A stretch of DNA of 47,332 bases from Dysgonamonadaceae bacterium (GTDB lineage Bacteria; Bacteroidota; Bacteroidia; Bacteroidales; Dysgonomonadaceae). The position numbers and the translations under genes were made by a program. The number at the start of each line of letters is the position of its first letter. Within the stretch, counting starts at the first letter, position 1. The stretch lies in assembly GCA_029975415.1 (NCBI GenBank), contig JARKPE010000125.1:1-47332 (forward strand), written 5' to 3'. Shown in pieces: positions 1 to 47,332 of this stretch. The notes beneath the pieces were generated by a model. That model saw only the letters and a program-made list of their open reading frames with translations. It did not search any database and was not told the DNA's origin.

Positions 1-1430
1 AAGAAAAAGATAACGGAGGAGGTGCTTCCATGAACAGGATGATTTCTTGGTTCGGGAAAATGAATTATAATTACGACAACCGATACTTGGCCTCTTTTAC
101 TTTACGTCGCGATGCCTCATCCGTATTCGGCGAAAATAAACGATGGGCAACTTTCCCGGCTTTCTCGATAGGATGGGTTTTAAGCAGCGAAAAGTTCTTG
201 GAAGAATTTTTATCAGGTTTTTCACAGCTTAAACTTCGATATGGTTGGGGACAAAACGGCAACTCTCAAATTGATAATTATGCACATTTTCAAATGTACG
301 AATATCTCTATGACAGTAATAACGTTTGGGACTGGAATTGGGGAACGGCCTACGACATTACAGGTCAAGCAGGAACTTTACCTGCTGGTTTCAGACGTAT
401 TCAAAGGGGAAATCCGAATTTAAAATGGGAAAGCACGTCGCAACACAATTTCGGATTGGATTTTGTAATTCTTGATTCAAGACTTACCGGTTCATTTGAT
501 TATTATTTAAAATATACTCGAGACATTTTAATGAAACCCGGTTATGTTGCAACATTAGGCGAAGGTGCAGGGATGTGGTTAAACGGAGCAGATATTGACA
601 ATAAAGGTTTTGAAATCAATCTCGATTATAATCAAAAGATTAAAGATGTACATTTCAATATAGGAGGAATCCTGTCGTATAACCAAAATACGATTGTAAA
701 AGTTCCCGAGCAAGTAATAAACAATTTTCCCGGAAATGGCATGGAAGATAATATACTGGGCCGTTCAAGATACTCATTATACGGGTATGTCGCCGATGGG
801 CTTTTTCAATCTCAGGAAGAAGTTGATCAACATGCTACACAAGTTGGAGCAGCACCAGGCCGAATTCGTTATAAAGATTTAAATGGGGACAAGATAATAG
901 ACAGCAAAGATCGCACATGGATAGGTGATGGAAATCCCGATTTCGAATTCGGCATAACAATGGGTCTTGAATGGAAAAATTTTGATTTCAGTTTATTTCT
1001 CAACGGTATTTTAGGTAAAGATCTAAACGTTTCAGGATGGAAAAGTTGGACCGATTTCTATTTCTTGGGCACGGTTGGCGAAAATTACGGAACAAGACTT
1101 TTGAATGCTTGGACCCCGGAAAATAACAAATCTACAATACCCGCTCTTTCCGTTAACAACTATAATGACGAGGGCCGTTTTTCGACCTACTTTGTGGAAA
1201 GTGGATCTTTCATGAAAATCAAAAATATGGAATTAGGGTATAGATTGCCCGGTAATGTGGCAAATTCGTTAAAAATCCAACATAGCAGAATATTTCTTAG
1301 AGCGGATAATGTTTTAACGGTAAAGAAAACGTGGGGTGACAATGGATATACCGGCCTTGATCCTGAAACACCTGGCAACACCTATCCTTTACCCTTTTCA
1401 ATGACTATGGGTTTGAACATAACTTTCTGA
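1..1430 (+). CDS. SusC-like TonB-dependent outer membrane protein (3' part; 5' end outside window)
   Basis: Frame is open to the left edge (EKDNGGGASMNRMISWFGKMNYNYDNRYL), so the ATG at 30 is internal. SusC C-terminal barrel sequence ending SMTMGLNITF; followed directly by susD. Confidence 0.93.
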   Translation, partial: EKDNGGGASMNRMISWFGKMNYNYDNRYLASFTLRRDASSVFGENKRWATFPAFSIGWVLSSEKFLEEFLSGFSQLKLRYGWGQNGNSQIDNYAHFQMYEYLYDSNNVWDWNWGTAYDITGQAGTLPAGFRRIQRGNPNLKWESTSQHNFGLDFVILDSRLTGSFDYYLKYTRDILMKPGYVATLGEGAGMWLNGADIDNKGFEINLDYNQKIKDVHFNIGGILSYNQNTIVKVPEQVINNFPGNGMEDNILGRSRYSLYGYVADGLFQSQEEVDQHATQVGAAPGRIRYKDLNGDKIIDSKDRTWIGDGNPDFEFGITMGLEWKNFDFSLFLNGILGKDLNVSGWKSWTDFYFLGTVGENYGTRLLNAWTPENNKSTIPALSVNNYNDEGRFSTYFVESGSFMKIKNMELGYRLPGNVANSLKIQHSRIFLRADNVLTVKKTWGDNGYTGLDPETPGNTYPLPFSMTMGLNITF

Positions 1431-1452
1431 TAATTATCTAAAAATAATAAAA

Positions 1453-3183
1453 ATGAAAACAAAAATAATAAAACTTACTCTTGGTCTTGCTCTAATAGTC
1501 CTTTTTTCTTGTGAATCCATGCTCGACCAAAATCCTCAAGGAATAGTAGCATCGGACGAGTTAAATACTCCCGATAAAGTTGAGCAAATGATAATCGCCG
1601 CATATTCGTTCTGCGGACAAAATCATTTCAACAAACAAATGGGAATGCCTTACGCCGAAGGTTCGTGCAGGGGGGGTGAAGCTTACAAAGGAGGAGCAGG
1701 AACAAATGATCTTGCAGAACAAAATTTATGGGAAACATTCACCTATATGGAACCCACAACAACCGGCGAGCTTGATAATCTATGGTGGGTTCATTATGTG
1801 GCTGTCGGAAGAGTTCACGATGCATTAAGAAGGGTACAGAATTTAAGTGAAGAAGAGTTTCCCCTGAAAAAACAACGAATTGCCGAATTACGTTTTTTGC
1901 GTGGACACATCTACATGTATATGAAATTGTGCTTCAAGTTTTTCCCCTACATAGATGAAAATACCCCTGAAGAAGAATATGACAAAATAAGCAATGATGA
2001 ATTGAGCAATGAAGAACTGTGGCAAAAACTGATAGACGATTTCAGATATGGCGTTGAAAATCTTCCTGAAAAACAAGAGGAAGTGGGACGCCCCACCAAA
2101 TATGCTGCAGAAGCCTATCTCGCTAAAGCTTTACTTTTCTCGGCTTACGAACAGGATGAGAACCACAATGTAATAAACATCAATAAAGAAAAACTTACAG
2201 AGGTGGCGAATTTATGTAAAGACATTATCGATTATTCGGGCAAAAGTTTATTTCCCGATTTTGCACAAAACTTCCTTTGTGAATATGAAAATGGACAGGA
2301 ATCCATCTGGGCAATCCAATATTCGGCCAATAATGATGGTTCACCCACAGGCCGTCTCAATTCATGGCTTGTTTGCCCAATGAATCCGGAATACGGTTGT
2401 TGTGGTTTTTTGCAGCCTTCAACCAATATGATGAATCGCTACAAAACGGTCAACGGGGTTCCAGATTTTGAAAACTTCAATTCAGGTATAATGCTTGACA
2501 ATAAAGAAGCCATTGTTACAACTCCCAGCGACCCAAGGTTGTTGCACACCTCATGTGTTCCCGGGTTACCATGGAAATATGATCCCGATTTCATAATGGA
2601 GAAAAGCTGGGTACGTCAACCGGAAGTTTACGGATATACCATGAGTCAAAAATTAATCGTTTTGCCGGATTGTCCATGTTTTAGGAAAACAAATCCTTTT
2701 ATGGGTGCCGCCTTAAATTGGGATGTGCTGCGATTGGATGAGGTAATGTTATGGAGGGCAGAAGCATTGATCCAACTCGGCACAGGTCTTGATGAGGCTT
2801 TGACTTTAATAAACAAAATACGTGAGCGTGCCGCCAATAGCACCGGGAGGCTGAAATTTGCGGATGGATCACCCACCGGGAACTTTGAGGTTGAACCTTA
2901 CAAACCGGGCATAAATTGTCCGGCATGGAATAAAGATTTTGCCTTTAAAGCATTACAATGGGAACGTCATTTGGAATTTTCCACGGAAGGCAAATGGTTT
3001 TTCGACTTGGTACGATGGGGCATTGCAGAAGAATCCATGAACAAATATTTTGAAGTCGAAAAAACAAGGCGTACCTATTTGAAAGATGCAAAATTTACAA
3101 AAGGCCGAGACGAATACTTCCCGATTCCTCAACAACAAATCAGCTACGTAAAAGGAATCTACAAACAGAATCAGGGATACTGA
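1453..3183 (+). CDS. SusD/RagB-like nutrient-binding outer membrane lipoprotein
   Basis: Lipoprotein signal (LIVLFSCESMLDQNPQG), SusD-like C-terminus (LQWERHLEFSTEGKWFFDLVRWG ... YFPIPQQQI), position directly after SusC. Confidence 0.95.
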   Translation: MKTKIIKLTLGLALIVLFSCESMLDQNPQGIVASDELNTPDKVEQMIIAAYSFCGQNHFNKQMGMPYAEGSCRGGEAYKGGAGTNDLAEQNLWETFTYMEPTTTGELDNLWWVHYVAVGRVHDALRRVQNLSEEEFPLKKQRIAELRFLRGHIYMYMKLCFKFFPYIDENTPEEEYDKISNDELSNEELWQKLIDDFRYGVENLPEKQEEVGRPTKYAAEAYLAKALLFSAYEQDENHNVININKEKLTEVANLCKDIIDYSGKSLFPDFAQNFLCEYENGQESIWAIQYSANNDGSPTGRLNSWLVCPMNPEYGCCGFLQPSTNMMNRYKTVNGVPDFENFNSGIMLDNKEAIVTTPSDPRLLHTSCVPGLPWKYDPDFIMEKSWVRQPEVYGYTMSQKLIVLPDCPCFRKTNPFMGAALNWDVLRLDEVMLWRAEALIQLGTGLDEALTLINKIRERAANSTGRLKFADGSPTGNFEVEPYKPGINCPAWNKDFAFKALQWERHLEFSTEGKWFFDLVRWGIAEESMNKYFEVEKTRRTYLKDAKFTKGRDEYFPIPQQQISYVKGIYKQNQGY

Positions 3184-3333
3184 TTTTTGATACGGACCTG
3201 AAAATATTTAAGTATCTTTAATCAAAATTTGTGTGTGCCGGCGACATTTGACTTTAATTCGAAAAATCAAATGTCGCCAGGACCATACAATATAAACAAA
3301 GAAATAATGCATATCTTTAATTCCATAAAAATT

Positions 3334-4926
3334 ATGAATTACCGTTTCGCTGTCGTTTTAACTATTTTGATTTCATCAAAAGCATTCAGTCAAAAGATTG
3401 AAAAAGAATACCTTATTGAAAACAAATACCTCAACATCCCCATCGATATGAAACAGGAAAGGCAAAGGGTTCAATTCGCGTTAGGAGAAGATACGTTGAC
3501 TTACGCTGAAATCCGCATAGCAGATAATGAAATTGACTACTGGGTTTTTGCGGATTTATCCCAATGGAAAGGTGAAAAATTAAAATTGGTATTCAACAAA
3601 CAAGCCAAAGGTATAGAATGCATCTATCAATCCGACAAAATAGAGGGTGAAGACAGTCTCTATAGGGGAACCAATCGTCCTCAATTTCATTTTACCACCC
3701 GACGGGGATGGAACAATGATCCTAATGGCTTGGTCTATCACGATGGGGGATACCATCTGTTTTACCAACACAACCCATACGAAAATCAATGGGGCAATAT
3801 GCATTGGGGACATGCCGTAAGTAAAGACCTGTTGCACTGGGAAGAACTAAATCCTGCTCTTTATCCCGATAAGATGGGAACAATGTTTTCAGGTTCTGCC
3901 GTTATCGATAAGGAAAATACGGGGGGGTGGGGCAAAAATACCATGATTGCATTTTATACAGCAGCAGGGAAAAATATGACTCAGAACCTTGCTTACAGCA
4001 TGAATAATGGACGATCATTCATTAAATATGCCGGTAATCCAATTCTCGGACCCGATAGGGATCCAAAAGTTTTTTGGTATGAACCATCCGGCGTTTGGGT
4101 AATGGTATTGTATGAAGATAATTATTTTGCCATATACAATTCTAAAGATTTGAAAAATTGGGAATATAAAAGCAAAACAAAGGGTTTTTTTGAATGTCCT
4201 GAACTATTTGAATTGCACGTGGATGGAAACGTAAACAATAAAAAATGGGTAATGTACGGTGCATCCGGGACTTATATGATAGGGAATTTTGATGGTGAAG
4301 TTTTTACCCCCGAACAGGGCAAATATTTTTATTCCTGGGGTAGTCAATATGCTGCTCAAACATTCAATAATATACCGGGAGAAAGAAGAATCCAGATAGG
4401 CTGGGGACGAATTGAACAATCCGGTATGCCATTCAATCAGATGATGCTATTCCCAACCGAATTGACACTCAGAACCACCAGGGAAGGCATAAGATTGTTT
4501 TGTGAACCCATAAGGGAAATAGAGAAACTGCACGATAAAAATTATGCATGGAAAAATCTTACTCTAAAAGAAGCAAATAAAAAATTAAACGAAATCGATA
4601 ACGATCTGCTTCATGTGAAAATGGATGTTGAAATAGAGCATGGCTTGGATCTGAAAATTTTCTATAAGGGAAATCCAGTCATTTATTATGATGGAAACTT
4701 TAACCGCTTCAATGGTGCGCCCTATACTTGCACTTATCCCGGAATTTTTCGATTCGACATTGAACTTATTATAGACAAAACATCGATTGAATGTTATATC
4801 GACAAGGGGAAACTTTTTATATCTGATGCATTGAAAAAACCGAAAAAAAACGACGGACTTCAACTGGAAGGAGACATTAAAATTCATTCACTGGAAGCAT
4901 ATGAAATGAAATCTATTTGGGAATAA
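3334..4926 (+). CDS. Glycoside hydrolase family 32 (fructanase/levanase/inulinase-like) with N-terminal beta-sandwich-like extension
   Basis: GH32 motifs WNNDPNG, RDPK and ECPELF. Track ORF starts at 3229, but the ATG at 3334 begins a signal peptide (MNYRFAVVLTILISSKAFSQ). Confidence 0.93.
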   Translation: MNYRFAVVLTILISSKAFSQKIEKEYLIENKYLNIPIDMKQERQRVQFALGEDTLTYAEIRIADNEIDYWVFADLSQWKGEKLKLVFNKQAKGIECIYQSDKIEGEDSLYRGTNRPQFHFTTRRGWNNDPNGLVYHDGGYHLFYQHNPYENQWGNMHWGHAVSKDLLHWEELNPALYPDKMGTMFSGSAVIDKENTGGWGKNTMIAFYTAAGKNMTQNLAYSMNNGRSFIKYAGNPILGPDRDPKVFWYEPSGVWVMVLYEDNYFAIYNSKDLKNWEYKSKTKGFFECPELFELHVDGNVNNKKWVMYGASGTYMIGNFDGEVFTPEQGKYFYSWGSQYAAQTFNNIPGERRIQIGWGRIEQSGMPFNQMMLFPTELTLRTTREGIRLFCEPIREIEKLHDKNYAWKNLTLKEANKKLNEIDNDLLHVKMDVEIEHGLDLKIFYKGNPVIYYDGNFNRFNGAPYTCTYPGIFRFDIELIIDKTSIECYIDKGKLFISDALKKPKKNDGLQLEGDIKIHSLEAYEMKSIWE

Positions 4927-4982
4927 TAAAATTGACAGATATATTGTTTTTAAAAATTAAATCAATAATAAGCATTAATAAT

Positions 4983-6557
4983 ATGAAAGTATACTATTTT
5001 TTCCTGATTTTCGTTGCATTTCTATTTTCAGGATGCAAAAACAGTCGGCCAAAAGAAAAGGGGAATATGCCTTTCCAAGAAAAACATCGTCCCCAAGTAC
5101 ATTTTTCACCTGCAAAAAATTGGATGAACGATCCAAACGGATTGGTTTATTACAATGGGGAATATCATCTTTTTTATCAACATTATCCCGAGAAACCTTT
5201 TTGGGGTCCCATGCATTGGGGACATGCCGTAAGTAGAGATCTTGTGCGTTGGGAACATTTGCCTATAGCTCTTTATCCCGACAGTTTGGGATACATTTTT
5301 TCGGGAAGTGCCGTTGTAGACTTACAGAACACGTCGGGTTTGGGGAGCGATGGTAATCCTCCTCTCATCGCTTTTTTTACATACCATGATCCTGTTGCTG
5401 CCGAGGAAGGACGCAGAAACGAAACGCAGTCTCAAGCCCTTGCTTACAGTATGGATAATGGACGGTCATGGACAAAATACGCGCATAATCCGGTGATAAA
5501 AAATCCGGGAATCCCCGATTTTCGCGATCCGAAAGTGATATGGCATGAAGAAACCCAAAAATGGGTTATGAGTATCGCTGCCGGCCAAGTCATTCAATTT
5601 TATACTTCACCGAACTGTATCGATTGGACTTATAGCGGGGTATTCGGAGAAGGGAAAGGCTCTCATGAAGGTGTATGGGAATGTCCCGATCTTTTTCCTT
5701 TAAAGGTAAAGAATGCGGATGAAACGAAATGGGTATTGATCGTGAACGTTAATCCGGGTGCTCCAGCAGGAGGTTCCGGCACGCAATATTTCGTAGGGGA
5801 ATTCGACGGGCGATGTTTTGAAACCGATCAGGAGGTGACACTATGGATGGACTACGGAAAGGACAATTATGCCGGTGTGACATGGAACAATGCTCCCGAT
5901 AAAAGGAGGATTTTGATCGGATGGATGAATAATTGGCAGTATGCCAATGAAGTTCCCACAGAAGGATGGAGAGGTGCGGCGACTTTTCCGCGCGAGTTAG
6001 GTCTTGAAAAAGAGGGGAACCGGTATTTCCTGACATCCGATCCTGTACCGGAAATTAAAAAATTATATGGGAACAAAGTGAATTTTAAAAAAATGATGAT
6101 TTCGGGTACGGAATCTATTTCGGACAAGATTTCTTTTCCAAAAGCTCCAATAGAAATAACGTTAACTTTTGATTTGGCAAATAAGACAAAAATGGGTTTT
6201 CCTAATAAATACGGCATTACCTTAAAAAATTCCAAAGGGGAATATTACACTGTTGGTTATGATAACATCGACAGGTGTTTTTATGCAGACAGAACTCATG
6301 CAACAGGCGAAAATTTTTCTTCTTCATTTCCTTCCCTGCATTTTGCTCCGTACATTATTCGAGAACCTGCGATAACGTGGCGCATGATTATCGATGTTTC
6401 TTCGGTAGAACTGTTTGCGGCTGATGGCAAAGCGATCATTACCGATTTGGTGTTTCCTTCGGATATTTTTGACGAGATCGAATTGTTTGCCGAAAACGGA
6501 CGTATAGAAGTGAGTGAGGGTACCGTCAGAGAATTAAATTCGATTTGGAATAAATAA
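4983..6557 (+). CDS. Glycoside hydrolase family 32 lipoprotein
   Basis: GH32 motifs WMNDPNG, RDPK and ECPDLF; lipobox LFSGCKNS when started at 4983 rather than 4917. Confidence 0.94.
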   Translation: MKVYYFFLIFVAFLFSGCKNSRPKEKGNMPFQEKHRPQVHFSPAKNWMNDPNGLVYYNGEYHLFYQHYPEKPFWGPMHWGHAVSRDLVRWEHLPIALYPDSLGYIFSGSAVVDLQNTSGLGSDGNPPLIAFFTYHDPVAAEEGRRNETQSQALAYSMDNGRSWTKYAHNPVIKNPGIPDFRDPKVIWHEETQKWVMSIAAGQVIQFYTSPNCIDWTYSGVFGEGKGSHEGVWECPDLFPLKVKNADETKWVLIVNVNPGAPAGGSGTQYFVGEFDGRCFETDQEVTLWMDYGKDNYAGVTWNNAPDKRRILIGWMNNWQYANEVPTEGWRGAATFPRELGLEKEGNRYFLTSDPVPEIKKLYGNKVNFKKMMISGTESISDKISFPKAPIEITLTFDLANKTKMGFPNKYGITLKNSKGEYYTVGYDNIDRCFYADRTHATGENFSSSFPSLHFAPYIIREPAITWRMIIDVSSVELFAADGKAIITDLVFPSDIFDEIELFAENGRIEVSEGTVRELNSIWNK

Positions 6558-7424
6558 ATGAATAATATGAAGAAAAAACCTGTTATCATCGGAATTGGCG
6601 AATTGCTGTGGGATATGCTGCCAACAGGGAAAAAAGCCGGTGGAGCTCCCATTAATTTTGTATATCATGCCTCACGACTCGGAGGCGAAAGTTATGCTAT
6701 CAGTGCCGTCGGCAACGATGCATTGGGAGACGAAATTATGTCGGAAATCGACAAAATCGGCATTCATTACCTCATCGAGCGCATCGATTTTCCTACCGGA
6801 ACAGTGGAAGTGGAACTTAAAAATGGCATTCCCAACTACATCATCAACGAAGGCGTGGCATGGGATCATATTCCGCTAACGGAAGCAATGAAAGACTTGG
6901 CAAAAAGGGCCGATGCCATTTGTTTCGGTACGCTTGCGCAACGTCATCCCGATTCGCGTCATACCATTCAGTCCATTCTCTCTCTTGTGCCGGAAAGCGC
7001 TTTTCGCATTCTCGATATCAATATCCGTCAGCACTACTATTCCGGAGAATTGATCGAAACCTCGCTTCAACAAAGCAATATACTGAAAATTAACGACGAA
7101 GAACTGCTGCTGCTAAAACAACTTTTCGGAAAACAAACGACTACGGACGATGAAATGTGCAACGAGCTCATTGACAAGTATAATCTGAAATATTTAATTC
7201 TGACAGCCGGCGCTGAATACAGTAAGATTTTTACACCGGAAACGAGTTCCCATATCTTAACGCCGAAAGTGGAAGTTGCTGATACAGTGGGTGCCGGAGA
7301 TGCTTTCACGGGAGCTTTCGTTTCTTCGGTTATCGACGGAAAGTCGCTCATCGAATCCCATCAGGCGGCCGTGGACAGAGCCGCTTTCGTTTGTACCCGG
7401 CCTGGAGCGTGGGTCAACGAATAA
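6558..7424 (+). CDS. PfkB-family carbohydrate kinase, probable fructokinase
   Basis: GELLWDMLP...GGAPINFVYHASRLGG and the C-terminal DTVGAGDAFTGAF motif; follows the GH32 genes. Confidence 0.92.
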   Translation: MNNMKKKPVIIGIGELLWDMLPTGKKAGGAPINFVYHASRLGGESYAISAVGNDALGDEIMSEIDKIGIHYLIERIDFPTGTVEVELKNGIPNYIINEGVAWDHIPLTEAMKDLAKRADAICFGTLAQRHPDSRHTIQSILSLVPESAFRILDINIRQHYYSGELIETSLQQSNILKINDEELLLLKQLFGKQTTTDDEMCNELIDKYNLKYLILTAGAEYSKIFTPETSSHILTPKVEVADTVGAGDAFTGAFVSSVIDGKSLIESHQAAVDRAAFVCTRPGAWVNE

Positions 7425-7470
7425 AATCATATTCTAAAATAATTGTATCATTCATAACAACCTATCCCCG

Positions 7471-8643
7471 ATGTACAACAAAAAAATGTTCTTGCAATTG
7501 ATCCCCGTCATGCTGGCCTTCTTCACGATGGGATTCGTAGATTTGGTAGGCATTGCCACAAACTATATCAAAAGCGATTTCGCACTCAATGACACGATGG
7601 CAAACTTGATGCCCTCGATGGTTTTTCTGTGGTTTTTAATTTTTTCGGTTCCTACCGGAATGTTAATGAATCGGATTGGCCGTCGCAAAACGGTGTTGCT
7701 TAGCATCCTGGTGACCATACTGGCACTTCTTGTTCCTTTTTTCCACTACAGTTTCGGCATGATGCTCGTTGCCTTTTCATTACTCGGAATTGGCAATACG
7801 CTGATGCAGGTTTCTCTCAACCCGCTGGTCTCGAATATCGTTAGTGGCGACAAACTGGCAAGCACGCTCACTTTCGGACAATTTGTAAAAGCGATCGCTT
7901 CGTTTCTCGCACCCATCATCGCAGCATGGGCTGTTATTCGGTTTGGCGACTGGAAAATGTTGTTCCCCATTTTTGCCGTTATTGCCGTCGTAGCTGTCAT
8001 TGCTCTCTACTTTACCAAGGTTGAGGAAATGTCTGTCGAGCATCAATCCACCTTTGGCGAATGCTTTGCATTGCTGAAGGACACGTCGATTTTGATGTTG
8101 TTTCTGGGGATCATGATGCACGTGGGCATTGATGTAGGCATAAATACAACTGCACCCAAACTTCTGATCGAACGAACCGGCATGGCACTTGCTCAAGCCG
8201 GATATGCCACAAGCGTTTATTTTCTGTTCAGAACCATTGGCTCATTAAGTGGCGCATTTATTTTAGCCAAATATTCAACAAAGACGTTTTTTCTGGTCAG
8301 CATTTCGATGATAGGACTGGCAATATTCGGGCTATTTTTTGTGCAGGGAACTATCGTCATCTATTTCTGCATCGCATTGATAGGATTTGGGAACTCCAAT
8401 ATCTTCTCCATCATGTTTTCTCAAGCGTTGCTCCATTTACCTTCACGAAACAACGAAATTTCGGGTTTGATGATCATGGGACTTGCCGGCGGAGCTATTT
8501 TCCCTCTTTTAATGGGCATCGCTTCCGACACGCTAAAAAGTCAAATCGGAGCTGTCATTGTTTTGATGCTCTGCCTGATTTATTTGGCATTTCTATCTCC
8601 TCGCATCAAGGACAGCAACAACGTTATCAATGAAAAGAGGTAA
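7471..8643 (+). CDS. MFS sugar permease (FucP-like), probable fructose transporter
   Basis: About 12 hydrophobic segments, NRIGRRKTV loop motif; last gene of the fructan cluster. Confidence 0.85.
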   Translation: MYNKKMFLQLIPVMLAFFTMGFVDLVGIATNYIKSDFALNDTMANLMPSMVFLWFLIFSVPTGMLMNRIGRRKTVLLSILVTILALLVPFFHYSFGMMLVAFSLLGIGNTLMQVSLNPLVSNIVSGDKLASTLTFGQFVKAIASFLAPIIAAWAVIRFGDWKMLFPIFAVIAVVAVIALYFTKVEEMSVEHQSTFGECFALLKDTSILMLFLGIMMHVGIDVGINTTAPKLLIERTGMALAQAGYATSVYFLFRTIGSLSGAFILAKYSTKTFFLVSISMIGLAIFGLFFVQGTIVIYFCIALIGFGNSNIFSIMFSQALLHLPSRNNEISGLMIMGLAGGAIFPLLMGIASDTLKSQIGAVIVLMLCLIYLAFLSPRIKDSNNVINEKR

Positions 8644-8727
8644 TGGCAGGATTATTTTCGAGATCTTTGTCGTCCGATGTTGTATTAAAAAGGACAAATT
8701 TTAGATGTATTTATTCGAAACTTATTG

Positions 8728-8735
8728 TATCTTTA
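8728..8735 (+). promoter_or_regulatory. Possible Bacteroidetes -7 box TATCTTTA upstream of the phasin-like gene
   Basis: Close to the TAnnTTTG consensus, about 115 nt before the ATG at 8851. Confidence 0.35.
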
Positions 8736-8850
8736 CGACATATTGAAAAAAGAAATTATTGATCTGTTGTCCGACTAAGATGTGTAGAATTATTGGTGGC
8801 ACAGGTTGATTTTCAAAAACTTTAATCTTTTAATTAAGGAGGTTATTGCT

Positions 8851-9153
8851 ATGGCGGACATTATTAAGAATGCAGTTTTGGCAGGAATTGGTTTTTTATC
8901 GTTGACGCACGAAAAAGCCGAAGAATTTGCAAAAGAACTCATCAAACGAGGAGAACTATCCGAAGACGAAAAGTCCAGGTTTGTGAAGGATGCTCTGGAT
9001 CAATCGGAAAAAACCAAAACAGAAATCGGTGAAAAAATCGAAAAAACGGTTGAAACGATTATGTCGAAAATGAATATCCCTACGAGGAAAGAATTTGACG
9101 AACTAAAAAAAATGGTAGAAGAATTGTCCCGAAAAAACAATAAAACAGAATAA
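8851..9153 (+). CDS. Phasin-family-like / PHA granule-associated-like small helical protein
   Basis: MADIIKNAVLAGIGFLSLTHEKAEEFAKELIKRGELSEDE; AAGGAGG-like sequence upstream supports the ATG at 8851 rather than 8806. Confidence 0.75.
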   Translation: MADIIKNAVLAGIGFLSLTHEKAEEFAKELIKRGELSEDEKSRFVKDALDQSEKTKTEIGEKIEKTVETIMSKMNIPTRKEFDELKKMVEELSRKNNKTE

Positions 9154-9173
9154 ACTTTATTAAACCCGAATCA

Positions 9174-10865
9174 ATGCCGAATATATACCCACAGGTAGGT
9201 TTGAGTTTTCGAAACAATTTCGATAAGGTTAAACGAAGCCGCCATATCATTTCGGTTTTCATGAAATTCGGTCTTGATTATCTTTTTGACGTTTCTCGAA
9301 TTCATTTTGTTTCCAAAATACGAAAACGTCAGAAAGGTTATCAAAAATTATCTAATGCCGAAAGACTTCGTCTCGCCTTGGAAGAGCTGGGTCCGACTTT
9401 TATCAAGTTTGGTCAAATACTGAGCACGCGCCCCGATTTTATTCCTACCGAATATATTTGCGAATTGGAGAAACTTCAAGATAAAGTTTTACCGGTAGAT
9501 AGTGTTCAGATTATAAAATGTATAGAAACAGAACTCAAAAAACCTTTATCCGAAATATTTAAGGAATTTGATGCTGTGCCGGTTGCATCCGCTTCCTTAA
9601 GTCAAGTACACAAAGCGGTTTTACATAACGGGGAAGTAGTAGCTCTCAAAATACAGAAGCCAGGTATTGTAAACACCATCGAGTTGGACATGGCTATTCT
9701 TGAGAATTTGGCCGAATCGTTGGAAAAGCAGCTACAAAATACCCCTTTCAACAATCCAAAAGCGGCCGTTATCGAAATAAAAAAAACAATTAGAAAAGAA
9801 TTGGACTTTTTAAACGAAGCCCACAATTTCGATAAATTCAGAAAAAATTTTAAAGAAGTTGATTATGTGAAAGTTCCAAAAATTTATTGGGATTTAAGCA
9901 CTGAGAAACTGCTGACAATGGAATTTGTTGAAGGAGTGAAAATCAACGAGATAACTCAAGACAAATACAAAGACCTCTTCGATCCTAAAAAAGTGGCCGA
10001 CCAAGCTGCCGAAGCGCTTCTCAAGCAAATTCTTCTCGACGGCTTCTTTCATGCCGATCCTCATCCGGGTAACCTTTTCATTCAACCTCCATCAACCATT
10101 GTCATGCTTGATGCAGGAATGACGGGACATCTCGATCAAAGAACCATCATCATCATTGCAAAAATTTTACGCGCAGCCAACAAAAAAGATTATTCCCGAA
10201 TCATCAGGGGATTTGAGGAATTGGGGATGGTGGTGCAGAAAATCGATAAGCTATCTCTCCGTCAGGATTTGGACGAATTGCTCGAAACATATTCCGATCG
10301 CCCTTTCAAAACGCTCAGTATGATGCGGATCAATCAACAGATTTTAGAGACTATGAAGCGGCACCGAATGTCTGTTCCTTCCAATATGGTAATGATGCTG
10401 CGCACCATGTCGATAGCCGAATCTATCGGAAAACAATTGGAACCCGATTTCGATTTGTTTACTCTCGTGCAACCGTTTGTCAGAAAAGTATATCTCAACA
10501 TCTACTCCCTCCGAAACTGGAAAAATAGAAGTGCAATCATGATCGATGAAAGTGCACAACTCGTCGAACATCTGCCTCATAATCTATCCGAACTGCTCAG
10601 AAAACTGAGAGATGGACAATTTGAAGTAAAACTCGAACATCACAATCTGGAAAATCTTACTCGCGAGATGAAAGCTTCAAGCAACCGCATTTCGGCAAGC
10701 CTTATTATTGCTGCACTTATTGTAGGATCTTCCCTTATTTTGCAACAAGGAATTGGCCCTTTGGTCTCGAATATTTCCATTTTAGGAATTATCGGTTATA
10801 TTCTTGCAGGAATTATGGGTATCGGACTTCTTTATTCTATTTTACAATCGAGTCGAAAAAAATAA
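9174..10865 (+). CDS. ABC1/UbiB (AarF) family atypical protein kinase
   Basis: GPTFIKFGQILSTRPDFIP (KxGQ), VALKIQKPG, DGFFHADPHPGNLF, C-terminal transmembrane segments. Confidence 0.95.
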   Translation: MPNIYPQVGLSFRNNFDKVKRSRHIISVFMKFGLDYLFDVSRIHFVSKIRKRQKGYQKLSNAERLRLALEELGPTFIKFGQILSTRPDFIPTEYICELEKLQDKVLPVDSVQIIKCIETELKKPLSEIFKEFDAVPVASASLSQVHKAVLHNGEVVALKIQKPGIVNTIELDMAILENLAESLEKQLQNTPFNNPKAAVIEIKKTIRKELDFLNEAHNFDKFRKNFKEVDYVKVPKIYWDLSTEKLLTMEFVEGVKINEITQDKYKDLFDPKKVADQAAEALLKQILLDGFFHADPHPGNLFIQPPSTIVMLDAGMTGHLDQRTIIIIAKILRAANKKDYSRIIRGFEELGMVVQKIDKLSLRQDLDELLETYSDRPFKTLSMMRINQQILETMKRHRMSVPSNMVMMLRTMSIAESIGKQLEPDFDLFTLVQPFVRKVYLNIYSLRNWKNRSAIMIDESAQLVEHLPHNLSELLRKLRDGQFEVKLEHHNLENLTREMKASSNRISASLIIAALIVGSSLILQQGIGPLVSNISILGIIGYILAGIMGIGLLYSILQSSRKK

Positions 10866-11040
10866 ATTTCTACTTTTTCCCAAATATTTTTACGCATCTC
10901 GATGATGAGAGGAATCTTGTAATACAAGTTTAGGTCATTCGGAAAACAACCTTCAACTGATATTAAAAACACAATAAAAACCTTTTTTTCGAGTTATTTC
11001 AATAGTTAATTGCTTTGCTCAGAAAACTTATAAATCGAAA

Positions 11041-13065
11041 TTGAAAAGAAATTACCTGTTATTCGTTTCAAGCATCTTCTCTATAGCCCTGATTATCGGT
11101 TGCTCCACGCAAAAAAATACTTCGGGGACGAGAGCTTACCACGATCTGACAACTCGATACAACACTCTTTTCAACGCTCAACAATCTTATGACGAAACCT
11201 TGCTAACTCTTTATGAAAAAAACATCGATAATTATACCGAAATGATTTCGATGTATCCGAATGAGGTAAAGGAAGAAAATCTGTCGGGAAGCGGACCGTT
11301 TGATGCCGTAATCGAAAAAACAAAAAAAGCAATTCAGGAACATTCCATTTCCGTCAAACCTCGCCGAAACCCCGATAGGCCAATCACTAGCGAATATCGC
11401 AAATGGCTTCGTCAGGAAGAATTTAATCCCGCGCTGAAAAATGTATGGCTGCTGATGGGCAAAGCCCAAGTGCAAAACGGAAGTTACAGCGATGCACTCT
11501 CCACTTTTTGGCAAATGCTGAGAATGTACAAGAACGAAGACGAATTGATTTCCGAAACGCAAATCTGGATGCTGCGCACCTATTCGGCAATGGGTTGGTT
11601 GTATGATGCCGAAAATATTGCAAATATTTTGTTGACCAAACCGTTGACAAAGGCACAAAATCAATTGTTCAACGAAACATACGCATATTATTTGCTTTGC
11701 CGTAAAAATTACGAATCAGCGATTCCTTATCTTCGTCAAGCGATAAAATCGCAAAAGATTTTTTCGCAAAAAATCCGTTTGCAGTTTTTGCTGGGTCAAC
11801 TTTATGCCGAAATCGGGCTCCAAGACGAGGCTTACCGCACATTTAGCGAATCCAAAGGATTGAAAACTCCACCCATTTATGCTATGCAGGCCACTATTTT
11901 TCAGACACGCGTGGCAAGCGGAAACAATCGATTGAAAGCAATCGCCGAATTAGAGAAAATGGCGAATAATTCACGCTTCAGGGGGGCAAACGATTCTCTT
12001 TATGTCACGCTGGGAGATTTTTATAACGCTCAAAACGATACGGCAAAAGCCAATCGATTTTATGCTTACGCTAAAACATTCCGAAAAACGACTTCTCCTA
12101 CCGTTTTTCAAAATGACAAGGCCGTCCTTACTCCCGATACAGCTCGCACTTCAGTTGAAATGCCTTTTTCCGAGAGAGATATGCTGGCAGCAGTGGCTCG
12201 TGCAAGAAGTCTGCGTAGTTTTTCTGCAGAGAATGCAAAAATGACAATTGCTCAAACAACAGACAGCGTTAATTTTTCAAACCATAAAGATGCACCTTCA
12301 TTTTTTCTGGCTCTTTTTGACAAAAACAGTTTAAACAAAAACAATCTTTTGTTTGCCGTAGCAAATTTCAACTTTTCAAGTTTTCAACTCCGAGAATTTC
12401 GATTGTCGTTTGTGAATCTGCCGCCTAAAGAAGCATTACAGGTGAAAGGATTCTACTCATTGGATGAAGCAATGCAATATGCTTCGAAGCTTTTTCAGGA
12501 CAGTAGTTTCATTGCCGAGTCATTTGAAAGTATTCAACCTATCGTGATTACGGTCGAAAATATGAAAATTCTTGCTTCCGGAAAAACAATTGCCGATTAT
12601 CAGATGTTCTACAAAACAAATTTCGGAGAGGTTCCGACAATAGCAAAAGTAAATATCGAACAACCATCGCCGGATATAGCGATGTTCGGCAAACTATCGG
12701 AAGAAACACTTTTTGATAAAGAAGAAAAAGAGGATTCGATTTCCGCATCTTTTCCTCATCCGATACCTACAAATCCTGACAGCGTGCGAATAAAAGGCAT
12801 TGATTTGCAAATGCAACGGCTGGTTGAACTCGAACGCAAAGCGCAGAAAGCGTTAGAACAGGAAAAGCAAAACAATCCGGCAAAAAATCGTGAGAAATTG
12901 ATGAAGGAACGTCAACAAGAACGCAATAAACTCATCAAACAACGCGAAAAAGAACGTAAAGAGATCATCAAGAAACGAGAACAGGAACTCAAAAAACGTC
13001 AAAAAGAACTCGAAAATATACGTAAACAGCGTGAAAAAGAACGCTTGAAACAACTCAAAAAATGA
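11041..13065 (+). CDS. porW: PorW/SprE-like T9SS-associated TPR lipoprotein
   Basis: Lipobox [37 protein letters not shown] resembles PorW/SprE N-termini; TPR-like repeats; TTG start (no nearby in-frame ATG seen). Confidence 0.82.
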
Positions 13066-13643
13066 AACAGATCGTATTCGCAACTAACAACAGACATAAA
13101 CTCGACGAAATACGCAAGATATCTGAAGGAAAACTCGAAATTCTGAGCCTCAGCGACATCAATTGCCTGACTGTTATTCCCGAGACAGGGACTACGCTCG
13201 AGGAGAATGCTCTGATCAAGGTCCTTTTTGTGAAAGATAATTTCGGATACGATTGCTTTGCAGATGACACAGGTCTCGAAGTTAAATCTCTTGGTGGGGC
13301 TCCGGGTGTTTACTCGGCTCGCTATGCCGGTGAAGATTGTAACGCCGAAGACAATATTCGCAAACTGCTTTCCGATCTCGCCGGAATTGATGATCGAAGC
13401 GCGGCGTTTCGTACGGTTATAGCCTTGTTGATGGGCGACAAACAATATTTTTTCGAAGGCGTTATTCCCGGTAAAATTATAGACGAAAAGCGTGGAGAAA
13501 ATGGCTTCGGTTATGATCCCGTTTTCATTCCCGATGGTTATGAACAAACTTTTGCCGAATTGGGCGAAGATATCAAAAACAACATTAGTCATCGCGCTAT
13601 TGCTACCAACAAACTCATTAGATTTCTTCTCGATATGCAGTGA
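13062..13643 (+). CDS. rdgB: RdgB/HAM1 non-canonical purine NTP pyrophosphatase
   Basis: [60 protein letters not shown]; 4-nt overlap with the preceding gene. Confidence 0.96.
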
Positions 13644-13650
13644 GTCAGAA

Positions 13651-13729
13651 ATGAGAAATGAGAAGTCGGAAATGAGAAGTGGAAAATGGAGGTTAGAGGT
13701 TGGAGGTTTGAAAGTGAAAAGTGTGAGCT
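13651..13729. repeat. Low-complexity purine-rich repeat (gaaatgagaagtcgg / ggttagaggttggaggt)
   Basis: Direct reading; GAAATGAGAAGT recurs within the segment and again near 13855 and 13976. Confidence 0.6.
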
Positions 13730-14035
13730 GTTAGTCAAGAAATGATTCTGCTTTGGAAAGTCAAAAATGCTGAAAATTAATTTTATGAAAACTTGATTAT
13801 CAGATTTATTTTTCGCTCATTTTTGATAAATATGACTTATTCAAGTGGACTCGGAAATGAGAAGTCGGAAGTTAGAAATAGGAGCTCCAAATTGAGAATT
13901 TACCGCTAATCTCCACGAAATTATCTGCGAAAATCTGCGAGAACTTTTCATTAACCCTGTTTCAGGGCGTGAAGAGAAATGAGAAATAAGAAATAAGAAG
14001 GAAAGGCGCACAATTGGTACATTATTCACATTAGT

Positions 14036-14092
14036 ACATCCTCAAATCCTCACATCCTCAAATCCTCACATCCTCGCATCATTAAATCCTCT
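14036..14092. repeat. Short tandem repeat, units around (A)CATCCTCA / AATCCTCA
   Basis: acatcctcaaatcctcacatcctcaaatcctcacatcctcgcatcattaaatcctc. Confidence 0.8.
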
Positions 14093-14157
14093 AACCTGTG
14101 TGCAAATTGAAAATTTTCATGTAAATTTGAACCTCTAATCTCTCAACACCTCAGCTT

Positions 14158-15216
14158 ATGTCATCAATCATTCGCACAGGCATTATCGGCTACGGACTTT
14201 CCGGACGTGTATTTCATGCACCTTTCATCGATGTGATCGATGGATACGAACTCACGAAAATCAGCACTTCTAAAGCCGAAAATGTGAAGATTATCGAAGA
14301 GCGCTATCCCGTAACGGCTGTCGTACCTAACGGAAAAGGCATCATCGAAGATCCTGAGATAGATTTGGTAATCGTTACTTCGCCCAATGCCGAACATTTT
14401 CGTTGGGCACGCGAAGCGCTCATTGCCGGAAAACACGTGGTGGTGGAAAAACCGTTCACCGTGAGTGTGGCTGAAGCGGACGAACTGATTGAAATTGCAC
14501 AACGGCAAGGGAAAATCCTTACCGTTTATCACAATCGCCGCTTTACAAGCGATACCAAAACAGTTCGTAAAATTCTCGAAAGTAACATTCTCGGAGATAT
14601 TGTAGATTACGAATCGCATTTCGATCGCTATCGGCCCGATCCGCGACCCGGTGGTGCTTGGCGCGAAGATCCTCTGCCCGGATCGGGTATTTTTTTCGAT
14701 CTTGGCTCTCACCTTATCGATCAGGCATTGTGGTTTTTCGGAATGCCTCTCGCAGTTACGGCAAATATCGATTCGCAGCGTCCGTGGGCAAAAGCCGACG
14801 ATCATTTCGATGTGCGTCTGCATTATCCGTCGTTTACCGCGACACTCAAATCAGGCATGCTCTGCAAAATTCCCGGTCCAACGTACATGATTCATGGACG
14901 CAAAGGGTCATTTGTCAAATACGGATTAGACGTTCAGGAAGCTATGCTTGACGGCGGAGCCATTCCGCAAGGAAAAGATTGGGGACGCGAACCCGAAAGC
15001 ATTTGGGGTAACATCCGCATTGATTGCGAAGGGGTGAAAATCGACGGAAAAGTGGAAAGTGAACAAGGCGATTATCGCGATTATTTTATCAATTTACGCG
15101 ATGCTATCAACGGAAAAACTAAAATTGCCGTGAAACCCGAAGAAGCACGTAACGTGATTCGAATTATAGAACTTGCCTTCCAGAGTAGCAGAGAACAACG
15201 AACGATTTCAATTTGA
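14158..15216 (+). CDS. Gfo/Idh/MocA family oxidoreductase
   Basis: IIGYGLSGRVFHAPF, HVVVEKPFTVSVAEADELI, typical MocA C-terminal domain. Confidence 0.95.
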   Translation: MSSIIRTGIIGYGLSGRVFHAPFIDVIDGYELTKISTSKAENVKIIEERYPVTAVVPNGKGIIEDPEIDLVIVTSPNAEHFRWAREALIAGKHVVVEKPFTVSVAEADELIEIAQRQGKILTVYHNRRFTSDTKTVRKILESNILGDIVDYESHFDRYRPDPRPGGAWREDPLPGSGIFFDLGSHLIDQALWFFGMPLAVTANIDSQRPWAKADDHFDVRLHYPSFTATLKSGMLCKIPGPTYMIHGRKGSFVKYGLDVQEAMLDGGAIPQGKDWGREPESIWGNIRIDCEGVKIDGKVESEQGDYRDYFINLRDAINGKTKIAVKPEEARNVIRIIELAFQSSREQRTISI

Positions 15217-15223
15217 CGGTTTT

Positions 15224-16108
15224 CTAAAGAAAGAAAATCGAAGCTCCGGCTATACTGATCACAGCCCCCACGACTTGTCGGGTAGTGATTTTTTCGTTGA
15301 ACATGACTGCCGACGGTGCTATAATGAAAATAGGCACTAGGGCCATCAATGTCGCTGCTACTCCCGTATTGGCATGCTGAACGGCAAATAGCGACAACGC
15401 AACCCCAACAAACGGACCGAAAACAGTGCCAATCGTAAGCGATTGCATACTCTTCACATCTTTCACTGCTTTTAAAATTCCTTTCCAGCGTTTCAAATAG
15501 GTCACTAACAATGCAAAGCATATAAAACCAAATATGGCTCGTATCTGTGTTGCAGCCATTGCATCGTAATCACCTATACCTTTTTTGCTGAGCACCAAAC
15601 CGACGGCTTGTCCCAATGCTCCACCCAACGCGAAAAGAAATCCCTTGAGAGGAATATAGAGTTTGAAATGTCTGCCGGCAACGGCTATCATGATTCCAGA
15701 AACGCTAACAACAATCCCTACTATACTTTTAACAGAAAGCATTTCGTGCAGAAAAATCCATCCGATCAGGGCCGTAAGCATGGGTGCAAGACTCATCACC
15801 AACTGCGCCGTACGCGATCCTATGATGGTGTATGACTTGAAGAGACATAGATCGCCCAAAAAGAATCCGACAATTCCCGACAATCCCAACCAAAACCACT
15901 GATAAGTAGTTGCATCCGCAGGGAAAAACATTCCTCGCGTGAAAAGCGTGGTTAATCCCAAAAAAGGAATCGCTAAGAAAAGTCGTAAAATATTAACCGA
16001 AAGTGAACCGATACTTCGGCCTGCTTTTTCGAAAAAAAGTGCACTCAACGTCCAGCAAACGGCCGTGAGCAGCCCGGCTATTTCGCCAATATGCGATTGA
16101 AAAGGCAT
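15224..16108 (-). CDS. EamA/DMT superfamily transporter
   Basis: Two EamA-like halves with about 10 TM segments (AGLLTAVCWTLSALFFEKAG ... VVGAVISIAGASIFFL). Confidence 0.92.
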   Translation of the reverse strand: MPFQSHIGEIAGLLTAVCWTLSALFFEKAGRSIGSLSVNILRLFLAIPFLGLTTLFTRGMFFPADATTYQWFWLGLSGIVGFFLGDLCLFKSYTIIGSRTAQLVMSLAPMLTALIGWIFLHEMLSVKSIVGIVVSVSGIMIAVAGRHFKLYIPLKGFLFALGGALGQAVGLVLSKKGIGDYDAMAATQIRAIFGFICFALLVTYLKRWKGILKAVKDVKSMQSLTIGTVFGPFVGVALSLFAVQHANTGVAATLMALVPIFIIAPSAVMFNEKITTRQVVGAVISIAGASIFFL

Positions 16109-16194
16109 TTCTATGAATTATTTTCTTGTCTATAACGAGAACCGGAACTACTAAAAGAATTGAAAATACTTTGTGTATTTTAATTCTTCATACC

Positions 16195-16216
16195 AAAAAA
16201 AGAGCCCAAAGGCTCT
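16195..16216 (-). terminator. Intrinsic terminator AGAGCC-TTTG-GGCTCT-TTTTTTT
   Basis: 6-bp stem, 4-nt loop and 7-T tract reading leftward between trpA and the EamA gene. Confidence 0.85.
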
Positions 16217-16297
16217 GATTTGTAAATTTTTCATTATCATAAAAAGTTGAACTGTCAATCCCATTTTCTGTGCTCCATCTCTCGTGTATATTTAGTG

Positions 16298-16305
16298 CAA
16301 AGGTA
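16298..16305 (-). promoter_or_regulatory. Candidate Bacteroidetes -7 box TACCTTTG (minus strand)
   Basis: Exact match to TAnnTTTG between trpA and the terminator at 16195-16216; no clear -33 element. Confidence 0.45.
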
Positions 16306-16341
16306 CATTTTGTTTGCGAAATGTATTTGGTTTCGAAACTT

Positions 16342-17115
16342 TTATTTTTGAAGTGATTCCACTAATTTTTTAGCGGCTTCCTCTATCGATTTTTCGCTTG
16401 CCAACAGGGAAACGAACTTGCTGCCAATGATTGCTCCCGAGGCGTTTTTGCATGCAGCATCGAAGGTGGCCCTATTAGCGATGCCAAACCCGATGAGTCG
16501 CGGATGGCGCAGGTTCATGCTGTTGACACGATGGAAATATTCCAGATTCTTTTCGCCGAAAGCTTGTTTGGCGCCGGTTACGGATGCCGACGAAACCATA
16601 TAGATAAATCCCGACGTGTTTTCGTCGATCATGCGGATGCGCTCATCGGATGTTTCGGGCGTGATAAGCATAATGGTATGCAGTCCGTATTTGTCGGCGA
16701 TGGATTTGTAGGATTTCATGTATTCGGCAAACGGAAGATCGGGAATAATCAGTCCGTCGATTCCGCATTCTGAAGCTTTGCGGCAATAGTTTTCGAACCC
16801 GAACTGCAAAATCGGATTCAAATATCCCATCAATACCAGCGGGATGGAAATGGTTTGGCGCACGTTGGTCAATTGTTCGAAAAGCAATTTCACGCTGATG
16901 CCGTTACGCAATGCTTGCGTACTCGAAGACTGGATGACCGGTCCGTCGGCCAACGGATCGCTGAAAGAAACGCCAATTTCCACGAGGTCGATGCCGTTTT
17001 TTTGCAAGGCCTCCAGTACGGGAAGCGTATCGTTCAAATGAGGATAGCCTGCTGTGAAATACACCGACAGGATGTTTTGTTTTTTTTGTTCGAAAAGTTG
17101 ATCTATTCTGTTCAT
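16342..17115 (-). CDS. trpA: Tryptophan synthase alpha chain
   Basis: FTAGYPHLNDTLPVLEALQKNGIDLVEIGVSFSDPLADGPVIQ; last gene of the trp cluster. Confidence 0.98.
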   Translation of the reverse strand: MNRIDQLFEQKKQNILSVYFTAGYPHLNDTLPVLEALQKNGIDLVEIGVSFSDPLADGPVIQSSSTQALRNGISVKLLFEQLTNVRQTISIPLVLMGYLNPILQFGFENYCRKASECGIDGLIIPDLPFAEYMKSYKSIADKYGLHTIMLITPETSDERIRMIDENTSGFIYMVSSASVTGAKQAFGEKNLEYFHRVNSMNLRHPRLIGFGIANRATFDAACKNASGAIIGSKFVSLLASEKSIEEAAKKLVESLQK

Positions 17116-17723
17116 TTTCTTTTGATTTTGTCGATAAACGATTGTAATAAGCGAATGTCTTTATAAGCGGGTGACGTTTCGAAGCGGCTGTTCAGGTCTA
17201 TACCGATGCAGTGTTCGTGTGCAAAGGTTTTCACCATTTCGGCATCGTCCGGTGAGATGCCGCCGCTAAGTAAGAAAGGAGTTTTACCTCGATATGCCGA
17301 AAGAGCGCTCCAGTCGAATTTCTGTCCCGAACCTCCCGGCAAAGGCGTTTTCGTGTCGAACAAAAAATAATCGCAAGCTCCTTCATAGGACGATACCTCT
17401 TCCGATGGGAATCTGTTTTGCACATTGATGGCTTTGATTACTTTCAATCCCCTATTGCGAATACGGCTGCAAAAATCGGGCGTTTCCTGCCCGTGAAGCT
17501 GCACCATGTCGAGACGAAACAGTTGGACGGTTTTCATAATCTGTTCCTCCGTTTCGTTTACGAAAACACCTACGCGCTTCGCGCGTTGAGGCAGATAATT
17601 CGGGAGTTTGCTGACGAAGCGTGGTGAAGTGCGATGAAAAACAAACCCCATCCAATCCACGCCGAGCGCTTCGACCTCGCGAATGTTTTCGGCATCGCGC
17701 ATGCCGCATACTTTCACGATCAT
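17112..17723 (-). CDS. trpF: Phosphoribosylanthranilate isomerase
   Basis: KVCGMRDAENI, MVQLHGQETPDFC, LLSGGISPDDA, GIDLNSRFETSPAYKD. Confidence 0.97.
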   Translation of the reverse strand: MIVKVCGMRDAENIREVEALGVDWMGFVFHRTSPRFVSKLPNYLPQRAKRVGVFVNETEEQIMKTVQLFRLDMVQLHGQETPDFCSRIRNRGLKVIKAINVQNRFPSEEVSSYEGACDYFLFDTKTPLPGGSGQKFDWSALSAYRGKTPFLLSGGISPDDAEMVKTFAHEHCIGIDLNSRFETSPAYKDIRLLQSFIDKIKRK

Positions 17724-18511
17724 GACGCCTGCAACGATTGGGTGAACGCGGCCAGACTTTCGCCCGGATTGCCGTTTTTCATAAAATTCTCGCCGATGAG
17801 GAATCCGCGATAACCCGCTTGTCGCAATTGACGAACGGTTTGCGGATCGGAAATGCCGCTTTCGGAGACCAGTACTGCATCTTTTGGCAGCAGTTCGGCC
17901 ATCTCGAAAGATTTATCCACCGTGGTTACGAAACTTCCCAAATTGCGGTTATTCACTCCGATGAGGTTGTGCTGAGGCGTAATGTACTCGATTTCACGTT
18001 CGTCATGTAATTCGAGCAAGACGTCGAGCCCCAGTTGTTCGGCTATTTCGGAGAATCGCAGGCATTCGTCTTTGGTGATGGCTGCAGCTATCAGCAGTAT
18101 GGCATTGGCGCGATGCAGCTTTGCTTCGTAAATCTGATACTCGTCCACGATAAAGTCTTTGCGCAATACGGGAATATTGCTCTCTGCGACTACCGCGTCG
18201 AGATCGGCAAGCGAACCTCCGAAAAACGCCTCATCGGTGAGCACAGACAGTGCGGCTGCACCGTTTTGTCGATAGGATGAGGTAACCTCCCTTACATCCG
18301 CGTCGCGATGTATCCATCCTTTTGAAGGCGATTTTCGCTTAAACTCGGCAATGATGCCGAAGTCGTCTTTCGCGAGTGCTTCATGCAACGAGAGGGTTTT
18401 GTAGACATTTCTTTCGATTTCTCTGCAAATCGTGTCGAGCGGACATTGAGATTTTTTTGTGGCAACTTCCACTCTTTTGTGTGCTACGATATCCGATAAA
18501 ATATCTTTCAT
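17720..18511 (-). CDS. trpC: Indole-3-glycerol-phosphate synthase
   Basis: MKDILSDIVAHKRVEV, IIAEFKRKSPSKGWI, VLRKDFIVDEYQIYEA, LIGVNNRNL, VSESGI. Start at 18511 preferred over 18691, which would overlap trpD. Confidence 0.97.
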   Translation of the reverse strand: MKDILSDIVAHKRVEVATKKSQCPLDTICREIERNVYKTLSLHEALAKDDFGIIAEFKRKSPSKGWIHRDADVREVTSSYRQNGAAALSVLTDEAFFGGSLADLDAVVAESNIPVLRKDFIVDEYQIYEAKLHRANAILLIAAAITKDECLRFSEIAEQLGLDVLLELHDEREIEYITPQHNLIGVNNRNLGSFVTTVDKSFEMAELLPKDAVLVSESGISDPQTVRQLRQAGYRGFLIGENFMKNGNPGESLAAFTQSLQAS

Positions 18512-18519
18512 TCGATTTG

Positions 18520-19515
18520 TCAACTGTTTAGTTCGATGTATTGGTTGAATGTCTTCAATGCTTTTTTTTCGTAAAGCGACTCGCGCGCGATATCGATGCA
18601 TTCTTCGATGGACTTGTCCTGTTCGATGGTGCGAATGCCGAAAGCCGCATTCACCAACACTGCATTCATCTGCGCTTCGGTAGCTTCGCATCGCAATACA
18701 TGGTCGAAGATACGTGCTGCATCTTCTGGCGTTTCGCCTCCCGATAATTCCGCTTGCGAAGCACGTCTCAGTCCAAGATCTCCCGGAACAAAAAGCTGCT
18801 CGCCCCTATTCGATACGACCTTAAACTGACCGGTGAGCGAGATTTCATCGTATCCGTCGATGCTGTGAACGATGCTGAAATTTTTCTTGCTTTCCTGATA
18901 GATGTAACTGAACAGTCGCATCATCGACAGATCATATACCCCCAATAATTGATAGGGAGGTTGTGTGGGATTGACTAACGGGCCCATGATGTTGAAAAAA
19001 TTACGCACGCCGAGACTCTTGCGTACTCCGGCTACTGCCTTGAGCGCCGGACTGAAAAAAGGAGCATGCAAATATACAAAACCACATTTTTCGATGGAAC
19101 GCTTTAACCGATCTTCATCGGTAGTAAATTTGACACCGTGCAGTTCGAGAACGTTACTTGCCCCGCTGACCGATGTAGCGCCGTAATTGCCATGCTTGGC
19201 TACATGATAACCGGCTCCTGCAATCACAATGGCGGCAAGGGTCGAGATGTTGAATGTATTTTTTCCGTCGCCTCCCGTTCCGACGATGTCGATGGGAGAA
19301 TATGCTGACAAATCAATCGGGACGCGCATGTCGAGCAACGCATCGCGAAACCCGAGAATTTCGTCCACCGAGATGCTGCGCATGAGGAATGTGGTAAGGA
19401 GCGCCGAAATCTGTGCTTCGGGAACATTGCCCGAAACGATGTCGAACAACACCTGTTTCGCTTCATCGCGAGTGAGGTATTGATAATCGAACAGTTTATA
19501 AAGTATTTCTTTCAT
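18520..19515 (-). CDS. trpD: Anthranilate phosphoribosyltransferase
   Basis: VGTGGDGKNTFNIST, HGNYGATSVSGASNVLE, RNFFNIMGPLVNP. Confidence 0.98.
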   Translation of the reverse strand: MKEILYKLFDYQYLTRDEAKQVLFDIVSGNVPEAQISALLTTFLMRSISVDEILGFRDALLDMRVPIDLSAYSPIDIVGTGGDGKNTFNISTLAAIVIAGAGYHVAKHGNYGATSVSGASNVLELHGVKFTTDEDRLKRSIEKCGFVYLHAPFFSPALKAVAGVRKSLGVRNFFNIMGPLVNPTQPPYQLLGVYDLSMMRLFSYIYQESKKNFSIVHSIDGYDEISLTGQFKVVSNRGEQLFVPGDLGLRRASQAELSGGETPEDAARIFDHVLRCEATEAQMNAVLVNAAFGIRTIEQDKSIEECIDIARESLYEKKALKTFNQYIELNS

Positions 19516-19554
19516 ATCTGATATAAATCGTTTGTTGCCGTTATCGGCATCGGG

Positions 19555-20127
19555 TTAATGTTCTAAAAAGTTTTGAATGATTCGAATGCCTTCGGGTGTG
19601 AGCACGGATTCGGGATGAAATTGCACGCCGTGAACATCGAGAGAAATGTGCTTCAACGCCATGATTCGGTTTTCGTCATCCACTGCGGTGATTTCGAGAT
19701 GATCTGTCGGAAAGTCTTCATTCGAAACAATCCACGAATGATAGCGCCCTGCTTGAAATTGGTCGGGCAATCCGTCGAAAATATAATCGTTTGCTTTAAT
19801 ATTGATGGCTGTCTGTACTCCGTGAAAGACGAAAGGAATGTTTTCGAGTTTTGCTCCGAAGGCAAGGCCGATAGCCTGATGTCCCAAACAAACGCCCAAT
19901 ATGCTTTTGTGATCGGCATAACGTCGAATGAGTGGCAGAAGCAACCCGGCTTCTTCAGGCACACCGGGACCCGGGGACAAAATGATTTTGTCATATTGTT
20001 CCACCGAATCCAAATCGATACGGTCGTTGCGGACTACGTCCACATCGGCGAAGCCGAGCGATTTTACGGCATGCACCAAATTATAAGTGAAAGAGTCGTA
20101 GTTGTCGAAAATAAGTACTTTTTTCAT
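19555..20127 (-). CDS. trpG: Anthranilate synthase component II (glutamine amidotransferase)
   Basis: MKKVLIFDNYDSFTYNLVH, ILSPGPGVPEEAG, GVCLGHQAIG, VHGVQFHPESVLTPEG. Start at 20127 preferred over 20136. Confidence 0.97.
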   Translation of the reverse strand: MKKVLIFDNYDSFTYNLVHAVKSLGFADVDVVRNDRIDLDSVEQYDKIILSPGPGVPEEAGLLLPLIRRYADHKSILGVCLGHQAIGLAFGAKLENIPFVFHGVQTAINIKANDYIFDGLPDQFQAGRYHSWIVSNEDFPTDHLEITAVDDENRIMALKHISLDVHGVQFHPESVLTPEGIRIIQNFLEH

Positions 20128-20137
20128 TGCTCCCAAA

Positions 20138-21544
20138 TTATGCGTTGAACAAATTGGCTGCGCGATCGATAGCGCTTTTCAAAGCACCGAGCTTACTGTT
20201 GACTTCCTGCAATTCATATTCGTCATTGCTTTGCGCCACAATTCCAGCTCCGGCCTGATACCATAGCTCGTTGTTGCGGCTCACAAAGGTTCGGATGGTG
20301 ATGGCCTGATTGAGATCGCCGTTGAGTCCGATGAATCCGATGCACCCGCCGTAAGCGCCGCGATTGTGTTTTTCGATTTCGGAAATAAGTTGCATGGCAC
20401 GTACTTTTGGCGCACCCGATAACGTGCCGGCAGGGAACGTATCGAAAAATGCCCGAATCGAATCTGCTTCATCGTCGAGTATTCCGCTGACGCGGGAAAC
20501 CAAATGAATGACATGCGAGTAGAATTGCGGTTCCTTATAAAAATCGACTTTCACGTCGTGTGCATGCCGGCTCAGATCGTTTCGCGCCAAATCCACCAAC
20601 ATCACATGTTCTGCATTTTCTTTGGGATCGTTGAGCAGAAAATTCACGGCTTTCATATCCTCTCTGTAATTCCCCGTTCGCTTGGTGGTTCCGGCAATCG
20701 GGTCGATGCTGATATGCCTGCCATTGATCTTGCAATGCGTTTCGGGCGAAGAACCGAAGATGCGGTATCCGCCGAAATCGAAATAAAACAGATAAGGCGA
20801 AGGATTGATGGAACGCAATGCCCGATATACCTTGAAATCGTCACCCGAATAGCGCTGTACGAAACGCCTTGACAACACGATCTGAAAGACATCGCCCCGC
20901 AAACAGTGTTGTACGCCGCGACGCACGTTGGCTTTGAACTCTTCGTCCGTCGTCGTGCTGTATTCCTCCCCCTCAGGGAAAAAATTGTAAGAAGCAAAGT
21001 TTCGCATGTTGATGAGAACCTCCACGCGTTCGAGGCGACTCTGTTCGTTATCGCGCAACAATTCCATTAACACGATTTCGTCGGTAAAATGGTTGAATAT
21101 CATGATGTATCGATAGAGGATATACAACATATCGGGAGCATCGTTCTGCTTTTCCTTGCTCTCACGAATAGCGATGTTTTCGGTATATTTCACACAGTTG
21201 AAAGTTGTGTAACCGAACAAACCGCATGCGTTTTTGTCGGGCCCTTCCACTTCGATGTCGGCAATGAATCCGCTCAGTGCGTCGGCAATAGTGAACGAAT
21301 CGGAGAGCTGCCGTTTATGTCGGCTATCGTCGGGATATTTCATCGTGCAAACGCCTCGATTGACTTCTACGCTTGCAATCGGCTCCAGGCCTATATACGA
21401 TGTGCTGTTTTCGTTGGCATGAAAATCGGAACTTTCGAGTAATGCCGATTGAGGGAACGTGTCGCGTATTTTTAAATAAAGGCTCACCGGCGTATGGAGG
21501 TCGGCCAATATTTTTTTTGTTTTGGTATGAAAAGTGTACTTCAT
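20138..21544 (-). CDS. trpE: Anthranilate synthase component I
   Basis: LLESSDF (LLES motif), IVLSRRFVQRYSGDDFKVYRALRSINPSPYLFYFDFG, FPAGTLSGAPKVRAM, YGGCIGFIG. Confidence 0.97.
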   Translation of the reverse strand: MKYTFHTKTKKILADLHTPVSLYLKIRDTFPQSALLESSDFHANENSTSYIGLEPIASVEVNRGVCTMKYPDDSRHKRQLSDSFTIADALSGFIADIEVEGPDKNACGLFGYTTFNCVKYTENIAIRESKEKQNDAPDMLYILYRYIMIFNHFTDEIVLMELLRDNEQSRLERVEVLINMRNFASYNFFPEGEEYSTTTDEEFKANVRRGVQHCLRGDVFQIVLSRRFVQRYSGDDFKVYRALRSINPSPYLFYFDFGGYRIFGSSPETHCKINGRHISIDPIAGTTKRTGNYREDMKAVNFLLNDPKENAEHVMLVDLARNDLSRHAHDVKVDFYKEPQFYSHVIHLVSRVSGILDDEADSIRAFFDTFPAGTLSGAPKVRAMQLISEIEKHNRGAYGGCIGFIGLNGDLNQAITIRTFVSRNNELWYQAGAGIVAQSNDEYELQEVNSKLGALKSAIDRAANLFNA

Positions 21545-21555
21545 CTGATCAGGTT

Positions 21556-22743
21556 TTAAAATTGATTTTCGTACTTGAAATAGGTTTCGAGGTCTTTATC
21601 GCCTCTTCCCGAAAGTGTCAGAACTACCACATCATCCGGATCGAAATCGACTTTTTCCAAGGCAGCCAATGCATGTGCCGATTCCAGTGCGGGAATGATA
21701 CCTTCCTTGCGCGTCAACTCGAAAGCAGCCCGAAGAGCTTCGTCGTCGTTGATGGGGAGCACTCGGGCACGATGTTGCGAAGCCAGATTGGCATGGATGG
21801 GCCCGACTCCCGGATAATCGAGTCCGGCCGAAATGGAGTATGGCTCGGTAATCTGTCCGTCTTCGGTTTGCATCAACAAGGTTTTGCACCCATGCAGCAC
21901 GCCGATCGTCCCCAATTGAATGGTGGCAGCCGAATAGCCGCTATCAACCCCTTTACCGCCTGCTTCGGCCAATACGATTTTCACTCGATCGTTGTCGAGA
22001 TATTCGTAAATAGTGCCGGCCGCATTGCTTCCGCCTCCCACGCAAGCTACCAGATAATCAGGATAATCACGTCCCTCTTTTTCCATGAGCTGGACTTTTA
22101 TTTCTTTGCTGATTACCGATTGCAGTCGTGCCACCAAATCGGGATAGGGATGAGGCCCGATAGTGGATCCGATGATATAGTGCGTTTCTTCGGGATGACT
22201 GCACCAGTCGCGAATGGCTTCGTTCGTGGCATCTTTGAGTGTCATGTTGCCCGAAGTTACGGGTACGACGGTAGCGCCCAACATCTCCATTTTTTTTACG
22301 TTCACGGCCTGACGTTCGACATCCGTTTTGCCCATATACACGGTGCAAGGCATTTGCATCAGTGCGCAAACCGTGGCGGCAGCTACGCCGTGTTGACCGG
22401 CGCCGGTTTCGGCGATGATGCGGGTTTTACCCATTTCGCGCGCAATCAGTATTTGTCCGATGGCATTGTTGATTTTGTGTGCACCGGTGTGGTTCAGGTC
22501 TTCGCGCTTGAGATAGATTCTGCACCCAAAACGCTCGGAAAGTTGTTGCGAAAGATAGAGCGGCGAAGGCCGGCCGACGTAGTCGCGCAACAATTGTTCG
22601 AATTCGCGTTTGAACTTTTCGCTTTCGAGAATGCGCAGGTAGGAATTTTCCAAATCCTTCACGCATTTGTAGAGAATTTCGGGTACGAATGCTCCTCCAA
22701 ATTCTCCATAATACCCATTACTGTCAACTGAAAATTTTTGCAT
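21556..22743 (-). CDS. trpB: Tryptophan synthase beta chain
   Basis: GRPSPLY, LKREDLNHTGAHKINN, ETGAGQHGVA, VGGGSNAAG. Confidence 0.98.
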   Translation of the reverse strand: MQKFSVDSNGYYGEFGGAFVPEILYKCVKDLENSYLRILESEKFKREFEQLLRDYVGRPSPLYLSQQLSERFGCRIYLKREDLNHTGAHKINNAIGQILIAREMGKTRIIAETGAGQHGVAAATVCALMQMPCTVYMGKTDVERQAVNVKKMEMLGATVVPVTSGNMTLKDATNEAIRDWCSHPEETHYIIGSTIGPHPYPDLVARLQSVISKEIKVQLMEKEGRDYPDYLVACVGGGSNAAGTIYEYLDNDRVKIVLAEAGGKGVDSGYSAATIQLGTIGVLHGCKTLLMQTEDGQITEPYSISAGLDYPGVGPIHANLASQHRARVLPINDDEALRAAFELTRKEGIIPALESAHALAALEKVDFDPDDVVVLTLSGRGDKDLETYFKYENQF

Positions 22744-22783
22744 GTTATGTTGTTGTTTGATCGATGTTTGTCCCCCATTAACG

Positions 22784-22812
22784 AAAAAAGCCTGTCGCAG
22801 GTGCGACAGGCT
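22784..22812 (-). terminator. Intrinsic terminator/attenuator hairpin in the trp leader: AGCCTGTCGCA-CC-TGCGACAGGCT followed by TTTTTT
   Basis: 11-nt perfectly complementary arms (apical pairs probably open) and a T-run on the minus strand, ending 40 nt before the trpB ATG. Confidence 0.9.
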
Positions 22813-22859
22813 ATCTTTTTTTATTCCGTTGTATCACATTAAGACATGACTGCTTTCCC

Positions 22860-22919
22860 TTACGACTGTATGAGTTGTAAGTGACGCCACCAATATCCGT
22901 TTGTGATCGATAAATTCAT
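22860..22919 (-). CDS. Putative trp leader peptide MNLSITNGYWWRHLQLIQS (19 aa, tandem Trp)
   Basis: Reverse complement ATGAATTTATCGATCACAAACGGATATTGGTGGCGTCACTTACAACTCATACAGTCGTAA; TGG TGG at 22892-22887; followed by the hairpin/T-tract and trpB. Absent from the ORF track because it is short. Confidence 0.75.
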   Translation of the reverse strand: MNLSITNGYWWRHLQLIQS

Positions 22920-23160
22920 TTTTCTAATATTTGCCTGCAAAGAAAAATAATTTGAAAATAAAATGCAACTTATTTTTCGATTTTAACATAATGTAGATTC
23001 AACCGGCAAGTGCGAAATTACACAAAATGTTTAAAAAAACTCATTTTGGGTAAACCTTAATTCCACAAGCGAATTATAATATAAAGGAGCAATGAGTTGA
23101 TAATAAATAAATTACCAAACGATTTCCAAGTGTAAGATTTCTCCTGTCTTTATGAGTTAA

Positions 23161-23487
23161 AAGCAGGTCTTCGAATATTACAATATGCGATGAGTAAGCG
23201 AAAAGCTGTTCGATATTCAAGACAACGACTTCGGATGGAGACGTCTTCCGACCTCCGAAATGAAGAGCAATACCGTATTTCTGATAATGACGGCCATGAT
23301 GAAAAACTTCTACAACTACTTTATCAAAAAGGTATTGGCGGTATTCAAGGATATTCCTTCAACCTCAAGAATAAAACGATTTATTTTCAAATTCGTCTCT
23401 GTTGGCGGCAAATGGATCAGACAGAGTCGACAATGAAAACTTCGACTTTGTTCAGACCGACTGTATGACCGGCTGTGCCTGTCTTGA
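23161..23487 (+). pseudogene. Decayed C-terminal transposase fragment (DDE type, IS1380-like)
   Basis: Frame distinct from the track ORF reads KQVFEYYNMR*VSEKLFDIQDNDFGWRRLPTSEMKSNTVFLIMTAMMKNFYNYFIKKVLAVFKDIPSTSRIKRFIFKFVSVGGKWIRQSRQ*KLRLCSDRLYDRLCLS*: transposase-like with in-frame stops. Confidence 0.65.
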
Positions 23488-23718
23488 ATATCCACACGTT
23501 AGCTATCCAAATCAACAAAGGAGGGAGGGTAAAATATGTCTTTATGTTAAAAACGGCTTGAAATTTTGAAAATGGCAGTTCGATCGTCCGCCGAAATAAG
23601 CTCTCTTTTCAAAATAATTGACTTGCTGATTTTAGGTGATACAAAAACTTTTCACTTTTCCAAATTTTCTGTCTTATGTATGTAAATTGGAAATTATCGT
23701 GTAAATTTGCAAGCAAGT

Positions 23719-24543
23719 ATGCAATACGATTTATTTCCATCGGAAGGTTTTTCGTTTTTCAGTCTCGGCAGCGGCAGTTGTGGCAACAGCTATTATTTGG
23801 GCAACAGCCACTACGGGATGCTCATCGATGCCGGCATCGGGCCACGCATCATGAAAAAACGTCTGGCCGAATACGGAATAGATTTTTCGAGCATTCGGGC
23901 ACTGCTTATCACTCACGATCATTACGACCATATCAAGTCTGCCGGTTATCTGGGCGAAAAGCTGCATATTCCCGTTTATGCCACACGCGAAGTGCATAAA
24001 GGGATAGCCAATTGTCCGATGGTGAGAGATACGCTCAACGGATCGCGAAAATATATTGAAAAAGGCCAATCTTTCACCATCGAGGATTTTCGTATTACGG
24101 CTTTCGAAGTGCCGCATGACAGCGCCGACAACGTAGGATACTTTTTCGAATTCGGCAATCACACCCTCACGCTGGCAACCGACGTGGGTTGCATTACCGA
24201 CGAAGTGGCCTGCTATGCCAAACAGGCGCATCATCTGGTAATCGAAAGCAACTATGATGAAACGATGTTGCAGAACGGCTCTTATCCCTATCCACTGAAA
24301 CAACGCATCCGCTCCGGATCGGGACACTTGAGCAACCGCCAGGTGTCGGAATTCATATCGGAACATTTCACCTCACATCTGCGCAATATTCTGCTCTGTC
24401 ATCTGAGCGGCGACAACAACAATCCCGAAATCGCGTTCGACACGATGCAGCGACATCTGTTGGAAAAAGGCATTGTTGTGGGCAAAGATGTAGAATTGCA
24501 AATCTTGAAAAGAAATGCCCTCTCGTCGAAAATCGATTTTTAA
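23719..24543 (+). CDS. MBL-fold metallo-hydrolase (YycJ/WalJ-like)
   Basis: FFSLGSGSCGNSYYLG, LLITHDHYDHIKSAGYLG, LLCHLSGDNNNPEIA. Start at 23719 preferred. Confidence 0.92.
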   Translation: MQYDLFPSEGFSFFSLGSGSCGNSYYLGNSHYGMLIDAGIGPRIMKKRLAEYGIDFSSIRALLITHDHYDHIKSAGYLGEKLHIPVYATREVHKGIANCPMVRDTLNGSRKYIEKGQSFTIEDFRITAFEVPHDSADNVGYFFEFGNHTLTLATDVGCITDEVACYAKQAHHLVIESNYDETMLQNGSYPYPLKQRIRSGSGHLSNRQVSEFISEHFTSHLRNILLCHLSGDNNNPEIAFDTMQRHLLEKGIVVGKDVELQILKRNALSSKIDF

Positions 24544-24555
24544 CCCCCTTCCTAT

Positions 24556-25461
24556 ATGATGTTACCGGCTCCCATTCTGTTGTTTGTTTACAATCGTCCC
24601 GACCATACGTTTAAAACGCTGAATGCGCTCAGACAAAATAAGCTGAGCGACCAAAGCGAGCTCTTCATTTTTTCGGACGGAAACAAAAGCGAAGCGGACA
24701 AGGCTGATGTGGACAAGGTTCGTACGATCATTCGGTCGGTAGTAGGATTTAAAGCCGTTCACATTATAGAAAATCCGCATAATCTGGGTTTGGCCGAGAA
24801 TATTATCGGAGGCGTTACCAAAATTGTCAACGAATACGGTAAAGTAATCGTCCTCGAAGACGATCTGATTGCTGCGCCCTATTTCCTGACTTTCATGAAC
24901 GAAGGGTTGGAAAAATTCGAACAGGAGGAAAAAATCGGACATATTCACGGTCATTGCTTTCCCCTGACCGATCTTCCCGACGCTTTTCTGATCAGATGGA
25001 CAGGGAGTTGGGGATGGGCAACCTGGCAAAGAGCCTGGAGTCATTTCAATCCCGATGGACGAGCACTGCTCGACGAAATCGAGCAACGCAAGCTGTCGAA
25101 AAAATTCGATTTCAACGGTAATTATCCTTTCACGCGCATGCTGCGACGACAGGTGAATGGCGAAAACGATTCCTGGGCAATTCGCTGGAATGCGTCGCTC
25201 TTTTTGGCCGACATGCTTTCGCTTAATGCCGGAAAATCACTTATACAAAACATAGGATTTGACGGGAGCGGCATTCACAGCGGTAGCGACGATATTTACA
25301 CAACCGAACTCTACGCCGGGGAGTTATCAATCGAAATCGACAAAATTGAAGAAAATATTGAAGCTCGAAAAGCCTTCGAACGCTATTACGGCCGCACAAA
25401 CTCTTTCAAAGCTAAAGCAATCAGAAGGCTTCGCCGAATCTTGAAACAAATTAAGATATGA
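24556..25461 (+). CDS. Glycosyltransferase (GT2/GT-A-like)
   Basis: APILLFVYNRPDHTFKTLNALRQN, VIVLEDDLIAAPYFLTFMNEGLEKF. Confidence 0.82.
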   Translation: MMLPAPILLFVYNRPDHTFKTLNALRQNKLSDQSELFIFSDGNKSEADKADVDKVRTIIRSVVGFKAVHIIENPHNLGLAENIIGGVTKIVNEYGKVIVLEDDLIAAPYFLTFMNEGLEKFEQEEKIGHIHGHCFPLTDLPDAFLIRWTGSWGWATWQRAWSHFNPDGRALLDEIEQRKLSKKFDFNGNYPFTRMLRRQVNGENDSWAIRWNASLFLADMLSLNAGKSLIQNIGFDGSGIHSGSDDIYTTELYAGELSIEIDKIEENIEARKAFERYYGRTNSFKAKAIRRLRRILKQIKI

Positions 25462-26690
25462 AAGTCCTCATCGTCAGCACATCCGATTTGCAGGGAGGCG
25501 CAGCCATTGCTGCCTATCGACTGCTCACGGCACTCACCAAAGCGGGAACAGACGTGCGTATGGCGGTATGCAACAAGCAATCGAACAATAATCTTGTAGT
25601 AAAAGTTGGAAGCGACCGTGGCAACAAACTGAATTTTTATCGCGAACGTGCCGATATCTTTATCCGAAATCGATTCTCGCGTCAAACGCTCTTTGATGTT
25701 TCTATTGCCAACACCGGTACTTCGATAACCGATTTGCCCGAATTTCGCGACGCCGACGTCGTGCACCTTCACTGGATCAATCAGGGCATGCTTTCTCTCC
25801 GTGAAATAGCTAAAATTATTGCCTCCGGCAAAAAAATAATTTGGACCATGCACGACATGTGGCCTTTCACAGGCATTTGTCATCATGCGGGGAACTGCAG
25901 CAACTTCAAAAAAGCGTGCGGATCGTGTCCATACCTCGGTTCACATTCGTCGCGCGACTTGTCGCGACATGTGTTTCTTCAAAAACAGGCAACTTATGCC
26001 AAAGGGAAAATAACGTTTGTTGCCTGCAGCCACTGGCTCCAGTCACTGGCCGAGAAAAGTCCGCTCACAAAAGGGCATAATGTGGTGTCGATTCCCAATC
26101 CGATCGATACCGATATTTACTGTCCCAAAGACAAAACTGTAGCGCGCAGCAAACTGAATTTGCCTATCGATAAAAAGATTGTGCTTTTTGCTGCCGTAAA
26201 GGCATCGGACAAACGAAAAGGCCCCGATTGTCTGATCGAAGCAAGTCGTTTGATGGCAGAACAGAACAACGATATTCATTTTCTGATAGCCGGCAATCGA
26301 TCCGAAGAAATCGAACATCAACTTGCATTGCCGGCACACAGCACAGGCTATGTTTCACCCGAAAACATGCCCGACGTTTACAATGCCGCCGATGTGTTCG
26401 TTACGCCTTCATTGCAGGAGAATCTGCCAAACACCATCATGGAATCGATGGCTTGCGGAACGCCGTGCGTCGGATTCGAAATAGGAGGCATTCCCGAAAT
26501 GATCGATCATAAGCAAAACGGCTATGTAGCCAGATACAAAGTGGCCGAAGATTTGGCCGAAGGTTTGTGCTGGATACTCGAATCGGACGAAGCTGAAACG
26601 CTTTCGGCCAATGCTCGCGAGAAAGCTCTATCCTTCTACTCCGAAAATATCGTGGCACAAAACTATCTCGAACTCTACCATAATCTATGA
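25458..26690 (+). CDS. Group 1 (GT4-like) glycosyltransferase
   Basis: SDLQGGAAIAAYRLLTAL, WTMHDMWPFTGICHHAGNC, VFVTPSLQENLPNTIMESMACGTPCVGFEIGGIPEMI. Confidence 0.94.
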   Translation: MKVLIVSTSDLQGGAAIAAYRLLTALTKAGTDVRMAVCNKQSNNNLVVKVGSDRGNKLNFYRERADIFIRNRFSRQTLFDVSIANTGTSITDLPEFRDADVVHLHWINQGMLSLREIAKIIASGKKIIWTMHDMWPFTGICHHAGNCSNFKKACGSCPYLGSHSSRDLSRHVFLQKQATYAKGKITFVACSHWLQSLAEKSPLTKGHNVVSIPNPIDTDIYCPKDKTVARSKLNLPIDKKIVLFAAVKASDKRKGPDCLIEASRLMAEQNNDIHFLIAGNRSEEIEHQLALPAHSTGYVSPENMPDVYNAADVFVTPSLQENLPNTIMESMACGTPCVGFEIGGIPEMIDHKQNGYVARYKVAEDLAEGLCWILESDEAETLSANAREKALSFYSENIVAQNYLELYHNL

Positions 26691-27424
26691 AAAAACTTTC
26701 CGTCATCACGGTTACTTACAATGCCGAGCACACGATCGAGTGCACATTGCGGAGCGTTTACGAACAAACCTGCTCGCTTATCGAGCACATCATTGTCGAT
26801 GGGAAATCGACAGACGCAACCGTGGAGCTGATTCGCGGCTACGAACGTCCTTCGCTCAAATGGATCAGCGAACCCGACCGAGGGCTTTACGATGCGATGA
26901 ACAAGGGTGCCGCAATGGCTTCAGGAGATTATCTGTGTTTTTTGAACGCCGGCGACACGTTTCACTCGATCGACACCGTCCAGAAGATGCTGAACTCTTT
27001 CGACGAAACCGATTTTCCCGATATTATCTACGGCGAAACCGCCATCGTTGACGAAAACGGAAATTTTCTTCACATGCGCCGACTCCGGGCTCCCGAAAGG
27101 CTCACATGGAAAAGCTACAAACAGGGAATGCTCGTTTGTCATCAAGCTTTCATCGTCAAACGAGAACTTTTCGATCCCTACGATTTGTCCTATCGATTTT
27201 CTGCAGATTTCGACTGGTGCATCCGCATGACAAAAAAAGCGAAACATATCCATAACACGCATCTTACGCTCATCAACTATCTGAACGAAGGAATGACCAC
27301 TGCCAATCGCAAGGCCTCACTCAATGAACGATACAAAATCATGTCGAAATACTACGGACCAACTTCCACGTTTTTGCATCATGTGTGGTTTGTGGTACGT
27401 GCACTCATCCATCCCGAAAAATAG
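26687..27424 (+). CDS. Family 2 glycosyltransferase
   Basis: KLSVITVTYNAEHTIECTLRSVYEQTCSLIEHIIVDGKSTDAT, GLYDAMNKGAAMASGDYLCFLNAGD. Confidence 0.95.
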   Translation: MKKLSVITVTYNAEHTIECTLRSVYEQTCSLIEHIIVDGKSTDATVELIRGYERPSLKWISEPDRGLYDAMNKGAAMASGDYLCFLNAGDTFHSIDTVQKMLNSFDETDFPDIIYGETAIVDENGNFLHMRRLRAPERLTWKSYKQGMLVCHQAFIVKRELFDPYDLSYRFSADFDWCIRMTKKAKHIHNTHLTLINYLNEGMTTANRKASLNERYKIMSKYYGPTSTFLHHVWFVVRALIHPEK

Positions 27425-27434
27425 AACTCATCGA

Positions 27435-27971
27435 ATGAAAAGGCGAAAACTGAAAGTAGAAGAACTTCATCGCATCAGCATAGAAACCTTTCGCAAAGCG
27501 AAAAAAATTCCGCTTGTGGTGGTACTCGACAACGTGCGCAGCCAAAACAACATCGGATCGGTATTTCGTACCGCCGATGCCTTTCGGGTGGAAGAAATCG
27601 TTTTGGGCGGTATTACGGCGACGCCGCCCAATGCCGAGATTCACAAAACGGCATTGGGAGCCGAAAATTCGGTTGCATGGCGCTATGTGGAAGATACGCT
27701 GGATGCCATTAGCGAGCTGAAAGCGAAAGGTTATACCGTCTTTTCGGTGGAGCAAACCGAAAACAGCGTTATGCTCGATGAATTTCCATTCGATAAAGGA
27801 CTGAAATATGCGATAGTCTTGGGGCACGAAGTGCATGGAGTGCAACAGTCTGTAATCGATGCATCCGATGGCTGCATCGAAATTCCGCAATATGGCACGA
27901 AACATTCGCTCAACGTATCGGTTTCAGCAGGCATTGTGATGTGGGATTTCTTTAAGGCTTTGACAAAATAA
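27435..27971 (+). CDS. TrmH/SpoU-family RNA methyltransferase
   Basis: LVVVLDNVRSQNNIGSVFRTADAF, VLGHEVHGVQQ, IPQYGTKHSLNVSVSAGIVMWDFF. Start at 27435 preferred over 27324. Confidence 0.93.
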   Translation: MKRRKLKVEELHRISIETFRKAKKIPLVVVLDNVRSQNNIGSVFRTADAFRVEEIVLGGITATPPNAEIHKTALGAENSVAWRYVEDTLDAISELKAKGYTVFSVEQTENSVMLDEFPFDKGLKYAIVLGHEVHGVQQSVIDASDGCIEIPQYGTKHSLNVSVSAGIVMWDFFKALTK

Positions 27972-27999
27972 TGTGAACTGACTTGCGTCCGGAAAAATT

Positions 28000-28017
28000 A
28001 ATGGATAATTGATAATG
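28000..28017 (+). repeat. Dispersed repeat AATGGATAATTGATAATG (copy 1)
   Basis: Identical 18-mer in inverted orientation at 33737-33754. Confidence 0.8.
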
Positions 28018-28179
28018 AGTAATTTATAGTTAGTTTAGCTATCAGCTTTCATTTTTTTAATTCAATTCACTATCAAATTCCATTTCTGATTTTTTACTTC
28101 TTCTATACTTCTATTGTCATTAAATCCTAACATCTCCCTGCCTACGGCAGTGCCCAGTCGGATCACATCCGTTATACGA

Positions 28180-28229
28180 CTGTCTCCTTTTAAGGGGGCA
28201 AGTGCTGCCATCAGGCAGCACAGGGGGGA
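28180..28229 (+). repeat. REP-like palindromic repeat, copy 1: CTGTCTCCTTTTAAGGGGGCAAGTGCTGCCATCAGGCAGCACAGGGGGGA
   Basis: 8-bp hairpin GTGCTGCC/GGCAGCAC (28202-28221); related inverted copy at 33628-33676. Confidence 0.8.
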
Positions 28230-28355
28230 TGAAACTCTCTTGGCGTCGAAAGTATATTACGTGTGCCATTTATTATTGGAAAATGCATAGATAAATATCA
28301 CAGGAAGTGAAAAAACAGAACTGCATTTTTTCAGTTTCCAACAGGAATATGCACT

Positions 28356-29102
28356 TCATTCTTCGAACTGCAGCAGCTTTACTTTTTCGCCATCGAAAAC
28401 AGCGTAAGAAAAATAGCGAATCCAATCGCCCAAAACAATCACTCGCGTATGTGGTCCGATAGGCAAATCGAGCAGAATATGCCGATGGCCAAACACAAAA
28501 TAATCGATATCGGGCATTTCGTTTATTTTTTGTTTTGCAAACAACACCAAATGTTCTTGGTCTTCTCCCAAATATTCCTGAACGCCTCCGTTTTCGCGAC
28601 TGCTGTTCGACCATTTGTGAGCCAAAGGCACGGTGAGCGTGGGATGCACGGCCGCAAAGCACTTAATCAAGAACTTGTTGTGAAACAAAGCTCTCAAAAA
28701 GCGGAATGAGAGCGAATTGTCGCCTAACCCGTCGCCATGAGCAAGATAAAATTTCTTGCTGCCGAGTGTGGTAACAAAAGGTTCAAAATGCAAAATCATT
28801 CCACACTCACGCGTAAGATAATCGCCGAGCCAAATATCGTGATTTCCGATGAAAAAATGGACTTCCACACCACTGTCCGACACTTCAGCCAACTTACCCA
28901 ACACACGGGTAAATCCTTTCGGAACGACATACTTATATTCGAACCAATAGTCGAACATATCGCCCAGCAAATAGATGGCTTGGGCATCGGTTTTGGCCAT
29001 ATCGAGCCATCTGCAAAGCTTGCGCTCCGTTTCGATGGTATCGACATGCGATTTCGATCCTAAATGTGCATCAGAAAGAAAGTAGATTTTTTGCTGCGCC
29101 AT
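28356..29102 (-). CDS. UDP-2,3-diacylglucosamine pyrophosphatase (LpxH-like metallophosphoesterase)
   Basis: YFLSDAHLGS, LLGDMFDYWFEY, FFIGNHDIWLGDYL, LAHGDGLG, FGHRH. Confidence 0.9.
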   Translation of the reverse strand: MAQQKIYFLSDAHLGSKSHVDTIETERKLCRWLDMAKTDAQAIYLLGDMFDYWFEYKYVVPKGFTRVLGKLAEVSDSGVEVHFFIGNHDIWLGDYLTRECGMILHFEPFVTTLGSKKFYLAHGDGLGDNSLSFRFLRALFHNKFLIKCFAAVHPTLTVPLAHKWSNSSRENGGVQEYLGEDQEHLVLFAKQKINEMPDIDYFVFGHRHILLDLPIGPHTRVIVLGDWIRYFSYAVFDGEKVKLLQFEE

Positions 29103-29124
29103 GCGTCAATTCGATCAAATCACT

Positions 29125-29442
29125 TCACAAAAGGCCCAATTCGAGCATGGCTTCTTCACTCATCATAGATTTATCCCATGGCGGATCAAAAGTCAGATTA
29201 ATATTCACACTTTTCACACCTTTGATGGATTCTACTTTCATTTGAACATCCATAAGGATGTAATCTGCTGCGGGACAACTGGGGGAAGTGAATGTCATTT
29301 CGATGTTCACGTTAAAATCATCATCGATATCGATATCGTAAATCATTCCCAGATCAAATATATTTACAGGTATTTCCGGATCGTAAACCGTGCGAAGCAT
29401 CATCACTATCTGATCCTGTATTTTTTGGAGTTCTTCGTTCAT
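29125..29442 (-). CDS. DUF59/MIP18-family (SufT/PaaD-like) iron-sulfur assembly protein
   Basis: VYDPEIPVNIFDLGMIYDIDID, MTFTSPSCPAADYI, NINLTFDPPWDKSMMSEEAMLELGLL. Start at 29442 preferred over 29568. Confidence 0.93.
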   Translation of the reverse strand: MNEELQKIQDQIVMMLRTVYDPEIPVNIFDLGMIYDIDIDDDFNVNIEMTFTSPSCPAADYILMDVQMKVESIKGVKSVNINLTFDPPWDKSMMSEEAMLELGLL

Positions 29443-29545
29443 AGTAAATGTTTTTTTTTGTATAAACCGAAATTCGACGATTTTGTTTGTTTCGGATCTG
29501 TCGAAATTGCTTTTTTTTAAAATACTGCCCGCCAAACGAACTTTA

Positions 29546-30244
29546 TCAAAGCGATCCTTCGTCGGCAAAACTGTAATAGGTTTGGGCGCACATAATCAGA
29601 TGATCGAGCAGCAGGATATCCATCCATTGGGCAGCTTCCTTGAGTTTTCGGGTAATCTGAATATCCTGCTGACTGGGCTTGTTGTTTCCCGAAGGATGAT
29701 TGTGCGCCAGGATGATGCCTGTAGCATATCGATTGATCGCTTCGCGAAGGATAAGCCGAACGTCAACAACCGTTCCCGTGATGCCACCCTTGCTTACCTG
29801 AATCGGAGAAATAACAGAATTGGAGCGATCGAGCAGCAAAGCCCAAGTTTCTTCGTGGGGAAGGTCGGCAAAAATGGGGAAAAGTATTTCGTAGGCATCA
29901 TGTGAGGAAGAAATTTTTTTTCTTTCCGTCACATGCGACTCTTTTCGTCGCCGTCCCAGTTCGAGCGCTGCGATCAACGTAACAGCCTTCGTTTCGCCAA
30001 TTCCGCGAAAATCGTTAACCAAATCTTGAACGGTGAATCGTGCCAATTTATTCAGATCGTTATCTGCTTTTTGCAACACACGCCGGCTCAATTCCACTGC
30101 CGTTTCATTGCTGTTTCCCGAACGGAACAATATGGCCAGCAACTCGGCATCCGACAGAGCGGAAACGCCCTTTATCAACATTTTTTCACGGGGGCGATCC
30201 TCCTCAGCCCATTCTTTGATGGTTAGTTTGTTTGTTTGAGCCAT
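29546..30244 (-). CDS. radC: RadC/JAB-domain protein
   Basis: IKEWAEEDRPREKMLIKGVSALSDAELLAILFRSG, GIILAHNHPSGNNKPSQQDI. Start near 30243 at MAQTNKL, after the track ORF's N-terminal extension. Confidence 0.93.
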   Translation of the reverse strand: MAQTNKLTIKEWAEEDRPREKMLIKGVSALSDAELLAILFRSGNSNETAVELSRRVLQKADNDLNKLARFTVQDLVNDFRGIGETKAVTLIAALELGRRRKESHVTERKKISSSHDAYEILFPIFADLPHEETWALLLDRSNSVISPIQVSKGGITGTVVDVRLILREAINRYATGIILAHNHPSGNNKPSQQDIQITRKLKEAAQWMDILLLDHLIMCAQTYYSFADEGSL

Positions 30245-30273
30245 TGTGTGATGAAATAGAATTTCGAGGCAGA

Positions 30274-30281
30274 CAAAGTTA
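30274..30281 (-). promoter_or_regulatory. Candidate -7 box TAACTTTG for radC
   Basis: Exact TAnnTTTG match about 30 nt upstream of the preferred start. Confidence 0.45.
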
Positions 30282-30283
30282 AA

Positions 30284-30315
30284 CGAAAAAAAAGACATTC
30301 CCGAAAGGAAATGCC
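30284..30315 (-). terminator. Terminator downstream of efp: GGCATTTCC-TTTC-GGGAATGTC-TTTTTTTT
   Basis: Stem-loop plus T-tract on the minus strand after the efp stop. Confidence 0.8.
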
Positions 30316-30353
30316 TTTTTTCGAAAACTATTTCGTCACTTGAGTTCGAAGAA

Positions 30354-30917
30354 TTACTTCGCGCGTTCCACGTAGGCACCTGTACGGGTATCTACCTTAA
30401 TTTTTTCGCCGGTTTCGATGAAAAGCGGGACGCGAACCTCTGCCCCCGTTTCAAGTGTTGCAGGCTTTAGCGTATTTGTAGCTGTATCGCCTTTGATGCC
30501 GGGTTCGGTATAAGTAACTTCGAGGATAACATGAGGAGGCATTTCGGCGGTAAGAATCGTTCCGCTTTCGGAATGTATTTGCACTTCCACGATATCGCCC
30601 TCTTTCAAAAATTCCACTCCGTCGATTTGTTCAGCAGGGATAGAAACCTGTTCGAAAGTTTCGGAATTCATGAAGTTATATCCCATATCGTCTCTATAAA
30701 GATATTGAAACGGACGACGTTCGATGCGAACTTCGTCAACTTTAACTCCCGCATTAAACGTTTTGTCGAGAATGCGTCCGGTGGTGACGTTTTTGAGTTT
30801 GGTGCGGACGAAAGCCGGACCTTTACCGGGTTTTACATGAAGAAATTCGACGATGAAGTAGTATTGACCATCCAATTCGAGACACATTCCGTTTCGGAAA
30901 TCAGCTGTTGTTGCCAT
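30354..30917 (-). CDS. efp: Translation elongation factor P
   Basis: [53 protein letters not shown]. Confidence 0.98.
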
Positions 30918-30954
30918 AAAATTTTTATATGATTCGTTGTAATTTTTCCGAACG

Positions 30955-30962
30955 CAAAAGTA
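30955..30962 (-). promoter_or_regulatory. Candidate -7 box TACTTTTG for efp
   Basis: Exact TAnnTTTG match about 40 nt upstream of the start. Confidence 0.45.
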
Positions 30963-31114
30963 ATTATTTAATCCGAAGTTTCAAAACAATTTGCAAGTCA
31001 ATGCTTTGTTTTTTAAACAGAAACCCAACACAAATTATTATAAATACTCCGAAGTATATATTACTCCTGCACCGAGGTACTATCGATGTTGCAAATTTTT
31101 GGCCACAATGAATC

Positions 31115-32425
31115 TCACAAAACATGCATCGCCTCAAGGACGAGTTTGGTCACGAAAAGTGCGAAGATAATCCACATCGTGACGGATATTTGTTGGAATT
31201 TCCCACTCAGGAATTTCAGCAATACGAACGATAGCATGCCGAACACGATACCTTGAGCAATACTAAAAGCAAAAGGCATCATCACTATCGTAAGGAATGC
31301 CGGAATGGATTCCGAAAAATCGGCAAAATTGATATTTACGACGGACGTTATCATAAACAAACCCACCAGGATGAGTGCAGGAGCAGTAGCCGAAGCGGGA
31401 ATCATCAGAAATAGCGGGGCCAGAAACAGTGCTATCGCAAACATGATTGCAGTTGAAACCGAAGTTAAGCCTGTTCGTCCTCCCGATGCTACTCCCGAAG
31501 CGCTTTCCACATAAGATGTTACGGTGCTGGTTCCTAATATTGCACCAAAAGTAGTTCCCAACGCATCGGCAAACAACGCTTTTTTAATCTGAGGGAAAGT
31601 GCCGTTTTCGTCTAATATGCCGGCTTTGGAGGCGACACCCAATAGTGTCCCGATCGTATCGAAAAGATTGACGAACAAAAACGTGAATACCACAATCAGC
31701 ATGTCGAGCGTAAAGATATTGCGCCATTCAAATTTCAAAAAAATGGGCGAAATATCCGGCGGTGTCGAGACCAGTCCGCCTTGTGGCATTTGTACCAACC
31801 CGAGTATGGCTGCAAAAACGGTAGAAACAACAATACCGATAAGAATGGATCCAGGAACATCTTTATAGAGCAAAACGCCCGTAACTATCAGTCCGAGCAA
31901 CGCAACCCAGATATGGGGATTGGCCATATCGCCAAGTGAAACCATAGTATTGGGATTTGATACAATCAGTCCGGCATTTTTCATACCGATGAGCGCAATA
32001 AAAAGACCGATACCTACTGGAATGGCGTCCTTAATGGACTTTGGGATGCTGTTAACGATCATTTCCCGTACGTTGAAAAAGGTAAGTACGATAAAAATAA
32101 TGCCTTCGATGAAAACAGCAGTCAATGCCATTTGCCACGAGTAGCCCAGACCGAGCACAACCGAAAAAGCAAAAAAACTGTTCAGTCCCATTCCCGGCGC
32201 TTGAGCTATGGGCAGATTGGGGATAAAAGCCATAAAAAGTGTACCCAAAATAGAAGCCAGACATGTGGCCGTAAATAGAGCAGCCCTATCCATTCCTGTT
32301 TCGCCCAATATGCCCGGATTGACAGCGAGAATATACGACATGGTAAGAAAGGTGATAATTCCCGCAATAATCTCACGGCGAACTGTAGTGTCGTTTTGTT
32401 TGAGTTTGAAAATCTTATCGAGCAT
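31115..32425 (-). CDS. NCS2 family permease (adenine/guanine/hypoxanthine type)
   Basis: VRREIIAGIITFLTMSYILAVNPGIL, PGMGLNSFFAF, GTSTVTSYVESASGVASGGRTGLTS. Confidence 0.95.
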   Translation of the reverse strand: MLDKIFKLKQNDTTVRREIIAGIITFLTMSYILAVNPGILGETGMDRAALFTATCLASILGTLFMAFIPNLPIAQAPGMGLNSFFAFSVVLGLGYSWQMALTAVFIEGIIFIVLTFFNVREMIVNSIPKSIKDAIPVGIGLFIALIGMKNAGLIVSNPNTMVSLGDMANPHIWVALLGLIVTGVLLYKDVPGSILIGIVVSTVFAAILGLVQMPQGGLVSTPPDISPIFLKFEWRNIFTLDMLIVVFTFLFVNLFDTIGTLLGVASKAGILDENGTFPQIKKALFADALGTTFGAILGTSTVTSYVESASGVASGGRTGLTSVSTAIMFAIALFLAPLFLMIPASATAPALILVGLFMITSVVNINFADFSESIPAFLTIVMMPFAFSIAQGIVFGMLSFVLLKFLSGKFQQISVTMWIIFALFVTKLVLEAMHVL

Positions 32426-32481
32426 TGTTGATGAATGATATATAATTAGTGATAAATAAATAAAATAATGTCTTCAATCCA

Positions 32482-33207
32482 TTAAAAATTCCACTTGCCG
32501 GCAAGCGTGGGTAAAGCTCTAAATTTGCTTTCCGTAAATTTGTTCACAAAGTTGTAGCTGAGTTCGATTTCGCTTCCTACAGAAAAATGAGGAGTAAGGT
32601 TATACCAGATTTGGGGTTCACTCAACAGAATCAATCGTTTGCCGGTATCATCCCCCTCGCCTGTTAAATTTTTATTTTCAGTCCACAAATCCATAAACCC
32701 GTTCAACGTCAGTATGTCTTTAACCAGATTGGCAGTCCAGGTGACCGTCCATTGCACGTCATGACTGTCCTTCGGGAATGCATTCAGCTTATAGGCAACA
32801 TATGTACCCATGAAAAAATTACCCAATTGGAACGGGTAGCCGAAACCTGCCAAATAGGAACTCGGAATCGAATAGCCTGCCGACGTTCCTCGCACCAATC
32901 CCAGTCCGCCATTATATTCGATATGGGGACGAAGAGGAAAATTCTTGATAATAAATTCGCGCGATATTTCGCCGTAAACCAGACCGATGTTGCGTTTATC
33001 GAAATTGAAATCGAAATCGACAAACATAAAAGTGGTTCCCCACCGGTCGGGTTTGAACATTTCGAACGTTCCCGTCAAATAATTGACCGGCGCCACATCA
33101 TTTCCACACAGCGTATGGCGAGGATCAAAATGTAATTGCAGATTTTGGGCATTCGCCACTCCGATAGTCAATAGAATAGAGAATGACAGTATAGTTTTTC
33201 GTGTCAT
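32482..33207 (-). CDS. DUF5020-family, Tsx-like outer membrane channel protein
   Basis: Signal peptide, beta-barrel alternation, NLQLHFDPRHTL ... GTFEMFKPDRWGTTFMFVDFDF; directly upstream of the NCS2 permease on the same strand. Confidence 0.8.
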   Translation of the reverse strand: MTRKTILSFSILLTIGVANAQNLQLHFDPRHTLCGNDVAPVNYLTGTFEMFKPDRWGTTFMFVDFDFNFDKRNIGLVYGEISREFIIKNFPLRPHIEYNGGLGLVRGTSAGYSIPSSYLAGFGYPFQLGNFFMGTYVAYKLNAFPKDSHDVQWTVTWTANLVKDILTLNGFMDLWTENKNLTGEGDDTGKRLILLSEPQIWYNLTPHFSVGSEIELSYNFVNKFTESKFRALPTLAGKWNF

Positions 33208-33627
33208 AAATAAGAGAATTTGTGTTAAATTGATTAGGAAAGCGCAAAGTTAGTAAAAATGTGGAAATATATTGATAGGTCAAATTTGATGTCTGCTTTT
33301 ATTTGTTTCAAAAAACGTTAGATGATAGCTACCAGGGTTGGGTTTGGAGAACAATGAAAAGCAAAACGCGAGAATTGCGAGTTACGATTTTGGTTCTTTG
33401 AATGGAGGAGATATTTCTCCATGTCACGAAAATAATTCTGCCTTTCAGGCAATGGTGAGGAGTTGAGTTGAAAAATTTCGGCTATGATGGATACATTGAG
33501 AATGTTTTGACTTGGAAAACCGGATTTTCATAATTGCAGAATAAATTCTGCGGCATAAATCAGTGTCAAAAATCTGCCCGGAAGACAAGACTTTTCTTGC
33601 CTTGCTCCGGCAAGAGAAGATCGTAAC

Positions 33628-33676
33628 CTCTGTGCTGCCTGGCGGCAGCACTTGTCCTCTTATCTTAAGGAGACAG
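33628..33676 (-). repeat. REP-like palindromic repeat, copy 2 (inverted)
   Basis: Reverse complement CTGTCTCCTTAAGATAAGAGGACAAGTGCTGCCGCCAGGCAGCACAGAG matches copy 1; hairpin at 33632-33651. Confidence 0.8.
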
Positions 33677-33736
33677 CTTAGGCTTCAGAATCATTCGTAA
33701 ACCGATAAATCTTCGAATCGGTAAATTTGCATTGTG

Positions 33737-33754
33737 CATTATCAATTATCCATT
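33737..33754 (-). repeat. Dispersed repeat AATGGATAATTGATAATG (copy 2, inverted)
   Basis: CATTATCAATTATCCATT on the plus strand; identical to 28000-28017 reverse complement. Confidence 0.8.
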
Positions 33755-33832
33755 GAGTTTATGGAGCTTTACCCCAAACCCCACTAACTTTTTTATCTTG
33801 TTTATCTTGACATAAAAAAGTAAGCAAAAAAA

Positions 33833-33991
33833 GGTCAAGACTGCCTCTCTTGATCGACCCGATAGCTGCTGGTTCGCTAAAAGACAAATAACTCGTCCCG
33901 ACGAAATACGTCGGACTCAAACGGTTTGTCTTTTGCCTGACGGCACGCTCTCTGCGCAGATCGGGTGTCCCGATGAGGAGATGAGGTCAAG
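33833..33991. repeat. Complex nested palindromic intergenic element
   Basis: Nested arms CCCGAT/ATCGGG (33858-33863, 33960-33965), AAAAGACAAA/TTTGTCTTTT (33879-33888, 33925-33934), GTCCCGACG/CGTCGGAC (33895-33903, 33909-33916); flanked by direct repeat GGTCAAGA. Confidence 0.75.
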
Positions 33992-34017
33992 AAAGTAATG
34001 GATATGGATAATGTATC

Positions 34018-34090
34018 GTCCTGAAATTTGTTTACGTTTGTTTTCATAATCCCGAATCCTGTTTACTTTTTTGAAAACCTATTTCAGGAC
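34018..34090. mobile_element. MITE-like or IS-end remnant bounded by 10-bp inverted repeats GTCCTGAAAT/ATTTCAGGAC
   Basis: Perfect 10-bp inverted repeats at 34018-34027 and 34081-34090 adjoining a transposase pseudogene. Confidence 0.6.
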
Positions 34091-34093
34091 TAA

Positions 34094-34861
<768 letters not shown>

Positions 34862-34868
34862 CCTTGCC

Positions 34869-34891
34869 CCTTAAAAACAGACTTTTTAAGG
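34869..34891. repeat. Perfect hairpin CCTTAAAAA-CAGAC-TTTTTAAGG
   Basis: 9-bp inverted repeat just after the transposase remnant (coordinates within 1-2 nt). Confidence 0.65.
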
Positions 34892-35088
34892 ATTGACTAA
34901 ATATTTTTTTGCGAATGCAAATGTAATGATTTTGTGATTTATAGAAGATAAATTTGGAAATAAAATTCGAAAACCGTAGGACAAACAAGGGTCAAGAAGA
35001 TTTTAACTGCATCATACAAGATTTTATTAGACATTTTTAATTCTTATTCATTTTACATCTCACTCAAAAAAGATATTTTTGCATTGGC

Positions 35089-35550
35089 ATGAAAAATAAC
35101 TTTCTCACATTCCTCTCAGTTTTGCTTGCTATCCTAATCGCCTACTGCGGTTCGGGAGTGAACATTTTTTTCTATTGCTGTGACGATTGTCGCTCCGAAG
35201 GTACTGAGGCCGTAATCGGTGGCACTTGCTGCGAACTGCACCATCATCATCATTTGAACGGATTGATTACGCATTTAGACAAGCATACATGCAACCAACA
35301 TCTTGCTAATGCTCCCGACGAGTGCAGCGTGGAAAGAATTTCTGTTCTTTGGGAGTCCAATTCGAACAATAATCCAGGAGTTGAGCCTTTTTGCGTCTAT
35401 ATAGTACATTCTCTCTCTGCCTTGATATCTTCGTCAAAACTCTCATCGGATATTATACCCCTGATCGGTTTCGAAAATCCTGCTTCTCAAAAACCTCCTC
35501 ACCTAAGTAAAGGGGAATATTTTTCGTTACTCACTACGCTGATTATTTGA
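35089..35550 (+). CDS. Cys/His-rich small exported protein, HYC_CC_PP-like, probably metal-associated
   Basis: N-terminal hydrophobic segment; AYCGSGVNIFFYCCDDC, GGTCCELHHHHH, KPPHLS; upstream of a TonB receptor and an HMA protein. TATTTTTG -7 box lies immediately upstream. Confidence 0.65.
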   Translation: MKNNFLTFLSVLLAILIAYCGSGVNIFFYCCDDCRSEGTEAVIGGTCCELHHHHHLNGLITHLDKHTCNQHLANAPDECSVERISVLWESNSNNNPGVEPFCVYIVHSLSALISSSKLSSDIIPLIGFENPASQKPPHLSKGEYFSLLTTLII

Positions 35551-35594
35551 TGAATAAAGCAACTCGCCCAACTTTTAGGGCAAGCAAATAGGTT

Positions 35595-35616
35595 GCACAT
35601 CGATTGAGGTGCTTTT
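35595..35616 (+). terminator. Possible weak terminator/attenuator GCACATC-GATT-GAGGTGC-TTTT
   Basis: Stem with one A.G mismatch and a short T-run between the Cys/His-rich gene and the TonB receptor. Confidence 0.4.
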
Positions 35617-35648
35617 CTCATTTATTATATTCATCAAATCAATTATAT

Positions 35649-37862
35649 ATGAAAAATGTTATACTTATCCTATTTTCACTCGTTACGACACTGCGCATAG
35701 CCGCTTCCGACAAAGTACGTGGACACGTATATGACGAAAAAAAACAACCCATCATTGGCGCAAATATCTACTGGGAAAAATCGAAAAAGGGTACCGTTTC
35801 CGATTCCAATGGCTACTTTGAAATAGATAAATCAGGTCAGCATGAGCATTTGGTGGTAGCTTATACCGGCTATGTTCCACAATACATTCATATCGAAGAA
35901 AGCAATGCGGAAGTCGAAATTATTCTCAAAGAAGACTCCCAATTGCTGGAAGAGGTCATGATAAGCAAACGAACGCCCGGCACAGTTACGAAACGTTCGT
36001 CCATCTTGCAAACGCAGCAGATAACGATGGGCGAAATTCGTAGAGATGCATGCTGCAATCTGGGAGAGAGCTTCACGACAAATCCATCGGTAGATGTTGC
36101 TTACAGCGATGCGGCTACAGGTGCAAAACAAATCAAACTTCTCGGTCTCGCAGGAACTTATGTGCAGATGCTCACCGAAAATTATCCGAATTTCCGTGGA
36201 GCATCGTCCTCTTTTGGCATGGATTACATACCCGGTCCATGGATGGAAGGGATTTATATCTCTAAAGGTACTTCATCGGTCAAGAACGGCTATGATGCAT
36301 TAGCAGGTCAAATAGACGTGGAATATAAAAAACCTCAAACTATGGACAAGTTTTCCATGAATCTCTTTGCTAACGATGCGAGACGTACCGAAGCAAATGC
36401 CGATGCCAGCATCCACATTAACGACCGTGTTCAGACGGCTCTGTTTGCACATTATTCCAACGATACAAAAGCCCATGATAGCAACAATGACGGCTTTCTC
36501 GATTATCCGAAAACGGAACAATTCAATCTGATGAATCGCTGGAATCACCAAATAGGCAATTATTCATCGCAATACGGGATGAAGTACATTCACGAAAATC
36601 GTATTGGAGGACAGGATACCAAACATCACGGTTTCCCTGATCCTTATCTCATTTCATTGACAACCAATAGAGGCGAATTTTACACCAAGCAAGCCTATAC
36701 CGTTGTGAATGACGATAATTTGATGACCAGTACCGCTCTGATCGCATCGGGATCGGTTCACGACCAGAAATCGAGGTACGACGCCACACGCTACGACATC
36801 AATCAAAAAAATCTCTATCTGAGCCTCATCTTCGAAAAAGAATTTTCGCATGCACATACCTTGAGTACCGGCTTAAGCCTCAACTACGATGACTTCGATG
36901 AAATGCTGCGCATGTCTCCGTACAATCGCGACGAAACCGTGACGGGGGCGTACACTCAATATACTTATAATTTCAACGATCAACTCATTTTGCTCGGTGG
37001 CATTCGTGCCGATTACAGCAGCCGATACGGATTTTTTGTTACGCCAAGGCTCCATATAAAATTCATTCCTACCGATCGGGTGCACATAAGAGCATCCATC
37101 GGAAAAGGATTTCGCACGGCTCACGTTCTCGCCGAAAACAATTACCTCTTGGCTAGTTCCCGGAAAATAAATATCGTGGATGATCTCGATCAGGAGGAAG
37201 CTTGGAATACGGGATTCAATGCCACGCTTTACATCCCGATCTCCGACAATCAGTTGACAATTGGTGGAGAATGGTATTACACCCGTTTTATGCAGCAAGT
37301 AGTTGTGGATGTGGACAGCGACCCACATGCCATCAGTTTCTACAACCTCGATAATGGGAAATCATATTCACAGAGTGCTCAAATTGAGTTGAGTTACCCG
37401 TTTTTCGAAGGTTTTACGCTTACGGCGGCTTATCGTTATACCCGATCAAAATCGGACTATCGAAACAACGAAACGGGTGAAATTCGATTTCTCTCCAACC
37501 CATTGATGAATGATTATAAGGGATTAATCACAGCATCGTATCAAACTCCGCTCAGGAAGTGGCAATTCGATGCTACAGCCCAAATCAATGGAGGAGGACG
37601 GATGCCTACTCCAGATGTAACTACACCATTGTGGGATGATCGATACCATTCGTTTACCGTGGTGAATACGCAAATTACCAAGTTCTTCAGAAACTGGTCG
37701 ATCTATCTTGGCGTGGAGAACCTGTTTAATTTCCGGCAGGAAAATCCAATTGTCGATGCCGTTGATCCACGAGGCGAAGATTTTGACGCTACTATGGTTT
37801 GGGGACCTGTTCACGGAAGAAAAGTCTATACCGGAGTTCGTTTCAATGTTCCCAGATTCTAG
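35649..37862 (+). CDS. TonB-dependent receptor with N-terminal carboxypeptidase-like domain
   Basis: VRGHVYDEKKQPIIGANIYWEKSKKGTVSDSNGYFEI; plug and barrel sequence; ends GRKVYTGVRFNVPRF. Start at 35649. Confidence 0.93.
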   Translation: MKNVILILFSLVTTLRIAASDKVRGHVYDEKKQPIIGANIYWEKSKKGTVSDSNGYFEIDKSGQHEHLVVAYTGYVPQYIHIEESNAEVEIILKEDSQLLEEVMISKRTPGTVTKRSSILQTQQITMGEIRRDACCNLGESFTTNPSVDVAYSDAATGAKQIKLLGLAGTYVQMLTENYPNFRGASSSFGMDYIPGPWMEGIYISKGTSSVKNGYDALAGQIDVEYKKPQTMDKFSMNLFANDARRTEANADASIHINDRVQTALFAHYSNDTKAHDSNNDGFLDYPKTEQFNLMNRWNHQIGNYSSQYGMKYIHENRIGGQDTKHHGFPDPYLISLTTNRGEFYTKQAYTVVNDDNLMTSTALIASGSVHDQKSRYDATRYDINQKNLYLSLIFEKEFSHAHTLSTGLSLNYDDFDEMLRMSPYNRDETVTGAYTQYTYNFNDQLILLGGIRADYSSRYGFFVTPRLHIKFIPTDRVHIRASIGKGFRTAHVLAENNYLLASSRKINIVDDLDQEEAWNTGFNATLYIPISDNQLTIGGEWYYTRFMQQVVVDVDSDPHAISFYNLDNGKSYSQSAQIELSYPFFEGFTLTAAYRYTRSKSDYRNNETGEIRFLSNPLMNDYKGLITASYQTPLRKWQFDATAQINGGGRMPTPDVTTPLWDDRYHSFTVVNTQITKFFRNWSIYLGVENLFNFRQENPIVDAVDPRGEDFDATMVWGPVHGRKVYTGVRFNVPRF

Positions 37863-37924
37863 TCAGAGTCCTATATTTAGGTCATGAAAAGAATTATTAA
37901 ACTCATTTTTAAAATAACTACGAT

Positions 37925-38236
37925 ATGAAAAAAAATACCTTTTTATCTTTAATTTTTGCCCTGTCGATAGGCATTGGACTGGCACAAACCTCTAAAAAAG
38001 ACTCTAACAAAGAAGTAGTGAAAGTGAAGCTGGACGATATGTGCGACCATTGTGTGAAAAAAATCGATGGCAACATTGCTTTCGAAAAAGGTGTAACTGC
38101 ATTAGATTACGATCAACCCAACCAGACGGTGAAAGTCACTTATCGCACAGATAAAACCGATACAACAAAACTTCGGAAGGCCTTCGAGAAGGTGAAACTA
38201 AATGTGATCTCGATGGAGAAAATGCCTACGCAATAG
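37925..38236 (+). CDS. Exported heavy-metal-associated (HMA) domain protein
   Basis: Signal peptide plus KVKLDDMCDHCVKKIDGNIAFEKGVTALDYDQPNQTVKVTY (CxxC HMA motif). Confidence 0.9.
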   Translation: MKKNTFLSLIFALSIGIGLAQTSKKDSNKEVVKVKLDDMCDHCVKKIDGNIAFEKGVTALDYDQPNQTVKVTYRTDKTDTTKLRKAFEKVKLNVISMEKMPTQ

Positions 38237-38253
38237 TATGTTAACATTCATCG

Positions 38254-38284
38254 AAAAACCTCTCGGAATTTCCGAGAGGTTTTT
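38254..38284. terminator. Bidirectional terminator AAAAACCTCTCGGA-ATT-TCCGAGAGGTTTTT
   Basis: Strong stem with A/T flanks between convergent genes. Confidence 0.93.
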
Positions 38285-38311
38285 GTTAGGCGAGAGGGAA
38301 TCTCATCGAAT

Positions 38312-40381
38312 CTATTGCATTCGTTTGATAATGCTGTATGACTGTACGATACCCAGCTCACCGGCCTTGCGCAAATCGTCGAGGCCTTGTTGGGTTTCTC
38401 CAATCGAAAGACGTGCTAAACCTCTATTAAAGTAAGCTTCCGCAAAATTCGGCTCACGTTTGATAGCTTCGGTATAATCGTTTATGGCAGCCCGATAATC
38501 CTTTTCGATACTGAATATTTCGGCTCGATTGTAATAAGCGAAATAGAAATCGGGATTCATTCCGATAATCGTTTCGTAATCTTTCAGAATGGCGTCGTAT
38601 TCGATTTTTTGTTTCGATACCTCCGGTAATTTCGGCAAATTCTGGGCAGCTATGGGTTTGTTACGAGCAGGTAACTGTATATCCAACGGCGAATCGGAGC
38701 TTTCCAGCTTGGTCTGCTTCAATTCGGGATCGAATTCGAGCTGTTTGGAATGAACGACCGCTCTTGCAAAGTATGAAAGCATCAAATTAGGATTTAATTG
38801 GATAGATTTATTAATATCCCGAAGAGCATTGGCGTAGTCCTGAACGAGCATATAATCCATGGCACGTCCAAAATAGAATGAAGCGTCCTCGGGATGCTGC
38901 TCTATTTGTTTCGAGTAGTTGTTTATCGAGCGGAAGTGCGTCTGAATTTGTTGCTCATTGAGCGCCGATTCATTGTTGGTAATGCGAAGTTTCCACGTCA
39001 AACCGAGTTCACGATTTGCCTGATCAAGTTCCTTAGAAAAGTAAACGGGGCGTTGCACTTCATACGATTTCTCATAATAGGTCAGCACGAACTTTGGTTC
39101 AAGCTCCACGCGAGTATTCATGTTTTGTACTTTTCCACGACTTTGGTTCTGATATTTTTCTTTTTGTTCGCTTTCCTTATCGGCTACGACAAGCAAATTG
39201 AATTTTTCGATGTCGTTATCCGATGTTTCACGCGTTTGTTTTTGTGCCAATTCATCTTTCGGTTTATTAGGATCTACCCGATCCAGATCCTTTTGCAGTT
39301 TTTCCTGTTCGTTTCGAGCCAAATAGAAATCGCCTTCAGCACCTTTCAGATCACCCATACGTCGTTTCAACTCCGATCGGGTGTAATATCCCTGAAAAAA
39401 ATCGGGATGTTTTTCCAATACAATATTCAAATCGGCTAATGCTGCAGGATAATTATTGATTTCGATGTAAAGCATCGCACGATTGAGCACGGCGATTGTG
39501 TTATCGGGTTCGATCTCGAGCACCTTGTTGAAATCTTCGATGGCACGATTGTTGTCAGCCACTTGTGCTCGCAGCAATCCGCGATTGAAACGGGCAATCA
39601 GGTTGTTGGGATCGGTTTCGATAACGCGGTCATAATCGGCCATTGCCCCACGAAGATCATTCAAATGGTATTTAACCAATCCGCGATTAATATAATTTCC
39701 CTGGTTGTATGGATCCAAACGAATGGCTTCATCCAAATCGGCGAGAGCTTTGTTGTAATCTTTCAGTTGAAAATAGAGCAATCCTCTGGCAGAAAAGGAT
39801 TGTGGCATATATGGATCGATTTCGATAGCTTTATTGTAGTCGGCCAATGCTTTTGTTGTATCCTTTGTTTCGAGATACATTTGAGCGCGGGTCAAATATC
39901 CGGGAACGTAATCGGGAAATCTTTTGAGCAATACCTCGAAAAATTTTTCGGCTGTTTCATACTGTTTCATTTGAATATTGACGATCCCCATATTCACCAA
40001 TGTCAATTGATCTTCGGGATAAAATTCGAGGCTCCGTTGATAATCCATTGCAGCCAGCTCGTATTTTTCCTGATTTTGGCGGGCAGCACCCCGCAGTTGA
40101 TAAGCTGCAGTCCAATACGGATTTCGTTCAAGACATAAAGTGCAATCGTCTTCGGCTCCCTTGAAATCGTCGAGCATGAATTTTGCAACTGCACGATAGT
40201 AATAAGCATCAGCCAAATAGGGCTTTGCATTAATCACCTGATTGAAATATTGGATAGCCAACACGTAATCCTCGAAATAGAGCGCATTTCGGCCGATCAT
40301 CATCACTCTTTCGGTGTTGATTTGTGCCGGCAGTGTTATCGAGCCGAGGAGGATCGAAAAAATAAGAATAAATTTCTTCAT
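38312..40381 (-). CDS. Exported tetratricopeptide-repeat protein
   Basis: Signal peptide and many TPR motifs (AIEIDPYMPQSFSARGLLYFQLKDYNKALADLDEAIRLDPYN). Confidence 0.93.
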   Translation of the reverse strand: MKKFILIFSILLGSITLPAQINTERVMMIGRNALYFEDYVLAIQYFNQVINAKPYLADAYYYRAVAKFMLDDFKGAEDDCTLCLERNPYWTAAYQLRGAARQNQEKYELAAMDYQRSLEFYPEDQLTLVNMGIVNIQMKQYETAEKFFEVLLKRFPDYVPGYLTRAQMYLETKDTTKALADYNKAIEIDPYMPQSFSARGLLYFQLKDYNKALADLDEAIRLDPYNQGNYINRGLVKYHLNDLRGAMADYDRVIETDPNNLIARFNRGLLRAQVADNNRAIEDFNKVLEIEPDNTIAVLNRAMLYIEINNYPAALADLNIVLEKHPDFFQGYYTRSELKRRMGDLKGAEGDFYLARNEQEKLQKDLDRVDPNKPKDELAQKQTRETSDNDIEKFNLLVVADKESEQKEKYQNQSRGKVQNMNTRVELEPKFVLTYYEKSYEVQRPVYFSKELDQANRELGLTWKLRITNNESALNEQQIQTHFRSINNYSKQIEQHPEDASFYFGRAMDYMLVQDYANALRDINKSIQLNPNLMLSYFARAVVHSKQLEFDPELKQTKLESSDSPLDIQLPARNKPIAAQNLPKLPEVSKQKIEYDAILKDYETIIGMNPDFYFAYYNRAEIFSIEKDYRAAINDYTEAIKREPNFAEAYFNRGLARLSIGETQQGLDDLRKAGELGIVQSYSIIKRMQ

Positions 40382-40464
40382 GATGTTATTGTTGTTTCGC
40401 GCTCAGATTTTTTAATATAAGTAAGATAGTATGTGACTTGAAAAAGTTTAAAAGACATCGGAAT

Positions 40465-40881
40465 TTATTGGATATTTTCGAGTATTCGTTTCCCATTTAC
40501 CGTCTGACGTAAGGATAAACGCACTACGCTTTCGGGCAAAAGCGATTCGACTAATTCTGGCCATTCGATGAAACAGAGATTCCCACTGTAAAAGTAGTCT
40601 TCATAACCAAAATCGAAAACTTCTTCTAACTTTTTGATGCGATAGAAATCGAAATGATAAATTGATATTCCATTTTTATCCCGATATTCATTGATAATGG
40701 CAAATGTAGGGCTGGTCACCGGTTCGTGAACGCCCAATTCCTCACATACGGCTTTAATAAAGGTGGTTTTGCCAGCTCCCATATCGCCGTAAAAGGCAAA
40801 AACGTTTTGATTGTCAATTTCTGCCAAAAATTGTCGTGCAGCTTGATGAATTTCTGATAAATCGTTTATTTCTATATACAT
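40465..40881 (-). CDS. tsaE: tRNA threonylcarbamoyladenosine biosynthesis ATPase TsaE
   Basis: FAFYGDMGAGKTTFIKAVCEELGV, VTSPTFAIINEY, YHFDFYRI, CFIEWPELVESLLP. Start at 40881. Confidence 0.96.
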   Translation of the reverse strand: MYIEINDLSEIHQAARQFLAEIDNQNVFAFYGDMGAGKTTFIKAVCEELGVHEPVTSPTFAIINEYRDKNGISIYHFDFYRIKKLEEVFDFGYEDYFYSGNLCFIEWPELVESLLPESVVRLSLRQTVNGKRILENIQ

Positions 40882-40885
40882 AATT

Positions 40886-42430
40886 TTATTTTGGAGACAA
40901 GGTGATAAGGGGAACAATCATTTCTTGGAGCGAAACGCCGCCGTGCTGAAATGTGTTGCCGTAATGTGAAACATATTGATTGAATTTATTTTGAAAAACG
41001 AAAAAATTATTGCCTGTAGCAAAAATAAAGCGTGAACTTAAGTTTGACGAAGGCAGACCGAACTTTTCAGGAGAAAATGACTCGATAACTTTTGCTGTGT
41101 CGTAGGTCAGGTTTTTCCCTGTTTTGTATCTCAGATTCGAATTTATATCTTTGTCACTCAAAATCTTAAGTGGGTTTTTAACCCGAATGGTGCCATGATC
41201 GGTTGTCAGAATTACCTTGTAACCTTTTTCGGAAATTTTCCGAAATAGTGGAGACAAAGGCGAATGTAAAAACCACGATTGGGTGAGCGAACGATAAGCA
41301 GCTTCGTCGGAAGCCAATTCGCGAATCATGTCCGATTCTGATCGTGTATGCGATAGCATATCCAAGAAATTGTAAACTAGAACGTTCAAATCTTTTCTAT
41401 CCATTTCCGGGAACGATCGAAGCAAGTGTTCGCCTTCCTCAGCAGTGTTAATTTTGTAATAGGAAAATGATTTGTTCAGATGATGACGCTCCAATTGTTT
41501 TCGCAGTAAGAATTTTTCATTTGCATTTTTGCTCTCCGGCTTTGTTTCATCCACCCAATATTCGGGATAGTTGTCGGCAATTTGTTTTGGCGTCAGACCT
41601 GCCATCATAGCATTGCGGGCATATTGAGTTGCGGTGGGCAAAATGCTGAAAAAGGTGTTATCGACATAGGAAAACCATTCCGAAACAATGTCTTTTACCG
41701 CATACCACTGATCGAGTCTGAAATTGTCGATTAAGATGAAAAAGACTTTTTCGTTATTGTCAAGAAGCGGAAAAACAACTTTCGGGAAAACGTCGAAACT
41801 TAGCATTGGGCGTTCGTCTTTTCCCGAAAACCATTTTTCGTAATTTCGACGAATAAATTTGGCAAATTCGTTGTTGGCTTCCATCATTTGCGATTGAAGC
41901 ATTTCAAGCATTGGACTATGTGTTAGCGACAACTCCATCTCCCAGTATACTAATTTTTTATATACATAGGTCCATTCTTCCGCCGTTTGGCAACAATTTA
42001 TTTCGTCGTTCAATTGGAGATATTCCTCGCGAAAATTTGTGATATTGGCTTCGCGAATAATTTCATTCTTATCGAAGTGTTTTTTGATGGTGATGAGCAA
42101 CTGGTTGGGATTGAGCGGTTTGATGAGGTAATCGGCGATTTTTTTACCGATAGCTTTTTCCATGATGCCTTCGTCTTCGCTTTTGGTAACCATCACCACC
42201 GGAACATCAGGGCGTATGATGCTGATTTGCGAAAGGGTTTCCAAACCCGAAATTCCCGGCATGTGTTCATCAAGGAAAATCATATCGAAATGCTCATTAC
42301 GACAAAGATCGATGGCATCTTGTCCGTTATTCACGCTTTCAAGTTCATAGCCTTTTTCTTGCAAAAAAAGCATGTAGGGTTTCATCAACTCTATTTCGTC
42401 GTCAACCCACAGAAAGCGCGTCTTTTTCAT
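40886..42430 (-). CDS. porX: PorX-type response regulator with PglZ domain (T9SS regulation)
   Basis: Receiver domain FLWVDDEIELMKPYM ... DMIFLDEHMPGISGLETL; PglZ motifs LIDNFRLDQW, LPTATQYARNAMMAGL, LTTDHGTIRVKNP. Confidence 0.93.
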   Translation of the reverse strand: MKKTRFLWVDDEIELMKPYMLFLQEKGYELESVNNGQDAIDLCRNEHFDMIFLDEHMPGISGLETLSQISIIRPDVPVVMVTKSEDEGIMEKAIGKKIADYLIKPLNPNQLLITIKKHFDKNEIIREANITNFREEYLQLNDEINCCQTAEEWTYVYKKLVYWEMELSLTHSPMLEMLQSQMMEANNEFAKFIRRNYEKWFSGKDERPMLSFDVFPKVVFPLLDNNEKVFFILIDNFRLDQWYAVKDIVSEWFSYVDNTFFSILPTATQYARNAMMAGLTPKQIADNYPEYWVDETKPESKNANEKFLLRKQLERHHLNKSFSYYKINTAEEGEHLLRSFPEMDRKDLNVLVYNFLDMLSHTRSESDMIRELASDEAAYRSLTQSWFLHSPLSPLFRKISEKGYKVILTTDHGTIRVKNPLKILSDKDINSNLRYKTGKNLTYDTAKVIESFSPEKFGLPSSNLSSRFIFATGNNFFVFQNKFNQYVSHYGNTFQHGGVSLQEMIVPLITLSPK

Positions 42431-42600
42431 TGATTATTCCTTATTCACTTACAATCAGAAAATTGAGCAAATGTATGTATTTCTATGTTTACATACAATC
42501 ATTTTTTAGTTTTTTAGTAGTCGTAAAAACTCGCGTTTGCTTTGTAGAAGCCTGAATTAAAAAATTTGACGACGAATTTTTATTATTTCACTTAAACCAC

Positions 42601-42608
42601 TAACTTTG
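42601..42608 (+). promoter_or_regulatory. Candidate -7 box TAACTTTG for the DUF1080 gene
   Basis: Exact TAnnTTTG with a T-rich -33-like stretch 20 nt upstream. Confidence 0.45.
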
Positions 42609-42644
42609 TGAACAACATCTACGAAATCTTTCAATCTGTTCATA

Positions 42645-43280
42645 ATGAAAAAAACCTTGATTCTTGTCGCAAGTGCAACAATGTTCCTAATAGCCGGATG
42701 CACCGGTCAGTCAGACAAAATTTTCAACGGAAAAAATTTGTCGAATTGGAATTTCGTTTTGGAAAACGATTCCATTCCGCCGGAGGAGGTATTCTTTGTT
42801 AAAGACAATTCCATTCTCATTACCGGAATCCCTATCGGTTATATGTATACCAAAAGAAAATATTCGGATTTCACGTTCGAGACTGAGTGGCGATGGCTCG
42901 ACGAAGCAGGTAATAGCGGTATATTCCTGCTTATCGAGTCTCCGGACAATCCGTTTCCGCGAGCAATCGAATGTCAACTCAAGGCAGGGAATGCGGGGGA
43001 CTTTGTGCTGCTCAATCATTCGCAACTTGCCGAATATGTTATGCCCGAAGGAGCAATCGAAAGACCAAAATTTCCGGTTATTCCCAAAAAAAACAATTCT
43101 AACGAAAAACCCGTCGGCGAATGGAATAAAGCAAAAATCACCATAAAAGAAGGACACATATCAGTTTATATCAATGACATGCTTCAGAACGAGGGTACAA
43201 GTCCGGTAACCGAAGGTCATATAGGTTTGCAAAGCGAAGGATATGGCGTTCAATTCAGAAACATTTCGGTCAGCGAATAA
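42645..43280 (+). CDS. DUF1080 (3-keto-disaccharide hydrolase-like) lipoprotein
   Basis: Lipobox FLIAGCTGQ; YSDFTFETEWRWLDEAGNSGIFLLIE, IECQLKAGNAGDF, GHIGLQSEGYGVQFRNI. Confidence 0.9.
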   Translation: MKKTLILVASATMFLIAGCTGQSDKIFNGKNLSNWNFVLENDSIPPEEVFFVKDNSILITGIPIGYMYTKRKYSDFTFETEWRWLDEAGNSGIFLLIESPDNPFPRAIECQLKAGNAGDFVLLNHSQLAEYVMPEGAIERPKFPVIPKKNNSNEKPVGEWNKAKITIKEGHISVYINDMLQNEGTSPVTEGHIGLQSEGYGVQFRNISVSE

Positions 43281-43318
43281 CATCGCAACAATAAAAAACC
43301 ACAAAAAAACATATTCTT

Positions 43319-44548
43319 ATGTCACTTTCACTTAAATCTCAACAATTTATCGATCAGGAAGAACGATTTGGTGCACACAATTATCATCCGCTTCCGATAG
43401 TGTTGTCGCGAGGGGAAGGCCCTTACGTGTGGGATGTAGACGAGAAACGATATTTCGATTTTCTGTCGGCATATTCTGCTGTAAACCAGGGACATTGTCA
43501 TCCAAAAATTGTAAAAGCTCTCACCGAGCAGGCGCAAACGCTATGCTTAACCTCACGAGCGTTCTACAACGATTGTTTGGGACCGTTTGAAGAATATATG
43601 CACGACTATTTCGGCTATGATAAGGTGTTGCCTATGAATTCCGGAGCAGAGGCTGTGGAAACTGCGCTTAAACTCACCCGTAAATGGGGCTATCTGAAAA
43701 AGGGAATTCCGGACGGAGAAGCCATCATTATCGGGTGTGAAGGTAATTTTCATGGCCGTACGATCACCATTATTTCGATTTCAACCGATCCTGAGGCTTA
43801 TAAGAATTATGGCCCATATACGCCCGGTATCGAGGTGATTCCATACAACGATGCGGAAGCGCTCGAAAAAGTTCTAAAAGAAAAAGGTGATAAAGTCGCA
43901 GGTTTCCTGGTTGAGCCTATCCAAGGTGAAGCCGGTGTGGTAGTTCCGGACGATGGCTATCTGAAAACTTGCTACGACTTATGCAAACAATATAATGTGC
44001 TTTTTGTTGCCGATGAGGTGCAGACAGGTATTGCCCGCACGGGAAAAATGCTTGCCTGCGAACATGAAGACGTACGCCCCGATATTTTGATTTTGGGCAA
44101 AGCCATTTCGGGAGGCGTTTTGCCTGTTTCGGCAGTGTTGGCTGACGATGAAATCATGCTCACAATCAAACCCGGACAGCACGGATCGACCTATGGCGGA
44201 TTTCCGCTTGCCTGCAAAGTGGCAACTGCTGCTTTGGAAGTGGTGCGCGAGGAAAATCTTTGTGAAAAAGCCGAATATCTCGGCAAAATTTTTCGCGACG
44301 AAATGAGCCGAATGCAAAGCCCATTCATCAAAATTGTGAGAGGAAAAGGATTGCTCAATGCCATTGTTGTAGAGCCACATAATGGCAAACAGGCATGGGA
44401 TGTCTGCTTAAAAATGGCTGAATTGGGTGTGCTGGCCAAGCCTACGCACGATCACATCATTCGTTTTGCTCCACCTCTGGTGATTTCTGACGACGAATTG
44501 AGAGAAGCTATCGCAATTATTCAGCAAGCTATCCGAACGTTGGAATAG
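43319..44548 (+). CDS. rocD: Ornithine aminotransferase
   Basis: [81 protein letters not shown]. Confidence 0.96.
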
Positions 44549-44640
44549 GGATAGGTTGATGAAGAATGAAGAAATAATTCATAATGTGGATAGTGGTTGG
44601 CGGTTGGTTATTCATTCGTTATTCTGGATAGCTGACGTTA

Positions 44641-44657
44641 GAAAAGTTCTCGCAGAT
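44641..44657 (-). repeat. Dispersed 17-mer ATCTGCGAGAACTTTTC, shared with 13933-13949
   Basis: gaaaagttctcgcagat here is the exact reverse complement of 13933-13949, within related TCTGCG-rich stretches. Confidence 0.75.
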
Positions 44658-44756
44658 CATCGCAGATTTTACTCGCAGATGTTCGCTGATAATCTGCGTG
44701 AATCAGCGAGAGAAAATGCCTGGTATCATCATCTCTAAAAAGCACATAACTGACCG

Positions 44757-44784
44757 CTGATAACTGACAACTGATAACTGACAA
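44757..44784. repeat. Tandem repeat (CTGATAACTGACAA)x2
   Basis: ctgataactgacaactgataactgacaa. Confidence 0.85.
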
Positions 44785-44795
44785 GTAAACGCTTT

Positions 44796-45698
44796 ATGCA
44801 AACTACTTCTAAAGTGTTGATGGTGCGTCCTGCACGCTTTGCATATAACGAAGAAACAGCCCGTAATAATTATTTTCAACAGCGAACGGATGTTGAAAAT
44901 GTGAGCGAGACAGCACTGGTCGAATTTGACGCATTTGTAAAATTATTGCAAGGCAATGATGTAGATGTAATCGTTGTGCAGGATACGATAGAGCCGTGGA
45001 CCCCCGATTCGGTATTTCCCAACAACTGGTTTTCGTCGCATTTAGGTGGCGAATTGGTGCTCTATCCGATGTTTGCCGAAAATCGTCGTCTCGAACGAAA
45101 ACCGCAAGTGATGGACGTGTTGTTGCATAAGATGAATCATCGAAAAATTGTGGATCTAACTCATTGGGAAAAACGAGGGGAATTTCTGGAAGGAACCGGA
45201 AGTATGGTTTTCGATCGCGAAAAACAAATTGCTTATTGTTGTCGATCGCCCCGGACATCCGAAAAAGTATTGGCGGATTTTTGCTCGCGCATGAATTTCG
45301 ATACCGTAGTGTTTGATGCTGTGGACAAAAAGGGCGACCCGATCTATCATACCAATGTGATGATGGCAGTGGGCACACAGGTGGCCCTGGTTTGTTTGGA
45401 AGCACTGCGGAACGAAGACGAACGCGAAAAACTTGTTACAAAACTCACTTCAACCGGAAAGCTCATCGTAGAAATTTTTTTGGAACAGGTAGCACATTTT
45501 GCAGGGAATATGCTCGAACTGAAAAGCAGGAACGGCCAACCGCTTATGATTATGTCTGCGGCAGCACGAAAATCGCTTTCGATTGAGCAGGAATCAATTC
45601 TTGCAACCTATGCAAAAATCGTGTCGCCGGATCTCTCGACTATAGAAGCCAATGGTGGAGGATCGGCGCGTTGCATGATTGCCGAAATTTTTGTGTAG
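44796..45698 (+). CDS. ctlX: CtlX-like citrulline utilisation hydrolase (amidinotransferase/ADI-like)
   Basis: VLMVRPARFAYNEETARNNYFQQ, PDSVFPNNWFSSH, LEGTGSMVFDR, YHTNVMMAVG, GGGSARCMIAEIF. Confidence 0.88.
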   Translation: MQTTSKVLMVRPARFAYNEETARNNYFQQRTDVENVSETALVEFDAFVKLLQGNDVDVIVVQDTIEPWTPDSVFPNNWFSSHLGGELVLYPMFAENRRLERKPQVMDVLLHKMNHRKIVDLTHWEKRGEFLEGTGSMVFDREKQIAYCCRSPRTSEKVLADFCSRMNFDTVVFDAVDKKGDPIYHTNVMMAVGTQVALVCLEALRNEDEREKLVTKLTSTGKLIVEIFLEQVAHFAGNMLELKSRNGQPLMIMSAAARKSLSIEQESILATYAKIVSPDLSTIEANGGGSARCMIAEIFV

Positions 45699-45787
45699 AA
45701 TTTCCCCGCGAAACTAAAAATTATAACATATTTTCTCTTTCCTTTGCAATAAACTAAGAAAGTTCATTTTTTAATTAAATCATTATT

Positions 45788-46204
45788 ATGAGTTTAGGAA
45801 CTGAGTTAAAGCAATTCTTGCTTCGTGGAAATGTGGTGGATATGGCTGTGGGTATCGTTGTCGGTGCAGCTTTCGGAAAAGTTGTAACTTCGTTTGTAAA
45901 CGATATTTTGATGCCCCCTATTGCATTATTGTTGGGCAACACAAAGTTTGATCAGCTAAAATTGGTGCTTCGTGAGGCTGTTGTTTCGGGTGATCAGGTT
46001 GCGAAGGAAGCTATCACGTGGAATTACGGAGCTTTTATCCAAACTGCAATCGATTTTTTGATAGTGGGAACTGCCATTTTTTTCGTCATCAAGGCTATGA
46101 ATCGGCTGAGCCGAAAAAAACCTGAAGCCCCTGCAGCTCCGCCTGCGCCATCGAAAGAAGAACAGTTGCTCACCGAAATTCGGGATTTGCTGAGTAAGGA
46201 CTAA
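45788..46204 (+). CDS. mscL: Large-conductance mechanosensitive channel
   Basis: FLLRGNVVDMAVGIVVGAAFGKVVTSFVNDILMPPIALLLG. Confidence 0.98.
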   Translation: MSLGTELKQFLLRGNVVDMAVGIVVGAAFGKVVTSFVNDILMPPIALLLGNTKFDQLKLVLREAVVSGDQVAKEAITWNYGAFIQTAIDFLIVGTAIFFVIKAMNRLSRKKPEAPAAPPAPSKEEQLLTEIRDLLSKD

Positions 46205-46263
46205 GAATCCTCGATCACAAGTTTCTGATTGTCATCGATTTGAAATCCAAATCGAGTTTATTT

Positions 46264-47031
46264 TTATTGCATTTCGGTGAGGTATTTCCAGAAACGTTTT
46301 GGCATGTGCTGACGCTGAAGCTTTGGATTGAATCGCTCCTTAATAGCAATCGTTTCGAAATATTCTTTCCACAGGTTCTGATAGTAGATCTCCGTTTCGG
46401 ATAATTTCTCGCTTTCAAGTTTTTTCGACTTAAAGCTCTTTAGGTCTTCAAGAGAAAATGTAATCTCCTGTAAGTCATGAGTGTCATAATATAATCCGAA
46501 ATTTCTTTCAGTATCATATAAAATCCAGGACTGATTTGGATAACGGGAACGGAAATGTGGTGCAACAAGGCCTAAAACGTTATATCGTGATGAGATGGGC
46601 GCGAAAAAGATTCCGTCTTTCGTCTTTTGAAACCGAACGAACTGTCTGATTTTTTCGGCTTCGCCGTTTACTTTCCTGGCAATTTCTTTTATACGTATCA
46701 CATCACTATCGCCGAAATTCATTTCGAAACCCTTTTGATGGTCGATTATCTTTCGGAAATAGCGGAAAAGAACCATTTCTGTTTCCGGAAGGTCTGAAAG
46801 CCAAACAAGCAATGCCATATTTTGTGCGCTTTTTGACAGTTTTCCTTCCAAAGCAGTCCAAACTCGCCGCGATTTTTTCTCTTCGGTTTCGATGTGATAC
46901 AATTTATCTGCGAAAAGAGGACGTTGAGCCGTCTCAGATAGAATTATATCGGGAAACGTTTTATGCTCGTAAGCATAAAAGATGCACGAAAGAATTCCGT
47001 CGAATGTATGGTCGTAAATGAAAACAATCAT
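46264..47031 (-). CDS. TIGR03915-family putative DNA repair/modification protein
   Basis: MIVFIYDHTFDGILSCIFYAY, MNFGDSDVIRIKEIARKVNGEAEKIRQFVRFQKTKDGIFFAPISSRYNVLGLVAPHFRSRYPNQSWILYD. Start at 47031. Confidence 0.85.
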   Translation of the reverse strand: MIVFIYDHTFDGILSCIFYAYEHKTFPDIILSETAQRPLFADKLYHIETEEKKSRRVWTALEGKLSKSAQNMALLVWLSDLPETEMVLFRYFRKIIDHQKGFEMNFGDSDVIRIKEIARKVNGEAEKIRQFVRFQKTKDGIFFAPISSRYNVLGLVAPHFRSRYPNQSWILYDTERNFGLYYDTHDLQEITFSLEDLKSFKSKKLESEKLSETEIYYQNLWKEYFETIAIKERFNPKLQRQHMPKRFWKYLTEMQ

Positions 47032-47332
47032 AGATGAGCCCCCTTTAAAAAGTGGCAATTTGAAGTTTGAAAAATAAGTATGATGATTTTTCATTTCCGA
47101 TTTTTGTTGAACGAGAAAGTAAAAAATCAATCACGATAAAAAGTTTCTCCATAATGGAGCTCTTTATACGGCGAAAATCGGTTATCAAACCATTTTCATG
47201 CGCTCTTTGACCTGTTGTTATCAGATAATTTTCAAGACGGACATGGTTTATCCATAAACATCTGGCGAAAGTAAACAATTTGTGCTTGAGCAAACCTCTG
47301 TATCGTGTTTTGTTGTTCCTGGTATGATAACA

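Follow-up and report, generated by a model that had tools for sequence, protein, structure and literature searches.

A short RNA leader upstream of trpB is, at a probability of about 0.9, a ribosome-mediated transcription attenuator of the trp operon, of the Bacteroid-trp kind (RF01692) by orthology. It lies in a 47,332-nucleotide stretch of DNA (the window) from a Dysgonomonadaceae bacterium. Judged from sequence comparison, tryptophan supply is very probably read via the stalling of a ribosome on two Trp codons. On the minus strand, a promoter, a leader ORF, an intrinsic terminator, and trpBEGDCFA follow one another in that order (Table 1). An earlier note on this DNA had described a short ORF 174 nt upstream of trpB; the ORF stands, while the coordinates place its ATG 176 nt upstream of the trpB ATG (22743). 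The consecutive TGG codons that the note had reported indeed lie within this ORF. The terminator, said to follow about 50 nt later and to end 40 nt before trpB, begins 47 nt after the leader stop, and its T run ends at exactly that distance from the gene. The seven ORFs downstream of the leader were assigned by NCBIfam as TrpB, E, G, D, C, F, and A, which is the gene order given in the earlier note.

The -7 box consensus of Bacteroidota is TAnnTTTG. Promoter-like boxes precede the leader ORF in the window, and the elements TTG(C) and TTTG(C), about 20 nt upstream of the leader ATG, are conserved among the family loci. Transcription is expected to start near 22931, about 12 nt upstream of the leader ORF. 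Elsewhere in the window (1453-8643), the translations read as a fructan-type utilization cluster, in which a SusD-like protein and an MFS transporter accompany two GH32-like enzymes and a sugar kinase.

Table 1. Features of the predicted trp leader and its operon in the window
Feature	Position	Strand	Description	Basis
Bacteroidota-type promoter	22938..22968	minus	-33 TTG 22968-22966; -7 box TTTCTTTG 22945-22938; spacer 20 nt
Leader ORF	ATG 22919 to TAA 22862-22860	minus	MNLSITNGYWWRHLQLIQS*; 19 codons	orthologues in family
Tandem Trp codons	22892-22887	minus	TGG TGG, presumed ribosome stall site	sequence
1:2 hairpin	22842..22898	minus	GGAUAU 22898-22893 with AUGUCU 22847-22842; core CUUACAAC 22881-22874 with GUCGUAAG 22866-22859
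Region 2, antiterminator 5′ strand	22841..22866	minus	GUCGUAAGG (22866-22858; last sense codon and stop codon) through GCAG, UGUCUU
Antiterminator 3′ strand	22794..22817	minus	AAGAUAG-CUGU-CCUGCGAC: spacer, terminator 5′ arm, loop, start of 3′ arm
Intrinsic terminator	22784..22812	minus	AGCCUGUCGC ACCU GCGACAGGCU and U run; 10-pair stem 22812-22789, loop ACCU, T run to 22784
trp operon trpB-E-G-D-C-F-A	16342..22743	minus	presumed controlled unit	NCBIfam

At low tryptophan, a ribosome would stall on the Trp pair. Region 1, which extends from the NGYWW codons through the subsequent CUUACAAC, would then be covered, and region 2, the strand that starts at the leader stop codon, would be set free. 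Free region 2 would pair with the emerging spacer, the terminator 5′ arm, and the loop and then zip into the 3′ arm; the antiterminator so formed would block the terminator, and trpB to trpA would be transcribed. At high tryptophan, the ribosome would reach the stop codon and occupy region 2, the terminator would form, and the operon would be off. If the leader were not translated, the 1:2 hairpin would hide region 2, and the terminator would likewise form. Sequence and comparison show an ORF with conserved cognate codons, promoter-like boxes, a terminator ahead of the first gene, and three alternative structures, among them an antiterminator computed to exclude the terminator; translation of the ORF, stalling, the ribosome footprint, and the response to tryptophan are our inference. 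Ribosome-mediated attenuation, which the earlier note had proposed, is supported by comparative genomics because the conserved Trp codons, the compensated terminator, and the set of 1:2, antiterminator, and terminator structures match its predictions.

Conservation of the leader ORF within the family

Among 101 Dysgonomonadaceae genomes searched, 97 had trpB-like matches, and 83 trpB loci were fetched. Alignment of related trpB upstream regions, which had been suggested as a check, revealed the leader ORF in 80/80 loci with sufficient upstream sequence, as well as a terminator with compensatory changes. The ORF was found directly in 78 loci and by inspection in L005, where it lies at -438, and in L015, where the locus sequence begins inside it; the other three loci were ended by contig ends. 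Because it is present in every family trpB upstream region of sufficient length, comparison of the sequences confirmed the leader ORF as more than a chance occurrence. The chance level was gauged from the window, in which a short ATG ORF (8 to 40 amino acids) with WW occurred in 17 of 940 tiles of 400 nt, and from control regions upstream of hisG, pheA, or ilvD, where a short WW ORF was found in 0/52.

Typical leader peptides in the family read MnnLLxNGYWWRxLQLxKS or MNFqLTNTYWWWHSQLKKS. The Trp codons of relatives occur as WW, WWW, or split pairs, with a single Trp in L043. The placement of the ATG and of the Trp codons is constant, both in the family and in the RF01692 loci, and the neighboring residues are variable. 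The distance between terminator and trpB varied between about 30 and 300 nt in family loci such as L005, L009, and L027, indicating that the form of the leader is kept with variable DNA behind it.

The terminator and the 1:2 hairpin

Folding of the alternatives, a further check that had been suggested, resolved the 1:2 hairpin, the antiterminator, and the terminator. Leader and terminator together folded at -41.4 kcal/mol (z = -4.1 versus 200 dinucleotide shuffles). In an alignment of 75 leaders from 75 species, 100% of the cells of the terminator stem were paired, and 5 of its 10 pairs carried changes on both sides. A CTTAC/GTAAG pairing that had been noticed across the leader stop proved to be real and forms the core of the 1:2 hairpin, with 94% of cells paired in the 75 species and 94 to 98% within clades. 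Taken jointly, the terminator and the 1:2 core were paired in 97.6% of cells, 59 of which were altered on both sides; sliding the partner by 1 to 3 columns as a control gave pairing in only 23 to 51%. The hairpin spans both Trp codons and the stop codon. It is extended outward in a clade-specific manner, by GGAUAU/AUGUCU, UAAACG/CGUUUA, or AAUACAU/AUGUAUU, so that the Trp codons are covered.

A predicted antiterminator that begins on the leader stop codon

The earlier note had seen no clean antiterminator by eye. Folding located one, in which GUCGUAA-GG....GCAG.C.UGUCUU (22866-22841) pairs with AAGAUAG.CUGU....CCUGCGAC (22817-22794) and the spacer within the 3′ strand is A-rich. For this fold, the sequence was removed through 13 nt past the second Trp codon, an assumed stall footprint; with region 1 removed, the remainder of the leader formed a single long hairpin before the terminator was complete. 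Two other candidates were discarded. A pairing of GUGGCGUCA with the terminator 5′ arm, previously described as imperfect, is absent in Dysgonomonas-type leaders. A pairing of the region 1 segment CUUACAAC with the same arm was weaker by inspection, and this segment would lie under the stalled ribosome.

With 3 to 7 nt of the terminator 3′ arm still outstanding, the antiterminator had a lower energy than the fold lacking 2:3 pairing in 78/78 family leaders, by a mean of about 7 kcal/mol, and it kept this lead in all 78 until the final 2 to 3 bases of the terminator emerged. Once two bases beyond the stem were out, the terminator was favored in 74/78. Shuffling of region 2 weakened the antiterminator from a mean of -17.9 to -11.1 kcal/mol, and 84 of 2,340 shuffles reached the native energy. 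Considered alone, the antiterminator of the window is unremarkable (-16.3 kcal/mol; z = -1.2; 29/200 shuffles equally good), and the support for this predicted structure is comparative.

Family leaders of the UAA type (GUCGUAAGG) have the terminator loop CCU or UCCU, and those of the UGA type (GUCGUGAG) have the loop CUCA. Pairing of region 2 with the loop and 3′ arm amounted to -11.7 and -12.7 kcal/mol within types, compared with -7.2 and -7.7 kcal/mol across types. Within the family, this concerted difference in loop and region 2 may go back to a single old event inherited by many species. In seven relatives (L024, L026, L029, L030, L042, L045, and L048), the reading frame of the leader stops short of the usual stop or runs past it, yet GUCGUAAGG is preserved, indicating that this segment is maintained as RNA and not as peptide. 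We also inspected 56 RF01692 loci, of which 54 belong to other families and two to Dysgonomonadaceae, one of these being the window. In most of these, region 2 remained complementary to the loop and 3′ arm with altered yet matching letters, as in UCGUGAAC with GUUCGCGA (L110), CCGUGAGU with ACUUACGG (L111), and GUCGUAAG with CUUACGGC (L102); complementarity between stop region and terminator loop was not seen in members L140 and L099.

These data bear on a simpler form of attenuation, in which the antiterminator is distal only, a classical 2:3 helix of the spacer and 5′ arm with a UGUCUU-type strand, and the match of the stop segment to the loop and 3′ arm is an incidental likeness to the 5′ arm. 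The distal helix is enough to tie up the 5′ arm while the 3′ arm has yet to emerge, and GUCGU in region 2 is similar to that arm. However, loop bases that have no role in the terminator stem track region 2: CCU or UCCU is matched by AAGG(A) and CUCA by UGAG, and CCUU is found in L016, L020, and L011, removing the bulge in the first two. Moreover, region 2 pairs with the loop 4 to 5 kcal/mol better within than across types, and its complementarity to the loop persists across the phylum in altered form. Duplex energies of distal region 2 by themselves had modest clade specificity. We therefore consider the distal-only antiterminator unlikely, and favor one that starts at the stop codon and runs through the loop.

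Relation to Bacteroid-trp RNA

All 131 positions of the RF01692 covariance model could be aligned to the window leader (46.6 bits; E 1.2e-4), which misses the gathering score of 49 bits by 2.4 bits. This match surfaced in an E-value scan and is the sole one in its genome. Because 8/20 orthologous Dysgonomonadaceae leaders lie above the 49-bit cut-off, the score below it reflects the curators' threshold rather than a different ancestry. By sequence, the window leader is an orthologue of RF01692 members just under the cut-off and of a kind already known. It shares with them the position before trp genes in Bacteroidota, a short ORF with Trp codons, and a long 1:2 hairpin over these codons and the stop. 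Where the window has two Trp codons followed by Arg, the RF01692 consensus has a third TGG-like codon, and the RF01692 model, which ends within the 5′ arm of the terminator, depicts neither antiterminator nor terminator. What is new here is the predicted antiterminator, with its start on the stop codon of the leader.

Under strict filters, RF01692 was present in at least 44 of 296 genomes of the order and at least 36 of 300 of the phylum; in 14 control genomes, a match was found in a Bacteroides only. In the RF01692 loci that were fetched, the leader ORF contains WW or WWW, and the gene downstream is trpB or trpE, apart from L096, which is cut short by a contig end. In phylum loci outside the order, the leader precedes trpE. 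Loci of trpB fetched by name had WW leaders across Bacteroidales, and none was found within 600 nt of trpB in several Prevotella and Chitinophaga.

A conserved, structured RNA ahead of trp genes might also be expected if the terminator were controlled independently of ribosomes, by a TRAP-like protein, by uncharged tRNA as in a T-box, or by a ligand, with an incidental ORF. This is very improbable, since the ATG and the Trp codons are fixed in place while adjoining residues vary, and since a scan of the window at gathering scores found no Rfam family, T-box included; RF00230 had no match in the leader at E values up to 5 either, and Bacteroid-trp alone had a meaningful E-value. A constitutive terminator beside a chance ORF, with no regulation at all, is scarcely credible given the conservation, with compensatory changes, in every testable family locus and, elsewhere in the phylum, in further families. 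The ribosome-mediated attenuator is thus the reading that we retain.

Comparison with other amino acid leaders

In E. coli trpL, a leader ORF contains Trp codons, 1:2, 2:3, and 3:4 structures alternate, and a terminator stands before the operon. We propose a likeness of the window leader to trpL (RF00513) in each of these respects; the RF00513 model itself had no match to the leader at E values up to 5. In contrast to trpL, region 2 here begins at the leader stop, the predicted antiterminator crosses the terminator loop into the 3′ arm, and the first gene of the operon is trpB instead of trpE. The Bacteroid-trp family goes back to a 2010 publication, which presented it as a cis-regulatory motif of the Bacteroidetes (Weinberg et al., PMC2864571); its resemblance to the E. 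coli trp leader was noted in 2019 (PMC6414381). In the same phylum, leader-peptide attenuators before amino acid operons have likewise been proposed for Flavobacterium psychrophilum (PMC9723704). The passages of PMC9723704 and PMC6414381 on these leaders give no antiterminator.

The genome of the window also has an HHHH leader ORF before hisG and an FFFYFYF leader ORF before pheA, each with a terminator. The candidate His leader (MKANRIHHHHFQTCHQASRL*, L142) lies about 321 to 258 nt before the HisG domain match and is followed by the terminator AACCCGCTTGAGTAAATTAGGCGGGTTTTTT; its stop-proximal UCAAGCG is complementary to CGCUUGA at the stem end and loop of that terminator. It scored 28.3 bits (E 0.17) against the Rfam His_leader and is thus not covered by Rfam. 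Reading of the peptides gave HHHH-type leaders in 27/30 family his loci. The candidate Phe leader (MKHSSFAYSFFFYFYFSK*, L143) lies upstream of pheA, about 413 to 356 nt before the PDT domain match, and GGGAUUUUAU after its stop is complementary to AUAAAAUCC in the 5′ side of its terminator. FYFYFYF-like leaders were counted in the same way in about 16/30 family phe loci.

Implications

The analysis confirms from raw sequence a probable Trp-sensing leader in a phylum for which tests of RNA regulation are few; it also provides the predicted antiterminator that had been lacking, down to its exact bases. We tentatively suggest, at somewhat less than even odds, that leader-peptide attenuators of Bacteroidota share a layout in which the leader stop starts the antiterminator strand and pairing runs via the loop as far as the 3′ arm; a ribosome terminating at that stop would then directly block antitermination. 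The stop-proximal segment of the candidate His leader is arranged in a similar way. If this layout is general, a stop-codon segment complementary to the loop of a downstream terminator would provide a rule by which attenuators could be searched for in Bacteroidota.
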